The notes under the pieces are model-generated. The model was not told the origin of the DNA and made no database searches. It was given only the letters and a program-made list of their open reading frames with translations. Below, piece after piece: positions 1-64,000 of a DNA stretch of 64,000 nt (its first letter is position 1; each line of letters starts with the position of its first letter). A program made the translations under genes and the position numbers. The stretch lies in contig JAPLOA010000087.1 of NCBI GenBank assembly GCA_026400835.1, forward strand, positions 1 through 64,000, written 5' to 3'. Source of the DNA: Planctomycetales bacterium (GTDB taxonomy: Bacteria > Planctomycetota > Planctomycetia > Planctomycetales > Planctomycetaceae).

Positions 1-152
1 AGGTTGTTCTTGCATTGAGTTCGGCGAGCCGCCTCGCGGGCCTGTTGAACAGCCGGAAGCAGCAGCGCGATAAGAATGGCGATAATGGCAATGACAACGA
101 GTAACTCAATCAGCGTAAATCCGCGAGATTGAATGCGGGAATGAGAGATCAT
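1..152 (-). CDS. DUF1559-type pseudopilin-like protein, N-terminal fragment
   Basis: The minus strand from an ATG at 150-152 reads a typical planctomycete DUF1559 start. A short basic leader ([10 protein letters not shown]) is followed by [20 protein letters not shown], the type IV pilin/pseudopilin prepilin peptidase site and hydrophobic helix, and then by [14 protein letters not shown], which is usual for DUF1559. The reading frame is open to the left edge, so about 50 residues are visible and the C-terminal part lies outside the window. The family is abundant in planctomycetes and resembles type II secretion pseudopilins; individual functions are mostly unknown. It lies 206 bp downstream of the Cys-rich protein gene, in the same direction. 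Confidence 0.93.
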
Positions 153-358
153 GACAGGAAAACTCCAGAGCGAATATGAATCTGAGCGACAAAAAGCGGG
201 GTGTCGATTCAGTCAGCGGCGTTGATGAGATCCGAGTTCTTTGGCCCGACACCAGGGTCGGTGAGTGTCCAGAGAAATGGAACGATCGAAAACGCGTACA
301 AATGTGGACTGGAAGAAACGGACGACACCACTATGGTGACGCAACGCAGCCAGTAAGC

Positions 359-1033
359 TCAGACAAGCTTTGGAGGAGGGAGCGGAGGTCGCCTCGATGT
401 CAGATTGACTCGCTCTGAAACAGAGTGCACGAACTCAGTCATTTCGACGGAGATTATGACGGGCATAACGTGAGCCGGAATGATCGAGGCCGGAAAGCAC
501 AGCGAGAAAGCCGGCTGTCCCTGACACTCGGCGGAGTAAACCGAATGGACCCACTTCGATGTTCCGGACCGGGCCGCATTCACGCGAGACAGAGGTACAG
601 AAGAATTTGACGTTGGGACCGCAGACGCTGAAGACAGACGTTTGCCAGTTTTGGAAGTGACGTTCGTTTTGCACTTTTGCTCAGTGTGCCTGGCGTCATC
701 CTTTGAGCACAGCGCACAGGGCTTCTTCTTGGTGACTGTTTCTTTTTTTGCCGCCGCCAGAACATAGTCCGGCAGTTCGACACCATTCGCTTTCGCCCAG
801 GCAATCTTTTGAGAATTCGTGAAGCAGCAACACTTCTTCCAGCACTGTTCTGCTGAGCGACATCCGCACGGACGGTTTCGGCAGGGGAACGGCTGACTCG
901 TATCTTTCCCGCGATCGATCTGTGCGACAGTCGCGATAGGAAGTGGAAGCAGGATTGCGGCCAGACATAGCAGGGCCAACAGACTCATGAGTCTGCGGAA
1001 GGCCTTGCTGGAGATGTCTGGAATCCTCTTCAT
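359..1033 (-). CDS. Cys-rich exported protein of unknown function
   Basis: A 224-residue protein with an N-terminal basic stretch and hydrophobic segment (about residues 14-36, LMSLLALLCLAAILLPLPIA), so it is probably exported or membrane anchored. Just after it is a dense cysteine cluster at about residues 50-72 (CRNRPCGC, EQCWKKCCCF), followed by the segment KIAWAKANGVELPDYV. A second CALC and a single C occur near residues 106-121. The C-terminal half is low complexity and Pro/Arg rich at the end. Such Cys clusters can bind metal. The gene lies downstream of SCO1-like and multicopper oxidase genes on the same strand, which suggests, but does not show, a copper-related role. I do not recognise a named family. 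Start ATG at 1031-1033. Confidence 0.72.
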   Translation of the reverse strand: MKRIPDISSKAFRRLMSLLALLCLAAILLPLPIATVAQIDRGKDTSQPFPCRNRPCGCRSAEQCWKKCCCFTNSQKIAWAKANGVELPDYVLAAAKKETVTKKKPCALCSKDDARHTEQKCKTNVTSKTGKRLSSASAVPTSNSSVPLSRVNAARSGTSKWVHSVYSAECQGQPAFSLCFPASIIPAHVMPVIISVEMTEFVHSVSERVNLTSRRPPLPPPKLV

Positions 1034-1151
1034 TATCGATGTGACAGCGAAAAAACGAAAATCAATAAACGACCAGTTTGGCGGTTAAGCAAAGCTGAGT
1101 TGCGGCCCGGGAGTGATCAATTTCGGGCCACGCCTTCCGCCGATTCCGTCG

Positions 1152-2852
1152 TTATTCCGGTTCTGCTTTGACTTTCGGGACGTGGATCACGGTTTGAAAT
1201 CGCATGTTCATGGAATAACTCAGCTCGTCGCCCTTTGCCGTTCCTTTTGCCGCTGCCGTCCCGGAAATTTTATCGTCCCTGGTTATTGTAGCCGCGGTGA
1301 TGTGTGGTCCAGCATCATTTACGGTTTTCCCATCCACCACGATATGAACGCTTTCGACAGTTCCATCATCACGCAGACGAATGCGAATCTGATCCATAAA
1401 CGGAGCGAACGTATAGTCATCACCGTAGCGAGATAATGCTGTTTCCAGGTCGCTGAGTCGTACGGGTTCCGAGGTGATCAGAATGGTTACCGGATCAGTT
1501 ACCCTGCCTTGTGTGCGATAGGCAAAAGCGTGTTTCAGTTCGACGGACTGCTCATGCAGCGTGACATTACTGTTCGCCATTCCATTACTCATCGGAGTCG
1601 CTGGTTCTGACACCGTGGATGGCCGCTGTACTGTTTCTGTTCCCACCAGAGTACAGTTGGGCAGTTCGTCCCGAAGTTTCCGGATGCCTTCGGGGCTGAA
1701 TCGCGTGCCGGGAATTCCCAGCGTTATCAGGCTTTGTCGAGCGATGAGAATCTCAAGGGAAGCATCTGAGATTTCCGCGCCTTCGTCCCGACCGACATAC
1801 AGAACTTCCAGCTCCGGCAGTTCGGGCAGACGTCGAAGACCTTCATCTGAGATCAGTGTGCCGTAAAGATACAGTTTTGTCAGTGATGTCAGCTGCGTCA
1901 GAGATTCTATCGATTGATCTGTCACCGGCACGAACGCCAGATCCAGCTCAGACAATTGAGTCAGCCCGGCGATATGCTCGAGGGCTTTGTCGGTGAGTTG
2001 CTGATTGTATTCGAGCTTGAGGATTCGGAGAGAATCTAACTGGGACAGATGCTCCAGGGCCGCATCGTCAACGTTTGTCTTTCGAAGATCCAATGATTCC
2101 AGCTGGCTCAGTTTTGTCAGGAACGTCAGCTGCTGAGATGCGTCTGAAAACTCAAAGTCGGTCAATGTCAGAGACTTCAGCCCGGGCACTTGCCCCAGCA
2201 GATCACTCAGCTCATCCGACCATGCTGACGCGCTGTTCTTTTGAAGGCCATGAAGACTCAGGCCTGTCACTTCACCAGTCGATGACTCATCAACAACGGC
2301 CTTAAATTTTCCTCGCAGCGTCTTTACCAGGCCTTCGCCGCTGCTCTGGCCATCACTCATCTTTGGTCCGGAGTCTGGCAGGTGGTAAGTGCCTGCGTAA
2401 TCTGAAGAATTCTTCTTCTCGACGATTCGGACGGCGGAGGCGTCGAACATGATTTCGTCGCCATTAAAGAGATCCGTCTCTTTTCCATCCATAACACCGG
2501 AGACGACTCGCCATCGTCCCAGCAGACTGTCTGGCACATCTGTCTGGCCAGCCATCGGAATCAGCGTCAGAAGTCGATCCCCACTGTTGGTAGTCGACTC
2601 CATGGTTTCCGGGCGATCTTTGCCGGGCATTGGCAACAGTAGTCTCAGTTCTTTTCCCGTGCGTTGATACTGTCCGCGAATCAGGGCCGAGCCACTGAAC
2701 TTCAGATTCAGGAATCGAACTTCCGGAGCCTCGGCAACGACTGCAGATTCCGATTCCTGAACAGCTGCAAGTGGCGAAGGCTGGCCGAGAAACAGACAGA
2801 GTAAAAAGAGACCGAAGACATTTCGTCTGTTTAATATTAATGAAATCAACAT
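1152..2852 (-). CDS. Exported leucine-rich repeat protein with TIGR03067-like segment
   Basis: A protein of about 566 residues. A TTG codon precedes it, but the ATG at 2850-2852 has a GGAG ribosome binding site at good distance and is preferred. The N terminus is a signal peptide (FGLFLLCLFLGQPSPLAAVQ). At about residues 110-190 is a segment beginning LLGRWRVVSGVMDGKE that resembles the planctomycete TIGR03067 domain. Residues about 215-410 hold roughly seven leucine-rich repeats of the LxxLxLxxT type, for example LESLDLRKTNVDDAALEHL and LTKLYLYGTLISDEGL. The C-terminal 140 residues are another unnamed domain containing the repeated-looking GTAAAKGTAKG. LRRs usually mediate protein contacts. 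The gene follows the SCO1 fusion gene by only 56 bp, so the two are probably co-transcribed. Confidence 0.85.
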   Translation of the reverse strand: MLISLILNRRNVFGLFLLCLFLGQPSPLAAVQESESAVVAEAPEVRFLNLKFSGSALIRGQYQRTGKELRLLLPMPGKDRPETMESTTNSGDRLLTLIPMAGQTDVPDSLLGRWRVVSGVMDGKETDLFNGDEIMFDASAVRIVEKKNSSDYAGTYHLPDSGPKMSDGQSSGEGLVKTLRGKFKAVVDESSTGEVTGLSLHGLQKNSASAWSDELSDLLGQVPGLKSLTLTDFEFSDASQQLTFLTKLSQLESLDLRKTNVDDAALEHLSQLDSLRILKLEYNQQLTDKALEHIAGLTQLSELDLAFVPVTDQSIESLTQLTSLTKLYLYGTLISDEGLRRLPELPELEVLYVGRDEGAEISDASLEILIARQSLITLGIPGTRFSPEGIRKLRDELPNCTLVGTETVQRPSTVSEPATPMSNGMANSNVTLHEQSVELKHAFAYRTQGRVTDPVTILITSEPVRLSDLETALSRYGDDYTFAPFMDQIRIRLRDDGTVESVHIVVDGKTVNDAGPHITAATITRDDKISGTAAAKGTAKGDELSYSMNMRFQTVIHVPKVKAEPE

Positions 2853-2908
2853 CAACTATCTCCGACGTTTCAACACTGCAGCAGATCTAAGATGTACGGA
2901 AGAAAAAC

Positions 2909-5482
2909 TTACTGGACCGAAGTCGAATTTCCCGACGCGGTATCCATTTCCACTTCTGTTTCGCTGTCGGGCAATTCGATCTGGACAGCAACCACGGAAG
3001 CTTCGACGGGCTGGAAATGAGTTGCGGCATGCCCTCTGCGGAAAAAATGGCTATAGCCGCGAACAGTGATCGAATTCCCTTTCAGACCTTTTAGCACACG
3101 AAGCAGACTGTCTTTCGCGAGTGGACGACCGACGTCTGTCGTCACGTTCAGGCCAATTCGTTGATCCTCCTGAATTCGGACAACCGCACCTCCAATGATG
3201 GCCGTCTTGCCTTCTTCATCCACGGAGTCAACTCGCCCCGTCAGCAAACATTCTTCGGCGTTGATGATGCAGAGTGTGGCAACCGGAGGAGTCGAATTCG
3301 AGCTCTCTATTGCGTCTGCCTGCTCGGCTGACTGTGCAACGGACGAAGTTTCCGGCTCGCGAAAATCCAATCGGATCGGGAAGCCGGAATTGTAGTCGGA
3401 CGGCAGAAACGAACGTTGGCTGATGTCCGAGCCTGGCGTTTCAGTGCCGGCGAGAAGAGCTCGGAACGATGCCTCAACGTTCAGAGGAAACACCAGAGTA
3501 TCACTGGCGATCTGGGCGGAGATTCCGTTGACGCTGATCAATCCGGTCTGAGACTGAATCGACTGGAGTGGACCATACACCAGGCTCATACCTTGTACCG
3601 GCAGTTCTGCCATCACCGCGGGCTTGACCACCGTGCGTGGTGATCCAATGGCCATAGAGCCGGCACCACATTTGACTTTCACAAATGCGGGCATTGATTC
3701 CACACCGGTCAGCTGCGCCACAAATGTGCCGGACTTTCCATCGGCTGCGGGTACAACCTTACCAAAGCCAAGGTTCCGATCGGTAATTGCATCAAAGACC
3801 TGCACTTCGAAATTCAGGCATTCTGCTGCCGTCGTACCAAAAACGCGAAGCACGCCGTGGTGGTGATCTCCGGCCGCGGCATGGACCTGCACGATGCCAG
3901 TCTCATGAGTCATCGGTCGAAAGCGATCAATCTGCAGCAGAGTTGCAAAGAAGACGTCATCCACGAAATAACCTCGGGCCGTCGCAGCCAGGCCCGGACA
4001 CGATGGCATTTCCTCCATCGGAATTTCATTCCCGACGGCGTCCAGAATCTGCATCGGGAAACGCAGGTCCGGGTTCTCGACGATGGAAACATTGTTGATT
4101 CGCAGTTGACCAGAAGAGTCGACCGCAAGCTTGCCACCGATCAGATGATCGGCCAGATCGACTCGGAGATTATCCGCGACTCTTTCACCGTCCGCTGTGT
4201 AGCCACCAGCGCTTGTGACTATTGCCGAAGTCTGCTTCGGATAGGGCATCAGAACTCGCTGCCCCTGATGCATTGTCGAGTCAGTCAGTTCCTTCAGAGT
4301 CCTTCCGACGACCCCGGTGGTGCCTTCTACGTTCAAGGCATTGGGCACCCGCATCGTGGCTCCCACGGCCGACAACTGCTGGACCCATGGCCGAACTTCC
4401 AGGATCGGTCCTCGAATTCTCCACCGTTCATCGGAGGCAATGGCGCCGGTTTCATAAAGCGGGTCCATAAAGCGGTTGCCGGCAAACTTAAGAATCGCCA
4501 CCTTCAGAGTTTTGGGCGGCAGTGTCGAGGCAATCGCCGACCAGCGGCTCGTACGGTCATTGCCAAATGTCATGATCCCTGCGTGCTGGGAGCGGTCAGA
4601 ATCCAAAACCGGGTCGAGATCGTAAACGCCCATTTCACGGCGAAGCAGATTGATCTCATCCCGGTCTCCGCAAAGAAAGTCCCACTGTGGGAGAGATTTC
4701 TCCTCTTCCGGATCTCCCGATTTGTAGTTCGCTGCGAAGGCCTTCAGGACTTCGGGCTTGTCGAAATCAGCGTCCAGTGAAATCGAAAGAAAGCGAACGT
4801 CCCTGCCAAGCGTACCAGCCAGGAGCTTGCGGAGCTCAACAATCCCTTCGTTCGTTGGCGCACAGATTCCTGAGCAGCGAGTGTAGAAAAATGTGATGAT
4901 GACAATCTGATCTTTCACCAGGTCATCGTAGAAGCGAACTCGAGAACCGTTTTCTGTTTTGAGTTCAATATTGGTGAATCGGTCGCTGAAGCGTCCGGTG
5001 TCTCTGTGATTCTTCTTTGGCCCGGAAACGCCAGGGATCTTCGGCTGATCAACGTAACGGGAATCGTCGAGAACCCATTCTGATGATCCGATGACGTACG
5101 GCCGACCTGGATAGGCAAACCGATTCTCAGGATCCACGGCATAGACTCTCGCCTTGATTTCTTCGGGCGTGAGCTTTGTCATGCGGCTTTCGCCCGCAGG
5201 AACCGCATCCTCTGCGGTGTCTGTTGCGGAATTCTTTGATTCCGCCGCAATCGTCGCCGCAGTCGAGGCCCCGGCGGAAAGAGTCAGGGCACAGACTTCA
5301 CTGGGGTTCAGAGGTTGCCCCGTGATGGGACAAATCACCGGAGGGTTTGTCGCTGCGGCCTGCTGTGGCCCGCCTGTTGATTTCAACGCTGTTGTCGATG
5401 TGTGTGACGTCAGATGCGTTGAGATCAGGTAGATGGAGTGACATGACATCAGCACCATGGCAAGGATTGCCAGTCGCTTCAT
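2909..5482 (-). CDS. SCO1/SenC copper chaperone domain fused to a large C-terminal region
   Basis: An 857-residue protein. The start is taken at MKRLAILAMV (ATG at 5480-5482), which gives a signal peptide or anchor; a longer frame exists upstream but lacks a signal. Residues about 175-320 form a SCO1/SenC thioredoxin-fold domain: FFYTRCSGICAPTNEG carries the CxxxC copper pair (Cys 203 and 207), and SQHAGIM supplies the conserved His (about 300). SCO proteins deliver copper to oxidases, classically the CuA site of cytochrome oxidase. Unusually, about 530 further residues follow the SCO domain; these contain a GDHHHGVL motif and beta-rich sequence I do not recognise. An N-terminal VICPITGQPLN motif precedes the SCO domain. 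The typical SCO length is near 200 residues. It sits between the multicopper oxidase and the LRR gene. Partner and target are inferred only. Confidence 0.88.
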   Translation of the reverse strand: MKRLAILAMVLMSCHSIYLISTHLTSHTSTTALKSTGGPQQAAATNPPVICPITGQPLNPSEVCALTLSAGASTAATIAAESKNSATDTAEDAVPAGESRMTKLTPEEIKARVYAVDPENRFAYPGRPYVIGSSEWVLDDSRYVDQPKIPGVSGPKKNHRDTGRFSDRFTNIELKTENGSRVRFYDDLVKDQIVIITFFYTRCSGICAPTNEGIVELRKLLAGTLGRDVRFLSISLDADFDKPEVLKAFAANYKSGDPEEEKSLPQWDFLCGDRDEINLLRREMGVYDLDPVLDSDRSQHAGIMTFGNDRTSRWSAIASTLPPKTLKVAILKFAGNRFMDPLYETGAIASDERWRIRGPILEVRPWVQQLSAVGATMRVPNALNVEGTTGVVGRTLKELTDSTMHQGQRVLMPYPKQTSAIVTSAGGYTADGERVADNLRVDLADHLIGGKLAVDSSGQLRINNVSIVENPDLRFPMQILDAVGNEIPMEEMPSCPGLAATARGYFVDDVFFATLLQIDRFRPMTHETGIVQVHAAAGDHHHGVLRVFGTTAAECLNFEVQVFDAITDRNLGFGKVVPAADGKSGTFVAQLTGVESMPAFVKVKCGAGSMAIGSPRTVVKPAVMAELPVQGMSLVYGPLQSIQSQTGLISVNGISAQIASDTLVFPLNVEASFRALLAGTETPGSDISQRSFLPSDYNSGFPIRLDFREPETSSVAQSAEQADAIESSNSTPPVATLCIINAEECLLTGRVDSVDEEGKTAIIGGAVVRIQEDQRIGLNVTTDVGRPLAKDSLLRVLKGLKGNSITVRGYSHFFRRGHAATHFQPVEASVVAVQIELPDSETEVEMDTASGNSTSVQ

Positions 5483-5744
5483 TGTAATTACTCGCCCAGA
5501 ATTCCTTGGTTGCCTGATCGCCAAAACGTGCAATCAAACATACGTGAAGATCGATTAGCCGTCATACATTCCTGGTCCTGAGGGCTGTTTTAGGGGGCCT
5601 CGCGGGAGGTTTCCGGAGGAGGACTTCCCCGCCAGAGCGGTGACGACGGAATGCGGGCAGAAGAAGATCAAGGTCCCGATCCCGGCAATTATGTTGGGAA
5701 AAGAGCCTTTTCTCGCCGTGTCACGAATGCCTCACTCCGGGGGT

Positions 5745-5782
5745 AAACAAAAAACCTGGCAGAGGGTTTCTCTGCCAGGTTT
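5745..5782 (-). terminator. Rho-independent terminator of the multicopper oxidase gene
   Basis: A perfect 13-bp stem (5752-5764 with 5770-5782) and a 5-base loop lie 43 bp beyond the stop codon of the oxidase gene. On the minus strand the stem is followed by TTTTTTGTTT. This separates the oxidase transcript from the downstream SCO1 fusion gene. Confidence 0.85.
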
Positions 5783-5824
5783 CAGGCTTAGGCCAAAGGC
5801 CTGCATTCATCATGCAGCCAATGA

Positions 5825-8800
5825 CTATGGGAACAGATTCTGAGTCTGCTGCGGAGCTTCCGTCGGCAGAAGTCTTGGGTCCATGTTGAACATCATTCGC
5901 ATGTCTTCGTGTTCCAGGTTATGACAGTGGAACACAAAGCCGCCGATCCAGGTTCTGAACTTCATGAACATTTCGACTTCATCACCTGACCCGAGTACGG
6001 TTGTATCCTGCTTAAACTGATCCTGCAGGGCTGGTGCCTGGCCATTAATCTTCTGCCACTGATGAGCTTCCAGGTGAATGTGGACCGGATGCCACCAGCC
6101 ACCACCGTTGTTCCGCAGAATCCAGCGTTCGGCACTGCCGACGGTTGGAGTCACATTACCAACGTTGGTGTCATAGAACACGTCGTTGATTTTCCAGGCA
6201 CCCTGCTGGCGGTGGAAGGAAATCACGCGAGTCTTCACGACTTCTTCCGGCAGAATCTTGCGATGCGGTCGCAATTCCGTATCCATTGTGATCGCGAGGT
6301 CCGGTTTTCCACCATGGACAGGTTCGTCAGTAATGATGAACTTCATGATCTGCTCGCCAGCTTCACCGTCTTTTAGAACGGTTCCGTTACCGAGCAACTG
6401 GCTGATGTCAGACGTCCCTCGTGGTCCACGGCCGTCGATCTGGGGCAGGATGTTTTCCAGATAGACTTCACGAATTCCACGGTCTGCCAATTCCTTGAAG
6501 TCAACAATCACGTCCACGCGTTTTGCTGGCGACTGCAGCGTAAAGTCCTGAGTGATTGGCTTTGGGTAAAGCCATGAGTCGTAACCGATCTTCATGAATG
6601 GCTGGGCCATTCGATGATCCGCGGTTCGCAACTGCATTGCAAAAACGCGGGCATTACCATGAGTCAGGATGGAGAAGCGGTACTTACGTTTTTCAACGGT
6701 GTACTTTGGATTCGCGACACCATTAACCACCATGACGTCACCCATCTGGCCATCATGGCTCAGAGTGTCGTAGAACAGCGTGCCATCCGGATTGAAGACC
6801 TTATCTCCGATGCAAAGATGCACAAAGTACTTGTTGTAGTCGGTTTCAGGACCACCACGTTTTGCGGGATCAAAGTCCAGGGCCTGAGCGACTCCATTGG
6901 CGTCTTCACCGATCCGTGGGTAAATGGACGGCAGAATATTCTTCCGCATCAGCTCTTCGGCGATATGGTCAGTGGAAAAGTAAACTCCAGCCAGACCGGA
7001 GTAAGCCGCCGGGCCAGTTTCATCCATGCCATGGTCGTGATACCACTGCGTGTCAGAAGACTCTGAGTGATCAAACTCATCACCAGCAACACCACCAAGA
7101 GGACCCAGAACTCGCTGGATACGAGCCGGATTTCCGTCAGCTTCTGCCGGCCATCCACCCGGAGGATCATCACCCTGGGGTGCTGGACCTTCCTTGGAAA
7201 TGTAGATTGGAATGTTCAGAGCTGCAGCCGCGGTCATGTAGTCTTCGCCGGTCTGAGCCGTACGCTCCAGAATGTCCAGGTTTCGGTCACGAACTCGCGG
7301 AGAAATGTTCGGGTAGTAATAGTCTCGTGCACTGCCCGGAGTGATCGTGAAGTGAGGAGACCCGTCGGAATGCGAAGGCGAATGTCCGCCGTGCAGGTGG
7401 GTCGAACGATCGTGAGGCAGATTGTTGATGTTTCGGACAACAAATGGTTCATTCTCGCGTGCAAAGAAGGCGTCTCCTGGGACGTGACCGTTATAGCCCC
7501 ACAGCGGCGTCATGATGCCCACGCCCAAAACGTCTGACAGGACGGGTTTGATCGAGAGTTCATAGAAGTGAGTTGGATGCGAATCCCAGTCCGCTGGGTG
7601 CTGCCAATACTCAGGAGCGATCCCGTGCTTGACCTGACCAACACCAATTTGTCCCCATGCAGCTGGACTATAACCGCGACGCAGTTCTTCCGTGTTCAGT
7701 GGAGTCGCACTCACATCGACAGGGCGTGCGATGACCATCGGTGGGATTTCACGCACGAACTTTGGAAACTCGATGGCTGTTCCGCCGTTGCGAAGAGCCG
7801 GGTGCATAACCGCTGAGCCCGTAGCTGCGAATGGAATCGGGAAGTCTGCGACCTGACGACCAGCGGCTGGAGTGGCGGCACCTGTGGCACCAGCCCACAC
7901 ACCGTCAGTGTGTTGAGCGATGTGCTCGAAGTGACCGATGACCCACACAGCTCGGACAATTCTCTGAGCCGCATCTTCCTGCGTTCCTGTGATCGGAGGC
8001 GTGCGATCAGTCGCAACCGAAGGATTCAGCGGATTCGTCGGCAGCGTCAGAAAGTTGGAGAACTTACCACGAGTTGCACTCTCAACGGAACCAGCAATGT
8101 CGGCTCCCGCACCGCCGGTTGTTGTACCACCGCCGGTTGTTGGCCGCGAGCTGGCTGGCAATTGAGCGATCATCGCCTGAATATCGGCATTGCTGCCAGC
8201 GGGCTGACCATTGGCACCGAACAGAGTGGCAAGAACGTTATCACGCTCCTGTTTCTGCTGCGTTTCGAGATTCTTGCGATCGTTCTCATGGCGAGCGAGA
8301 GCGGTTTTGAATTCAGCCAGCACTTTGTCCCGCTGTTCCTGATCCAGCTCTGGAGCCTGGACTCGCTTTTGCAGGTCAACGATTTCTTCCTGATGCAGTT
8401 CCTGAAGATCTTTCCATTCCTTCAAATGAATCTTCTGAAGTTCAGCGGCGACCGCCTGCTTTTCTGCATTCGTTGCTGTCTGAACCGACGTTGGTGATGT
8501 TGTATTCCCGATTGGCGTATTCGTAGGCGTATTAGCCGGTGCCGTGGGCAGGTTGCCCATGACAGTTTCGGCGATCACGACCCCGGAACGCTTCAGCCGG
8601 AGGACTTTTCCAGCCAGTGATTTGGCTGTGGCGTCATCGAACTTCGCCGAAACGCGTGTCCCTGGACCACCGGTTCCTTCCACAACAAACGTGAACCCGG
8701 CTTTAAGTTCTTTTTCTTTTCCCTTGTCATCGACTGAAAAGACCGTCATCCCGGTGGTTCGTTTGTCATCGAAACCAAACGACGACGAAACAAAACATAC

Positions 8801-8848
8801 CAACAAAGCCCATGTCACAAGCTGCCGCAGCAACCTCCGACTCCACAT
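5825..8848 (-). CDS. Multicopper oxidase, CotA/bilirubin oxidase type, with long N-terminal extension
   Basis: A 1007-residue exported protein. The ATG at 8846-8848 is chosen because MWSRRLLRQLVTWALLVCFVSS is a clear signal peptide; the open frame continues about 66 codons upstream without one. Residues about 130-205 are Glu/Gln/Lys rich and probably coiled coil, followed by a Gly/Thr linker. All four copper motifs of laccase-type oxidases are present: HLHGGH (484), TQWYHDHG (about 601), HPVHIHLE (920) and HCHNLEHEDMRM (974). The last provides the type 1 copper Cys 975, His 980 and an axial Met 985, as in CotA and bilirubin oxidase. Expected chemistry is one-electron oxidation of a phenol or metal substrate with reduction of O2 to water outside the cytoplasm. 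The natural substrate cannot be read. At about twice the usual 500 residues, the N-terminal 400 residues are an oddity. Confidence 0.95.
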   Translation of the reverse strand: MWSRRLLRQLVTWALLVCFVSSSFGFDDKRTTGMTVFSVDDKGKEKELKAGFTFVVEGTGGPGTRVSAKFDDATAKSLAGKVLRLKRSGVVIAETVMGNLPTAPANTPTNTPIGNTTSPTSVQTATNAEKQAVAAELQKIHLKEWKDLQELHQEEIVDLQKRVQAPELDQEQRDKVLAEFKTALARHENDRKNLETQQKQERDNVLATLFGANGQPAGSNADIQAMIAQLPASSRPTTGGGTTTGGAGADIAGSVESATRGKFSNFLTLPTNPLNPSVATDRTPPITGTQEDAAQRIVRAVWVIGHFEHIAQHTDGVWAGATGAATPAAGRQVADFPIPFAATGSAVMHPALRNGGTAIEFPKFVREIPPMVIARPVDVSATPLNTEELRRGYSPAAWGQIGVGQVKHGIAPEYWQHPADWDSHPTHFYELSIKPVLSDVLGVGIMTPLWGYNGHVPGDAFFARENEPFVVRNINNLPHDRSTHLHGGHSPSHSDGSPHFTITPGSARDYYYPNISPRVRDRNLDILERTAQTGEDYMTAAAALNIPIYISKEGPAPQGDDPPGGWPAEADGNPARIQRVLGPLGGVAGDEFDHSESSDTQWYHDHGMDETGPAAYSGLAGVYFSTDHIAEELMRKNILPSIYPRIGEDANGVAQALDFDPAKRGGPETDYNKYFVHLCIGDKVFNPDGTLFYDTLSHDGQMGDVMVVNGVANPKYTVEKRKYRFSILTHGNARVFAMQLRTADHRMAQPFMKIGYDSWLYPKPITQDFTLQSPAKRVDVIVDFKELADRGIREVYLENILPQIDGRGPRGTSDISQLLGNGTVLKDGEAGEQIMKFIITDEPVHGGKPDLAITMDTELRPHRKILPEEVVKTRVISFHRQQGAWKINDVFYDTNVGNVTPTVGSAERWILRNNGGGWWHPVHIHLEAHQWQKINGQAPALQDQFKQDTTVLGSGDEVEMFMKFRTWIGGFVFHCHNLEHEDMRMMFNMDPRLLPTEAPQQTQNLFP

Positions 8849-10582
8849 CGTAGTTCGCACTGCTCTTCTCCAAATAACATCAATGAGTGAATTCGTGCTG
8901 CAGTCCAGTTCACAGGCACCGCAGAAATGTTGATCTGAATTTGTTGGTGCTTTCCCTCCGACATCCAGTCCGAGGAGACGGCACATACATTTCTTTTCTT
9001 CAGGATTGGCAGAGCCAACTCCCTGGGTCAGGCATGACTTGGGCATGCACGGTCATCAGGCCACGCACCTGACCTCCATGATGTGACAAGTCTCTGCCGA
9101 TCCACTCTCCGATTGATCGAAAGTTTTTTGTGCTCCGTGGGCACAACAGGACGGGCAGAACGGCTTCCGAAAAGCGTGATATGAAATCATTCAAGCGAAC
9201 AGGGAGTCAGAACAAATGATGCCTTCAACACAACTCAACTGACCCTATTGTGCCGTCCCATCGTTTTTATCCGCCAATAATTTCCTTTGAAGCCTCAATT
9301 CTTATGCCCGCTAACGCGACCGTCTGGACGAACTGAAACTTCTGGTCCTCTTGCGCCCTGGTCTCCCTATTTTGCTGCAGGGCTTTCCACTCACTGGATC
9401 GCGATTGCAAGATTCCGGAATGGAGACTTGCCAACAGCTGGACCCCGGCCGTGTATCCAGTCGCACCGATTATTCTGGATGAATTAGCGGTCGGTCGTTT
9501 GCCTGCTCCGCCCTGTTCGTCACCGAAGTCTTCAAAAACTGTCGCCAACCATCGCATTGCGATTTCGAGAGATCGCCATCCGGTGCAGCAAGTTCCTGCA
9601 GCTCGCTTCTTAACTTTTTCAGGGTCGTGCGGCAGGCTTAGAAAAGGCTACGCGATGTCGTCTCTGCGAACGCAATCACGAGAGGGTTGGGACAGAGTTT
9701 TGACAAGCAGTCTCTAACTCCCCAATGAACGGTATTACCGGGCCTGAAGGCAACAGGGCGTCTGAATCTGCATGAATCAAACTCTGACAATCTTTTAAGA
9801 GAAATCGGGCAGGCCATCACAACCATGCAATCGCCTGCCCAACTCTCTCTGAAACGATGTTATGGAAGGGGATTCCACGCCATCAGTCCGCACGTTAAAA
9901 ACATTTCTCGAAACGTCGAGGAACATTTCATTGCTGACGTCAGGGGTCTCAAGGGTAGAATTTTCCTGGCGGACCAAACGCACCATTTTTCCCTAAGGGT
10001 TGTTTCCAGAATACTCGTTTTACTCAGGGGTATGTCAACGCATGTTCAATAGTTGAAGTTTCTGTTCCGGGTGGCAATGTTCACCACAAAAATCAAGGAC
10101 TGCGCGAAATGAATTACGCGTTGCCATGTGTGCAGAAACTAAGTTGGTGTTGATCGACGTCGATAATGTTGCGTTGAGCCTGACAGGCTCACGCACATCA
10201 GCCAGAGGCATGAGAATGCACAAACGTTAATCAACGCCCCGCCGGGTTATACTCTGAGTGGCCTTTGTGGAGAGTCGCACCGAGTTTTCACGAATCCGGC
10301 GACAAAGAAACAATACGATCTCGACGCGCGAAGAGGCAACCTGACAGGCTGTTGATTCAATGGTCTTTCACAACCCGAAGCGTCAGTTTTGAAGTTGCGC
10401 ATTTCAGACCTTCGGTTGATCAAGCTTCCAAAAACAGAGGGATTTATCCCCGGGTTGACTTGCCAGGGCCGGGTTGAGACGAATCGCGAAAGTCTCAGCG
10501 TGGACCTGCCGATCGATGCAAATTACGCCCACGTTTCAGGATGGATTGGCGTCGGGCAGAGCTGATTGAAAGGCTTCCTGCA
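8849..10582. other. Gene-poor region of about 1.7 kb
   Basis: Only short frames without family resemblance or ribosome binding sites are seen here. The part next to 8848 should hold the oxidase promoter. A possible hairpin with an 8-bp stem lies at 9807-9840 (GGGCAGGC with GCCTGCCC). An 80-bp dispersed repeat lies at 10371-10450. The region could be remnants of mobile DNA, but no transposase is recognisable. Confidence 0.5.
10371..10450 (-). repeat. 80-bp dispersed repeat, copy 1 (inverted relative to 38667-38746)
   Basis: The reverse complement of this stretch is identical over 80 bases to 38667-38746. It includes the palindromic-repeat core CTGACGCTTCGGGTTG at one end and a GGGATAAATCCCTCTG segment at the other. 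Identity over this length between two intergenic sites 28 kb apart indicates a recent or conserved dispersed element rather than chance. Confidence 0.93.
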
Positions 10583-11716
10583 TTATTTCGGTTTGCTCTC
10601 GTGCTTCTTCAGCAGATCCAGAACCAACTGCTGGCGCGATGATGGCTTTTTTTCCAGATCACTACGAAGTGACTGACTCAACTCCGGCGACGGCGGAGTC
10701 CCTTCCACAGCCGTATAGACTTCATTGACGAATCTTTCAGGGTTGTCATTTTGCTGATCATAGAACTCACTGCTGCTCAGCAAGCTGGCCTGAACTTTCT
10801 GCAAAGATCCACCACTCTTCAGGTCTGATTCCCAGGCGGAAATTTCCCGAGGCGATGCAGCACGTCCGAGGTACTGCTGATACCACTGCCCGATCTGCGC
10901 TGATGGAGATAAGTTATTGCCGGTTGGACGAATACCTGTTGAGATGAGCTTGAGATTGCTGCGTGTACTGTTCGTGTTCAGGTTGACCTTCGAAGCCGGA
11001 ATCGTTTGCATCAGGATCAGACCACGTTCAACAACTTTGGCCTCCATCGCATACTGATGACCGGATTTCAGAAGACCGGGATCAAAATCCATTCGGTAAG
11101 CTAAAGGCCATCGGCCCTGAGCCGAGAAGCTGACTTCGGCAATCGCGTTTGTTGCCCATTGCGGTCGCGTGACATCGATAAGTCGCACCGTCACAACAGC
11201 ATTAGGGCCGGGATTGACACGGTCGGAGGTTGCGATTTCGCCGCTGATGGTCCATAGGGAGGAAGTAAACTGGACCGGCACGTTGATCAGCTTCCCGTCT
11301 CGACTATTGCGAACCAGCAGAGAGACTCGACCACGTGAGTCCACACGTTTGGCCAGTTCATCGCCAATATCGTAAAGTCGACCACCGACGAGGCCCACTT
11401 GATATCCTGCAACATTGACAATGACATCGTTGGGTTCAAGTCCCGATCGTTGCGCAACGGAGCCGGCTGCAACCTGTAAGATTTGTACTCCCGTATCTGT
11501 ATTGCGCGGCGTGATCCCGAGTTTGTACGTGCCGGACGGCTGACCTCCGGGAGGCAAATAGCGAGACTGGGCTTCTGTACCGACGGGAGTTGACTGAGCG
11601 GGACCGCTATCGCGGTCTCGCGATTCCTGAGCCGCAGTCGGTTCCTCTCCGGCCAGGCACGCCAACAACACAGTCAGTCTCAGTACGTTCGAAAGAACAA
11701 AAGATATGCGGGGCAT
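10583..11716 (-). CDS. Exported PDZ protein with YbaY/YscW-like and DUF4214-like domains
   Basis: A 377-residue protein. The start is taken at MPRISFVLSN, which places a signal peptide (LRLTVLLACLAG) at the N terminus; a GTG 20 codons upstream is possible and would overlap the preceding gene. Three segments follow. A PDZ domain (about 65-140) includes GVQILQVAAGSVAQRSGLEPNDVIVNV, split by the usual GLEPNDVI turn. A beta-sandwich resembling the YbaY/YscW lipoprotein family (about 157-245) has PNAVVTVRLIDVTR and the closing RGLILMQT. A helical segment (about 273-335, IGQWYQQYLGRAASPREISAW) resembles DUF4214. PDZ and YbaY-like folds suggest a periplasmic scaffolding or binding role. It follows a PstS-like binding protein gene by about 46 bp, so the two are probably one operon. 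Confidence 0.8.
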   Translation of the reverse strand: MPRISFVLSNVLRLTVLLACLAGEEPTAAQESRDRDSGPAQSTPVGTEAQSRYLPPGGQPSGTYKLGITPRNTDTGVQILQVAAGSVAQRSGLEPNDVIVNVAGYQVGLVGGRLYDIGDELAKRVDSRGRVSLLVRNSRDGKLINVPVQFTSSLWTISGEIATSDRVNPGPNAVVTVRLIDVTRPQWATNAIAEVSFSAQGRWPLAYRMDFDPGLLKSGHQYAMEAKVVERGLILMQTIPASKVNLNTNSTRSNLKLISTGIRPTGNNLSPSAQIGQWYQQYLGRAASPREISAWESDLKSGGSLQKVQASLLSSSEFYDQQNDNPERFVNEVYTAVEGTPPSPELSQSLRSDLEKKPSSRQQLVLDLLKKHESKPK

Positions 11717-11762
11717 GATTCTCACCGGCTCCCAGGAAGCGTGATCGCAAAAGACAGTCTTA

Positions 11763-12800
11763 CTAACGAACTTCACTCCAGCCCAATTTTTCTTCCTGGG
11801 CTACAACCTCGGCGCGCGTGAGTGGCAGAAAGCCGTCTTTAATGACATCTTCCTGCCCGGATCGACTCAAAACATAAGACAGTAGTTCCCGCATGAGTGG
11901 GTCTTCAAGTCTTTCTCCGTTGATTGCCACAACAAGATACAGTGGCCGAATCAATGGGTAGCGACGAGACTGAAGATTCGCTTCTGTTGGCGAAGTCAGA
12001 ACGCCATCGGCTCCGGCGACGGGCACAACGCGAGCATCCCCGGGCTCACCATGAGAGAGACTCACAAGAGAGATACTTGTGGGATCCTGAGCGACAGCCT
12101 GGATCAATTCATCTCGTGCGGAATATTCTTTGACAGCGCGTTGGCCGGCTTCGGCTCCCAGAAATGTGTTTTCCAGATAGCGACGGGTTCCGGAGGTCTT
12201 CTTTGGTGCCAGAACATTCACTGGCTGCGATCCGAGAGGCCCTGCGACGTTCAGCTCCGACCATATCGAAGCGACGCCTGTCGCCCCCGTTTTTGTCAGT
12301 ATTGCTGACTCCGCGGAGTCAGAAAATCCCTGCACTGGATTGGATTTGTGAACGATGATTCCCATGGCATCATGACAAATCACGAGCTCTGCAATTCGAC
12401 CTCCTCGTTTTTGTTCGAGATCTGCGAGTTCCTGACTCGTCAGTGCCCGACTCATCAACCCAATCAGAAGACGCTGATCCGGGATCGAAGGAAGAGCGGT
12501 TTCCGATCCCTGGCAGTCGATATTCAAAGTCACTTTCGGATGCAGCTCTCGAAAGCTGTCTGACCAGGTCGCCGCCACTTGTTGAAGTGTCTGTGATCCA
12601 AAAAGGAAAACATCCCCTTCAACTTCCTGTTGTGGTGTGTAGTAATCCAGATCCAGCATTGCTCCGGCTGATTCGACCGTTGAGATCGCAGGCAGGACCG
12701 GCGGCAGCTCAACGCCCTCGTCAGCATTGCATGGCGTCAGCAGCGAATGCAGGATCATCAGCCCGAATCCCCGGAAGCCACGAGTTGGATTCGAAAACAT
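11763..12800 (-). CDS. PstS-like periplasmic phosphate/anion-binding protein
   Basis: A 345-residue protein with the ATG at 12798-12800, preceded by GGGAG at ideal spacing. After a short N-terminal hydrophobic segment the sequence follows the PstS-like binding protein fold. GDVFLFGSQTLQQVAATW occupies the phosphate-binding GxGST position in altered form, followed by FRELHPKVTLNIDCQGSET, IGLMSRALTSQEL, and GIIVHKSNPVQGF. A later KKTSGTRRYLENTFLG segment matches the SGTR ligand-binding stretch. The altered glycine loop means that the ligand may be phosphate or another anion. No permease or ATPase genes (pstC, pstA, pstB) are adjacent, so it may work as a sensor-linked or stand-alone binding protein, together with the PDZ protein downstream. 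Confidence 0.82.
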   Translation of the reverse strand: MFSNPTRGFRGFGLMILHSLLTPCNADEGVELPPVLPAISTVESAGAMLDLDYYTPQQEVEGDVFLFGSQTLQQVAATWSDSFRELHPKVTLNIDCQGSETALPSIPDQRLLIGLMSRALTSQELADLEQKRGGRIAELVICHDAMGIIVHKSNPVQGFSDSAESAILTKTGATGVASIWSELNVAGPLGSQPVNVLAPKKTSGTRRYLENTFLGAEAGQRAVKEYSARDELIQAVAQDPTSISLVSLSHGEPGDARVVPVAGADGVLTSPTEANLQSRRYPLIRPLYLVVAINGERLEDPLMRELLSYVLSRSGQEDVIKDGFLPLTRAEVVAQEEKLGWSEVR

Positions 12801-12934
12801 AGACTGCTCCCTGATGAAGTTCTGAAAACAACAATCCACGAATCCCTGAATCGAATTCGGATTGAACAGACGCGTTGTTTTGGCGGAAATCAAACTCACG
12901 CCATTTTATCTATCACAGCACGATCGTCCAAAGG

Positions 12935-13372
12935 TTAGCGAGAAGATTTCAGGTAAGCCGAATCGCGACCTGATTTCTGCCTCGGCAGAGTACTGCGACG
13001 ATTGCTTTCCGCATCAGCGAGAAGGCTGCGAATGAGTGGATCAGTTATCTCGTCTACCCCAACTCTGTCCGAGAATCGTTTCAGGATCGAGTAGTGTAGT
13101 AAATGCCCAGGTCAGATTCGAGACTTGACTGCATGGCAGCTTTTCAGGAAGTCCAATAAACCCCGATACGTCTGGTTGGTATAAGTTTTGATCGCCAGCA
13201 AAGTCAGTAGTTGCACCTGCGTAAACAGCTTCGGGCTGTTGCGATGCGAGTAAGGTTGCACATGAGCCGGCAGAGACTTCTGGAACGTTGCAATGACATC
13301 CAGCAATTCGTCGATAATTTTCGAGCTAAGGAGTGATGCATCCACACAAGGTTTTTGAATCAGCTGCCGCAA
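12935..13372 (-). pseudogene. Broken transposase (IS4/IS5-like) N-terminal remnant
   Basis: The first 86 codons (from 13372) contain KLFTQVQLLTLLAIKTYTNQ followed by TYRGLLDFLKSC, the N-terminal region typical of IS4/IS5-type transposases. The frame is cut by an in-frame TGA at 13112-13114. Reading on in the same frame gives LLHYSILKRFSDRVGVDEI, which resembles the next conserved part of the same family, until a stop at 12935. The DDE catalytic region is absent. This is therefore a decayed and truncated element. No terminal inverted repeats were found. Confidence 0.75.
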
Positions 13373-13552
13373 AAGTCATTCGTGTCAGAAAACGTTCGTC
13401 GTTGAGAAACCGCTCCCAGTCGGCTTGGCAAGATGGTCAGCGGCCGGAGTGAATCTTGTATTTCGTGTTGGCAAAACCTTAAACAAAAGTTGTGAGGCTT
13501 CTGGAAACGCACGAAATTTTCACCAATTTTCGCTACCACTGGCGATTTTGAA

Positions 13553-14521
13553 ATGGGCTCCGGGACCCCCAAGGCGCTGCTCGTCAAACACACTTCAGAC
13601 TCTGTCACTTCCACGCTGTCCAGAGAGCCCAAAACCATGGGGGACATCGTGGAAACAGGGACGCGATGGGTTAATCGAGTCGACGGCGGGCGTTTCGATG
13701 GAACCCCTCTGCCTCCACATTTCATCGTACACATTCCTGGACCAGGCCGTTTGCTGACGGCGTGTGGATATCATCGTCTTTTGGAACTCGACAGTAGCAG
13801 GATTATTCGAGCCGGGTTCGATCCATTTAAGGCCGGATGGCTGCCGCAACATTTTTGCCCGGTGAGACAATGGCTTCAGGATCAACTGGCGGAAACTCGT
13901 TTGGAAGGAGCCAACGTTGAAGACTGCTTTATTCGTGTGATGGCTCAAAGTGTCGTTCGCAGGACACTGAGCCTCGTTCGTGCTCGTGGACATGGCGGGA
14001 TGCTGATCTATTTTCCGCAGGAGAAACCGAACCTGGCCGAGTTATCGAAAGTCCTGCGCTTTCGATGCCCGTTTGAATCTCGTCCATCAACTGCGCACTT
14101 TAGCGAATTGATGCTGCGAGCAATGTCGCGGCTGTCGCTTGCAGGGCATCGCCACGGCTTGACCAGCGTCAAGTGGGAGAACTACAAGACCATTGATGAT
14201 CGGGTGATGTCGGAGATCGATGAGTCATTCGTCGAGTTCGCGCTTTTGCTGGCTGATATGATGAGTGTTGATGGCGCGCTGGTTCTGAGGAAACGATTTG
14301 AACTGGTTGGTTTTGGCGGCGAAGTGCTCGGAGAAAAGCCGGTCACACGGGTCTTTCGAGTTCTGGATCTCGAAGGAGTTTCGTCGACCCCCGAAATGGC
14401 CGACAGTTCCGGCACCAGATATCGATCAGCCTATCGGTTAGCCTCTGAAGTGTCTAAGAGCCTTCTGATCGTGATCTCGCAGGATGGAGCTGTGCAGTTC
14501 GTGGCGGCGCGAAATGGGTAG
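13553..14521 (+). CDS. Diadenylate-cyclase-like protein with N-terminal DACNV-type sensor
   Basis: A 322-residue protein. Residues about 50-170 (PPHFIVHIPGPGRLLTACGY, then GGMLIYFPQEKPNL) resemble the DACNV sensor module that precedes some diadenylate cyclase (DAC) domains. Residues about 215-322 match a DisA/DAC fold: SVDGALVLRKRFELVGFGG contains the DGA motif (240-242), and SSGTRYRSAYRLASE is the nucleotide-binding RHR stretch with His replaced by Tyr (289-291). The sequence ends in SLLIVISQDGAVQFV, as DisA does. Active DACs join two ATP molecules to make c-di-AMP; the RYR variant makes activity uncertain. No clear ribosome binding site supports the ATG at 13553; an alternative ATG lies at 13637. 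The gene stands alone between a dead transposase and the convergent amidohydrolase operon. Confidence 0.8.
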   Translation: MGSGTPKALLVKHTSDSVTSTLSREPKTMGDIVETGTRWVNRVDGGRFDGTPLPPHFIVHIPGPGRLLTACGYHRLLELDSSRIIRAGFDPFKAGWLPQHFCPVRQWLQDQLAETRLEGANVEDCFIRVMAQSVVRRTLSLVRARGHGGMLIYFPQEKPNLAELSKVLRFRCPFESRPSTAHFSELMLRAMSRLSLAGHRHGLTSVKWENYKTIDDRVMSEIDESFVEFALLLADMMSVDGALVLRKRFELVGFGGEVLGEKPVTRVFRVLDLEGVSSTPEMADSSGTRYRSAYRLASEVSKSLLIVISQDGAVQFVAARNG

Positions 14522-14590
14522 ATTATGTATTGGCCTTATCTCCCTTGACGACTCGGGGCGATTGATGCAACCAGAGGTGTTTCATCAGAT

Positions 14591-14616
14591 CAAAAGGCGC
14601 ACCCCATCAAGGGTGC
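14591..14616 (-). terminator. Possible terminator of the three-gene operon
   Basis: A 6-bp stem (GCACCC with GGGTGC, 14599-14604 and 14611-14616) overlaps the amidohydrolase stop codon and is followed on the minus strand by GCCTTTTG. The stem is short and the T run is weak, so termination here is only possible. Confidence 0.35.
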
Positions 14617-15779
14617 GGAAGTCCGCAGCGGTGCCAGACCCCCCGTTTGCAGACGAATTCCGCCGTCAGTCGCTGCGATGAATGGCGAATCACGCCTTCG
14701 GCATCGGACAACGCAAACCGTCCGTCTTCATGTTTCATAAGCGTAATGTCAGCCTGTTTGCCGGTTTGAATCGAACCCAGTCGATCATCGACTCGCATGG
14801 CCTTTGCGGCGTTCCATGTGACAGCTCGAACAATGTCTTTCACGGGCATACCGAGGAACAGAAACTTGCTCATCGTGGTCGGCAAATCAACGACCGGGCC
14901 ACGCAGATTGAAGTGATGGAGGTCGGTGCTGATCGTGTCAGGCCAGAAGCCAAACTTCTCACAAGCCGGCTCCGCAACTCTCCACACGAATGCTCCAACA
15001 CCATGCCCCACGTCGAAGATGACGCCGCGCGCCCGAGCTTCGAGGAGCTCATCAATCGGCATCCCGTCGTCCGCAAAAGCGTGATCAGGATGCGGATGAT
15101 AAAGATGAGTATACATGTCTCCGCTGCGCAGAGCTTTTAGTACTGTCGTGGTCGGGATTTTTGAGGCCGCATGATGAATCATCAGCGGAGTCCCCATCTG
15201 GTCGGCGGCTTCGAAGACGCCATCGAATCCCGCCAGTTCATTTTTCTCGTCATAGTTGGCCAGAGCAGACGTCAGTCGAACCTTCATCCCGACAAGATTC
15301 TTCGGATACTTCCGAGCACACTCGACGGCAGAAGCCACGTGAGCATGTCGGCCGTCATTCAGATCGCCCATAAAGGGCGGAAAATCCGGATGCCCCTGGA
15401 TGGCTCCAATCATGGAAATGTTGAGCAGAGTAAAAACATCTTCCTCGGCGGCCGGAAGAATGAACCGTGACATATTTGGATACGTCAGTGCGCCGGCCGT
15501 ACCGGTATCCAGCATCGACGTCACGCCGGTTCTTAACCCTGCTTCGACCGGATCAATCGAATAGAGCCCAATTCCGCTGAAAACATGGACGTGCAGATCG
15601 ATCAGTCCAGGACAAACCAGCAGCCCCGTTGCGTCAACGATTGTCTCTCCCTGTGACGGCAGATCTGGCCCGATCTCCAGAATCACGCCGTTCCCGATTC
15701 GCACGTCGACCCGTTGAGCCTCCACGCCGGTGCCGTCGTAGACCTGCCCGTTCCTGATCAGAGTTGCATCGGCACTCAT
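14607..15779 (-). CDS. Amidohydrolase/deacetylase, EF0837/Atu3266 type
   Basis: A 390-residue amidohydrolase superfamily protein. The ATG at 15777-15779 overlaps the upstream stop as ATGA, which fixes the start. The N-terminal beta domain ends in CPGLIDLHVHVFSGIGLYSIDP, where HVH (63, 65) binds metal. GVTSMLDTGTAGALTYP and LLNISMIGA are typical of the EF0837/Atu3266 subgroup. LVGMKVRLT offers the bridging lysine, TPLMIHHAAS and HLYHPH the further histidines, and STDLHHFNL the catalytic aspartate. As I recall, members of this subgroup hydrolyse acetylated hydroxy or amino acids such as acetyl-(R)-mandelate, and often sit beside a SelA-like PLP protein, as here. The substrate is unknown. It is the last gene of a three-gene operon. 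Confidence 0.92.
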   Translation of the reverse strand: MSADATLIRNGQVYDGTGVEAQRVDVRIGNGVILEIGPDLPSQGETIVDATGLLVCPGLIDLHVHVFSGIGLYSIDPVEAGLRTGVTSMLDTGTAGALTYPNMSRFILPAAEEDVFTLLNISMIGAIQGHPDFPPFMGDLNDGRHAHVASAVECARKYPKNLVGMKVRLTSALANYDEKNELAGFDGVFEAADQMGTPLMIHHAASKIPTTTVLKALRSGDMYTHLYHPHPDHAFADDGMPIDELLEARARGVIFDVGHGVGAFVWRVAEPACEKFGFWPDTISTDLHHFNLRGPVVDLPTTMSKFLFLGMPVKDIVRAVTWNAAKAMRVDDRLGSIQTGKQADITLMKHEDGRFALSDAEGVIRHSSQRLTAEFVCKRGVWHRCGLPHP

Positions 15780-16987
15780 GAATTTGCTCCCTGCTGATGA
15801 GCCAGAACAACCTGGCGAATCGATCGCACAATCTCCTGTACGTCGCCATCCTGCAGACATTGAGTAAATAAGTAAGCACGGTCTGGTGTGACCTCATCTT
15901 CCGCCAACAGAATTTTTCTCGGCAGTTTGCGCAACGCCAATTGGAGATCCCTGGCGGTCATTGTAGAAGGCCCGGAGCCGGGTTCGATAACCAACAATGG
16001 ATAGGGTTGCCCGCTCGCGGCTTGTTCAAGTCGAGTGATCCGGAGCGAAGAGAGATCCTGAAGGCTGTTATAGATCTCATCGACAGAGCGCAACCAGGCA
16101 GCGTACTCTGCCGCATGATCTCGTTCGCGATATCTCTGAAGAGCCACCATCAGCCCAATCATCGATTCCTTGCTGACCTTCATGGAACGCCCAAGTCCAT
16201 GCCGGGGAGCTCGACTAATCCAGCCAGCATCCACCCAATGCTGCAGCGACCACGTTCCGCCGCGCACATCCATATCCACCATCTGAACCCAGGCGCTGCG
16301 AATCAGATCTTTGCGTCCGCACAGAACTCCGGATGCCTGGGGTCCGCCAAGATGCTTTCCTCCGCTGTAGGCCACCAGATCTGCGCCTCGACGAATAAAC
16401 GACGTCAGGTTTGTCACGGGCGGCATCGCGAAAGCAGCATCAACAATCACAGGCAGACCATGCTGGTGCGCGAGCTGGACGAGATCATCAAAACCTGGCT
16501 GCTCATTCACCCTCATCCAGACAAATCCAATCGCTGCGGTGTGTGGCGTAATAAGGGAAGTGATCTGAGCCAGGGCATCAGGCGCACGATAGTCAACGAA
16601 AATCGTCTTTGCGCCGGACATGCGAATCGCATGATCGTAATCAAAAGGACCGGGCAGGGGGTATATGATTTCATTGCGAGCACATCCGGAAACATCCGGC
16701 AGCTGATCCATGATGTCCGGGTCGTTTCCTGCCAGACACGCCGCCGCTGCCAGGGTCAAACCGCCCGCCGCTCCGCACGTGATGATTCCCGACTCAGCGC
16801 CTGTGGCTTCCTGAATCACATGGCTCGCAGCGGTCAGCAGATCATCGATCTCGACATAGCGACTGCTGGCGGATGCGATGGCGGCAATCACATCCGGATG
16901 CGGGCAACTGCCGCTCACACGAGTCGCATAACCGACGCAATTGATAACGGGCTGAATACCGAATCGCGAATAAACATCAGACGTCAT
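15776..16987 (-). CDS. SelA-like pyridoxal phosphate enzyme
   Basis: A 403-residue fold type I PLP protein of the selenocysteine synthase-like group. The start at MTSDVYSRFGIQPVINCVGY (ATG at 16985-16987) overlaps the end of the upstream gene by 11 bases. The cofactor site is visible: GAAGGLTLAAAACL in the phosphate-binding position, VIVDAAFAMPP with the Asp (about 183), and VAYSGGKHLGGPQASG with the Schiff-base Lys (about 211). RFGIQPVINCVGYATRVSGS is the usual SelA-like N terminus. It is not expected to make Sec-tRNA: no selB or tRNA-Sec is nearby, and its neighbours are metabolic hydrolases. Relatives such as DgaE act as ammonia lyases on amino sugar acids. A lyase or racemase acting on an amino acid or sugar is plausible. 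Confidence 0.9.
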   Translation of the reverse strand: MTSDVYSRFGIQPVINCVGYATRVSGSCPHPDVIAAIASASSRYVEIDDLLTAASHVIQEATGAESGIITCGAAGGLTLAAAACLAGNDPDIMDQLPDVSGCARNEIIYPLPGPFDYDHAIRMSGAKTIFVDYRAPDALAQITSLITPHTAAIGFVWMRVNEQPGFDDLVQLAHQHGLPVIVDAAFAMPPVTNLTSFIRRGADLVAYSGGKHLGGPQASGVLCGRKDLIRSAWVQMVDMDVRGGTWSLQHWVDAGWISRAPRHGLGRSMKVSKESMIGLMVALQRYRERDHAAEYAAWLRSVDEIYNSLQDLSSLRITRLEQAASGQPYPLLVIEPGSGPSTMTARDLQLALRKLPRKILLAEDEVTPDRAYLFTQCLQDGDVQEIVRSIRQVVLAHQQGANS

Positions 16988-17927
16988 TGCGGCGAGCCCT
17001 CGAGAAGACCTCAGCAGGATTCGTGACCAGCATCTGATGAATCTGTTCGTCCGTAATTCCACGATCCCGCAGCATCGGAACAAAGATCTCCAGCAGGTAG
17101 CCGTAACCTTTTCCGCCCTGATACTTCAGATGTTTCAAAGTACAGATATCTTCTGACAGGAGAACTCGATGCCCGTATCCTTCTTTTACCAGCGCCGCCA
17201 CATTGTCAGCGCGGACGTATTCGGGCTGATAATCGATGTAGCCGATGTTATCGACTTCCAGATAAACACCCTTCTCAGCGATCGGCAGCAAATGATGAAC
17301 GCCGATGCGGTCACCCAGATGACCGATAATGACCTTGTTCATGTCGGCCCCGAACTCATCCAGCATGGCGATCTGTTCCATCGCCAGAGTTCCCCAGCGA
17401 GTCGTATGCGTCGTGATCGCAACGCCTGTGCGTGCCTGAGCCAGCGCGGAGGCTCGGAACACTCGTTCTTCGCCCGGCTTGACAAAGTGTCGACCGGTGC
17501 CGATTTCGCCGATGAATCCTGCTCGAATTCCAGTATCGCGCACCCCGACTTCAATCTCCTTGACAAGCACATCGGCCAGTTCGCGGCTGGTCAGTTCTTC
17601 GACGATCTTTGGATAATTGAATTCGCGATACCAACCGCAGCCCATCAGAATATTAAGCCCTGTCCGTTTTGAAAGTCGGACCAGAGCCTCAGGATTCCGT
17701 CCAATTTCATCCAGCGTGACATCGCAAATCGTCTTGCCGCCCCGACTGAGAAACTCCTGCACTTCATTGGCAACCAGATCCTCATCGTCGATCACATATT
17801 CGTAGTTGGGATAATGCCCCATGGCATCAAGGATCAGATGTTCGTGAGTCTGGGTGACTCCCATCAGATCAGGCGACATCGTGCCCAGTACGGTAATGAC
17901 TTCACGCGAGTTCAGGTCGGATGACAT
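16977..17927 (-). CDS. Phosphotriesterase-homology protein (PHP subgroup)
   Basis: A 316-residue TIM-barrel metallohydrolase. The start is taken at MSSDLN (17925-17927); an ATG three codons earlier is equally possible. Metal ligands are visible: THEHL (His 28, 30), VAITTHT (His about 174), VIIGHLGD (His about 203) and LLSEDI (Asp about 260). The bridging ligand position reads AGFIGEIGTG, that is Glu instead of the carboxylated Lys of true phosphotriesterases; E. coli PHP (yhfV) has the same replacement. The end, YLLEIFVPMLRDRG and MLVTNPAEVF, also follows PHP. The activity is unlikely to be organophosphate hydrolysis; lactone, ester or amide substrates are more likely. It is the first gene of the operon with the SelA-like and EF0837-like enzymes, an arrangement reminiscent of E. 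coli yhf genes, where php neighbours PLP enzymes. Confidence 0.92.
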   Translation of the reverse strand: MSSDLNSREVITVLGTMSPDLMGVTQTHEHLILDAMGHYPNYEYVIDDEDLVANEVQEFLSRGGKTICDVTLDEIGRNPEALVRLSKRTGLNILMGCGWYREFNYPKIVEELTSRELADVLVKEIEVGVRDTGIRAGFIGEIGTGRHFVKPGEERVFRASALAQARTGVAITTHTTRWGTLAMEQIAMLDEFGADMNKVIIGHLGDRIGVHHLLPIAEKGVYLEVDNIGYIDYQPEYVRADNVAALVKEGYGHRVLLSEDICTLKHLKYQGGKGYGYLLEIFVPMLRDRGITDEQIHQMLVTNPAEVFSRARRNDV

Positions 17928-18322
17928 CAGCAGCATTCTTTCGAAGGCGGGAGATTCTGGATCTACAGGAGCGGTGGATGTGCCATGTCTTAGTCGATCC
18001 GCGCGAATCCGACAAACCAGGCGTCTCCGACATTCAATCGGTGAGAGAAACTCACTGATTGGTGGTCGAGTCCTGATCCTTAAGCGTCGTGGGAATCGAG
18101 TGGCGGCAGGATGCGGAAGCTCTGCATAACCGGCACAATTTAACAGCGGACCGGCGGGTAAGCCTTTACGTATGTGTTGCAAAAACTCACCATCCCGTTC
18201 TGTGTGCTAAGTTCCAATGGTTGAGCTTTGAACCGTCATCCTTCTTTACGGGCCAGTTTCTGCTGCCATTCTGCAGCCGCTGCGTCCTGTTGTCATGACG
18301 CACACCCGACAGGCAGCATCAC
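17928..18322. other. Divergent intergenic region
   Basis: About 395 bp between the leftward three-gene operon and the rightward polysaccharide genes. Both promoters should lie here. I see no convincing coding frame, operator palindrome or riboswitch. Confidence 0.5.
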
Positions 18323-19048
18323 ATGGATCCCAGTCACCTGCAGGAACTTGTTACTCTGGAAGACAGCTATTGGTGGCATGTTGCCAAGCGGCAGCTCGTC
18401 ATCAGTCTGCTTGAGAAATACTGTCCGGCTCCGGGGCGACTGGTTGAAGGCGGAATCGGATCAGGTCGCAATCTTGTTGAATTTAATCAGCTCGGATATG
18501 ACGTCACGGGCTTTGATCTGATGCCGGAATCCGTCCAGCATGTCCGCAACCGCGGCATCGAAGATGTCCGCGTACATGACCTTGGCAAGCCCTGGCCGGT
18601 TGATCCAAAATCTCTGAGAGCCGTCGTTCTACTGGACGTGCTTGAACACGTTGAAGATCCCGCATTGGTCCTGCGACACGCGCACGCGGCTCTTGAAGAT
18701 GGAGGAGCAGTCATCGTTACTGTGCCGGCTCATCCGTGGCTTTTCAGTCGCTGGGATGAGCAACTGGGGCATTATCGTCGCTACACCGTCAAGGAGTTTC
18801 GGCAGCATGCCAATGCTGCCGACTTTCGAGTTTCATGGCTCAATTATTGGAATAGTTTCACGATGCCTGCAGCGGTTGCTGTCAGAGGTTGGGAGAAATT
18901 GTTTCCGAAACGTACGCAGCCCGACTTTCCACACGTTTCTGAATTGACCAACCGTGCTTTGCTGACGGCAGCAGCCGCTGAACGATGGTGTTTGAAACAC
19001 CTGGGAGTACCAACGGGGCTTTCGCTGGCGGGAGTTCTGCAGAAATGA
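18323..19048 (+). CDS. SAM-dependent methyltransferase, class I
   Basis: A 241-residue protein of the Methyltransf_11/23 type. The N-terminal LEDSYWWHVAKRQLVISLL is common in methyltransferases of surface polysaccharide loci. Motif I reads LVEGGIGSGRNLVEF (about 40-54), the acidic end of beta 2 is GYDVTGFDLMPE, and post-motif II is AVVLLDVLEHVEDP (about 94-107). The substrate is unknown, but the stop overlaps the start of a GT2 glycosyltransferase and a UDP-glucose dehydrogenase follows, so a glycan or lipid-linked sugar, or a polyprenyl carrier, is likely. The C-terminal part, with Trp-rich and hydrophobic stretches (WLNYWNSFTMPAAVAV), may touch the membrane. Confidence 0.9.
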   Translation: MDPSHLQELVTLEDSYWWHVAKRQLVISLLEKYCPAPGRLVEGGIGSGRNLVEFNQLGYDVTGFDLMPESVQHVRNRGIEDVRVHDLGKPWPVDPKSLRAVVLLDVLEHVEDPALVLRHAHAALEDGGAVIVTVPAHPWLFSRWDEQLGHYRRYTVKEFRQHANAADFRVSWLNYWNSFTMPAAVAVRGWEKLFPKRTQPDFPHVSELTNRALLTAAAAERWCLKHLGVPTGLSLAGVLQK

Positions 19049-20148
19049 TTATGCCGTTTCCCCCCGAGCAACGGGACCGACGATCAGTTATCGTCTCCAT
19101 AGTGCTGCCGGTTTTTAATGAAGTCGCGATTCTGAGTGAACTGACACGGCAGATCGTGGAAGTCATGCAGGATGATTTCCTGCAGTTTGAAATTGTCTAT
19201 GTCAACGACGGATCCAAAGACGGCTCACGTGAGCAATTGAATGCTCTGGCCGCTGCCGATGATCACATCGTCGTGGTTCATTTGTCGCGAAACTTCGGAC
19301 ATCAGCCGGCGGTTCAGGCCGGGCTTGAGTACTGCTCGGGCGATGTTGTCATCGTCATGGATTCTGATCTGCAGGATGATCCCAGGGCGATTCCTCGATT
19401 CCTGGATCAATGGGAAAGTGGTTACGACGTCGTTTATGCGCAGCGAGTCAATCGGAAGGAAAGCGCAGGAAAGCGTTTTCTGTTCTATAGCTTCTATCGA
19501 GTACTGAATTCGATTGCTGACAGTCCTATTCCGGCTGATGCAGGCAACTTCGGACTGATGGATCGCAAGGTTGTCGAGGCACTGCTTCAGCTTCCGGAAC
19601 GTGATCGTTTTTTTCCTGGCCTGAGAAGCTGGGCGGGATTCAATCAGACGGGAGTTGCCGTAGAACGGGCCGCACGGCATGACGATCATCCGCGAGTCTC
19701 TTTGCGGGGACTTTTTCGCCTTGCCAAGACGGCGATTTTTTCCTTCTCCGGATTCCCGCTGAAGTTCTTCTACGTGATCGCAGCAATCTCGGCCAGCGTT
19801 TGCGCAGGCTCAATTGGATTTGTCCTCTGGCACAAGATGATGACCGGACTGGCGATCCCCGGCTGGACCTCAATGATCATCACCGCGTCGTTCTTCGGCG
19901 CGTTGAATGCACTGGGGATCTCCATTCTGGGTGAATACGTGATTCGGATTTATGATCAGGTTCGCAGTCGTCCGGTGTTTGTTGCAGACAGCGTAAAGAA
20001 TCGTCTGCAGTTGCCGCGTCAGGCTGATCGCCCAATGTCCAGCAGCACGAATGAAAGTGTGGATCGCCTTGAGCTTCTGCTGGAATCGCTGGAGAAGGAG
20101 TACAGATCGCCGGGATTGTCCGCAAGCAGTTCTCACCAGCCGTCGTGA
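19045..20148 (+). CDS. GT2 family glycosyltransferase, DPM1/GtrB-like, two membrane helices
   Basis: A 367-residue protein. The ATG at 19045 overlaps the methyltransferase stop (ATGA). VSIVLPVFNEVAILSELTRQ and FEIVYVNDGSKDGS are the GT2 nucleotide-sugar motifs, and VIVMDSDLQDDP carries the DxD-like metal site. NFGLMDRKVVEALLQLPERDRFFPGLRSWAGF is typical of the dolichyl/undecaprenyl-phosphate sugar synthases (DPM1, GtrB, ArnC). Two transmembrane segments follow (about 225-250 and 260-285), and then a soluble tail. The likely reaction is transfer of a hexose from an NDP-sugar to undecaprenyl phosphate on the cytoplasmic face. Together with the upstream methyltransferase and the downstream ugd-type gene it forms a surface glycan operon. 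Confidence 0.93.
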   Translation: MIMPFPPEQRDRRSVIVSIVLPVFNEVAILSELTRQIVEVMQDDFLQFEIVYVNDGSKDGSREQLNALAAADDHIVVVHLSRNFGHQPAVQAGLEYCSGDVVIVMDSDLQDDPRAIPRFLDQWESGYDVVYAQRVNRKESAGKRFLFYSFYRVLNSIADSPIPADAGNFGLMDRKVVEALLQLPERDRFFPGLRSWAGFNQTGVAVERAARHDDHPRVSLRGLFRLAKTAIFSFSGFPLKFFYVIAAISASVCAGSIGFVLWHKMMTGLAIPGWTSMIITASFFGALNALGISILGEYVIRIYDQVRSRPVFVADSVKNRLQLPRQADRPMSSSTNESVDRLELLLESLEKEYRSPGLSASSSHQPS

Positions 20149-20256
20149 AGGAACTCGACATTCCCGCAGAGACGTTCAACGGAAGTTAACAATAGACATT
20201 TGTAATTTCGGGCAGTGTCCCGACATGACTCAGGGACCAGTCCCTGGAGGAATACA

Positions 20257-21588
20257 ATGAAGATCACTATGATCGGCACTGGCTACGTTGGGCTCGTGAC
20301 AGGAACCTGCTTCGCGGAAAGCGGCAACGATGTCACATGTCTGGACGTAGACACGCGAAAAGTGGACCTGCTCAACCGGGGCGGCGTGCCAATCTATGAG
20401 CCAGGTCTTGAAGAACTGGTAAAACGTAACTCGGCCTCCGGACGCCTGAAGTTCACAACCAGTTATGAAGAGGCGATCAGCAAGGCAAAATGTATATTCA
20501 TCTGTGTGGGAACACCTCAGGATGAAACAGGCGCGGCAGATCTGAAATATGTCAAAGCTGCGGCTGAGAACATGGCTCCTTATCTGCAGCGAGGCACGAT
20601 CGTCATCTGCAAAAGCACTGTCCCGGTCGGTACCAATCGCAAAGTTGCCGAATGGATCCGGGCCAAAACTCAGACAGCATTCTCTATCGCGTCCAATCCG
20701 GAGTTCCTGAAAGAAGGCGCAGCGATTGACGACTTCACGAAGCCGGATCGAGTCGTCGTCGGTGTCGATGATGCAGACGCGGCTGATGTCCTGCAGGAAG
20801 TTTACAAGCCCTTCCTGCGGACCGAGAAGCCGTTTATCACGGTCGGCATCGAGAGCGCCGAAATGATCAAATACGCGGCCAACTGCATGCTGGCGACGAA
20901 GATCAGCTTTATCAACGAAATGGCCAACATCTGTGAAAAGGTCGGCGCGGATATCAATGAAGTCCGCAAAGGTATCGGGCATGATGCTCGTATCGGCTTT
21001 TCGTTTCTCTTTCCCGGCGTAGGCTACGGCGGATCCTGCTTCCCCAAAGACGTTCGCGCCCTGGCTTCTCTGGCTGCAGAATACGGCGTCGAGCCGCGGA
21101 TTCTGCGAACTGTTGATGAGACCAACGACCAGCAGAAGCACGTCTTGTTCAGAAAGCTGTCGGCTCACTTCGGCGGTGATCTGAAAGGTCGCACGATTGC
21201 CGTCTGGGGGTTGTCGTTCAAGCCGCGAACAGACGACATTCGAGAAGCTCCGTCACTGGTACTGATTCACAGCTTACTGGAGGCCGGTGCCAAAGTTCGT
21301 GTCCACGATCCGGTGGCTCTCGAGAATGTCCGCAAGGAAATTGGGGACACCGTTGAGTACTGTATTCACCACTACGATGCCTGCGAAGGCGCGGATGCGA
21401 TTGCAATCGTGACGGAATGGAATGAGTTCCGAAATCCGGACTTTGACTACATAAAACTGAAGATGAAAGCTCCGGTAATCTTCGACGGACGCAATCTGTA
21501 CGACCGCCGCAAAATGGCCGCTCGAGGTTTCACCTACAGCGGAGTCGGCCTCAGTGCATTGCCTCCGGCGGATGTTCCGAAGGCATAG
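20257..21588 (+). CDS. ugd: UDP-glucose 6-dehydrogenase
   Basis: A 443-residue NAD-dependent dehydrogenase oxidising UDP-glucose to UDP-glucuronate. The start at 20257 ([16 protein letters not shown]) has GGAGG a few bases upstream. The Rossmann glycine motif [15 protein letters not shown] opens the protein, followed by [41 protein letters not shown] and [21 protein letters not shown]. The catalytic Cys lies in [13 protein letters not shown], and the C-terminal UDP-binding domain has [19 protein letters not shown]. All expected residues and the usual length are present. Product use is probably glucuronate-containing surface polysaccharide or derived pentoses. The 108-bp gap after the GT2 gene contains no terminator, so the three genes may be co-transcribed. 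Confidence 0.97.
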
Positions 21589-21627
21589 AGCGTGGAGATT
21601 CGCCGCGAATGCGGCGGCAGCACGTAA

Positions 21628-21695
21628 CCCCACGCTTCAGCGTGGGGCTATACGCAAGGCTCGTTCCACGAGCCGGATCGTTGCGCGATCGCCCA
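21628..21695. repeat. REP-like palindrome cluster
   Basis: Three successive palindromes lie just after ugd. The first is a perfect 8-bp stem with a TTCA loop (CCCCACGC at 21628-21635 with GCGTGGGG at 21640-21647). The others are a GGCTCG/CGAGCC hairpin and a GATCG/CGATC hairpin. None is followed by a T run, so they look like repetitive extragenic palindromes rather than terminators. Confidence 0.7.
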
Positions 21696-21760
21696 AAATA
21701 CAAAGTCGCGACATGGGTCTCTTCGTACTGGTTCTTGGCTTTCGACCGCTCTGTGTCAAT

Positions 21761-21810
21761 AAATGGTCCCAGCCACCATTTCCCTGACTCAGACACCATT
21801 TCCCTGACTC
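21761..21810. repeat. Short hairpin plus 20-bp tandem repeat
   Basis: AAATGGT (21761) pairs with ACCATTT (21775). CACCATTTCCCTGACTC then recurs at 21774-21790 and 21794-21810, a period of 20. This resembles repeats spread by RAYT-type (TnpA-REP) elements. No such transposase is in the window. Confidence 0.65.
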
Positions 21811-21832
21811 CGTCGCTCAACGAAAACCAAAC

Positions 21833-21870
21833 AAAAACAGCCGACAGGAATTCCCCTGACGGCTGTTTTT
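21833..21870. terminator. Bidirectional terminator between convergent genes
   Basis: An 11-bp perfect stem, AAAAACAGCCG (21833-21843) with CGGCTGTTTTT (21860-21870), extends inward through CAGG/CCTG after one mismatch. The A and T runs at the two ends let it act in both directions, between ugd (plus) and the TlpA-like gene (minus). Confidence 0.88.
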
Positions 21871-21923
21871 GAACTCAGGATTCGTCTGAAGGCGTTCTCT
21901 CGTTAGTCAGCCCACCACGAATT

Positions 21924-24065
21924 CTAGTTACGAGCTTTGGTCTTATCGGCGGTTGAGTCTCGCTTGGCTCCTGTCTTTGGAGCAGCCACTTCGGCTTCGC
22001 CTTCAGTCGCTGGAGTCGCTTCCAGCTTTTTGCCCTGAATCAATGCATCAACGGCGTACTCAAGATTCGACGCGGTTATTCCGCCCTCAACAAGACCTTC
22101 CTTGTTCACGATGAACATGGTCGGCACGGAAACAATTCCATAGTTGAAATCGCCTGGCTGTTGACCTTCAGACTTCGGTGCTTCACGCAGGCTTGGCCAT
22201 GTGATCCCGTTCTGCTTCAAATAGGCCGCTAATGATGGCAGATCCGTGTCCATGTTCACACCAAGAATCTCAAAGCCTGCCTTCTGGTGCTTGGCATAGA
22301 CTTCTGAAATCGTCTTCAGATCGTCGGTAAATGGCTGAGCATAAGATGCCCAGAAGACGACCAGCAGAACTTTGCCTTTGAACTGTGACGCCGCCAACGG
22401 CTGCCCCTGCAATGTCTTTCCGGCCAGCGTCAGTGGCTTGCCGGTCAATGTCAGACGTCGCATTGCCCCCTGAGCTTTCACGCCACCCTCGGTTTCCGGA
22501 TAGTTTTTCGCCAGTTGAGCATACCAGGCTTTGGCATCTTCAATGCGTCCCATCAACTCATAGCTGATCGCAAGCTGCACAACAGCGTCTGGTGCATCTT
22601 CAGATTTTGGCCACTTGGATGCGTAGCCCTCCAACTGCTCGAACCACCACTTCTGAGTCAGCTCACGTGCTTTGGCTGCCTCGGCCTGTGGTACTTTTTC
22701 GTCGTTCTTCAGTCGTACTGCGTATTCAGCCATCAGACGACGATAGTAGATATACCCCAGCAACGCCTGATTGCTCTTCGCCGCATCCTGCAGGGCGATC
22801 AGGCGAGGCAGGCCTTCCGAATAGAGTCCGGACTGTGTTGCTGTCGAAAGGCTGTCTGTAAACTGCTGAATCCACTGCTGTCGTTCTTCATCATTTCGAG
22901 AGAGCCCGATCAGTTTCTCACTCACGTTAGCTCGTGCCACGTTGTAGTCCGTGAAGGCCTGAGCCGGAGCGTCCGGCTGCGGGCTGGCTTCGTCGATCTT
23001 CTGGAGATCAGCCAGCAGCTTCTGCATCTCGGCCGACATTTCCGGTGTTGCAGCATCTCCCGGTGTTTTCCCGGGAAGGCCAGGTGTCATCAACAGACCG
23101 CCAACCTGCACAACATTGTTGCCGGAGCTGATCGGAGCAGGCACCTGCAACAACTTCCAGGCATCGCCGACCTGAACCATTTCGCCTACAGAAATCAGAT
23201 CGAGTTTTTCACCGTTCTGTACATAGGCCATCGCATTCTCATAAACCGTCAGATCACCTGACGTTCCCAGCTGCTCTGCCAGGATCAGTCCTGGAAGCGG
23301 TGGATCAAATCGCACCCACTGACTCCTGGAATTCAGAACCTTGCTGTCAGAAACAGCAGCCTGAGCCAGCTTCGCCAGATCAGCGGTCGCCGCCTGAATC
23401 TCTTTGGCCTTCGCAGCTGCCAGTCCAAGTGTCTTGATGTCCGCATCGTTGATCATCACGGTGCTTAGAGCCTGCAGATCGCCATTAATCAGAGCTTCAA
23501 CAGCGACACGCGCAGATTCCTGAGCTGAGATCACTTTCCATGAATCAATCTTGCCATCTTCGTTGGGATCAAGACCCCAGCGTGTTCCTCCCCAGTTCAT
23601 CCAGCGATACTGATCGGGGCGAGTTGCCTTCTTGGCTTTGAAGTCGCCGTTCGTGTCGATCTCACGATAAACTTCCAGCCCCAGATGGTAGTAGCGGTAC
23701 ATATCCGGAAAGCCATCCCCATTGGCGTCAGTAAACTTTCGCAGCACCTGATTGGCCGGGTTGCTGACGACATAGCTTCCTTGTTCCAGTGCGACGGTAC
23801 ATTTCGGGATGTCAGCGGCTTCCGGAGTATCGTATTCAACGCTCTTCTGCACCGGAGTATATCGCAGCAAAGATTCCGGAGTCTGCTTCTGAGCCTGAGC
23901 TTCCGCGACACCGGTCGCCCAGAATGAACAGATCAGCCCCACAAAAGCCGCCACACCAGCTTTGCCTGCTGATCGAGAAAAACGTGCTCGAAGAGCACCT
24001 TCGCACTGCGCCAGACCACGATCGTTCACTGCGCAGTCGTGCTGGCGAAAGGTTCTTTGACGCAT
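21924..24065 (-). CDS. Exported TlpA-like thioredoxin-fold protein without CxxC, with EF-hand-like loops
   Basis: A 713-residue protein. The ATG at 24063-24065 is preferred over a TTG six codons earlier, because GGAG stands at correct spacing. The N terminus is basic and then hydrophobic (about 30-55, AAFVGLICSFWATGVAEA), an export signal. Residues about 85-150 contain DxNxDG-type loops (DANGDGFPD, DTNGD, DPNEDGKID) like EF-hands or dockerin calcium sites. The middle is helical with TPR-like content (about 400-540). The C-terminal 150 residues are a TlpA/AhpC-like thioredoxin fold: QFKGKVLLVVFWASYAQPF, then a cis-Pro loop SVPTMFIVNKEG. The redox motif WCxxC is replaced by WASYA, so it cannot act as a disulfide reductase. 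The short Lys/Ala/Thr tail is low complexity. Confidence 0.85.
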   Translation of the reverse strand: MRQRTFRQHDCAVNDRGLAQCEGALRARFSRSAGKAGVAAFVGLICSFWATGVAEAQAQKQTPESLLRYTPVQKSVEYDTPEAADIPKCTVALEQGSYVVSNPANQVLRKFTDANGDGFPDMYRYYHLGLEVYREIDTNGDFKAKKATRPDQYRWMNWGGTRWGLDPNEDGKIDSWKVISAQESARVAVEALINGDLQALSTVMINDADIKTLGLAAAKAKEIQAATADLAKLAQAAVSDSKVLNSRSQWVRFDPPLPGLILAEQLGTSGDLTVYENAMAYVQNGEKLDLISVGEMVQVGDAWKLLQVPAPISSGNNVVQVGGLLMTPGLPGKTPGDAATPEMSAEMQKLLADLQKIDEASPQPDAPAQAFTDYNVARANVSEKLIGLSRNDEERQQWIQQFTDSLSTATQSGLYSEGLPRLIALQDAAKSNQALLGYIYYRRLMAEYAVRLKNDEKVPQAEAAKARELTQKWWFEQLEGYASKWPKSEDAPDAVVQLAISYELMGRIEDAKAWYAQLAKNYPETEGGVKAQGAMRRLTLTGKPLTLAGKTLQGQPLAASQFKGKVLLVVFWASYAQPFTDDLKTISEVYAKHQKAGFEILGVNMDTDLPSLAAYLKQNGITWPSLREAPKSEGQQPGDFNYGIVSVPTMFIVNKEGLVEGGITASNLEYAVDALIQGKKLEATPATEGEAEVAAPKTGAKRDSTADKTKARN

Positions 24066-24186
24066 CCCTGCTACTCCGTCCAATTAAAATCCGGGGTTTT
24101 GATCAATCCGCAGGGTGATGAGCAAGCTCCCAGCCATCACTCAGCGGCAACATCTGCCGGAGTCTAATCGAATTCCGGATTTCAAG

Positions 24187-25545
24187 TCATCCCCGATTTT
24201 CACCAGCGCGAATTGCCTTTGTTGAATCGAGTGCCAGGCTGCAAACTCCCGCCATCACGAACATCATTCCGCAGATAAAAAACAGCATATTCCATTCTTT
24301 GACGCCCGGAGTTTCCCCCAGAACCCTCGCATATATTGTGGGGGCAATTGCGGCCCCCAGATTGCCAAACATATTGGCCCAGCCCATGATTGAAGCGGTA
24401 TAGGGCCCCCCGACATCCTGCGCATACGCCCAGACCGCCGGAATTCCCAGATCGCTGCAGAACGTGGCAAAACTCAAAGCCGCAATGATCATCCATGGCA
24501 GCCACGGAGAAGGTGGTGCAGTGGGATTAAGAATGCCGGGTAAAAGACACAACAGAAATCCCGCGGCTGCACCGAAACGAGTGATCATGACCGGTAGTCG
24601 ACGAGACCACTTAAGGCCGAGGTGTCGAGTCACCACATCTGTCAGCCATCCTCCGCAAAACATCCCTACAATGCCCGCAATTGTTGGAACGGCCGTCATC
24701 GCAGCTCGCTTCTCAATTCCAATGTTGTGAATGTCTGCCAGATACTGGGGCAATTGTGAGACAACAAATAACCAGCCTATATTTGTGAAGAACTGCTGCA
24801 TGCTGTTACCCCACAGACTCAAGCTGCGTAAAGCTGCACTCCAGGGAAATGGTGCAAGCACTTCTGAATCAGCACTGGTGGTCGCGACTTCCATTGAAGG
24901 CTGAGCAGGAATGGCTGGCAGGGGAAACGGATGCTCCGGTTTGTCTCTACAAACGGCGTAACACGCGATGGCTACTGCAACTCCCGTGAGCCCATAGCTG
25001 ATAAGAACGGCTTGCCATCCCATTCCCAATCGGCTCAGCAAAGCAGCCGTCAGCATCGGCGCAAGGACCGCGCCAAAACGACCGCCAAGGGCGACAACGG
25101 AACTGACAAATCCTCGCTGCTTCACCGGAAACCAGACTCGAATGAGTCCTGAACAAACCGGATACGCTCCCGCCTGAGCAATTCCGCAAAGGAATCTCAG
25201 CAGGAGCATTCCCCAAACGGTGGAAACAACTCCCATCAGTCCTGTCACAATGGACCAGCCCACAATGTAGATTGTCAAAACTCGACGTGGCCCCAGACGG
25301 TCGCTGAGCCATCCTGCGGGAATCTGACACAGCGCGTACGACCAGAAGAACAGGCTTTCAAACCAACTGAACTGCACCTGAGTCATATTCAGGTCAGCTC
25401 GAATCGACGGCCGCAGAATATTGACTGCGTAGCGATCCAGATAAAGTAAGCAGGCCGTCAGCGTCAAAACGGTCGCGACCGCATATCGTTGTCCGGAAGG
25501 TCCGCTGGGCACGTCACGGTTCGTCGGCGGAGTATTTGGACTCAT
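24187..25545 (-). CDS. MFS transporter, anion:cation symporter (ACS)-like
   Basis: A 452-residue integral membrane protein with about 12 hydrophobic segments. YAVATVLTLTACLLYLDRYAVNI and FSWFESLFFWSYALCQIPAGWLSDRLGPRRVL show the MFS signature loop between helices 2 and 3. The features agree with the ACS group (hexuronate, galactonate, phthalate transporters), which bring organic acids in with protons. Start ATG at 25543-25545. It is 121 bp downstream of the TlpA-like gene and on the same strand, but has no obvious partner enzyme beside it. The substrate cannot be read from the sequence. Confidence 0.92.
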   Translation of the reverse strand: MSPNTPPTNRDVPSGPSGQRYAVATVLTLTACLLYLDRYAVNILRPSIRADLNMTQVQFSWFESLFFWSYALCQIPAGWLSDRLGPRRVLTIYIVGWSIVTGLMGVVSTVWGMLLLRFLCGIAQAGAYPVCSGLIRVWFPVKQRGFVSSVVALGGRFGAVLAPMLTAALLSRLGMGWQAVLISYGLTGVAVAIACYAVCRDKPEHPFPLPAIPAQPSMEVATTSADSEVLAPFPWSAALRSLSLWGNSMQQFFTNIGWLFVVSQLPQYLADIHNIGIEKRAAMTAVPTIAGIVGMFCGGWLTDVVTRHLGLKWSRRLPVMITRFGAAAGFLLCLLPGILNPTAPPSPWLPWMIIAALSFATFCSDLGIPAVWAYAQDVGGPYTASIMGWANMFGNLGAAIAPTIYARVLGETPGVKEWNMLFFICGMMFVMAGVCSLALDSTKAIRAGENRG

Positions 25546-25851
25546 GCAGGACTTTCTTAACGTTGTTCGTGCTGACTGTGAGCGACCCAATTCTCGTTTA
25601 ACTACGACGTTTCAACGCAACACGCTCGCAGTCAAATCCATGTCACATATTTCCGAACAATGACTTCTGCCGCCATTCCATGCAAACGAACAGAGAAAAT
25701 CACGGTTCGTAATTCAGAGAGTTCACTGCCGAAGACTCACCCAAAGCGCACCCCTGATCACCGTCGATGACCACCGACTCCGAGATCCCAGGACACTTTG
25801 CTCAAGTTGTAAGCAATTCTGAATTAAGCCTGCTGATACCAACCGAAGACC
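25546..25851. other. Intergenic region without recognisable features
   Basis: About 306 bp between two minus-strand genes. It should carry the transporter promoter. No hairpin with a T run, repeat or coding frame was seen. Confidence 0.5.
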
Positions 25852-26607
25852 TCAGATAGTCTTGCGACGGATTCGAATCAGCAGATCGTTAAGGTCCGGC
25901 CCGGCATCGGACTGTTCCGGAAGTGAACTGTGCTGCAACGCCTGCTCCAACTGGGCTGTCAAACGCTGATACTCACGTTCATGAAAGGCCAGATCGGCAG
26001 TATCAAGAGTACCTTTCTCTGCACCGGTCGTCTTGAGAGTCACGAGTTCGTCAATGTATGGCAACCGGTAGACGTCATTCAGCGTCACAAGATTCGCTTC
26101 AACAACTCCGGCTCGCATCAGGTGGATTCCGGTCAGCAGCACTCGATAACCATATAACAACGGCTTTACTCGAGGAGGATTCTCTTTCCGAAACAGTTTC
26201 CACTGTGTTGCCGAAAATCCGAGGTAGTGATGAGCATGAAACTTCGTGACGCAACGAGCCGCCAGTGATCGTAACTCTTCATGCTCCGGAGTCGTATGCA
26301 CGATCAGCGGTGAGAGAACCTGCTCCAGCACATACCCATTTTTCTTCAGCATCAGAGTGAAGAATTTGTGAGCGTCGTGCGTCACGAGATCGAGTTCGAG
26401 GCCATCTTCAAATTTTGATTTCTCAACAGTCTCATGCGAAACCTGTAATCCGATGACTTCATCCAGCGGCAACACATGCACGCCTCGCAAATCAAAGTCT
26501 GAATCCGGCGACGGAAAGCCATACAGATGAGCCCCGCTGATCGTCGCAAACAGCAGCGGGTATGGGTGCTGCTGCACCTGTCGAAGGAGTTGAGGAGGAA
26601 AGATCAT
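25852..26607 (-). CDS. Predicted nucleotidyltransferase (COG3541-like)
   Basis: A 251-residue protein. The open frame extends upstream, but MIFPPQLLRQVQQHPYPLLF (ATG at 26605-26607) is where family similarity begins. ATISGAHLYGFPSPDSDFDLRGVHV contains the polymerase beta-type nucleotidyltransferase signature GS-like turn (GAHLYG) and paired acids DSDFD. GLELDLVTHDAHKFFTLMLKKNGYVLEQVLS continues the COG3541 pattern, with the third acid in LELD. Members of this group, including RlaP of RNA repair operons, are predicted to transfer nucleotides to RNA or protein; no reaction is established here. It lies 139 bp after a methyltransferase gene on the same strand. Confidence 0.85.
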   Translation of the reverse strand: MIFPPQLLRQVQQHPYPLLFATISGAHLYGFPSPDSDFDLRGVHVLPLDEVIGLQVSHETVEKSKFEDGLELDLVTHDAHKFFTLMLKKNGYVLEQVLSPLIVHTTPEHEELRSLAARCVTKFHAHHYLGFSATQWKLFRKENPPRVKPLLYGYRVLLTGIHLMRAGVVEANLVTLNDVYRLPYIDELVTLKTTGAEKGTLDTADLAFHEREYQRLTAQLEQALQHSSLPEQSDAGPDLNDLLIRIRRKTI

Positions 26608-26746
26608 GGGACCGGAATCTTCTGAGAGGCAGACAAGCGATCGATCATTCACCAAATTGTAATGACCTCGTCGCTGAGACAGGAAGGCACGCTCAAAGTT
26701 CGGTCCGATTCCAATGATCTGCCCGGACTCAACAGCAAGAGCGGCG

Positions 26747-27571
26747 TCAGAGACCGGGGCTTCCGGGAATCCAGATCTTAAATCCGTTGGATTCCTGCGT
26801 CGAGTCGCTGATCTTCCGAGCAACACGCCGCGCTTTCATGCGGACGTAGGGTGGAACGAATCGGCCACGATAGCCAAAATGAGAGACATCAACATTGTAG
26901 TCCGCTCGTTTGGGTTCTCGAAGATCTTCAATTACGAAACCGCTGACACACAGGCCGCCGACAATCTCTTCCATCCGATGCAGATACTCAGTCGCTCCCT
27001 TTTCACGGTAAGAAGTGTCCTGCTGCTTCGGTAACGGCCCTTCCTGATAGTACTCAACACCAATCACAAACTGATGACGCTCATTACGATGACTGATCTG
27101 CAGACTCACAGGTTGTTTGTGCTGACTGATGTAAATTCCATGATCACGAATCACCCGCGAGACTTCAGCGTACACGGGCTTCAGGCTTGGCACGTAACAT
27201 GTGCTGACCGGCTGATGGACAATGTCAAAGGATTCATCCCCGAGCATACTCAGGTCATCCATTGATGTGTGTACAGTCTGGATCTTCAGGCCTCGCCGCC
27301 TGGCTTCCTGATTATCAAGCTTCAGCATGGACTCACTGAGATCAACAACGGTCACATTCGCGCCGGCACAGGCATAAAGAATTGCCTGCCAACCGCCGCC
27401 AGAGGCAAGGCACAGCACATTCAGACCAGCAACTGAGGCCGGCAACCAGCCGCGGCCGTCCAGGGTTCTGAGCGGTTGCCGACATTCCTCGTCCGTGGCC
27501 ACGCGAGCAAACAGGCTGCCGGTGTCGGCCAGGTGATTCCAGGCCTGCTGATTATTGTTGCGATAGTCCAC
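26747..27571 (-). CDS. SAM-dependent methyltransferase, class I
   Basis: A 274-residue protein starting at a GTG (27569-27571), five bases after the stop of the GH10-like gene, so the two are translationally close. Motif I is NVLCLASGGGWQAILYACAG (about 52-70), the acidic residue is VTVVDLSESML, and motif post-II is SFDIVHQPVSTCYV. The N-terminal NNNQQAWNHLADTGSLFA is common among planctomycete relatives of small-molecule methyltransferases. EYYQEGPLPKQQ and the C-terminal RRVARKISD stretch give no clue to substrate. Its place between a GH10-like protein and a nucleotidyltransferase suggests a conserved unit. Confidence 0.88.
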   Translation of the reverse strand: MDYRNNNQQAWNHLADTGSLFARVATDEECRQPLRTLDGRGWLPASVAGLNVLCLASGGGWQAILYACAGANVTVVDLSESMLKLDNQEARRRGLKIQTVHTSMDDLSMLGDESFDIVHQPVSTCYVPSLKPVYAEVSRVIRDHGIYISQHKQPVSLQISHRNERHQFVIGVEYYQEGPLPKQQDTSYREKGATEYLHRMEEIVGGLCVSGFVIEDLREPKRADYNVDVSHFGYRGRFVPPYVRMKARRVARKISDSTQESNGFKIWIPGSPGL

Positions 27572-27576
27572 TCGAA

Positions 27577-29010
27577 TCAGGCCCAGTATTCATCCTGAAG
27601 CTTCTGCAGTCGCTTCAGTGGTTCGCGTGCCATTCCCTGTGAATTCACCATGGCCATTGATGCTTCGTCAGCAGCTTCATCCAACCAGCTTGTACAGTAA
27701 ACTCCGACGACGCGTTCTTTGGCCAGACACATCATGACGGCCTTTTCAACCCAGTTTGCCTGAGCTTCTTCAAGGCTTTTCCCGTAACCGTTTGCTACGG
27801 ACGGAAGTGTCAGCATCACGTTGATTGGCATCTGCAGCAAAGACCAATGGTCCAGCAACTGGGACAAACTGAGACAGTCTCGCCACAGGGTCGGCGAAGG
27901 AGTATTTCCGAAACGAATATCCAGATTGATTTCGCCCAGACGAACACCGCACCTTCGCAGTGTGTCTGTAAACTGAATTGGCGACAGACGATTGCGAGTC
28001 TGGCTGAGATACTCGCCCCACGGCTGCACAACACGCAGGCTGATCTGAGTATGCTCATCGACCTGACGAGCCGCCTCAATAGTGCGAACCACCAGATTCA
28101 TCCGCTGCTCTTCGTCGAGGTCTGCAACTCCACCACGATTGGCACCAGTCACAACTTCCCAGTGTCGAATACGTCCAACATAACGCCCCACGACGGTTTC
28201 GACGAAGTCTGCCGTGAAGCTTTGAAGATTGACAAGATCTCCAGTCCAGCTCTTGAGCCAGGATGGTAATGAATCCTGTGAGAGATCCATCAGAGGGCCA
28301 CCCATCACAAACAGCTTTCGCTCCTGAGCCCAGGCAACAAGCTCATCCAGTCGCTCCCACGTGTATTCGCCATCGTCGTGCTCCAAAGTATTCCAGCGAG
28401 TATCGACCTGCACAGCATTGAACGCGCTGCAGTAGGCATCTGCATCATCAGGAATACGATTCAGGCGGCAGCCGAGAAACACCGGAAGGTGAGCAGAGCG
28501 ATTGCGGCGGTAACCCAGCCTCTGTTCCACATAGTGCTGACACAGCAGGTCGGTAGCTCGAGAAGAGAGATCCATCGAAACCAGCGCGGCCCCGGAAGAC
28601 AACTCGGGGGCTTCAGTCCGCAGCACAGCGGCGCGGAAGGAACGGTGAGCATCGTGGATCAAATTATCCAGTAGCGGCGATGACACAAGTCCTGCCCCAC
28701 TCCATGCATAAAACTGATTACGCAGTCGAGACAGTTGTCCACGAGCAAGCTCGACTTCCAAACTATACGGATCGGCCTGCTCGCGAAGGCTGGTTGTATG
28801 GACAACATGCACGCTTCCGTCGAATCGTGGCCAGAGTAGTCTCAGTTGACCGCTCTCTGACTGCATGCGTTCGCATCGCAGGAGATTTCCGTTCAAAGTC
28901 GCTCGCGCAGGGATAACGCGGCCATCGTACATCAAAAAGTCGACCAGCGACTGAGATGATGCGGCCTGCAGGAGATCCGGGCGTTCAACTTGAAACTGAA
29001 TAACCCCCAT
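27577..29010 (-). CDS. GH10-like (xylanase fold) protein lacking catalytic glutamates
   Basis: A 477-residue protein with no signal peptide and a strong GGGGAG site before the ATG at 29008-29010. After about 170 residues of unassigned sequence, the C-terminal part follows a GH10 barrel: FNAVQVDTRWNTLEHDDGEYTW corresponds to the N-x-x-K-W-E-E-P-x-G-x-Y-x-W stretch, and ADFVETVVGRYVGRIRHWEVV to the strand carrying the acid/base. At that position WDVVNEA of active enzymes reads WEVVTGAN, with Gly 289 for Glu. The nucleophile strand TELDI reads INLDI, and the HGHxLxWH motif is lost as well. It is therefore probably a non-hydrolytic relative, perhaps binding a glycan in the cytoplasm. It is followed at 5 bp by a methyltransferase gene. 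Confidence 0.78.
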   Translation of the reverse strand: MGVIQFQVERPDLLQAASSQSLVDFLMYDGRVIPARATLNGNLLRCERMQSESGQLRLLWPRFDGSVHVVHTTSLREQADPYSLEVELARGQLSRLRNQFYAWSGAGLVSSPLLDNLIHDAHRSFRAAVLRTEAPELSSGAALVSMDLSSRATDLLCQHYVEQRLGYRRNRSAHLPVFLGCRLNRIPDDADAYCSAFNAVQVDTRWNTLEHDDGEYTWERLDELVAWAQERKLFVMGGPLMDLSQDSLPSWLKSWTGDLVNLQSFTADFVETVVGRYVGRIRHWEVVTGANRGGVADLDEEQRMNLVVRTIEAARQVDEHTQISLRVVQPWGEYLSQTRNRLSPIQFTDTLRRCGVRLGEINLDIRFGNTPSPTLWRDCLSLSQLLDHWSLLQMPINVMLTLPSVANGYGKSLEEAQANWVEKAVMMCLAKERVVGVYCTSWLDEAADEASMAMVNSQGMAREPLKRLQKLQDEYWA

Positions 29011-29167
29011 GAAACTCCCCGAAGCCTCTTCATCAAAAAAATCCCGCTCCCCCGTCGCAGTCTAGGCAAATGTCGGTTCATTGTTCAAACGCTGGGTGCC
29101 TTGTAGACTGCAGTCGGTCCACAAACGTCGGTTCTTTCCCCCCATTTTGCCTCTGAGATGGTCGTCC

Positions 29168-30046
29168 ATGTCGTCCGTTGTGCTCCAGAGTTCCATTCCC
29201 GGAATCCCCGTTCGGCGCGGAAAAGTTCGCGATGTCTTTGATTTCGGCGATCGCCTGCTGTTCGTGGCTTCTGATCGAATCAGTGCATTTGATCATATTT
29301 TGCCTAATGGCATTCCCCGCAAAGGGGAAGTTCTGACTCGGCTCAGCCTGTTCTGGTTCGCTCGTCTGGGAGTGGCTCACCACCTGCTTTCGACCGACCT
29401 GACGACACTGCCGCTGCCACCCGGGACGGACATCTCCAGCCTCGCAGATCGCAGCATGGTGGTGACGAAAACCGAAGTCGTTCCTGTCGAGTGCGTCGTC
29501 CGTGGCTACCTGTCAGGGTCCGGCTGGAAAGAGTATCAGAAGTCCGGAACCGTGTGCGGTATCAAGCTTCCCACTGGTCTCAAAGAAAGCAGCCAGCTTC
29601 CGGAGCCGATCTTTACGCCCGCAACGAAGGCCGAAACGGGGCACGATGAAAACATAACATTTGAGCAGATGTGCGACGTCGTGGGATCAGACCTCTCGCG
29701 TCGTCTGCGAGATCTCAGCCTTCAGGTTTATCAAGAAGGCTGCTCACACGCGCAGACGAAAGGCATCATCATCGCCGACACAAAGTTCGAGTTCGGATTG
29801 AAGGGTCACGATGTTATCCTGATCGACGAAGTCATGACTCCGGATAGCTCACGATTCTGGCCCGCCGATGATTATGCAGCAGGCCGAGGACAAGCTTCAT
29901 TCGACAAGCAGTTCGTAAGGGATTGGCTTGAGCAATCAGGCTGGGATAAAAACAGCTCGCCTCCGGAGCTTCCCGAAGCCGTTATCGAACGCACTTCAAA
30001 ACGTTACATTGAAGCCTTTGAGCGACTGACCGGACAGACGTTTTGA
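29168..30046 (+). CDS. purC: SAICAR synthase (phosphoribosylaminoimidazole-succinocarboxamide synthase)
   Basis: A 292-residue enzyme of purine synthesis that joins CAIR and aspartate with ATP. The start at 29168 ([20 protein letters not shown]) is chosen over a TTG 29 codons upstream. Family motifs are complete: [85 protein letters not shown] and [14 protein letters not shown]. This is the longer, yeast-like PurC type. It stands alone, convergent with folP; no other purine genes are adjacent. Confidence 0.97.
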
Positions 30047-30131
30047 TAGCATTCGTTTCCGGACAACTATGCGTCGGACCGCATGAACTGAGGCCTTGGG
30101 GTTCGCGGCATAAATCATTCACAGCATTGCC

Positions 30132-30995
30132 TCAATTGTGGCCGCTTACAGAATGGCTGCTGCGAACCATGTCCCATGCGACAATAGCATCACGCACACT
30201 TCGAACATCATGAATTCGCAGGATATCAACTCCCTGTTCTGCAAGTGCGATCGATACGCCAATCGTTCCCGATTCTCGCTCCTCGACAGAACGGCCGAGG
30301 ATCTTCGACAGGAATCGTTTGCGCGAATGCCCGATCAGCACTGGACGCTGCAAGTCCCGTTGCAGGCGAGACACAGACTTCAACAACTGCAGGTTATGTT
30401 CGGCCGTCTTGCCAAAACCAATCCCGGGGTCAATGCACAACCGTTCCGGCAGGATGCCGGCCATCAGGCAGCGATCCACTTGTTGTTGCAGAAAGTCTAT
30501 GACTTCCTGAACGACGTCAACGTACGTCGGATTCTGCTGCATTGTCTGAGGCGTCCCCTGAATATGCATCAGACAAATCCCGGCATCGTGCAGCCGACAG
30601 ACCTCCAGCATGTCCGAATCAAAAGTCAGGCCTGAAATATCGTTGACAATTTCGGCACCCGCTTCCAGGGCCTGCCGCGCAACTTCAGCCTTTGTGGTGT
30701 CGATTGAGATCGGTGTTCTAACCCGCGTTGCCAGTTCACGAATCACGGGGATCGTTCTTCGCAACTCTTCGTCCAGCATTACCGGTTCCGCGCCGGGGCG
30801 AGTTGATTCGCCACCGATATCGATGATGTCAGCTCCGTCGGCTTCCATCTGCAAAGCACGTGCGACGGCATTTTCGACAAGCTGAAACTGGCCTCCGTCA
30901 GAAAAACTGTCGGGGGTGACATTCAAAATCCCCATCAGCAGCGGCCGACCGGCTGGTGTGAGATCTCGCGTTTTTAGTGTCCAACGATGTTTCAT
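30132..30995 (-). CDS. folP: Dihydropteroate synthase
   Basis: A 287-residue TIM-barrel enzyme condensing p-aminobenzoate with the pterin pyrophosphate in folate synthesis. The start is set at MKHRWTLKTRDL (ATG at 30993-30995). The pterin-binding motifs are all present: LLMGILNVTPDSFSDGGQF, ADIIDIGGESTRPGAEPV, ISIDTTKAEVARQAL, EIVNDISGL, LCIDPGIGFGKTAEHN and VLIGHSRKRFL. Its length is normal. The gene is convergent with purC and stands 262 bp from the FtsQ-like gene upstream. Confidence 0.97.
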   Translation of the reverse strand: MKHRWTLKTRDLTPAGRPLLMGILNVTPDSFSDGGQFQLVENAVARALQMEADGADIIDIGGESTRPGAEPVMLDEELRRTIPVIRELATRVRTPISIDTTKAEVARQALEAGAEIVNDISGLTFDSDMLEVCRLHDAGICLMHIQGTPQTMQQNPTYVDVVQEVIDFLQQQVDRCLMAGILPERLCIDPGIGFGKTAEHNLQLLKSVSRLQRDLQRPVLIGHSRKRFLSKILGRSVEERESGTIGVSIALAEQGVDILRIHDVRSVRDAIVAWDMVRSSHSVSGHN

Positions 30996-31257
30996 GCGTT
31001 TCAATCGAGTTGAGTTATTACACACTGGCGAAAGCTGTGTGATCTATTCTTCAGGAGCCATAGACGGAGGCCGGTGGTTCGAGGGAGACAGCATTTGGAT
31101 CATTACCGCAATCCTGGCCGTGCACAGAATATCAACTTGTCGTTCTGGCTTCAGTCGACCTTCGACGGTGCACCTCGCCGTGCAGGGAAGTCAATTGAGT
31201 CTCCGAACTTAATTAATCGGCCCTACAGCCCCTCGAACAGCGTGCGCGGGATAGCGT

Positions 31258-32229
31258 CTACAAACGCTGCCGGGCTTCCGTGTCCCCCGGTTCTTTGGCC
31301 AGGAAACTTCGATTGATGCCCTGCCACGGCCGAATATCAATCTGATACGGTCCATGTTGATCATCGAAGCCACCGTAGTCGTTACGAAAGGCAATCAGTC
31401 TCTCGATCTTTTGTACGACGGTCAATTCTCCAGGATGAGTCGAATCCGGACCTCGCCCCCAAAGAATTTGTGACCCACCTGCGGTCTTCAATTCGTATTC
31501 AAGTTCATTCGCGTTCTCAGTCAACGCGACTCGGCGAGGAACCACGATGCTGACCAGTTCCAGTTCCTTCCACCATGACTTACCGTCCTTTTGCTTACTC
31601 AGGACAGCCGCCAGTCGAGCCGCACCAGCCACGGCGGGATCGCCCCATGATTCTCCAAGCTTGCCCATGGGCACACTGGAAACACGTTCGATGACAGGAA
31701 ACCTCTCGACGTCCGCGTCAGCAAAGTCCTGAGCCGGAAGCAGGATTCCGTTCCTGTCGATCGGATAATGCCCATCGATTCCTCGAACCATCGCCACTGG
31801 TTCACGGTAAATCACTTCCACCTGAACTCGCGCAGGAAACGACTTCCTGACACTCACAACTTTCTGAATCCACGGATGAGTATGGAATGCGGCAGCAATT
31901 CTTTCGCTCAGTGTCGGGTCCTGTAGCGATTCCTGCTCCTTCAGTCCTGCGAGCTCAAAAACCTGTTTCGTCAGGTCCGGTGGAATCCAGCGAGGAGGCG
32001 GACTAATCGTGACTTGTTCAGGGCCGATCAGATACTCCGGCCGACCATCAAGTTCAGGGAGTCGACTGATGACAACGGGAATCATCAACAGTGCCAACGC
32101 AACGAACGCTGCCGCGATTAATTGACGTGGCTGAAAGAACCTCGACTTCGCGCGCTGTAGTTTGGCTGGCGGAGCGACTTCCGCGGGCCTGGAGGCTTTC
32201 TTACGAGTTGTCCCGGGGCTTTTTGCCAT
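31258..32229 (-). CDS. FtsQ/DivIB-like protein with POTRA domain
   Basis: A 323-residue bitopic membrane protein. A basic cytoplasmic tail of about 35 residues (many Lys/Arg/Pro) is followed by one transmembrane helix (about 36-56, LIAAAFVALALLMIPVVIS) and an extracytoplasmic region. HPWIQKVVSVRKSFPARVQV then EVIYREPVAMVRG and YPIDRNGILLP match the POTRA and following beta strand of FtsQ/DivIB, whose consensus is pWV-x-VxRxWPxxLxVxVxExxPvA. FtsQ scaffolds the division complex with FtsB and FtsL. No FtsA, FtsZ or mur genes are adjacent, and many planctomycetes lack FtsZ, so the present role is open. Confidence 0.75.
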   Translation of the reverse strand: MAKSPGTTRKKASRPAEVAPPAKLQRAKSRFFQPRQLIAAAFVALALLMIPVVISRLPELDGRPEYLIGPEQVTISPPPRWIPPDLTKQVFELAGLKEQESLQDPTLSERIAAAFHTHPWIQKVVSVRKSFPARVQVEVIYREPVAMVRGIDGHYPIDRNGILLPAQDFADADVERFPVIERVSSVPMGKLGESWGDPAVAGAARLAAVLSKQKDGKSWWKELELVSIVVPRRVALTENANELEYELKTAGGSQILWGRGPDSTHPGELTVVQKIERLIAFRNDYGGFDDQHGPYQIDIRPWQGINRSFLAKEPGDTEARQRL

Positions 32230-32478
32230 TCACATCAATCTCCAAAATCCAGGGGCCGGGAGCTCATTGCTGTTGCATGGGTCAACAAACGCCGGGGACC
32301 TGAACGACTTCGCTCCAGGCATTTCCGTTCCGTCTCTTTCGATTCTGTCACATAAAACTGTGGCGGCGACAAGCAAATTCATGAATGCTCGGCCGCACCG
32401 AAGCAATCCTGTCCGAAGTTGCATCCAGGCGGAGTTTGCCGCCTCGAGAACACTTATCGATTGATCACGGCAAGGCGT

Positions 32479-34533
32479 TTATTCCTGCACCGTTGGCTTC
32501 GAAACTCGACGTTCAACACTGGTGGTCGGTGATGGTGAAGCAAACTCTCGCGGCTGCGTCTCCAGGTTTGGAGCGTCTTTTGCGTGAGTTCTTGCGTCAG
32601 CTCGCAGCCTGGCATCCTCGTAGGCTTCACCGGTCCACGAACCTTCGGCCAGATGGACGTTGTTCACTTCCAGCAATGTGCCGGTTGACAGATTCAAATA
32701 GGTGATCGCCTTGTTGTAAGCCACCAACTGTTCGTAGTAGGCGCGTTCAGCATCCGCCATACTGGACTGAGCCCTGACAACCACGTCAACAATCGCGGTT
32801 CCGCTATCCACTTCTACTTTGAGCAATTCAACGCGTCGTTCAGCAGCGCGAAGTCGATTGAGGTTCGACTGAGCGGCCGCCCACGCGACTGAAACGTCCT
32901 GAATGGAGATTGCAATCTCATGGGCAATGCTGCGTTCCTGAGCGTCCAGAACTGCATTGGCCCTGGCAATCAGCAGTTCATAATTCTTAACCTGACTACG
33001 AGCCTGACGAAAACCGATGGGCATACTCATTTCGACACCCATCGTCCAGGTGTCCAGATTGTCACCGGTCATCGAACCGTAGCCACTGCTTCCATTTTGA
33101 GAAATCAGCTTATCGCCGAAACCGTTGACACCGTAATTGCCAACGACGTCCAACTGCGGACGTACCAGACTGCGAGCGGCATTGAGCTGCAACTGAAGGC
33201 TCTTAACCTGCCATTTCTGACGGCGTAATTCGACACGTTTTGTCAGACCATTGGTCAGGCACGATTCCCAGTCCGGTTTGAATTCGACTTTTGTTGGCTC
33301 CATGGATGGGCGAAGAACCGTTCCGTCGTTCATGGGCAGCCCCAACGCCCGACGAAGGTCGCTCTCTCTGCGGTACACCTGGTTCAGCCCAGTTTCCACA
33401 AGCGATCGTGTTCGATAGAACTCATCACGAGTCTGCAACTCTTCAGCCTCTTTCAATGTGCCGATTTCCATCTTGGCCTGCGCGACACGCCAGGTTTCAA
33501 AAGCACTCTCATGAAATGATACGGCGTTGTCGTAGTTTCTGTAGGCGAAGTAAAGATCCCAATAGTAATCCTCAATTGTTCGCAGGCCATTGGAAACGGC
33601 ACGTTCGAAGTCTGCCAAAGTGATGTCCTGGTTGATCCGAGCAATCACAACGCCCTGACTCACACCCGCGATCGCTCCGAAACCCGGCCGACTCGGGCCT
33701 GCGACGCGAGTGAATTCCGTGCCAGCACCAGCCAGCAATGGCTGGCGAACTTCTGCGCCCAATGTTCCCGTGTAGGATGAAGGATACAGTGGCGTGCCGA
33801 TGTCGTTGCCCAGATAGTTCCAGTTGTGATAGACCGAAACGGCACCACCACTGGCCAGCGACTTATCCAGCCCGCTGCGAAAGATCCCCGTGTCCTGACC
33901 CAGAATCGTTGGCGCCAATGAGTGAGAACCCTGGGCCGTACGCCCCCAGTTCATGGATGTCGAGAATCGAGTATCAAAGTCGGCCAGAGCCGCTTCCATA
34001 CCTCGACGACCAAACAGCACGCCGGTTTCCTGAATCGCAGAGTCGTATACAGATGTTATTTGGTCCGGACTGTTCAGAACGAAGGTTTGGCCGACACCAC
34101 CAACGGCAGATGTTTCCACCGTTTTGTTGTTCTGCAAAGCCAGCAGAATAACTTCGTCCAGATTCATCTCGCGAACTTCGTCATCAACGCGCCGCTGAAG
34201 ACTGCGAGGTTCCTCAGTAACCTGAACGGACTCAGCAGTTTCATTGTCAATCAGCGGATGTTCGATCGCAGTGTTGTGGTCTTTGTACCACTGTGTTGGC
34301 TTGTCACCGTCTGCCCACTGAAGATCTCGCGAAGCGACCTTCTGTGTCGCCGAACACCCGGACACAAAAATGGAGGCGAACAATGCCGCCGAGACAATTC
34401 GACGGGGAAGCAGACCCGGCCGAGACTGACCGACACTGTTCAGCAAAGCCGCTGGCTGAACTGAAAGACAACCGTCTGAAACCCACGTGAAGATTCCACG
34501 AAGGTGCTCAACATACTGTCTGAGACGAAGCAT
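32479..34533 (-). CDS. TolC-family outer membrane efflux lipoprotein
   Basis: A 684-residue protein. The export signal is unusually far from the ATG at 34531-34533: hydrophobic IVSAALFASIFVSGC ends in a lipobox Cys at about residue 60. No in-frame Met lies between, so either the leader is long or translation starts at a rare codon. MNLDEVILLALQNNKTVE opens the first TolC repeat, and the two characteristic helical hairpins follow (ERAVSNGLRTIEDYYWDLYFA; ISIQDVSVAWAAAQSNLNRLRA). TolC-type proteins form trimeric export channels paired with inner membrane pumps. An RND/MMPL pump is encoded about 870 bp upstream, beyond two small genes; a pairing is possible but unproven. No periplasmic adaptor is present. 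Confidence 0.9.
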   Translation of the reverse strand: MLRLRQYVEHLRGIFTWVSDGCLSVQPAALLNSVGQSRPGLLPRRIVSAALFASIFVSGCSATQKVASRDLQWADGDKPTQWYKDHNTAIEHPLIDNETAESVQVTEEPRSLQRRVDDEVREMNLDEVILLALQNNKTVETSAVGGVGQTFVLNSPDQITSVYDSAIQETGVLFGRRGMEAALADFDTRFSTSMNWGRTAQGSHSLAPTILGQDTGIFRSGLDKSLASGGAVSVYHNWNYLGNDIGTPLYPSSYTGTLGAEVRQPLLAGAGTEFTRVAGPSRPGFGAIAGVSQGVVIARINQDITLADFERAVSNGLRTIEDYYWDLYFAYRNYDNAVSFHESAFETWRVAQAKMEIGTLKEAEELQTRDEFYRTRSLVETGLNQVYRRESDLRRALGLPMNDGTVLRPSMEPTKVEFKPDWESCLTNGLTKRVELRRQKWQVKSLQLQLNAARSLVRPQLDVVGNYGVNGFGDKLISQNGSSGYGSMTGDNLDTWTMGVEMSMPIGFRQARSQVKNYELLIARANAVLDAQERSIAHEIAISIQDVSVAWAAAQSNLNRLRAAERRVELLKVEVDSGTAIVDVVVRAQSSMADAERAYYEQLVAYNKAITYLNLSTGTLLEVNNVHLAEGSWTGEAYEDARLRADARTHAKDAPNLETQPREFASPSPTTSVERRVSKPTVQE

Positions 34534-34703
34534 GGGACATCCTTGTCACTGCCGAGAGCGACGGAAGAGATCGGGCACCAGAGTATCTCTGATTAACAAC
34601 AGCCCGGATTATGCTGTAACCGTTGTGAACATCCTTGTTCCAGCAGTCACATTCCTGAAGGCACTGACACCACAATTGTGATGACACAAGCCGCCAACAG
34701 ATC

Positions 34704-35018
34704 TCAACCTGATGTGCTATCGTCGCGCTGATCGGCGTTGCTTGAATGCTCCGCACAGGGACCATACTCCCTATAGGACATTCCAAGCATCCTCTTCACA
34801 AAGACGGCTTCACCGGCATCATTGCCCTCAACGGCATGACCGGCAAATTGCAAAGCATATCCACCCAGGAAGCAGACAATTGGCCAGTACCATGCAGCAC
34901 CAGCAATCAAAGTCCACGGAGTTCCCACAAAAGTCAGTGGCACGCCGAGCACATGCAGAAACTGATTGACACGATTACGGTGTCTGGGCAGATAGTTCCG
35001 CAGAAACGCTCGAATCAT
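34704..35018 (-). CDS. DUF962 (Mpo1-like) membrane protein
   Basis: A 104-residue protein with two hydrophobic segments. RHRNRVNQFLHVLGVPLTFVG and GGYALQFAGHAVEGNDAGEA are the conserved DUF962 blocks, with the His residues that bind iron in yeast Mpo1, a dioxygenase acting in fatty acid alpha-oxidation. Bacterial members are uncharacterised. The ATG (35016-35018) overlaps the stop of the GroES-like gene as ATGA, so translation is coupled. The hydrophilic tail after residue 80 is degenerate. Confidence 0.85.
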   Translation of the reverse strand: MIRAFLRNYLPRHRNRVNQFLHVLGVPLTFVGTPWTLIAGAAWYWPIVCFLGGYALQFAGHAVEGNDAGEAVFVKRMLGMSYREYGPCAEHSSNADQRDDSTSG

Positions 35019-35365
35019 GGCTCAAGCTCTGGCAAGTCGTCATCTGTGTCAACTTCAATCTTTGCACGTTCCGGGCGCGGGCGCCGGAAGATCGCAACCA
35101 CATCATCGACGGGTACGACAAACAGCAAGTTGTCGGATTCGAAGTCAACCGGAATTGCGTTCCTGGGGTGAAACAGAACTTTGTCGTATTTCCGGATTGG
35201 GAAATCTTCGTTGCGTTCAACCTGAACGCTGATCTCCACGACTCGACCTGTGATCGTCGGAATCTCTGAACTGTCAGGCAGCACAATTCCGCCGCGAGTC
35301 TGAGTTCTCGGTTCGTCCTTGCGAATCAGAATTCGCATGCCCAGCGGTTCGACGTACTCTGTCAC
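35015..35365 (-). CDS. GroES/Cpn10-like protein with acidic tail
   Basis: A 116-residue protein starting at GTG (35363-35365) with GAGG upstream. VEPLGMRILIRKDEPRTQTRGGIVLPDSSE follows the Cpn10 N-terminal strand and mobile loop region (PLGDRVLVKxxExxxxTxGGIVLPD). TGRVVEISVQV and YDKVLFHPRNAIPVDFESDNLLFVVPVDDVVAIF match the rest of the beta barrel. The glycine and charge pattern of the mobile loop is altered, and a 22-residue acidic tail (IEVDTDDDLPELEP) is added. No groEL is adjacent. It is sandwiched between an RND transporter gene (35 bp) and DUF962 (overlap), so it is probably a specialised barrel protein rather than the housekeeping co-chaperonin. Confidence 0.8.
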   Translation of the reverse strand: MTEYVEPLGMRILIRKDEPRTQTRGGIVLPDSSEIPTITGRVVEISVQVERNEDFPIRKYDKVLFHPRNAIPVDFESDNLLFVVPVDDVVAIFRRPRPERAKIEVDTDDDLPELEP

Positions 35366-35400
35366 TCAATCCTCACTGCGATCTTATGGATCAGTTTATT

Positions 35401-38280
35401 TCACAGGTCAGCGGCACGACGAGGAAATACAGAGGAGATGACAGGGAAACCAGAACTCCGAACCCCCACATAGGCTGCTCGATGATCTGAAATCGCTGAT
35501 TCCGCTGAGATCACGCCGGACTCTTCATCCTCTGCTGAATCTGCAGAAACGGGCATTCCACCATCAGAATTCGAGTTGCGCCGTTTCTGTTCCAACTTCT
35601 CAAGGATAGATCCCAGCGGCCCCGCAAGCAAGCTTGGCAACAGAATCACATCACCCCAGAGAGCAGCGAAGATCAGACCGCACATAATCCAGCCAAATCG
35701 ACTAATCAGAAGAAGTTCAACCGGATAAAGAGTCATCATGCCAAACCCAATCGCCGCGCTGGTCTGCCACAATGCCGGCCCGCAATGCTCCAGTGACTTA
35801 GCAACGGCCTCCTGACGCGGAACCCCGTCCCGCAGAAGCTGCTGGAACCAGGTCATCAAATGCAAGGTGCCATCGACAGCAATCCCCAACGCGACAGATG
35901 CCGTAATCATCGTCCCGATATCAACATGGATGTTGGCCCAGCCCAGAATCCCAAACATAATGGCAATCGGAAACACATTGGGAAGCATGGCATAAATTGC
36001 CGCAGAAACACTGCGAAGCTGAATGACCATCACCAGACCGATGAGAACAAAGGCCATTCCAAAGCTGCTGATCAGACTCTCCAGAAGTGCCTGCTGAGTT
36101 CTCAAGAAGATTGGCACAAGCCCTGTCACCACGTGCGACGGCGTGCCCTCTGGAAAATCCTTCAGCGTGTTCTCGGCGATCACAGCCAGTTCGTTAGTCA
36201 GGCGACCATAGTCATACTCGGACATGATGCTGGATTGACACGTGATTCGCCAAATCTCGTCACCTGCCACATTGAGTGCCTGATCGCCGGAATGCTTCCA
36301 GTCGGCCGAAGTCTTTGCGACGGCCAGCATTGACGACAATGCACCGGCATCTTCGCCACCGTTCTCAAGCTTCTCGTGAATCTTCTTGCCGATCAGGTTC
36401 TCTCTCATTTTCGCATTGCGACGATCCATGACGCTCATGGATTTCGTATCTGGCTGTTCCAGATTGATGAACGACGCCAGAGATAACGTTCCGCTGACTT
36501 CGGAATGCGCTCTCAGGGCTTCCTGAACCTGCTGAACCTTGCGAGCGCGATCCAGGAACGGCACGCTTTCCTGCTGCTCCCTGCTGAATCGCACAATCGT
36601 ATCGACGCTGGCAATACCGGAGAGATTCTCTTCAAGGAAGTTGTAATCACGAACAACCTTTGACTCGTCGGGGAAGTACCGAATAACTTTGGTTTCGGTA
36701 CGAAACCAGAGAAACCCCAACATGCAGGCGGCCGTGATGATAAAATTTCCCCACATGTTCAAGCCACGAAAACGGCTGAGCTGTCGTCCAAGACGATTCC
36801 AGAAGGCATGTTCGTTGAGCTCAGGGGCGGGCGGCTTCGCAGGCCAGTACAACATCATGGCGGGCAAAAGATAGATGATACAGATAAATGAAATCACGCA
36901 GCCAATCGACGCGTAAATCCCAAAGTCACGCACCGGCACCAGGGAACTCACAATCAACGACGCCAGCCCGATAGCCGTCGTCGCGCTGGCCAGAAAGCAG
37001 GGCAGCCACGCAATCGACGCAGCGTGCAGAACTGACTTTACCGGATCGTCCGTCCCCGAATTCTTCCAATAGTTACAAATATGAATTGTGCCAGAGACTG
37101 AAATCACCATGAGCAGCGTTGGCATAACAACCAACACCATATTCATGCTGCCTCCAGTCGGGGCAACAAGAGCAACGGATGCCACCGCCGACAACACTGA
37201 GACGGTCTGAACCAGCACACACAGACGAAAGCTCTTCAGCATCAGGTAGCTGAGCGTGACACTGACGATGACGGACAACAACAAGGGTGATCTCTTCAAC
37301 AGATTCCACGCAGGAGCAGCTTTGTTCCAACCCGCATGCTTGACCGCCTCGTTCATCATCGCTCCCGCAACCGGGCGACCGCCAAGGTGAAGCGACTCTT
37401 CGGAAATCCCGATTTGGCTTGCAGCCTCCCGAATGGCTGTCAGGGCGGCCATATGGTCCTCAACACCAGCCGGCGTAAAGCTCACCGATACAGCAGCCAT
37501 CGAACCCTGAACAAACCAGGATTCCGCAACGCATTCTCCGTCTTTCAGCGCCGCAATTCGAATCTTCGCGATGGCCTTGCGAAATTCCTCAGTCTTCGCG
37601 GAATCCAAATGAGCGCGGGACCACGTCAGCTGCAGATCGGCGTTCTTCTGAACGGCGACATACTCCTTCAAGACGTCATTCAGCTTCCACGCATCTTCGT
37701 CGTCCACAGTCAGATGGGAAGAATCAGGTTCAGACAAACTTCTCTTCACGAATTCAATCTTCAGACCGAATCGTGATTCCGCGAGCTTCTGAATCTGGTT
37801 TCGAATGTCAGCAGAATGGGGCCGCGCGGCGTCAGTTAAACCAACACAAAGTGGGCCTGAACCGATCAGCAATCCCTGAGCTCGATCGAGCGCAGTCTCA
37901 AACGGGATCTTCTCCGCCAACATGCGCTGCAACAAATCGGTCGGCTGACTGACTTCCTGAACGTAGGCAGAACCACCTTCACGGACACCGGCCTTCTCGA
38001 TCCCTTCCAGAACCCTGGCCAGCTTCTGAATTCGCGGATCCGTCAGCGTACAGTCGTCCCAGGAAACCAGAACCCGATCTTCTTCCGGAAACAGATTCTG
38101 GTACCAAGCCAGAATCTTTGACTGCGGATCATCGCTCGGCAACCAGCCGGCTACGTCATTTTCCATACGAAGCTGCTTCAGCGACCAGAACATCAGCGGA
38201 AGCGCAAAGACCACTCCCACCATCAGCCAGAGCGAATATCCATTGCCCCAGCGATCCCGCCGCTCAAGAAACGACTTCAT
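35401..38280 (-). CDS. RND/MMPL-family exporter (HpnN-like)
   Basis: A 959-residue integral membrane protein. The start is MKSFLERRDRWGNG (ATG at 38278-38280). The layout is that of MMPL/RND pumps of about 12 helices: a first helix near residue 20-40, a large extracytoplasmic loop, a block of helices (about 330-500), a second loop, and a second block (about 730-900). VDIGTMITASVALGIAVDGTLHLMTW carries the Asp of the proton relay in the helix 4/10 position. The nearest group by appearance is the hopanoid/lipid exporter type without a separate adaptor. It heads a minus-strand operon with the GroES-like and DUF962 genes, which fits a lipid-related job. The Ser/Ala tail is unconserved. Confidence 0.9.
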   Translation of the reverse strand: MKSFLERRDRWGNGYSLWLMVGVVFALPLMFWSLKQLRMENDVAGWLPSDDPQSKILAWYQNLFPEEDRVLVSWDDCTLTDPRIQKLARVLEGIEKAGVREGGSAYVQEVSQPTDLLQRMLAEKIPFETALDRAQGLLIGSGPLCVGLTDAARPHSADIRNQIQKLAESRFGLKIEFVKRSLSEPDSSHLTVDDEDAWKLNDVLKEYVAVQKNADLQLTWSRAHLDSAKTEEFRKAIAKIRIAALKDGECVAESWFVQGSMAAVSVSFTPAGVEDHMAALTAIREAASQIGISEESLHLGGRPVAGAMMNEAVKHAGWNKAAPAWNLLKRSPLLLSVIVSVTLSYLMLKSFRLCVLVQTVSVLSAVASVALVAPTGGSMNMVLVVMPTLLMVISVSGTIHICNYWKNSGTDDPVKSVLHAASIAWLPCFLASATTAIGLASLIVSSLVPVRDFGIYASIGCVISFICIIYLLPAMMLYWPAKPPAPELNEHAFWNRLGRQLSRFRGLNMWGNFIITAACMLGFLWFRTETKVIRYFPDESKVVRDYNFLEENLSGIASVDTIVRFSREQQESVPFLDRARKVQQVQEALRAHSEVSGTLSLASFINLEQPDTKSMSVMDRRNAKMRENLIGKKIHEKLENGGEDAGALSSMLAVAKTSADWKHSGDQALNVAGDEIWRITCQSSIMSEYDYGRLTNELAVIAENTLKDFPEGTPSHVVTGLVPIFLRTQQALLESLISSFGMAFVLIGLVMVIQLRSVSAAIYAMLPNVFPIAIMFGILGWANIHVDIGTMITASVALGIAVDGTLHLMTWFQQLLRDGVPRQEAVAKSLEHCGPALWQTSAAIGFGMMTLYPVELLLISRFGWIMCGLIFAALWGDVILLPSLLAGPLGSILEKLEQKRRNSNSDGGMPVSADSAEDEESGVISAESAISDHRAAYVGVRSSGFPVISSVFPRRAADL

Positions 38281-38599
38281 CCGTGTAGCCTGTTCTTCAA
38301 TAATTTTCTGCCGCCTGCGTGGTAATACCCAGTCACAGTGATGCAAATCGTACTATTGCATGGAGTTTACCAGCGAGATCGTCCCGACAGGGTAATGAAC
38401 GGAACGCGAGTTTCAAGTTTGCCAGCACTCCAGGGAATTCCGCATGCCAGAAATAACGCCTCCAACGCCATTGTCAGTCCGCTAACTACGGAGATCCTGG
38501 AAGTTTGCGGCGACTTTTCCGGCGGCAAATGCAAAATGGCAAGCTCGACGAAACCAGGGACAGTCGCCAAATAACTTCCGGATGTTTCCCTACATTGAA
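38281..38599. other. Intergenic region
   Basis: About 319 bp upstream of the RND gene, running up to the repeat cluster. No convincing gene or terminator was seen. Confidence 0.45.
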
Positions 38600-38750
38600 A
38601 TCCCAACCCGAAACGTCAGTAGGGGATTCTGCACAATATCTCGATCCCTCGCTGACGCTTCGGGTTGGGATAAATCCCTCTGTTTTTGGAAGCTTGATCA
38701 ACCGAAGGTCTGAAATGCGCAACTTCAAAACTGACGCTTCGGGTTGGGAT
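38600..38750. repeat. Cluster of TRSVSEG-type palindromic repeats with 80-bp dispersed copy
   Basis: The core unit CTGACGCTTCGGGTTGGGAT occurs at 38652-38671 and 38731-38750, and as a near-exact inverted copy at 38600-38620. The first two can form a stem of about 25 bp with a few mismatches (arms 38600-38624 and 38647-38671). Bases 38667-38746 are identical to the reverse complement of 10371-10450. The minus frame through the cluster reads PTRSVSEGS, a string I recall as frequent in translated planctomycete repeats. A weaker related copy lies at 52567-52582. Confidence 0.9.
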
Positions 38751-38787
38751 AGACGGAGCTAATTTCCGGGCTGTTCCTCAGGAAGGC

Positions 38788-41022
38788 TCACGGAGCCGCC
38801 AAAACCTGCAACAAGGCCTGTGCATACAACCGATGGCCAAAATCATTGGGATGGTTCAATCCGTTCCCAGTGAGGTCAAAATCCGGCTTCTGCCGCAGCA
38901 TTTCGGTCCAGACCTGAGTCACGTCCGCCAATGCCACCCCAGGCTGAACAAGCTTCTTCAACTCATCCCGGTAAACGTCAAACATATCGCGTGGGGTATG
39001 AACCCATTCTCCATTGCCCAGCATTGTCGAAACCAGAAGGATCTCAATCTCCGGGTTTGCCTTGCGAGCGTTCTCGATGAGCTGACTTGTCTGTTGAGCA
39101 AACCATGCCGGATCACGTCGTCCAACGTCATTCATGCCATAGGCCACGATCAGAAAGTCCGGTTTCTCTGCAAGGAGTTTATCGAGATCAGCAACACCAT
39201 TGGCAATGCTCCACCCGCTGACAGCTCGATTGACAAGTCGCACATCACTGTCAGAGAGCACTCGCAACTGAGCCACAACAAGCTCCGGATACCCCGGTTG
39301 AAATGGAGGTGCCGCAGTCTTATCGGATGCATCAAGTCCCGTGGAGATGCTATCACCGCTGACTCCAACAGTCAGAGGTTGACCAGACGCCAGAGTTGAA
39401 AGGGTACGAGGCAATGTTCCGTAGGTTATGGTGACATCGTTCAACGGGCTGGCTGTCATGTCTCTGCGATAAGTTACTTCCACATTGTGATCGTGAAACC
39501 AACTACCCGGCCGGTAAAGCAGATTCTGATCAGGGTTGCCCATTCGATGCTTGTAACTGTGCGGCGCACCGACAGGCAGGTAAAGATCGACATCCTGGAT
39601 GGGAAGAACGGGACTCGCTGCCTGAAACGTCAGTACATTGCTTCCCGGTGACAACTGAAAATCAGAAGACGCCTGATACAGATATGATCGATCTGCAGTA
39701 GTCACACTTAGAATGTCAGCCGGTTGAAAGGCAAGCTTAGCCTCGATCGGTGCTGAGGAATCTTTCTGCAGCAGCACGCAACTTTCGCGAGTGACCATTT
39801 CTGACTTCCACGCCGGTGTCATCAAAGCCATGTCCGGAAGAAGAAACGACGCTGCTTCGATGCCCGTCGGCGTTTTCTTCAATCGCTCCAACAGCACAGA
39901 TCTCCCCATCTCCGCCGCACGTCGCTGTCCAATCGCACTAAAATGTCGACGTGACTTCGCATCTCCTCGATTTTCACCTGTCAAAGAATCCGTATCCGGG
40001 CCTGCCCCAAACCCGGGGATCCGGGCGAGCTTATCGATTGCCGTTCTGATTCTCGCTTCACCTTCCGGATCGTTATAGACGGTCGGATGATGAGTCGACT
40101 TCGCGGCCAGCCAGACCGGTTCAAATCCCCAGGCTCGGCCAGCTCTCGCTCTGATCAGACTGAGATTAGCGACGTATTGATCTGTGGTTGTTTTCTCAAT
40201 GACATCAGATTCCCCCTGCTGCCAGAGCACGGCGCGGAATCTTCCGACCCGCTTTCCTGTCTCGCAAAGCCGCTTATGCAGATCACCTTCCGGCAACCAG
40301 CGAGTCGACGAGGTCGCTCCAACAGCCACATTGACAAAGGCCACCGGAACGCCCAGATCTTTGACCAACGAATCACCCAGCGGCGGCCAGATCGATCCGC
40401 CATCACTGCCATCCGGAGCAGGCTGAGGATCATTCGCCACATTCCAGGTTTGATCGGCCGCATTGAATGCAACAACTCGCTGCAGGGGATCGGTCACACT
40501 CTGCTTTTCATCATTGGTATTTGTTGCGTATGACTGGCCAGCAACGAGGAACACTTCACCAACACCAAAGCGTTCAACAACTCCGAACTGTTGAATTTTT
40601 TCGTCGGCTGACGCCCGACGAAGTTCCAGACGATACCAACCACCGGCCGGCACAAGGATTGACGTGTTCACAGAGTTCCCGGAAGCCGTTGAGCTCGCAA
40701 CCGGTAACTGTTTCCAAACACCACTTCCTTCCTTTTCTTCTTGCGAAGAGCTGAGCTGATACTCCAGATGTTCAGACGCCGAAAGAGGCGCCGTCAGCTC
40801 CAGCGAAACTTTGACTTCGGCGAATCCTGACGCCGCTGAGTTCTCCGGTTCTTTTTCACGCCGTGCAGGATCAAAGCCAACTCGCTGGACGACCTGCCAT
40901 GGCTGCGGACTGATGATTCTCAATCCGGCATCGTCGGCCTGAGCCAACTCAGACGACGTGCCCAGCAACATCAGCACGAGCAAATACGGAATGACACGGA
41001 CGCAAACAGGCAGTAATCTCAT
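38788..41022 (-). CDS. Exported protein with two SGNH hydrolase domains
   Basis: A 744-residue protein. ATG at 41020-41022 is preferred to a TTG three codons earlier. A signal peptide (VIPYLLVLMLLGTSSELAQA) is followed by a beta-rich domain, and then a DUF303/sialate O-acetylesterase-like SGNH domain (about 155-390; VGEVFLVAGQSYATNT, LWQQGESDV, and RHFSAIGQRRAAEM). A linker beta domain (about 400-545) precedes a second SGNH/GDSL domain (about 550-744): LTVGVSGDSISTGL (block I), VNRAVSGWSI, AYGMNDVGRR (block III) and NGLNHPNDFGHRLYA (block V, Asp-x-x-His variant as NHPN). In the first domain the nucleophile is the Ser of GQS. It is probably a deacetylase of acetylated polysaccharide acting outside the cytoplasm. 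Two SGNH domains in one chain are unusual. Confidence 0.85.
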   Translation of the reverse strand: MRLLPVCVRVIPYLLVLMLLGTSSELAQADDAGLRIISPQPWQVVQRVGFDPARREKEPENSAASGFAEVKVSLELTAPLSASEHLEYQLSSSQEEKEGSGVWKQLPVASSTASGNSVNTSILVPAGGWYRLELRRASADEKIQQFGVVERFGVGEVFLVAGQSYATNTNDEKQSVTDPLQRVVAFNAADQTWNVANDPQPAPDGSDGGSIWPPLGDSLVKDLGVPVAFVNVAVGATSSTRWLPEGDLHKRLCETGKRVGRFRAVLWQQGESDVIEKTTTDQYVANLSLIRARAGRAWGFEPVWLAAKSTHHPTVYNDPEGEARIRTAIDKLARIPGFGAGPDTDSLTGENRGDAKSRRHFSAIGQRRAAEMGRSVLLERLKKTPTGIEAASFLLPDMALMTPAWKSEMVTRESCVLLQKDSSAPIEAKLAFQPADILSVTTADRSYLYQASSDFQLSPGSNVLTFQAASPVLPIQDVDLYLPVGAPHSYKHRMGNPDQNLLYRPGSWFHDHNVEVTYRRDMTASPLNDVTITYGTLPRTLSTLASGQPLTVGVSGDSISTGLDASDKTAAPPFQPGYPELVVAQLRVLSDSDVRLVNRAVSGWSIANGVADLDKLLAEKPDFLIVAYGMNDVGRRDPAWFAQQTSQLIENARKANPEIEILLVSTMLGNGEWVHTPRDMFDVYRDELKKLVQPGVALADVTQVWTEMLRQKPDFDLTGNGLNHPNDFGHRLYAQALLQVLAAP

Positions 41023-41508
41023 CGCTGGCAAAGTTCCTGTGGAGACTTATCAGGACATCTCTCAACTTCGAACGAGATTCTGGTAGCTGCGGTCCGAGAT
41101 TGCAATCGGCGACACAACTGGCAATCACCTACGATGCATTCGGTGACTTAGGTTAGGTCCTCCTTGCCGAGGAGAACTTCGCGACTGGCCGCGACCTCTG
41201 TGCAACGGGATTGATTAAGTCGTTTACGATCCTTAGCGAGTTGCAGACACGGTTCACCTTGTGGCAATACGAGAATCCTTTTTGGCAGATCTTCCTGTCA
41301 GATTTCTGATTGAGCGAGAAACGCGAGAAAATACGAGGCTTTCATCGCAGAATGAAGACAACGAATTCGTGACGCCACAGAATTCGGCACAGAGATTATC
41401 TCTGAAAAGAAGTGGATACTTTGAGGTGAGGAAAGTCTTGCGGTTGTGAAAATGGTCACAGAACTGCATCAGACCCAGGGTTGGCTGCGTGTCGGTTTGG
41501 GCTGAGAG
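41023..41508. other. Intergenic region
   Basis: About 486 bp upstream of the SGNH gene. It should contain its promoter. No gene could be supported. Confidence 0.45.
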
Positions 41509-41574
41509 AAGGGGTCAGGAACCAAGAGTCAATTGGCCCGAAGGGTGCTGCGCACTATTGGTTCCTGAACCCTT
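41509..41574. repeat. RAYT-type REP hairpin
   Basis: Arms AAGGGGTCAGGAACCAA (41509-41525) and TTGGTTCCTGAACCCTT (41558-41574) pair over 17 bp with a single mismatch. GGGGTCAGGAACC-type palindromes are typical of REP sequences mobilised by RAYT transposases. No transposase gene is in the window. Confidence 0.75.
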
Positions 41575-41661
41575 GATCCGGGCTTTTTCGGCAGCTTGCT
41601 GGAGGAATTGTCATTTCTCGTGTTCCGAAGATCTGGTAGAGCAAAGATCGACTTGGCTGAT

Positions 41662-41949
41662 TTACGACAATTCGGGAGACTCGTCACAACTCTCGGCCGA
41701 ACAAGGAAGAGCCGACGGGCTGGTTTCCTCAGTTGTGGGATCAAAGGTTCGCAGGATGATCCAAGCCACGAGTCGGTTTGCCACAACCAACCGCAAATCA
41801 CGGAGGACATCCGGACGCTTCGCCAGTGTCGGTTTACACCGATCGGTCAATCGCTTTACGCCAGCCTCAGGATTCAACGCAACGGCGAAGTCTGTCCTGC
41901 AATCGATGACAGTTGAACAGGCTAAGGAGGTGCCCGGAAAATCGGCCAC
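41662..41949 (-). CDS. Hypothetical small protein after the EAL-HDOD gene
   Basis: A 95-residue frame starting at GTG (41947-41949), 15 bp after the stop of the EAL-HDOD gene, with AAGGA overlapping that stop codon (TAAGGA). The sequence is basic in the middle (KRLTDRCKPTLAKRPDVLRD) with a hydrophobic patch (LVVANRLVAWIIL) and a Ser/Glu-rich end. No family is recognised. Position and ribosome site favour a real gene; overlapping frames on the other strand argue for caution. Confidence 0.35.
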   Translation of the reverse strand: MADFPGTSLACSTVIDCRTDFAVALNPEAGVKRLTDRCKPTLAKRPDVLRDLRLVVANRLVAWIILRTFDPTTEETSPSALPCSAESCDESPELS

Positions 41950-41964
41950 AGCGGCCGCAGTTCC

Positions 41965-43173
41965 TTAGCGCAGAGAAGTTGCCACCCATTCAATTGCTTC
42001 ACGATGCATTTTGAGCACGTCTTCCACATCGAGCCTGAATGTGGCTGACAAGTCTGTGATGGTGCTCCATTCGGCATTGTCGATGGCCTTAGCCAGCGTC
42101 AACAATGACAGCAGCGGAGAATCCTGACCATGCAACGCGAAGCGGACTGTGTCGGCAAGATTCAGTTGACTGGTCAACTCCTGCATCGGCTGGTCAAGGA
42201 TTGCGTCCAGCAGAGAAAACATTCCGGTGACAAAGCAGTCCGGTGACAGCGTTCGTCCCAAAACGCGACCACCAACAATTTCGCAGAAGCGTGCGCGAGT
42301 CAGACAGGTGTTGATCAGTTCCGATGGCTTTTCATTCGACAGCTCAGCAACCGCAACCAGACAGACCCACTGTCGCAGGGGCTGCTGGCCCAGCGTGACA
42401 ATGGCCTGCCGAATTGAGCTGAGAGGTTTTGATCTCTGGAAGAGTGGTGAATTGAGGTACCGCAGTAACTTGTACGACAATGTCAGATCACTCCTGAGAA
42501 GTTCTTCAATCGATTCGATATCAAAGTTCGGTTCATTCACTTTCTGCAGAAGTCTCAGACACTGAGTCTGCGATTTTGGAATCCGTTTCGCACGCTGCAA
42601 CTGGGGTTTGCAGAAGAAGTAACCCTGAAAATAGTCATAACCCAACGACATCGCATCTTCGAACTGCACTGGCGTTTCCACCTTTTCCGCCAGTAACCGA
42701 AAGCCATAATGTCGGGCAGAGCTCACAATCTTTTTGTGCTGCTCCTTACTAAGCGCCGGATAGTCAACCTTCAGGACGTCGATCAGACTCAGCAGTGGCT
42801 CAAAGCGTTCCTCAAGAATGTAGTCATCCAGCGCCAACAGGTAGCCTTGCTGACGAACGCGACGGCAGGCCTCCAGCAGGTTTTCATCCATCTCAACGGA
42901 CTCCAGAACCTCCACGACCGTCAGCGCAGGGGGCAGAAGAGCGTACAAACCATCGAGCAGCGAATTCCTTGTGAAGTTGATGAAACACCGGTGCCCATTG
43001 GTCAGTTTTTCGACACTATGCAGATGAACGGTGTCGTCGATCAGGCTGGCTGTTGCTCTATCTCCGTCGACCGACTGGAAAAAGTTGTCACTGCCACTTC
43101 GAAAAAGCAACTCATAACCAAATAACGACTGCTGCCGATCCAGAATCGGTTGTCTGGCAATAAAGGCGTCCAA
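41965..43173 (-). CDS. EAL-HDOD signalling protein (YuxH-like)
   Basis: A 402-residue protein. The likely start is TTG at 43171-43173, with AAAGGA 7 bases before it, because the family normally begins DAFIARQPILDR; a GTG 12 codons upstream is the other choice. The first 200 residues are a degenerate EAL domain (FGYELLFRS in place of the EAL motif, LALDDY, and LKVDYPAL), so c-di-GMP hydrolysis is unlikely. The second half is an HDOD domain (about 205-390; NFDIESIEELLRSDLTLSYKLLRYLNS split over helices, SSIRQAIVTLGQQPLRQWV). Such proteins act in motility, surface and competence signalling. It is probably cytoplasmic, as no signal or membrane segment is seen. Confidence 0.92.
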   Translation of the reverse strand: MDAFIARQPILDRQQSLFGYELLFRSGSDNFFQSVDGDRATASLIDDTVHLHSVEKLTNGHRCFINFTRNSLLDGLYALLPPALTVVEVLESVEMDENLLEACRRVRQQGYLLALDDYILEERFEPLLSLIDVLKVDYPALSKEQHKKIVSSARHYGFRLLAEKVETPVQFEDAMSLGYDYFQGYFFCKPQLQRAKRIPKSQTQCLRLLQKVNEPNFDIESIEELLRSDLTLSYKLLRYLNSPLFQRSKPLSSIRQAIVTLGQQPLRQWVCLVAVAELSNEKPSELINTCLTRARFCEIVGGRVLGRTLSPDCFVTGMFSLLDAILDQPMQELTSQLNLADTVRFALHGQDSPLLSLLTLAKAIDNAEWSTITDLSATFRLDVEDVLKMHREAIEWVATSLR

Positions 43174-44128
43174 TTGCAGGTCCTTTCCACTTCCAATTTC
43201 CACCCACACAGAACATATGAATTCTGTCGCTCAGATTCGGTCCTGGCATTCGGGATTCCGAAGATTATTATCTTTGATCCGGAGTTGCCGACGTCACGTC
43301 GCCATTTTCTGCAAGTGCCTGCAAAATTCCGCCAATCAGAAAGTTCGTCATGGCATCTATGTCGGTGAGACTCTTTGTGACACAAATCCCCGACTTTCGG
43401 CGATATGTTCGACGGGGAACGGAACGATGGCACGGAACGACGGGGGCACTAACTGCCTCGGCACTAACTGCCTCGGCACTAATCATGGAGGCACTAATGA
43501 CGTACAACGACTCACTGGGAGGACACGCGTACACATCAAATTATTGACAAGCAGCATTGGCTCTGTGAACTCCAGCCCTATTCTTTGCCAGTTTTCAGCC
43601 ATTTTTTCCGGCGTCTTGAGGTGATGTATGGCTCGGTTGGCTCGTGTTGAAGTTTTTTTAGCAGTTGAGATTGCCTGGCGGCTGTGGCGCGTTTTCGGGG
43701 TACAGTTCTCAGACAGTCGCAGTTGGGTATGAATCTATCCACTCGCTCTCTGCCGGTTGTTGTGAATGGATGGATCGTACGATCAGACAAAGTCAGTTCC
43801 ACGCCGATGACCTTCACTCCGCTTTTCGAGTGAATGGGAGTCTCGGCGGAGATCTGGCGTCAACTTGTTAAGGACTTCGGCAAACTCTGTAGTGTCGTCG
43901 CCGGTCAGCCTCAGGGAATCGACATTCATTCATCGAAGGCACGCAAGTCAGCTCATCGCTTCAGGAGTCGTAAAGCAGCTCGGGAATTGATGGCGAGTGG
44001 CTCAGCAGCAGGCTGCTGAAGGAAGAAAGCTGCAGCGGGCTGCAGCAGTCCAAAGCATTGGGTGAGCTGGCTTCCCCCGCACGCCAGCACCAGTCGACTT
44101 CCGCGTTCTGGACAACAGGATCGAAGTT
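43174..44128. other. Gene-poor region of about 950 bp
   Basis: No coding frame resembling a known family is present. A 15-bp tandem repeat lies at 43446-43500. The rest may contain decayed sequence. The promoter of the EAL-HDOD gene should lie near 43200-43300. Confidence 0.45.
43446..43500. repeat. 15-bp tandem repeat, about 3.7 units
   Basis: GCACTAACTGCCTCG occurs perfectly at 43446-43460 and 43461-43475. It then degenerates as GCACTAATCATGGAG (43476-43490) and GCACTAATGA (43491-43500). A 15-base period keeps any reading frame, but no gene could be assigned across it. Confidence 0.9.
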
Positions 44129-45970
44129 TCAATCCAACTCGAATTGTTTGAGATGTTGCTCACGCTCTGTTTCAGTCATCTGATTTGGCTGTTCTGTCTT
44201 CAGCAGCACATGTCGCCCCAGAACAAGCACATCAATGTCCGTCATGCGAAAGCAGCGCCATGCATCTTCAGGAGTACATACAATCGGTTCGCTGCGAACA
44301 TTGAAACTGGTGTTGATCATCACGGGACAACCGGTTCTCTGATGAAACTTCGACAGCAACAAATGTGTCAAAGGGTTGCGTTCTGCATCAATCGTCTGAA
44401 TACGGGCCGAATAGTCAACGTGTGTCACAGCTGGAATTACGGAACGAGCATAATTCAGTTTCTCAATTCCGAACGCAGCAACTTCTGCAGCATCAGCCTT
44501 TATTCGATGCTGCTGATGAATATCAGCGACCAGCAGCATGTAAGGGCTGTCTGTACCGGCGGCCATCTGGAACCACTCGTGAACATGCTCCTTCAACACA
44601 ATCGGCGCGAAGGGGCGGAATGATTCGCGAAACTTGATTTTGAGATTCATCACCGACTGCATTCGAGGACTTCGTGCATCGCCCAGAATGCTGCGACCGC
44701 CCAGCGCACGAGGACCGAATTCCATTCGTCCCTGAAACCAGCCGATCACGTTCTCTTCGGCAATCAATTGCGACACGTATTCACATAACGCGTCGTCAGT
44801 CTCCAGCGTTCGAAACACTGCGTTCCTGGTTCTGAGGAACGCACTAATCTCTTCATCACCAAAGCAGGGGCCCAGAAACGACCCGCGCTGTGCATCAGGC
44901 TGCTGAGTGTTTCGTGGTTTCTCCAGCAACTGATGCCAGACAAACATGGCCGCACCGAGCGCACCGCCCGCATCTCCGGAGGCTGGTTGAATCCACACGT
45001 TGTCAAAAATGCCCTCGCGAAGAATCTTCCCATTGCCCACGCAATTCAGAGCAACTCCGCCGGCCAGCACCAGATTCTTCGAACCACTCGTTTTGCGAAC
45101 ATGTCGAGCCATTCGCAGCATGACTTCTTCCGTAACGCTTTGGATCGAAGCGGCGAGGTCCATTTCTCTTTGAGTCAACAATGACTCAGGCTTGCGCGGT
45201 GGTGCTACGAACAAGCGATGAAGCTTCTCCGAAGTCATCGTCAGTCCCTGACAATAATTGAAGTAGCTCATGTCCATCTGGAACGAGCCATCCTCTTTCA
45301 GCACCAGCAGATTCCCGAGGATCAGGTCGCGATATTTCGGCTGACCATAAGGAGCCAGCCCCATGAGTTTGTACTCACCGCTGTTAACTTTGAACCCTGT
45401 GTAATACGTAAACGCCGAATACAGCAACCCCAGCGAATGCGGAAAGCGAATCTCGTGAGTCAACTCCATCTGATTGCCACGACCGACTCCCATCGCCGTC
45501 GTCGACCATTCGCCAACTCCGTCCATCGTGAGAATCGCAGCGTCCTCAAACGGCGACGGAAAGAACGCGCTGGCTGCGTGGGATTCATGATGCTCCGTGA
45601 AAACGAAACGTCCTCGATAGCGATCGCGCAACCCGGTTCGAATCTCCCGGGGCATGTACAGTTTCTGCTGCAGCCAGACGGGCATGGCTTTCCGAAACGA
45701 TCGATATCCGGCCGGAGCATACGCCAGGTACGTTTCCAGCAGTCGTTCAAACTTCCTGAGCGGCTTGTCATAAAACGCTACATAATCGATCTGTTCCGGC
45801 GTTATGTTCGCCCGAGCCAGACAAAAATCCACGGCTTGCTGGGGAAATCCTTCGTCGTGTTTTTTCCGAGTAAACCGTTCCTCCTGCGCAGCGGCGATCA
45901 ACTGCCCATCAACAACCAGAGCGGCGGCAGAATCATGGTAAAACGCTGAAATCCCAAGAATTGCAGTCAG
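44129..45970 (-). CDS. Carbamoyltransferase, NodU/CmcH family, probable CTG start
   Basis: A 613-residue protein. The frame has no ATG at its expected beginning. Reading upstream of an internal TTG gives TAILGISAFYHDSAAALVVD, the conserved NodU/CmcH start, preceded by CTG at 45968-45970 with GGAG about 10 bases upstream; I take CTG as the start. HDSAAA and HHESHAASAFFPSPF are the metal and nucleotide-binding histidines of the N-terminal YrdC/Kae1-like fold. ILTMDGVGEWST, LAGGVALNCVGNGKI and SGDAGGALGAAM follow, and the C-terminal domain has GRMEFGPRALGGRSIL and INTSFNVRSEPIVCTPEDA. These enzymes transfer carbamoyl from carbamoyl phosphate to sugars or antibiotics. No glycan gene is adjacent. 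Confidence 0.93.
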   Translation of the reverse strand: MTAILGISAFYHDSAAALVVDGQLIAAAQEERFTRKKHDEGFPQQAVDFCLARANITPEQIDYVAFYDKPLRKFERLLETYLAYAPAGYRSFRKAMPVWLQQKLYMPREIRTGLRDRYRGRFVFTEHHESHAASAFFPSPFEDAAILTMDGVGEWSTTAMGVGRGNQMELTHEIRFPHSLGLLYSAFTYYTGFKVNSGEYKLMGLAPYGQPKYRDLILGNLLVLKEDGSFQMDMSYFNYCQGLTMTSEKLHRLFVAPPRKPESLLTQREMDLAASIQSVTEEVMLRMARHVRKTSGSKNLVLAGGVALNCVGNGKILREGIFDNVWIQPASGDAGGALGAAMFVWHQLLEKPRNTQQPDAQRGSFLGPCFGDEEISAFLRTRNAVFRTLETDDALCEYVSQLIAEENVIGWFQGRMEFGPRALGGRSILGDARSPRMQSVMNLKIKFRESFRPFAPIVLKEHVHEWFQMAAGTDSPYMLLVADIHQQHRIKADAAEVAAFGIEKLNYARSVIPAVTHVDYSARIQTIDAERNPLTHLLLSKFHQRTGCPVMINTSFNVRSEPIVCTPEDAWRCFRMTDIDVLVLGRHVLLKTEQPNQMTETEREQHLKQFELD

Positions 45971-46128
45971 GGCAGGGGTACTCCGGATTGTTTAATCCTG
46001 CTGAAAACGCGGCAAACTCTTCCGAGCCAGAGTTTTATCTCTTCTGCAGCGATCTCGAAACCGAGCGATCAGAATTTCGCCCGCCATGGTCACTCCCGAG
46101 TGATTGAACTGACGAATATACTACCTGC

Positions 46129-48231
46129 ATGATCAACTTGTCGGGACTCAATCCGCCGCAGCGCGAAGCGGCATCGATTCTTTCCGGGCCGCTGCTGGTA
46201 CTGGCCGGAGCAGGCACCGGGAAAACTCGCGTGATTACCTATCGCATGGCGAACCTGATCGCTCACGGGATTCGCCCCGATCGCATCCTGTCTGTGACAT
46301 TCACCAACAAGGCCGCCAGGGAAATGCGGGAGCGTGCTCTGAAGCTGATCGGAAAGCAGTTCAAACTGCGGCCGATCGTCTCCACCTTCCACTCGTTCTG
46401 CGTTCGCGTGCTCCGAGAAGACATCGATTCCCTCGGCTACCCCAAAAAGTTTGCCATCTACGATCGCAGTGATCAGGAATCCGCTGCGCGTACTGCTCTT
46501 CGCGATATTCGTCTGGGTGACGGCACGATGAAGCCCAGCGATCTGATCAACCGCATCAGCAAATGGAAAATGCAGGGCATTCAGGACCACGAAGCCAGCA
46601 GCCATGTGGAGGCGGATTTCGACTTTCTCGCAGCCATGGCGTACAAACGCTACCAGAAGCAACTGCGTGCCTGCGGTGCCGTCGACTTTGACGACCTGTT
46701 GCTGCTGACCGTCAAACTGTTCAAAGATTTCCCGGACGTTCTCCAGCGACACCAGTCAAAGTTCGACCACGTTCAGGTCGACGAATATCAGGATACAAAC
46801 GGAGTTCAGTTTCAACTCATCGAATCACTGGTGAAGCCCCATCGCAATATCTGCGTTGTGGGCGACGACGACCAGTCCATCTACGGTTGGCGCGGTGCGG
46901 AAGTTGAACACATCATCAACTTCGCCAAATACTTCCCCAATACAAAGACCGTGCGTCTGGAAAATAACTACCGCTGCACCGACCGAATTCTGGAGTGCGC
47001 GAACCGGCTGGTGAAGCACAATCGCCTGCGTCATGACAAGACTCTGATTCCTCACAAGAAGTCCGGTTCACCAATTCGCCTGCAGGCTTTTGAAGACGAA
47101 ACAGCGGAGGCGGAAGGCGTCGTTCAGGAGATCGCCTATCTCATCAGCGAACTGGGCGTAAAGCCAAAGCAGGTGGCCATCCTGTTTCGCACGAACGAAC
47201 AGCCTCGTGTCTTCGAACAGGAATTACGACGCCAAAAGGTGCCGTACATGCTGGTCGGCGGCCAGTCGTTTTTTGATCGACGCGAGATTCGTGACCTGAT
47301 GGCCTATTTAAAAGCCATCGAGAATTCCCGCGACGAGGTCAGTCTCCTGCGAATCATCAATACACCAGCGCGCGGAATCGGCGATACGACCACCGAAAAG
47401 ATTCTGCAGCGAGCCGTCAAGAAGGGCGTCAGCTTCTGGGACTTCGTGCCGGAAGCTTCGGCCGAAGGGCTCGTTCCTGCAAAAACCCTCACGTCCCTCG
47501 TCAAGTTTCGAGAACTGTTGCAGCGATACGGTCAGGTGATGAACAGTGACCCGAAAAACCTTGCTGAACAATGTCGTCAGTTGGTTCGTGAGATCGATTA
47601 CGAATCGGAGATCGCCAAACAGTACAAAGAAGAAACTCAGCAGGAGACACGCAAGACCATTCTGGAAGAGTTTATCAACTCCATCGGTCAGTACGTGGAG
47701 CGCAATGAAGATCCATCGTTAACCGGATTTCTGGAGACGACCGCTCTGATGGACCGCGAAGATGAAGCGGATCGCAATGAAAAGCAGGAACAGGATGCGG
47801 TGCGACTGATGACGCTGCATTCCGCGAAGGGTCTGGAGTTTCCTCGCGTCTATCTGATCGGCATGGAAGAAGGCTTCCTGCCTCACAAACGCAGCATTGA
47901 TGCCGACTCGGAAAAAGATATTGCGGAAGAGCGTCGACTGGCCTACGTCGGGGTGACGCGTGCGATGGATCACCTGACTCTGACCCGCGCCAAGTCACGC
48001 ATGAAATGGGGCAAGCGGCGCGAGACCGTCCCGTCTCGTTTTCTGTTCGAGATGCAGGCCGAACCTGGCGAAGCATTGCCGGAGGTCTCAATCGAACGGC
48101 AAGAGGGCGTTGGCATCCCCATCATGCCGATGGGCGAATCATCGCCTTTCCAACCTCGCCCCACGATTCTCCCCTCGTCGGCAAAGCTGAGTGCTCCGCC
48201 TCCCAATGAGTTCGAAGCACCCCCATTTTAG
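46129..48231 (+). CDS. UvrD/PcrA/Rep-type DNA helicase
   Basis: A 700-residue superfamily 1A helicase, of normal length. Motifs in order: Q motif LNPPQREAASIL, Walker A LVLAGAGTGKTRVI, Ia SVTFTNKAAREM, II VQVDEYQDTNGVQ, III VVGDDDQSIYGWRGAEV, IV VAILFRTNEQPRV, V VRLMTLHSAKGLEFPRVYLIG and VI EERRLAYVGVTRA. The DEYQDTN form and overall order match Rep/PcrA/UvrD. It unwinds duplex DNA 3' to 5' with ATP in excision and mismatch repair and removes RecA filaments. Which of the three it replaces cannot be told without alignment. The Pro-rich tail (about 650-700) replaces the usual Tudor-like tail. It is divergent from the carbamoyltransferase gene, with about 160 bp between. Confidence 0.95.
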   Translation: MINLSGLNPPQREAASILSGPLLVLAGAGTGKTRVITYRMANLIAHGIRPDRILSVTFTNKAAREMRERALKLIGKQFKLRPIVSTFHSFCVRVLREDIDSLGYPKKFAIYDRSDQESAARTALRDIRLGDGTMKPSDLINRISKWKMQGIQDHEASSHVEADFDFLAAMAYKRYQKQLRACGAVDFDDLLLLTVKLFKDFPDVLQRHQSKFDHVQVDEYQDTNGVQFQLIESLVKPHRNICVVGDDDQSIYGWRGAEVEHIINFAKYFPNTKTVRLENNYRCTDRILECANRLVKHNRLRHDKTLIPHKKSGSPIRLQAFEDETAEAEGVVQEIAYLISELGVKPKQVAILFRTNEQPRVFEQELRRQKVPYMLVGGQSFFDRREIRDLMAYLKAIENSRDEVSLLRIINTPARGIGDTTTEKILQRAVKKGVSFWDFVPEASAEGLVPAKTLTSLVKFRELLQRYGQVMNSDPKNLAEQCRQLVREIDYESEIAKQYKEETQQETRKTILEEFINSIGQYVERNEDPSLTGFLETTALMDREDEADRNEKQEQDAVRLMTLHSAKGLEFPRVYLIGMEEGFLPHKRSIDADSEKDIAEERRLAYVGVTRAMDHLTLTRAKSRMKWGKRRETVPSRFLFEMQAEPGEALPEVSIERQEGVGIPIMPMGESSPFQPRPTILPSSAKLSAPPPNEFEAPPF

Positions 48232-48652
48232 AGGTGCATGAGACACTGGGTCTCGGTGGATGAAGTCTCAAACCGAAACAGCGTGCAGTCTCTGGCGACA
48301 ACAGTCTTTGGTGACAGTGGTTGTGAAGGACGGTTAACTGCAGCAGCAGTGTTCTGTGGAATCAACAACCAGCTCGTGCTCGCGGAGAACAAACCAGAGA
48401 CGTTTCATCCAACTGTTTTTTCGAAGCATATTTACTGAAAACCTCAGACGATCAATGGAAGGCCTTGTGGAGCCTGCTAATCTGCAAAAGGGAATGGCTC
48501 GACGCACGAAACATCTGGCCGAAGTTCACACGACAGGAAACCTGTCGACAGAGCGACAGGTGTTCGGTACTTCGGTCTGGCCTTCGCTTACGCCCTATGT
48601 TTGCCGCAAGAGTCGACATCGTCACAGTTTCCACGGGAGTGATTCCACATCA
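48232..48652. other. Intergenic region
   Basis: About 421 bp between helicase and TPR-AAA genes. It contains a perfect 7-bp hairpin, CGACAGG/CCTGTCG, at 48531-48547. The AAA reading frame is open far upstream but has no gene-like sequence there. Confidence 0.5.
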
Positions 48653-50005
48653 ATGGCAGACGATTCAACTATTAAATCGCTTCGTGAGGCCCTGAGCATT
48701 TCGCCGGACAATGTTGCGCTGCGAAAACTCCTTGGTCGGACGCTGATACAACAGGGGCAGGCTTCCGAGGCCGAAGCGGAATTTCGCAAGCTCGTGGAAA
48801 TGCGTCCCGACGACAATGAAGCCAGACTTGATCTTGCCAATGCTTTTTTCCAGCAGGGCAAATTCTCGCCAGCGCTGGTTATTGTGGAGGATATGGTGGC
48901 AAAGCGAGGAACTCCTGCGGGAGCTTATCTGCTGCATGCTCGCCTCTTGATGCAGCGTGGTGAGACATCCTTTGCGGTCACTGAATATCGGCACGCGATT
49001 GCTGAAGATGCGGCATTGCGAGATACCGCCCTGGAAGCAGAACTTGGTATTGAAGCTCCCGTGAATTCGCCAGTGTCGGAAGGACGAGTTCGTGCTCCGT
49101 GGGAAGGCGAAGACGAATCCGCGAAGACTCAGCGTACAGACTTCGAACGTCCGCTGGTCAGGTTTAACGATGTTGGCGGCATGGCGAATCTGAAGGAAGA
49201 GATTCGCATGAAAGTCATTTATCCGATCCAACACGCAGACATGTTCAAAGCTTATGGCAAAGCCGTTGGTGGCGGCATTCTGATGTACGGACCGCCTGGC
49301 TGCGGAAAAACTCATTTGGCACGTGCGACCGCAGGGGAAATCAGTGCGGGGTTTCTGAACATCGGCATTCATGATGTGCTGGACATGTGGATCGGCAGCA
49401 GTGAAAAAGCTTTACATGCTTTGTTCCAGACTGCTCGAACCAACAAACCGTGCGTCATGTTCTTTGATGAAGTCGACGCATTGGGAGCATCCCGGGCTGA
49501 TATGAAAACCAGCGGAGGGCGACACCTGATCAATCAGTTTCTGACAGAAACCGACAGCGTGGCCTCGTCGAATGAAGGCGTGCTGATTCTGGCCGCGACA
49601 AATGCGCCGTGGAATCTGGATCCGGCATTTCGTCGGCCCGGGCGATTTGATCGCATCATCTTTGTGCCACCACCAGATCGAGAAGGACGTGCAGAAATTC
49701 TGCGACTGCTGTTGAAGGGAAAACCTTCCGGCACGATCGACCACGATGCCATCGCGAAGAAGACTGAAGAATTCTCGGGAGCCGACCTGAAGGCCGTTGT
49801 GGATGTTTGTGTCGAAGCCAAACTGCAGGAAGCGATGAAGACAGGTCGCCCTTTGCCGATTGAAACTCGCGATTTGCTGGCGGCGGCTAAACAGGTTCAG
49901 CCGTCAACTCGCGACTGGTTTAGTTCGGCTCGCAACTATGCGTTGTATTCAAATCAGGGCGGACAGTACGACGAAATTCTCAAGTATCTGAAGCTGAGTC
50001 GATGA
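48653..50005 (+). CDS. TPR-AAA+ ATPase
   Basis: A 450-residue protein starting at MADDSTIKSLREAL (48653), with GGGAG some 13 bases upstream. Residues about 5-120 hold TPR-like repeats (SPDNVALRKLLGRTLIQQGQ, PDDNEARLDLANAFFQQGKF). The ATPase is a single CDC48/PAN-like AAA+ module: FNDVGGMANLKEEI, Walker A GPPGCGKT (213-220), pore region MWIGSSEKALHALFQTA, Walker B CVMFFDEVDALG (267-278), sensor AATNAPWNLDPAFRRPGRFDR with the arginine fingers, and the C-terminal lid FSGADLKAVVDVC. Such ATPases remodel or unfold proteins as hexamers; the TPR would recruit the substrate. The stop overlaps the next gene (ATGA), which encodes a membrane TPR protein, probably the partner. Confidence 0.93.
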   Translation: MADDSTIKSLREALSISPDNVALRKLLGRTLIQQGQASEAEAEFRKLVEMRPDDNEARLDLANAFFQQGKFSPALVIVEDMVAKRGTPAGAYLLHARLLMQRGETSFAVTEYRHAIAEDAALRDTALEAELGIEAPVNSPVSEGRVRAPWEGEDESAKTQRTDFERPLVRFNDVGGMANLKEEIRMKVIYPIQHADMFKAYGKAVGGGILMYGPPGCGKTHLARATAGEISAGFLNIGIHDVLDMWIGSSEKALHALFQTARTNKPCVMFFDEVDALGASRADMKTSGGRHLINQFLTETDSVASSNEGVLILAATNAPWNLDPAFRRPGRFDRIIFVPPPDREGRAEILRLLLKGKPSGTIDHDAIAKKTEEFSGADLKAVVDVCVEAKLQEAMKTGRPLPIETRDLLAAAKQVQPSTRDWFSSARNYALYSNQGGQYDEILKYLKLSR

Positions 50006-51471
50006 ACACAGATTCTTATCTGTTACGTGCCCGAGTGCTGATGAGCCAGAACCGGATGGAACTGGCCGAGGAGCAGCTCCGCATGGTGCTGGCCTCGGAA
50101 TCATCTCATAGCGAAGCTCACGCGTTGCTGGCTTTGTGTCTTGTTGAGCGAGAAGCCTTTGATGCAGCCACGGAGGAAGCTCAACAGGCGATTTTTCATG
50201 GTCCAGCAGAACCCGCCGCGCACTATTCTCTCGCACGAGTCATGCTAAAACGCAATCGCCTGCGGGAAGCTCGTGAGTCGATCAATGAAGCGCTGCGGTT
50301 GTCTCCATGGAATGCTGGCTACTTCGCTACACTTGGCGCCATCGAAGCGGCTGGTGAGCGATGGGAGGACGTTCTCAAGGCAGCAGAGCAGGGATTGGAG
50401 GCAGATCCGGAAGATGAAGGCTGTGAGAATCTGCGTGCGGCGGCTTTAACGACTCTTGGAAGACGTTCGGAGGCCGGGCTGACCATTCAGGAGTCTCTGC
50501 GAAGAAATCCCGAGAACGCGTTTACTCATGCGAATGAAGGCTGGCGACTATTGCATGTTCGCCAATCCGAACAGGCCATGGTCCACTTTCGCGAAGCGCT
50601 GCGACTGGATCCCAATCTGGAATGGGCCAGACGCGGAATTGTGGAAGCGATGAAGGCCCGTTTCTTTATCTATCGCATGATGCTGGGATTTTTCCTGTGG
50701 ATCGGACGGTTTCCGCCAAAGACGCGCCTGCTGCTGCTGATCGGAATGCCCATCGCACAATCTGTATTGCAGTCCACGGTTGAATCAATACCGGCCCTCG
50801 AGTTTCTTGCATTCCCACTGATGCTGACGTATCTGCTGTTCGTCTGGATGACGTGGACATCATCAGCGTTGTTCAATCTGGTCCTGATGCTGAATCCATT
50901 TGGACGACTTGCTTTGAATCGTGAAGAGAAGGTACAGGCGATCGCAACTGGTTCCTGTGTCGCAGCGGCTTTGGCATGCGAAATTCTGTTCCTGTATCAA
51001 TCGCTGAAGCTGCCTGAGATTCTTTCGCACGGAACCTACGTCGCTGCACTTTATCTGGGACTGGCGGTTCCCGTCATCACAACCACCAGCACGACAGAGC
51101 GTCGCAGAAAATTGGTCGCAGCAGCCTGGACCTGTTTGGTGCTTTATTTTTGTCTGTCCACAACGTTCAGAGCCTGGCAGTTTTCCGAGATCGCCATGAC
51201 CACTCCGGAACCACCCCCAATCCCGGAGAAAATGGAAGCCGCTTTTGCAGCTCGCAAGGCCGGTGAACCACTGAAGCTGAACGTCCCGAAAGATATTGAC
51301 GAATCCGCAACGAAGGAATGGACCAGGATTTTGCAGGAGCACAACGATTACACGGAAAAACTGCGAGATCCGGGCAGAGAATTCAGCAGCCAGTTCAGCA
51401 GCACTGTCACTCTGCTGATCCTTTCAACGTGGATGGGGCTGGGACTGATGCTGATTCCTGTCAAACGCTGA
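50002..51471 (+). CDS. TPR protein with C-terminal membrane region
   Basis: A 489-residue protein, translationally coupled by ATGA to the TPR-AAA+ ATPase. Residues about 1-210 are TPR repeats (for example AEEQLRMVLASESSHSEAHAL and MVHFREALRLDPNLEWARRG). About five or six hydrophobic helices follow between residues 225 and 390 (FFIYRMMLGFFLWIG, LLLLIGMPIAQSVL, AIATGSCVAAALACEILFLYQ, and others). A soluble loop of about 70 residues precedes a last helix (TVTLLILSTWMGLGLMLIPV). It could anchor the ATPase at the membrane or present substrates to it. I do not recognise a named family. Confidence 0.9.
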   Translation: MNTDSYLLRARVLMSQNRMELAEEQLRMVLASESSHSEAHALLALCLVEREAFDAATEEAQQAIFHGPAEPAAHYSLARVMLKRNRLREARESINEALRLSPWNAGYFATLGAIEAAGERWEDVLKAAEQGLEADPEDEGCENLRAAALTTLGRRSEAGLTIQESLRRNPENAFTHANEGWRLLHVRQSEQAMVHFREALRLDPNLEWARRGIVEAMKARFFIYRMMLGFFLWIGRFPPKTRLLLLIGMPIAQSVLQSTVESIPALEFLAFPLMLTYLLFVWMTWTSSALFNLVLMLNPFGRLALNREEKVQAIATGSCVAAALACEILFLYQSLKLPEILSHGTYVAALYLGLAVPVITTTSTTERRRKLVAAAWTCLVLYFCLSTTFRAWQFSEIAMTTPEPPPIPEKMEAAFAARKAGEPLKLNVPKDIDESATKEWTRILQEHNDYTEKLRDPGREFSSQFSSTVTLLILSTWMGLGLMLIPVKR

Positions 51472-51617
51472 CAAACACTCTCGTTCAGATCTGCAGTCGC
51501 AGATCTCGGTGAATTTCAGCGGAGCGATGACTCCAGAAGGGCGAGCCTTACGCATCCTGTGACTTCACAGCACCCTGAATGGATGAACTTCACCATCAGA
51601 CGGCACAGCACCTGAGA

Positions 51618-52358
51618 CTACCGAAACATGTCATCTGCAAACGGATGCAGCGCTGCCACTCCACCGGATTTAGGGAGAGCATTCAGATAAAGCTCTGCCA
51701 TCCGAAAGTCATCATTTGTCGTGATTTTGATGTTCATATCCCATCCGTCGATGACATGAACCGGATGATTCATTTGTTCCACCAATGACGCCTCATCTGT
51801 GACGGATGACAGGTCGCGACACACCGCAAAAGCCTTCTCCAGCAGGCTGCGTTCGAAGACCTGCGGGGTCTGAGCCTGCACCAGATTTGTGCGATCGACG
51901 GTCGACTCGATCATGCCATCTGCCCTGATTTTTTTTACGGTGCTGCTGATACGCAATCCGGGAATCGCTGCCTGATGAATCTGCGCGGCTGCAAATATCT
52001 GATCGATCCACCTGGCTGTCAGCAAGGGTCTCGCGGCATCATGGACGGCAATGAAATCGGCTGGCTCTGTAATGGCACTGATTCCATTCCGGACGCTTTC
52101 TGCTCGCGAAGCACCCCCGGCAACAACCTTAATATCCATGAATGCGAGGTTTGGTTTAAACGTCTCCCGAAACCACTCCATGTCATCAGGGGACACGATC
52201 AGAATCGTCTGGCAAACATCCGATCGCCCCTGAAAATACTCGGCCGTCCGAACCCACACCGGCCGACCTTTCAATTCCACGAACGGCTTCTTGCGCTGAA
52301 AGCCCGACATCCGAGTACTCTTGCCGGCAGCCGGCAAAATGACAGCAAATCGAGCCAT
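51618..52358 (-). CDS. ispD: 2-C-methyl-D-erythritol 4-phosphate cytidylyltransferase
   Basis: A 246-residue enzyme of the MEP isoprenoid pathway, making CDP-methylerythritol from CTP. Start ATG at 52356-52358 with AGGAG 9 bases upstream. FAVILPAAGKSTRMSG is the CTP-binding loop, followed by KKPFVELKGRPV, VAGGASRAESVRNGI, FIAVHDAARPLL and LVQAQTPQVFERSLL. DEASLVEQMNHPVHVIDG fits the C-terminal part. Length and motifs are normal. No other isoprenoid gene (ispF) is adjacent. Confidence 0.96.
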   Translation of the reverse strand: MARFAVILPAAGKSTRMSGFQRKKPFVELKGRPVWVRTAEYFQGRSDVCQTILIVSPDDMEWFRETFKPNLAFMDIKVVAGGASRAESVRNGISAITEPADFIAVHDAARPLLTARWIDQIFAAAQIHQAAIPGLRISSTVKKIRADGMIESTVDRTNLVQAQTPQVFERSLLEKAFAVCRDLSSVTDEASLVEQMNHPVHVIDGWDMNIKITTNDDFRMAELYLNALPKSGGVAALHPFADDMFR

Positions 52359-52756
52359 GAAAGAGTGCTCCTGTAAATCAGCGGCCATGGTCTCCTGCGG
52401 AAACTGCAGGCGATCGCCGCTGAACGATGTTGGTTGCTTACTGAACATCGCCAAGCTCTGATCAGCAGACGTTTGTCAGCAGGTTCCCGGAAGTTCCTGG
52501 TCTTGTTTTGAGGGAGTGTTCAAACACACCAGAAGTGCCAGTAAGGATCTCGTTCCTTTTCGCGGGCTGGCGCTTCGGGTTAGTATTTAATAAAAGTATA
52601 GGAAAGACTGAAATCGCTTCCCATGTTGATTGCGGTCGACATCAACAAAACCGGGCGGACGAGAATTGGCAACCGTAGCGCGTCGCCTGATGAATCAAAG
52701 CTAAGAATCGACGGATGCTCAAAATCGAGTTCTCTGGTATCCTTTTCCACAACTCA
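52359..52756. other. Divergent intergenic region with weak repeat copy
   Basis: About 398 bp. CTGGCGCTTCGGGTTA at 52567-52582 is a weakened copy of the core palindromic unit found at 38652. An AT-rich stretch follows (TATTTAATAAAAGTATA, 52585-52601) and could belong to a promoter for the thioesterase gene. Confidence 0.5.
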
Positions 52757-52810
52757 ATGAAACGAATCGCGTTCTTCGTTGCTGCTGCCTTCTGTTTTTC
52801 TGAACTGTGA
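52757..52810 (+). CDS. Possible 17-codon leader peptide
   Basis: ATG at 52757 opens a frame MKRIAFFVAAAFCFSEL that stops at 52808-52810, three bases before the thioesterase ATG. The sequence looks like a signal-peptide start. No ribosome binding site is clear, so it may be chance. Confidence 0.25.
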   Translation: MKRIAFFVAAAFCFSEL

Positions 52811-52813
52811 ATC

Positions 52814-53233
52814 ATGCCAGCCGTATTCGAATATCATCATCAGGTCACTCCCGAAGAGATTGACGGTGTCGGCCATGTGAACAACATCGAGTATCTTCGC
52901 TGGCTTCAGCACGCGGCGATCGCTCATTCGTCAGCGCAGGGCTGGTCGGCTCGAGCTTATCACGAACTGGGGCAGGGCTGGGTTGTGAGATCTCATTACA
53001 TTGAATACCTCATTCCGGCATTCCTTGATGACAAAATCGTGGTTCGTACATGGGTCGCGGACATGAAACGAGTCACCTCAATGCGCCGTTATGAGATCCA
53101 CCGAACCAGCGATGGAAAACAATTGGCTCTCGCACATACTAACTGGGCTTTCGTCAAGTTCGCAACGCTGCAGCCCTGTCGGGTACCAGCGGACGTCATC
53201 AACGCCTTTGAGATTGTGACGGATCAGACATAA
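52814..53233 (+). CDS. Acyl-CoA thioesterase, YbgC/FadM hot-dog type
   Basis: A 139-residue single hot-dog protein. HHQVTPEEIDGVGHVNNIEYLRWLQHAAIAH carries the YbgC/4-hydroxybenzoyl-CoA thioesterase signature with catalytic Asp and GHVNN. YIEYLIPAFLDDKIVVRTWV and RRYEIHR-like strands follow. It hydrolyses acyl-CoA thioesters in the cytoplasm; chain length preference is unknown. Full family length. Start ATG at 52814. Confidence 0.92.
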   Translation: MPAVFEYHHQVTPEEIDGVGHVNNIEYLRWLQHAAIAHSSAQGWSARAYHELGQGWVVRSHYIEYLIPAFLDDKIVVRTWVADMKRVTSMRRYEIHRTSDGKQLALAHTNWAFVKFATLQPCRVPADVINAFEIVTDQT

Positions 53234-53473
53234 ACAGCGCCGGAACAGCACTCGTAGAACGAACCATGACGCTTGCAGTGACCCTGAAAAACTTCCACCA
53301 ATCACAACTCATGACGGCCGGATTTCGTATTCCCTCTGCGTGATCGGCAGATTCGGCTTGTCATTCACACCGCCTTCCGGAGAGCGAGGCAATTCCTGCT
53401 GGAACAGGAATGGGAATGATAAAACGTCCTCGGACGGCTCTTGTTCAATTCTTCGCACACTGATACTTCTCCC

Positions 53474-53938
53474 ATGTCAACAACAGGTTCTACTACTGGC
53501 GAGCAGGAAATCGAGGCTGCTTCAGGAGCAATCCTGAGCCGCAATGAACGAGGATTTCTGCTTCTACTGGCAATCGGAATCATGTCCGTGATAGCAATCG
53601 CGATGTGGCTGACTCCTGATCCGAGAGGATTCGGGACTCATCTGCAGTTGGGATTACCGGAATGTGGATTTCGCAGTGCAACCGGAATGAACTGTCCGCA
53701 CTGTGGAATGACGACAAGTTTTGCCTGGTTTGCGCGAGGTCAATGGCGTCGCTCGTTTCAGGTAAATCCTGCTGGCCTGATGCTGGCGATATCGTTCCTG
53801 GTTTTGTGCCCGTGGTTCCTCGCAGTGGCTTTTCGAGGTCGCTGGATTGGGATTCGGTCGCCGGGATTGTTTTTTGTTTATGGCTTTGCAGGATGGGTAC
53901 TCTTGTCCCTGATCCTGTGGTTACTTCGACCGGCATGA
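53474..53938 (+). CDS. DUF2752 membrane protein
   Basis: A 154-residue protein with three hydrophobic helices. ATG at 53474 (MSTTGS) is chosen; a TTG 11 codons upstream has no better support. The DUF2752 signature is clear: PECGFRSATGMNCPHCGMTTSFAWFARGQW, whose CPxCGMTT and paired Cys suggest metal or disulfide chemistry, then FQVNPAGLMLAISF. The function of the family is unknown. It is 37 bp before two lipoprotein genes, so it may belong with them. Confidence 0.92.
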   Translation: MSTTGSTTGEQEIEAASGAILSRNERGFLLLLAIGIMSVIAIAMWLTPDPRGFGTHLQLGLPECGFRSATGMNCPHCGMTTSFAWFARGQWRRSFQVNPAGLMLAISFLVLCPWFLAVAFRGRWIGIRSPGLFFVYGFAGWVLLSLILWLLRPA

Positions 53939-53975
53939 CGCCGAATGAAGTCATTGTTCAATGGAGTGAACTGTC

Positions 53976-54656
53976 GTGCGAAACATCTTTTCCACAATCC
54001 GAATGACACTGCGGCCCCGGCTGCAACTTGTCATCGCACTGTGTCTGCTGATGTTCGTTCCGGGCTGCTCCCTGGGCATTATGGCTGGCAAGATGTTCTT
54101 TGGTGATCCGAAGATGAAGTCACAGTTTCGCGGAGCGACCGGCGTTGATCTGACCAAGGGTGAAAAGTCTCTGCTGATTGTCTGCACGGCTCCCCATGGA
54201 ATTCTCGCGCGACATCCTTCGATCCAGATTGATATCGTGGATCGCATGACACGCCATCTGGATACTCGGAAAGTCAAAGTTATCTCTTCAGACGACGTCG
54301 CGACATGGTTCGATGATCACGGCGAGTGGGGAGATTTTTCCGAGTTGGCGGATGAATTCGATGCTGACTTTATCATGCATATCGAAATCGAAGGCTTTAG
54401 CTGTCAGGTTGAGGATAGCCCAAACCTGCTCCAGGGCAAAACCTCGGGCAAAGTGACAGTCATGGAAGCCAAAGGCAAAGACACAAAGTCCACCAATGTG
54501 TCTTTTGAACGTACGTTTGATGTGACCTACCCGGCCTATCCAGTGCCTCGCGAAAACAAATCAGAACAGCTCTTCACGGAAAGCTTCCTTGATCGGGCAG
54601 CCATGAGTCTTTCTCAGTTCCTCTACGATCATCGAGCCAGTGAAACTGTTCATTGA
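53976..54656 (+). CDS. Lipoprotein, paralogue A of a tandem pair
   Basis: A 226-residue lipoprotein. GTG at 53976 or ATG at 54003 may be the start. The signal LQLVIALCLLMFVPGCS ends in a lipobox with Cys about residue 31. The mature part has LTKGEKSLLIVCTAPHGI, VKVISSDDVATWFDDHGEWGDF and LADEFDADFIMHIEIEGFSCQ, and then NLLQGKTSGKVTVMEAKGK. This order recurs in the next gene, showing a duplication. No enzyme motif is visible. I do not recognise a named function; an envelope role is inferred from the signal. Confidence 0.85.
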   Translation: MRNIFSTIRMTLRPRLQLVIALCLLMFVPGCSLGIMAGKMFFGDPKMKSQFRGATGVDLTKGEKSLLIVCTAPHGILARHPSIQIDIVDRMTRHLDTRKVKVISSDDVATWFDDHGEWGDFSELADEFDADFIMHIEIEGFSCQVEDSPNLLQGKTSGKVTVMEAKGKDTKSTNVSFERTFDVTYPAYPVPRENKSEQLFTESFLDRAAMSLSQFLYDHRASETVH

Positions 54657-54728
54657 TTCTTAAGACTCCCGCCCTGATCCTCTCCCTGACTATCTCCCCC
54701 TCCGCCGTCGTTCGATCCGGAATCTGCC

Positions 54729-55448
54729 ATGATGCTTCACCGACCAATCAATTCAGCTTCGACAACGCAGCAAAGCATCGGGCGGCGCGGTATGGTCTCG
54801 CTTCTGACAAGACTTGCACTGACGGGGATCATGCTGATTACAATTCCTGGTTGCAACTACTTTTTGCTGCTGGGATATCTCATTGGCGGGCCTCCTCAGA
54901 TTGAACCGCTGTTCGAGAAGGAAACACAAAAATCGATGACGGATAAAGACATCCGAGTCGCGGTTGTTTGCTACGCCTCGGATGAGCTGAAATACCAGTT
55001 CGATAATATCGACCACATTATCGCCAACCGAGTGACCAATCAGATCGCGTCAAAGAAGATTGAAGTCGTGAACTATGCTGAGGTGCAGACATGGCTGAGA
55101 GACAATCCCGACTGGGATACAGCCGTGGAAGTCGGAGCAGAGTTTGACGTCAACTTTGTGATCTACATTGATGTGAGTGCTTTCTCACTCTATGAACGCG
55201 ACAGCAATACTCTGTTTCGCGGCCGGTGCGATGCGATCGTGAGCGTGTATGAGATGGAAACTGATGGCGACGGCAAACGTATCTTCTCACGTGAAGTCAA
55301 CAGCATCTTCCCGATCCAGGTGCCACGTTCCGCATCCGATGTGAGCTATGACACATTTCGCATGGAATACATCTGGCGTCTGAGCGATGAAATCGGCCGA
55401 ATGTTCTATCCTTACCTCCACGGTGATGACATCAGCAGCGCGGCTTGA
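54729..55448 (+). CDS. Lipoprotein, paralogue B of a tandem pair
   Basis: A 239-residue lipoprotein. The ATG at 54729 gives a long leader; the ATG at 54792 (MVSLLTRLALTGIMLITIPGC) gives a more usual signal with the lipobox Cys at about residue 21. The mature protein parallels the preceding gene: DIRVAVVCYASDEL, KIEVVNYAEVQTWLRDNPDWDTA, VGAEFDVNFVIYIDVSAFSL and NTLFRGRCDAIVSVYEMETD. Overall similarity is low, so the duplication is old. The shared pattern (strand, tWlxDnxxW, xExDxxFxIxIxvxxFs) may be a fold for binding partners. Confidence 0.85.
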   Translation: MMLHRPINSASTTQQSIGRRGMVSLLTRLALTGIMLITIPGCNYFLLLGYLIGGPPQIEPLFEKETQKSMTDKDIRVAVVCYASDELKYQFDNIDHIIANRVTNQIASKKIEVVNYAEVQTWLRDNPDWDTAVEVGAEFDVNFVIYIDVSAFSLYERDSNTLFRGRCDAIVSVYEMETDGDGKRIFSREVNSIFPIQVPRSASDVSYDTFRMEYIWRLSDEIGRMFYPYLHGDDISSAA

Positions 55449-55477
55449 TTAAGGGGAGAAATAAGCTTCTCTTTCAA

Positions 55478-56914
55478 TCACCCATACACGGCCGAAATCA
55501 CTCGCCCATCGCAGATCGGGATGGGGCGATCGACGAGATCGTAATAAAGCTGATGTGGGTTGATGCCCAGCGCGGAAAACATGGTCGCGGTGACATCCCA
55601 CGGACCATAGGCTTCTGTTCGCGGAAATGCACCTCGACTATCGGATTCGCCGATGACGGCTCCGCGTTGAACTCCGGCACCGGCCATGGCGATGGAGTAG
55701 ACTGAACTCCAGTGCTTGCGGCCCGGGGTAGCTCCAGCGAAGTTGCGTTCCAATGCCACCAAAGGCGCTCGACCGAATTCGCCCATGCAGATGACGAGCG
55801 TGTCTTCCAGCATCCCTTTTTCATCGAGATCTTCAATCAACGCCGAAAAGCCCTGATCAAAACGCGGCAGAAGATGATGCTGCAAACCTTCGAAAATATC
55901 GTTGTGGTTGTCCCAGCCGTAAAGATCTGTGTTCGTCGGATCAATGTCCTGACCTCGATTGTTGTGCGACCAGATCACGGTCACCAGCGGAACACCGGCC
56001 TGCACAAGTCGCCGCGCCAGCAAGCAGGCCTGCCCGGAACGGTTTCTGCCGTATCTGTTTCTCAGAGACTCCGGCTCTCTCGAAAGATCAAACGCCTCTC
56101 TGGCTTGTGGACGAGCCAGCATATCGAATGCCTGCTGATACAACGCGTGCTTGTCCAGCTCAAGCTTCTGCTGCTCCAGCAGATGCATATTGCCTTCGAC
56201 CGATTGCAGTAGTGACTTACGCGCCTGCATGCGAATTTCCGGGAGATCCGCGTGAGGCATCAGCGATGGTACCGCGCTGTCATCTTTTGTGACATCACCC
56301 AGCGTCAGAGGATCATAGCCCTTGCCGAGGAAACCTCCGAACTGACCAGGCCCCAGGATCAAAGGCACTTCTGCGGGGCCGTTCAGATGAATGGCGGTCT
56401 GCGGAAATGCCGAGTTCGGGCGAACACGATGCAGTACCGCACCGTGACAGGGCATGTCTTCCGGAGCAGGTAAAGGATTTCCAGAACGACGGCGGTGATA
56501 TCGTCCTGTCATCGAAAGATAAAAGGCAGACCCGTGGTCGAGATCTTCATGCGACATACTGCGGACAATACTCAGTCGGTCAGCAATACGAGCGATCCGG
56601 GGCATGTGTTCGCAGAATCGAACGCCAGCCACCGATGTCTGGATCGACTTGAATGCTCCTCGAACTTCTTCCGGAGCATCCGGCTTGGGATCCCACAGAT
56701 CGATCTGGCTCTGTCCGCCGCTGGCGAAAACCACGATGACGGCCTTCGCTTTTCCGAAGCCCGGTGCAGACGCTTCCATGTCACTGGCTGATGCTCTTTG
56801 AGGCATTAGCCCAGGCAGCGCCCAATTGAGCCCGCCGAGGCCTCCAATGCGCAGCCATTCCCTGCGGGAGACTCCCGAAATCTGGTCCTGGTTTGAGCTG
56901 ACAAAACGCAGCAT
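55478..56914 (-). CDS. DUF1501 protein, Tat-exported
   Basis: A 478-residue protein. ATG at 56912-56914 (MLRFVSSNQD) is preferred. A twin-arginine signal is visible: SRREWLRIGGLGGLNWALPGLM. FGKAKAVIVVFASGGQSQIDLWDPKPDAPEEVRGAFK split over strands is the usual DUF1501 start, with a Gly-Gly and Asp-Pro pattern of the alkaline phosphatase/sulfatase fold. SMSHEDLDHGSAFYLSMTG, VTVIWSHNNRGQDID and CMGEFGRAPLV follow. The domain is very abundant in planctomycetes, often paired with DUF1549/DUF1553 genes, which are not found here. Function unknown. Divergent from the BatA-like gene. Confidence 0.94.
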   Translation of the reverse strand: MLRFVSSNQDQISGVSRREWLRIGGLGGLNWALPGLMPQRASASDMEASAPGFGKAKAVIVVFASGGQSQIDLWDPKPDAPEEVRGAFKSIQTSVAGVRFCEHMPRIARIADRLSIVRSMSHEDLDHGSAFYLSMTGRYHRRRSGNPLPAPEDMPCHGAVLHRVRPNSAFPQTAIHLNGPAEVPLILGPGQFGGFLGKGYDPLTLGDVTKDDSAVPSLMPHADLPEIRMQARKSLLQSVEGNMHLLEQQKLELDKHALYQQAFDMLARPQAREAFDLSREPESLRNRYGRNRSGQACLLARRLVQAGVPLVTVIWSHNNRGQDIDPTNTDLYGWDNHNDIFEGLQHHLLPRFDQGFSALIEDLDEKGMLEDTLVICMGEFGRAPLVALERNFAGATPGRKHWSSVYSIAMAGAGVQRGAVIGESDSRGAFPRTEAYGPWDVTATMFSALGINPHQLYYDLVDRPIPICDGRVISAVYG

Positions 56915-57197
56915 CGAAACGCACCTGAAGGAATCAGCAGAGAAGAACAACAAGTACAACCGGTCACAATTTCACGGCTTCGAGGGGGCTGAATCCCCGC
57001 TGACGATGCCTGAGCAGCAGGCTGCTGTGACTGAAAGGATATCTCAGAGCTTCGCGAATGCAGCATCAGTTGGGCACCGGGTGGAGAATATTGCCGCTTT
57101 TGTTAACAATGTGTCGAAATCCTCGCCCTATCAGCCCCCAGATCCTCATTCGAGTTCCCGTCGCAGGGAACACACTGAACAACTGACACGACTTCCT

Positions 57198-59282
57198 ATG
57201 TCTTTTGCACTCCCTATCGCCCTGACCCTGACAGCCCTCGCGCTGCCAATCGTGGCACTTTATATTCTCAAGGTGCGGCTGCGTCGTGTCCCGGTATCTA
57301 CGAATCTCTTCTGGAAACAGATCTTCGAGGAGAAGCCGCCAAAATCATTGTGGCAACAATTTCGCCACTGGTATTCATTGCTTCTGCAGTTGCTGCTCCT
57401 GCTCCTGATCGTGCTCGCGCTCATGAATCCTTATTTCTCCTGGCAGTCACTGCAGGCTCGCCGCATAGTGATGGTTGTTGATAATTCGGCCAGTATGCGT
57501 GCCACGGATATCCGTCCAACTCGACTTGATGCGGCAAAAGAAGCAGCCGCTGAAATCATTGATGGACTTCGGTTTCAGGATGAGCTGTCAATTGTCCTTG
57601 CCGGGGAATCACCGGAAGTTGTGGCCAGCCTGACGGGACACAGCCCCACTTTGCATGAAGCGTTGAGAAGCATTGTTTTTTCTGACGGTCCAACATCTTT
57701 GCAGCCGGCCATTGAACTCGCTCGCAAACTGATCGGAAGCCACTCGCGCGGTGAGATCATTGTTTTCACCGATGGCTGCGCTGATGATGATGATGCTAAG
57801 TCGGTCGAGCTGTCGCCGGCCGATGGTCGCGTGCCAAAGGAAGAGACAGACGACAAAACAGTTGATGATCAAGCGGCGAAAAACATGGAGCCAGTGGTCG
57901 AGTATCGATTGTTCTCGACCGACGCGGCGAACGTCGGGATCACTCAGTTTCAGGTTCGGAGAAGCCTTGCCGATGCGATTGGCTATGAAACATTGGTGTC
58001 CGTTAAGAATGCGTCTTCGGTAGCGGTCAGTTGTCGCATCGAATTGACTCTGGATGATATTCCGATCGATGTGCTGCCGCTGAATCTTCAGCCCGAGGAG
58101 TTGTGGACTCGAACTCTGGAGAAAACATCGCTCGAGGGTGGAGTTGTTCGAGCCACATTGACTCAGATTCAGTCTGGGACTCAGATTCAGTCTGGCAAAA
58201 CCGTCGAGCCGCTTTCAACTTCTCCAGCCACTGCAAGCCTCGACGGCCGGGAGCAGAGTGAGTCTGCAGCCGGATTGCCCAGCAGTGATGGAATTCAAAC
58301 AGACAACAATGCCTGGTCCATTCTCCCCGCACGAATGATTCAGAAGGTTTTCATCGTTACGACAGGGAATCTGTTTCTGGAGAAGGTTTTTGAAGCAAAT
58401 CCACTGGTCGACGTCAGTGTCGTCTCGGATTTTCCTGCGACCTGGCCGGAGGATTCTTTGATCATTCTTCATGGGCGAATTCCTGACCAGCTTCCCATGG
58501 GCAACGTGTTTGTGATTGATCCGATCGGGAAGTGCGGATACTGGGACGCTGGAGAGCGTCTTGAGAATCCTCTGATCACCGATCAGGACTCCGCGTCTCC
58601 GCTGATGCGTCACTTCCGACTCGACAATGTTGTTGTCCCGGAAGCACGTGAATTGATCTTCAGTGCCAGTCCTCGGGTTCTGGCCAGCACGGCCACCGGC
58701 GTACCAATCTTCGCCATTGTACCGCGAGCCGAAGGAAAATGTCTTGTCCTGACTGTGAGTCTCGACAGCAGCGATCTCGCCTTTCGTACGGCGTTCCCGA
58801 TCATGGCATCTAACGCCCTCGGATGGTTTTCAGGGACGAATGGGGAAATCGTGCCCACGGTGAATTCCGGAGGCGTTGTGAGAATTCCTCTGACGGCAGC
58901 CGTGAGTGAGCCTTTGCAATTGTCCTCTCCGACGGGAATGCGGTTCGGACTGACGCCAGTGCCGGCGTTCAATGACGCAAGTGGTGGGGCAACCGTGACA
59001 ACAGGGCCATTGAATGAGGTCGGGCTGTGGACTTTGAAAGCTTCAGCGAACATGAATTCTCCGGCTGTTGAGAACGCGACCTCCTATGCGGTTGTGGCCG
59101 TCAATCTGGCCAGCACAAAAGAGTCGGATTTGCGGCCGCGAGCATCGATCTCATCAACGTTCGGGAATGGATCACAAATGTCGCGTTGGTTAAGTCGACC
59201 GTTCTGGATTTATCTGACGATCTGCGCCGTGATTCTGACTTGTGTCGAATGGATTCTTTATCAACGACGATTCATTTCCTGA
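57198..59282 (+). CDS. BatA/VWA-domain membrane protein
   Basis: A 694-residue protein. The ATG at 57198 gives the usual BatA N terminus: a hydrophobic helix (LALPIVALYILKVRLRRVPV), then TNLFWKQIFEEKPPKSLW and a second helix (LLLQLLLLLLIVLALMNPYF). A VWA domain follows (about 90-210) with the MIDAS motif VVDNSASM and the later GEIIVFTDGCADDDD. The long C-terminal part is beta-rich and extracytoplasmic, with a last helix (IYLTICAVILTCVEWILY). A direct duplication of TQIQSG occurs near residues 325-340. In Bat operons these proteins work with MoxR ATPases, but no moxR is adjacent. The C-terminal end overlaps nothing; the sulfatase gene starts 82 bp later. Confidence 0.9.
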   Translation: MSFALPIALTLTALALPIVALYILKVRLRRVPVSTNLFWKQIFEEKPPKSLWQQFRHWYSLLLQLLLLLLIVLALMNPYFSWQSLQARRIVMVVDNSASMRATDIRPTRLDAAKEAAAEIIDGLRFQDELSIVLAGESPEVVASLTGHSPTLHEALRSIVFSDGPTSLQPAIELARKLIGSHSRGEIIVFTDGCADDDDAKSVELSPADGRVPKEETDDKTVDDQAAKNMEPVVEYRLFSTDAANVGITQFQVRRSLADAIGYETLVSVKNASSVAVSCRIELTLDDIPIDVLPLNLQPEELWTRTLEKTSLEGGVVRATLTQIQSGTQIQSGKTVEPLSTSPATASLDGREQSESAAGLPSSDGIQTDNNAWSILPARMIQKVFIVTTGNLFLEKVFEANPLVDVSVVSDFPATWPEDSLIILHGRIPDQLPMGNVFVIDPIGKCGYWDAGERLENPLITDQDSASPLMRHFRLDNVVVPEARELIFSASPRVLASTATGVPIFAIVPRAEGKCLVLTVSLDSSDLAFRTAFPIMASNALGWFSGTNGEIVPTVNSGGVVRIPLTAAVSEPLQLSSPTGMRFGLTPVPAFNDASGGATVTTGPLNEVGLWTLKASANMNSPAVENATSYAVVAVNLASTKESDLRPRASISSTFGNGSQMSRWLSRPFWIYLTICAVILTCVEWILYQRRFIS

Positions 59283-59364
59283 CCTGACTTTTCCTTGTCA
59301 GCACGTGCGGGGTGGAGATCAGATCCACGTTGTCTTTCACCTGACAGTTCCGCGGGAGTCTTCC

Positions 59365-60852
59365 ATGCTTCAAAGAATGAGTTTCGCAACCATGGCCTTC
59401 TGCTGGCTCTTCTGCTCAATCAGCAGTTTGCTTTCGGCGGCCGAAAACCCGGCACCGAGTATCGTGTTGATCATTACCGATGATCAGGGATACGGGCCGC
59501 TGGGACGACATGGGCATCCGTGGCTGAAGACCCCGCATCTGGATCGTTTGCATGATCTCAGTACCCGGTTCACTCGGTTTCTTGTATCGCCGACATGCAG
59601 CCCGACTCGATCCGCGTTGATGACGGGCCGACACTCGATGCGAAACGGGATTACTCATACGATTCTGGAGCGTGAGCGACTCACTTTGAACGCGGTCACG
59701 CTGCCCCAGATTCTGAAGAAGGTCGGCTACACGACTGGGATTTTTGGTAAATGGCATTTGGGAGATGAAGAGCCTTATCAACCTTACAACAGAGGCTTTG
59801 ATGAAACCTTCATTCACGGAGCTGGTGGCATTGGACAGGCGTATGCCTGCAGTTGTGCCGACTCGCCGGAGAATTCGTATTTCGATCCGGTGATTCGCTA
59901 TAACGGGCAGTTTGTGAAAACTCGCGGCTTCTGCACCGACGTTTTCTTCTCTGCGGCCGCTGGCTGGATCTCAAAGACTTCAAAAGACGGGCAACCCTTC
60001 TTCGCCTACATCGCCCCAAATGCTCCTCATGGACCATATCTGGCCCCTGAGGCATCGAAGAAGAGATTTCTGGCATGCGGATTTGATGAGGAACAGGCGG
60101 CTTACTACGGGATGATCGAGAATATCGACGACAATGTTGGAAAGCTGATAAACCATCTGGAGCAACAGAAGCTGATGGAAAACACGGTCGTCGTGTTTAT
60201 GTCCGACAATGGCATGACCGGTGGAGCTTCCGGCAAACCAAACTCTGTCATGGGCAAGTCAGCGGATGGCGTTGAAATGCGTCCTTACAATGCTGGCATG
60301 AAGGGACTCAAGGGTTCGCCGGATGAAGGTGGAGTACGAGTTCCCTTTTTTGTTCGCTGGGACAAGCATTGGCCGGCACAGGACATTGATCGGATTGCAG
60401 GAGACATTGACATCTTTCCAACGCTGGCAGCGATCGCCGGAGCTGAACTTCCCGAGAATCAGGTCGAAGGGCGAAATCTGCTTCCTCTGGTCAACGCCCC
60501 CTCAGCAGCGTGGGAAGATCGCTATTTGTTTACTCATGTCGGTCGCTGGGAAACAGGACAGGAGCCGAACGATTTTCAGTGGAAGAACTTCAGCGTGCGA
60601 AACCAGCGGTTTCGATTCGTGAACGACAAGCAGTTGTTCGATATGCAGGCTGATCCGGGACAAACGACAAATGTTCTGGATCAGCATCCGGAAGTGGCCA
60701 GCAGTATGCGAAAAGTGTACGACGAATGGTGGAAAGTGACTCGCCCAATGATGGTCAATGAGGGCGCGGAGATGTCAGCCACCAAACCCTATCATGAGCT
60801 TTACAACAAGCAGCTGAAAGACAAGGGCATTCCGGAATGGGAAGCCCCCTGA
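59365..60852 (+). CDS. Secreted type I sulfatase
   Basis: A 495-residue sulfatase. ATG at 59365 has GGGAG 6 bases upstream and begins a signal peptide (MLQRMSFATMAFCWLFCSIS). Metal and catalytic residues: IVLIITDDQGYGPLG (Asp 39-40), PTCSPTRSALMTGRH (CxPxR, Cys 78 to be converted to formylglycine), FGKWHLG, PNAPHGPYLAP and VVFMSDNGM (Asp-Asn of the calcium site). The family hydrolyses sulfate esters of polysaccharides or other compounds, an ability expanded in marine planctomycetes. Substrate unknown. An FGly-generating enzyme must be encoded elsewhere. Confidence 0.96.
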   Translation: MLQRMSFATMAFCWLFCSISSLLSAAENPAPSIVLIITDDQGYGPLGRHGHPWLKTPHLDRLHDLSTRFTRFLVSPTCSPTRSALMTGRHSMRNGITHTILERERLTLNAVTLPQILKKVGYTTGIFGKWHLGDEEPYQPYNRGFDETFIHGAGGIGQAYACSCADSPENSYFDPVIRYNGQFVKTRGFCTDVFFSAAAGWISKTSKDGQPFFAYIAPNAPHGPYLAPEASKKRFLACGFDEEQAAYYGMIENIDDNVGKLINHLEQQKLMENTVVVFMSDNGMTGGASGKPNSVMGKSADGVEMRPYNAGMKGLKGSPDEGGVRVPFFVRWDKHWPAQDIDRIAGDIDIFPTLAAIAGAELPENQVEGRNLLPLVNAPSAAWEDRYLFTHVGRWETGQEPNDFQWKNFSVRNQRFRFVNDKQLFDMQADPGQTTNVLDQHPEVASSMRKVYDEWWKVTRPMMVNEGAEMSATKPYHELYNKQLKDKGIPEWEAP

Positions 60853-61000
60853 GTCTTTTCAGATCCCTGCCCCGTGACAGCAAGTGCGTACTTTGCAAAT
60901 GTGGCCAATTTCAACGAGTGCACAGTGAACAATGCTCTCATGCACGTAGCCAGAGTTGAAGGACCAGGGATCACGAAAAACGCGGTTAAGCTTTTGAAGA

Positions 61001-61564
61001 TCAGATGCAGAAGGCGAGGTTAAGCTCCTGAATGGCGTCCTCTTCAGCGAGGGAGACTTTCAGAAATCCCAGAACTCCTCCTGACGCCTCGGCTATGGTC
61101 CTCGCGCGATTGACTGTGCTCAGGCGTAAAGCATTGTACGCTTCGGGACTCAGAAATTTCCGTATCGCAGCGACGTAATCTTTCCATGTGCGAATCAGAG
61201 TGCGATGCGGTCGACAGCAGAGCCAACCATTCAAGAGCACAAAGCCCGGCGAGTCAGCACGAACACCGACCTGTGCGGCAACTTCGAGAATGGCCAGACG
61301 TTCTTCGTCTTCAATCCTGCCGTTTGACCATGCCACATGAACCAATGGCACAAGCGTCAGGATATTGAGTGACTCCGCACGAACGCCGCAATCAATGAGT
61401 TCCATGAGAACTCGGTGATTAGTGATCTGCGTGGCCTGTCGAATATCGTCAAGGTCTGACCGGTGAAGATGTGTCACGCAGTAGTCATCGACAAGTCCTG
61501 ACCGGGGAATTGTCGCATCATCGCCTTGAACGCAAATTTCTTCGGAGGACACTTCTTCAGACAT
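61001..61564 (-). CDS. TerB-like helical protein
   Basis: A 187-residue, mostly helical cytoplasmic protein. NILTLVPLVHVAWSNGRIEDEERLAILEVAAQVG resembles the TerB (tellurite resistance-like) helical bundle, whose pattern has ALxxLxxxVAxADGxxxxxExxxI; in this protein the DG is NG. The rest (FVLLNGWLCCRPHRTLIRTWKDYV) extends the bundle. TerB domains act in stress and membrane-linked assemblies, but no ter neighbours are here. Start ATG at 61562-61564. Confidence 0.6.
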   Translation of the reverse strand: MSEEVSSEEICVQGDDATIPRSGLVDDYCVTHLHRSDLDDIRQATQITNHRVLMELIDCGVRAESLNILTLVPLVHVAWSNGRIEDEERLAILEVAAQVGVRADSPGFVLLNGWLCCRPHRTLIRTWKDYVAAIRKFLSPEAYNALRLSTVNRARTIAEASGGVLGFLKVSLAEEDAIQELNLAFCI

Positions 61565-62323
61565 CTCGTCTTCTCCTCAGTAAAGGGCCCGCAGACTCAA
61601 AACATCTATGAGACAAACCCCGCGTTCTTGTTCTGGCCTTAATGCATCCGCCAGTCCACTGACTGAGCCGTTGTTCCGGCCGGTCTCCTGCCGAAGCCAA
61701 TAAAAGAGTTGAGACTGTTCTCATGAGAGCAGGCAAGCAGTGAGAAACAGTCAGCGAAACACGTCGCTTCGTCGAACCAAACTGGCCACCGCCAACACAA
61801 CTCGTGACTATTTTTTTTGACGAAGTTCAAAGAAACTGTGACTCTCTGGCCTGGGGATGAATTCTAGATCACAACACGGATGACCGAGTGTCAGAAACAG
61901 CGTCCACGTCAAACAATAGTCGGCAGGGGTCGGGCTGGTTTCGTTGCAGCAAGTACGAAACGATTAATCGGAACGAGGCCGTTACGAGAGTTTGCGGGGC
62001 GGTTCATCCATCACGCCCATCTTTGGTGTATTTCTTCTCGAATTGTTGCCGTCTGTGCAACATGTTGCATTCCAAAGACGCACCACAAATACGAGGAAAA
62101 GAGGTGCCGCTGAACAGCGTGTCCCACGGCTAACTGGCGAGGCCCCGTTTGCATCAGTCCGTTCAGCGGGACAAATGGACTGACTGGAGTCGGGCTATTG
62201 ACGAGTTCGTATTCGGGCACGAAGATACCAAGCCGAACACAGTCACTGATCGCCATCAGCGACTCAAACAGTCCTGCGGATAATCCCACTTTTCAATTGA
62301 CGAAACAGAATTCAAGGTTGGCT
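61565..62323. other. Gene-poor intergenic region
   Basis: About 760 bp. A hairpin with a 7-bp outer stem extended by a bulged 4-bp stem lies at 61713-61752 (GACTGTT with AACAGTC). No gene is supported. The promoters of the TerB-like gene (minus) and the SDR gene (plus) must lie here. Confidence 0.45.
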
Positions 62324-63112
62324 ATGCACTACAAGTTTGAAGGCAAGAACGCGCTCGTGACGGGATCCTCCAAGGGCATCGGCAGCGGCGTCGCGCTCGA
62401 ACTGGCGAAGGGTGGAGCCAACGTCACGATCAACTGCAGTTCAAGTGTCACGCAGGCCGAAGAAGTCGCCGAGCAAATTCGCCGTCTGGGCCGAAAGGCG
62501 ATTGTTGTGGCTTGCGATGTCTCCGACCAGAAGGCAGTTGAAGACATGGTCCAGAAGACGGTTGACGCTTTTGGCAGTCTGGATCTATTCGTCTCCAATG
62601 CCGTTTACAGCGATCGTCAGTTGATGGTGGAAGCAGACATGGCTGGCTTTCGACGAACAATCGACGTCAGCATGTGGGGCGCGTTTTTTGGCGTCCGTGC
62701 GGCTTCACAGCAAATGCTGAAGCAGGGTAAAGGCGGAGCGATCACCGTGATCAGTTCACCTCACGCAATTATCCCGATCCCAACGGCCATGGCTTACAAC
62801 ATGTCTAAAGCGGCCATCGATCACATGGCTCGCACTGCCGCCATCGAACTGGTGAAACATGGCATTCGTGTCAACGTGTTTCATCCCGGCTGGATTGATA
62901 CTCCGGGCGAACGAAAATTCTTCACGGAAGAACAACTTCAGCAGGGTGCTGAAGGATTGCCTATGGGACGCATGGGCAGCAGCGAAGAGATGGCTCATGG
63001 CGTCTGCTTTACACTCAGCGACGAAGCGTCTTACATGACCGGCTCGACGTTGACAATGGACGGCGGAGTTGGCCTGCCATGGTGGTCAAAGCGAACCGAA
63101 GGCAAGCAATAG
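62324..63112 (+). CDS. Short-chain dehydrogenase/reductase (SDR)
   Basis: A 262-residue classical SDR. ATG at 62324 is preceded by AAGG. NALVTGSSKGIGSGVALELAKGGA is the Rossmann TGxxxGxG motif, ACDVSD gives the adenine pocket Asp, and the SNA stretch (LFVSNAVYS) replaces NNAG. The catalytic triad is present: VISSPHAIIPIPTAMAYNMSKAAIDH (Ser, Tyr-x-x-x-Lys). GWIDTPGERKFF and the C-terminal LTMDGGVGLPWW fit FabG-like or sugar dehydrogenases. It reduces or oxidises an unknown alcohol with NAD(P). It stands alone. Confidence 0.95.
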   Translation: MHYKFEGKNALVTGSSKGIGSGVALELAKGGANVTINCSSSVTQAEEVAEQIRRLGRKAIVVACDVSDQKAVEDMVQKTVDAFGSLDLFVSNAVYSDRQLMVEADMAGFRRTIDVSMWGAFFGVRAASQQMLKQGKGGAITVISSPHAIIPIPTAMAYNMSKAAIDHMARTAAIELVKHGIRVNVFHPGWIDTPGERKFFTEEQLQQGAEGLPMGRMGSSEEMAHGVCFTLSDEASYMTGSTLTMDGGVGLPWWSKRTEGKQ

Positions 63113-63478
63113 TTAATTCTTCGGGCCTCTGTCTGTCATCAGTGAATGTACGAAGGCGCGAACGCCCAACACAGTCACGCGCGAACAACTGACGCCGTAA
63201 GGCCAGAATTCTGAAACTCCGGACTCCAGCGAAGTGACTTTCTGCACGACCTGATCGCGGAGATGCGAACTGGTCCTTCCCGGTAAAGGAAGGACCAGTC
63301 GAGAATTCAGGTTGCCCAATTAGCCAAGGGGTCGGTCGTGATCCTAACCTCTCCGCACTGGCGGTGCAGAATCTGCACCTCAGCGAACGGCCTGCAAGGC
63401 GAAATCACAACTTCAGGCCTGCCATTGAACTCAGGCAAAAGGCAGCTTTTGTGAAATCGCCCCTGCTTGCGAAATCGC
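63113..63478. other. Intergenic region with hairpin
   Basis: About 366 bp between convergent genes. A perfect 12-bp stem, ACTGGTCCTTCC (63269-63280) with GGAAGGACCAGT (63288-63299), and a 7-base loop could act as a termination structure, although no T run follows on either strand. Confidence 0.6.
63269..63299. terminator. 12-bp hairpin between convergent genes
   Basis: A strong perfect stem between the SDR gene and the O-antigen ligase-like gene. It lacks a T run on either side, so it is either a non-canonical terminator or a REP-like palindrome. Confidence 0.4.
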
Positions 63479-64000
63479 CTAAGACTTGCGATGAGGCGCA
63501 TTCAGGACAGGCTTGAAATCTGACATCAGACTCGAACTGCTTTTCTGAATCAACAGAGCGCTGACGATTCCCAGTGTCCAGGCAATGGTGAAGAAGAAGT
63601 CATACACCTGAGACACGAGGTTGAGTGAAAGAATAGAGTACACGATCAGCAAACTCAGGAAAGCCGCCGGGAAAAGTCGATCAGGGCGCCTGCGGTGCAA
63701 CAACCAGCAGGAAAGCATGCCGGTGATGAGTAGAAGTACTAACAGAAACCCGCCCAACCAGCCCATACGCAGTACCATCAAAATATAAGCGTTGTCGACG
63801 AGTTTGAGTGCATCTCTGGTTTCCGCTGTCCCCTCCAGATAGGGTATCTTCAAGGGAAATTCCTTCGTAGCCTCAGAGCCATAGCCCACAATCCCTGCGT
63901 TCGTCATGGCTTTTGCATAGGCCAGCGGCAATAAGAGCCGTGCTCTGCTGGATGAGTAAACCATCGCCGTTCCGTCGACCTCAATAATTCGATGCCGTTC
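63479..64000 (-). CDS. O-antigen ligase/polymerase-like membrane protein, C-terminal part
   Basis: The frame is open to the right edge, so the N-terminal part lies outside. About 173 residues are visible. GIVGYGSEATKEFP corresponds to the conserved periplasmic loop of O-antigen ligases (GxG in GYGS), then NAYILMVLRMGWLGGFLLVLLLITGMLS, the DNxYL-like motif and transmembrane helix, and two or three more hydrophobic helices. Such proteins ligate or polymerise glycan repeats at the periplasmic face. It belongs to a surface polysaccharide locus beyond this window. Confidence 0.75.
   Translation of the reverse strand, partial: ERHRIIEVDGTAMVYSSSRARLLLPLAYAKAMTNAGIVGYGSEATKEFPLKIPYLEGTAETRDALKLVDNAYILMVLRMGWLGGFLLVLLLITGMLSCWLLHRRRPDRLFPAAFLSLLIVYSILSLNLVSQVYDFFFTIAWTLGIVSALLIQKSSSSLMSDFKPVLNAPHRKS

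Follow-up and report, generated by a model that had tools for sequence, protein, structure and literature searches.

The four consecutive minus-strand genes near one end of the analysed window (64,000 nucleotides of contig JAPLOA010000087.1, assembly GCA_026400835.1) do not form one copper-handling block, as a sequence-only reading had proposed, but two units. The open reading frame (ORF) list of the window confirmed their succession: a multicopper oxidase (MCO), an SCO fusion protein, a leucine-rich repeat (LRR) protein and a cysteine-rich protein. We consider it probable that they represent two adjacent transcription units, of which unit A comprises the MCO and a dedicated SCO, and unit B has the Cys-rich protein as a metal-sensing leader (Table 1). 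The earlier description of the individual proteins held up, with four copper motifs in the MCO, a CxxxC and a His in the SCO fusion, LRRs in the third protein (three stretches above the Pfam LRR_4 cut-off) and, in the fourth, a dense Cys cluster that is conserved across its homologues. The terminator ascribed to the MCO alone was also recovered, as a strong stem and T run 3′ of that gene, running from 5783 to 5751.

Table 1. Features of the two units and their surroundings in the window.
Feature	Position	Strand	Basis or remark
DUF1559 pseudopilin gene, 5′ part	1..152	minus	downstream of the Cys gene; starts at 152, cut by contig end
Cys-rich leader-like protein, 224 aa	359..1033	minus	alignment, motif counts
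Polyproline PPP (RRPPLPPPKLV-stop) near C-terminus	371..379	minus	alignment, motif counts
Invariant Cys170 (CxG), 49 residues upstream of polyproline	524..526	minus	alignment, spacing counts
Invariant seven-Cys cluster C51-x4-CGC-x5-C-x3-CCC70	824..883	minus	alignment; AlphaFold2 pLDDT 90-97 over residues ~41-100
Exported LRR protein	1152..2855	minus	Pfam; linkage to SCO and Cys genes restricted to one orthologous locus, in three MAGs
SCO1/SenC-domain fusion	2909..5482	minus	Pfam, alignment and AlphaFold2; ORF opens at 5533
SCO third copper ligand His317	4583..4585	minus	invariant alignment column
SCO copper-site CxxxC (CSGIC, both Cys codons)	4862..4876	minus	alignment
Intrinsic terminator between MCO and SCO	5751..5783	minus	14-bp stem, T run
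MCO, bilirubin oxidase/PhsA/CueO class	5825..8848	minus	Pfam, NCBIfam, PDB match, ligand motifs
MCO C-terminal T1/T3 ligand motif HCHNLEHEDMRM	5894..5929	minus	sequence

The multicopper oxidase and its SCO neighbour

The first gene encodes a multicopper oxidase with Pfam Cu-oxidase_3 and Cu-oxidase_2 domains and every T1, T2 and T3 ligand motif (HLHGGH, WYHDH, HPVHIH and HCHNLEHEDMRM). Its best PDB match is bilirubin oxidase (E-value of 1.7e-40), and a literature search yielded no evidence for a role as manganese oxidase. The start is most likely at 8848 rather than 9046, and the protein has an N-terminal extension of ~370 aa that includes a coiled-coil-like stretch. The SCO fusion ORF that follows spans 874 aa, with a thioredoxin fold at residues ~180-350, the only part that AlphaFold2 models confidently. 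SCO1/SenC (PF02630) was detected at 33.9 bits against a cut-off of 22.8 (E-value of 3.5e-8), and C220, C224 and H317 are invariant in the alignment of Cys-coded homologues. DUF5666-like modules are present in the C-terminal ~500 aa; a detached relative of this half, with a weak DUF5666 match, was found at locus L066.

The sequence-only reading had noted that cytochrome oxidase genes, which SCO proteins normally serve, were missing. This is true of the window but not of the genome, which contains two COX1 genes, one on contig C67 and one at position 146887 of the window's own contig (C52), beyond the window. A second SCO gene is located outside the window, on contig C53.

We determined how often relatives of the MCO are accompanied by an SCO gene. 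A search of 392 genomes across the phylum identified 30 with the MCO clade at an E-value ≤ 1e-60, and in 19 of the 30, selected on the MCO and not on the SCO, generic Pfam models were used to count pairs. For 29 of the 41 MCO genes in these 19 genomes, an SCO gene was found on the same strand less than 3.5 kb downstream, where 0.05 were expected by chance. All 19 regions from several families (L200-L218) had the SCO just downstream of the MCO, in most cases within 500 nt. Within the genus, a first survey of 59 relatives showed a same-strand SCO following most MCOs of the clade. At two loci (L062 and L065) the MCO stop codon overlaps the SCO start, and in five congeners the pair is embedded in a type II secretion-like gene cluster. 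A search of plasmids returned the pair in the alphaproteobacterium Skermanella, as well as remote MCOs. The pairing thus extends over most congeners, several other planctomycete families and one alphaproteobacterium, and dozens of pairs occur without a Cys gene.

The dedicated SCO is therefore well supported as a linkage, and the SCO in the window probably serves the MCO beside it. Unit A would consist of an exported MCO followed by its own SCO, as a transcription unit of its own. Given the adjacency of the genes, the intact CxxxC/His site and the full set of MCO ligands, the SCO most likely delivers Cu(I) to the MCO, or maintains the MCO's copper site in the reduced state, in the extracytoplasmic space. 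As a more tentative alternative, the MCO-linked SCO may act on the MCO as a thiol-disulphide reductase or redox sensor and not as a copper donor. SCO proteins are known in both roles, the AlphaFold2 model has a thioredoxin fold, and the probable replacement of the second Cys by selenocysteine in relatives favours redox chemistry. Conversely, the third-ligand His is invariant alongside the CxxxC, as in copper-binding SCO proteins.

The earlier suggestion that a dedicated SCO for an extracytoplasmic MCO would be a new use stood as regards the linkage but not as regards novelty, because two precedents of SCO genes beside cuproenzymes other than cytochrome oxidase have been published. The iox cluster of Iodidimonas and Roseovarius combines the MCO IoxA with three SCO homologues (IoxB/D/F) and also lies beside gsp genes (PMC9415286). 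The likeness is one of gene content: window and relatives likewise have an MCO with an adjacent SCO gene, and gsp-like genes flank the pair in the five congeners but not the window MCO. The iox cluster has three SCO genes, where the window has one, which is fused to a long C-terminal part, and it also encodes IoxC and IoxE, whose function is unknown. In mtoX-SCO1/SenC-mauG, the SCO gene also neighbours a copper enzyme other than cytochrome oxidase (PMC5739008), although that enzyme is an SBP56/methanethiol oxidase and not an MCO.

A separate observation concerns the coding of the SCO copper site in relatives. In 15 of 26 distant regions, the MCO-adjacent SCO gene has an in-frame UGA at the second Cys of the CxxxC; as L202 and L203 are near-identical, as are L204 and L205, the independent cases number fewer than 15. 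In each of these genes the UGA is followed, counting 17 nt from its first base, by GAAYCT-[CG]GTNN-AGGTTC, a 6-bp hairpin that is absent from all Cys-coded SCO genes examined. SelB scored above cut-off in the genomes concerned, except in the incomplete G388, and tRNA-Sec exceeded the Rfam cut-off, in G206 only marginally. Neither was found in the window's genome. These sequence features make selenocysteine the probable reading of the UGA. No SCO is mentioned in the main text of a review on selenoproteins of prokaryotes from 2026 (PMC13188914).

A cysteine-rich family with a fixed cysteine-to-polyproline spacing

The Cys-rich protein had no matches in Pfam and NCBIfam scans, nor in a PDB fold search. 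We collected its family by scanning one genome per species, which gave 74 loci; together with the relatives from the first survey these comprise 82 distinct ORFs. All homologues derive from Planctomycetes wherever the record names a phylum. Members share an N-terminal signal or transmembrane helix, a Cys motif and a near-terminal Pro motif. In an alignment of 58 sequences, C51, C56, C58, C64, C68, C69, C70 and C170 are invariant, and G172 and P219-P221 nearly so. The protein is hence not one that is conserved without its cysteines, an outcome that the earlier reading had allowed for.

The near-terminal motif, PPxPPPR/K, is a polyproline a short way ahead of the stop codon. PP occurs in the last 20 aa of 81 of the 82 members and PPP in 71, compared to 51 and 7, respectively, of 639 other ORFs from the same loci. 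In all 81 measurable members, 46-51 residues separate the last invariant Cys from the polyproline, with a mode of 49 (46 members), when measured from the Cys nearest 49 within the range 44-53. Because the Cys was chosen in this way, every Cys position was also plotted as a histogram to control for the choice; 72 Cys lay 49-51 residues away, and the remaining 63 positions between 5 and 70 held 84. The distance from the Cys cluster to the polyproline varies widely, from about 110 to 210 residues. Spacing is conserved while sequence is not: among 35 non-redundant sequences with a spacing of 49, mean pairwise identity was 16% in the spacer and 94-100% in the PPP. AlphaFold2 predicted a confident small Cys domain followed by a disordered linker; the C-terminal 50 residues, modelled with intermediate confidence (65-79), could be a small folded domain.

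The genomic neighbourhoods place the Cys gene ahead of an operon. In 69 of the 78 loci with room, a gene follows on the same strand, and a DUF1559 pseudopilin gene is immediately next on the same strand in 50 of the 78, versus 25 of 605 in the background. The gap between the two genes has a median near 280 nt. It was not unusually structured as RNA (mean z of -1.0 and -0.5), and no conserved stem-loop or CutF-like element was found in the gap sequences behind the Cys gene. Behind DUF1559 are genes for PepSY_TM, DUF4198, AhpC-TSA (thioredoxin-like) and small lipoproteins, and the same operons encode exported proteins with His as the probable first mature residue. Of 76 upstream genes, 43 are transcribed divergently and just 15 lie close by in the same orientation.

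An SCO or MCO gene lies near the Cys gene in only two of the 74 loci, the orthologous L092 and L093. The survey proposed in the sequence-only reading therefore gave a divided answer: MCO and SCO co-occur, while Cys homologues are mostly apart from both. The SCO-LRR-Cys order recurs in only two other related MAGs (L053 and L092 being one locus, and L093), and in both a DUF1559 gene comes after the Cys gene. L093 has the complete orthologous locus, SCO-LRR-Cys-DUF1559-PepSY_TM-lipoprotein. The linkage of the LRR protein is limited to this locus of three related MAGs. As the Cys gene begins ~120 nt past the LRR gene in the window and in L093, partial co-transcription with SCO-LRR is possible.

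A proposed metal-sensing leader and its alternatives

The Cys-rich protein does not belong with the MCO-SCO pair, and its gene usually heads another operon. This headship, the C-terminal polyproline and the fixed spacing lead us to propose a regulatory leader. We lean towards viewing the family as a new, planctomycete-wide class of metal-sensing arrest peptides without detectable relation to DUF2946, which would read metal outside the cytoplasm through the Cys cluster and a Cys ~49 residues from PPxPPPR, and control pseudopilin/PepSY_TM/N-terminal-His operons. The protein would be exported co-translationally, its Cys cluster being the first part to leave the ribosome. With the C-terminal PPxPPPK/R in the peptidyl-transferase centre, Cys170, ~49 residues back, would be at the mouth of the exit tunnel or slightly outside it. 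Metal bound to the cluster and Cys170 would alter the polyproline pause, and thereby the expression of the genes behind (the DUF1559 pseudopilin first, followed by PepSY_TM and others), in the manner of CruR and CutF. Stalling, the metal and the direction of regulation are inferred. The metal is most likely copper, which we favour because all candidate ligands are Cys and because PepSY_TM (CrpH) is copper-linked in Bordetella (PMC13038864); other metals are possible. These operons are presumably metal-related, and the DUF4198 proteins among their products also have links to Ni/Co.

CruR of Bordetella, a DUF2946 protein, has a CXXC, a RAPP motif three residues from its end and a Cys-to-Pro spacing of 45 that is conserved within one or two residues, and it leads a TonB receptor/PepSY_TM operon with a long gap before the next gene (PMC9426467). 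The Cys family shares the exported-type leader ORF, the Cys motif and near-terminal Pro motif, the conserved spacing (49 instead of 45), the long gap and an operon including PepSY_TM. It differs in its seven-Cys cluster plus single Cys, its PPxPPPR and the DUF1559 pseudopilin, in place of a TonB receptor, as first gene downstream. DUF2946 membership was rejected, as PF11162 matched none of 58 family members and nothing in the host genome, so the kinship to CruR and CutF is one of layout and not of homology. CutF, from the Rhodobacter capsulatus cutFOG operon, has a CxxxC and a Pro-rich C-terminus and precedes an MCO gene (PMC8456105, PMC9973294). It is exported co-translationally and controls the MCO CutO; as a point against the leader reading, its polyproline by itself caused no detectable stalling (PMC9973294). 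Like CutF, the Cys-rich protein combines a Sec signal, a Cys metal motif and a Pro-rich C-terminus with the position of a metal-operon leader. CutF is smaller (118 versus 224 aa), has a CxxxC instead of a seven-Cys cluster, is directly upstream of its MCO gene, whereas the window MCO lies upstream of the Cys gene in another unit, and has a stem-loop over the Shine-Dalgarno sequence that was not found for the Cys family. On these likenesses, the simplest reading is that the family works like CruR/CutF, as a metal-sensing nascent leader, and not that it is a CruR.

The small domain with its seven invariant Cys, modelled with confidence, the signal or transmembrane helix and the operon with PepSY_TM and N-terminal-His proteins would also suit an abundant periplasmic copper chaperone or metallothionein-like protein, whose PPxPPPR docks a partner such as the pseudopilin or the PepSY_TM protein. 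We consider this unlikely, since docking would not require the motif to lie ~15 residues or fewer from the stop codon in almost every member, or to keep a fixed distance of 46-51 residues from a Cys across a nearly random spacer. CutF itself was first taken for a chaperone and later proved to be a leader (PMC8456105, PMC9973294). Far less probable still is the single copper unit of four genes put forward in the sequence-only reading, with the Cys-rich protein as copper carrier for the SCO and MCO. In its favour, the SCO-LRR-Cys order is kept in three related, copper-themed MAGs. The rarity of SCO or MCO genes near the Cys gene, the many pairs lacking a Cys gene and the terminator that parts MCO from SCO in the window all argue against it; the survey of 74 Cys loci largely refutes this reading, and we rejected it.

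Implications for SCO proteins and nascent-chain sensing

Across a broad range of genomes, the MCO-SCO pair strengthens the case that SCO proteins also serve oxidases beyond cytochrome oxidase, and the relatives with a UGA codon point to selenocysteine at a site of copper delivery. If the leader reading of the Cys-rich protein is correct, a second protein family, from a different phylum, would have arrived at nascent-leader sensing of exported metal, and with a ruler of almost identical length. The model of a Cys at the tunnel exit would then become directly testable, and the leaders would offer a handle on the role of the abundant, unexplained DUF1559 pseudopilins beside them.

UGA-coded SCO genes beside multicopper oxidases

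In the planctomycete MCO-SCO regions L200-L208, L210, L211, L214-L216 and L218, the second cysteine of the copper-site CxxxC in the SCO gene adjacent to the multicopper oxidase (MCO) is an in-frame UGA, and 17 nt on from the first base of this UGA comes a hairpin resembling a SECIS element. Nearly all of the genomes concerned have SelB and tRNA-Sec. These MCO-linked proteins are probably selenocysteine SCOs; a 2026 review of the selenoproteome (PMC13188914) does not mention them in its main text. In L217, the CxxxC cysteines of an MCO-linked SCO-like protein are absent (SRGETLYP).

Operons of the Cys-rich leader-like family

Loci L118 and L075 each carry a tandem pair of Cys-leader genes, separated by genes of the usual operon type. 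Downstream genes of L082, L083, L119, L141, L143 and L153 encode exported proteins of unknown family whose predicted mature start is a histidine (A|HGPQ), making them candidates for an N-terminal-His metal site.

Coordinates of features at the window and comparison loci
Feature	Location	Position
PBP-like and PDZ/YscW-domain genes	window, upstream of MCO	10583-12899
SCO-like, cysteines absent	L217	8152-8871
Leader gene	L118	7491-8480
Leader gene	L118	10789-11532
Leader gene	L075	3-725
Leader gene	L075	4189-4778

Surroundings of MCO-SCO pairs

Other planctomycete families carry MCOs as very long fusions (about 900-1700 aa), arranged in tandem with SCO genes (L219, L222-L225). A type II secretion/type IV pilus-like cluster encloses MCO(-MCO)-SCO pairs in L058, L059, L060, L061 and L069 (also L070 and L071), which suggests this system as the export route of the oxidase. 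In a congener (L055, G004:C307), PBP-like and PDZ/YscW-domain genes precede another, smaller MCO-SCO pair. In the window these two kinds of gene lie upstream of the MCO, so MCO-SCO pairs may have been exchanged at this site.
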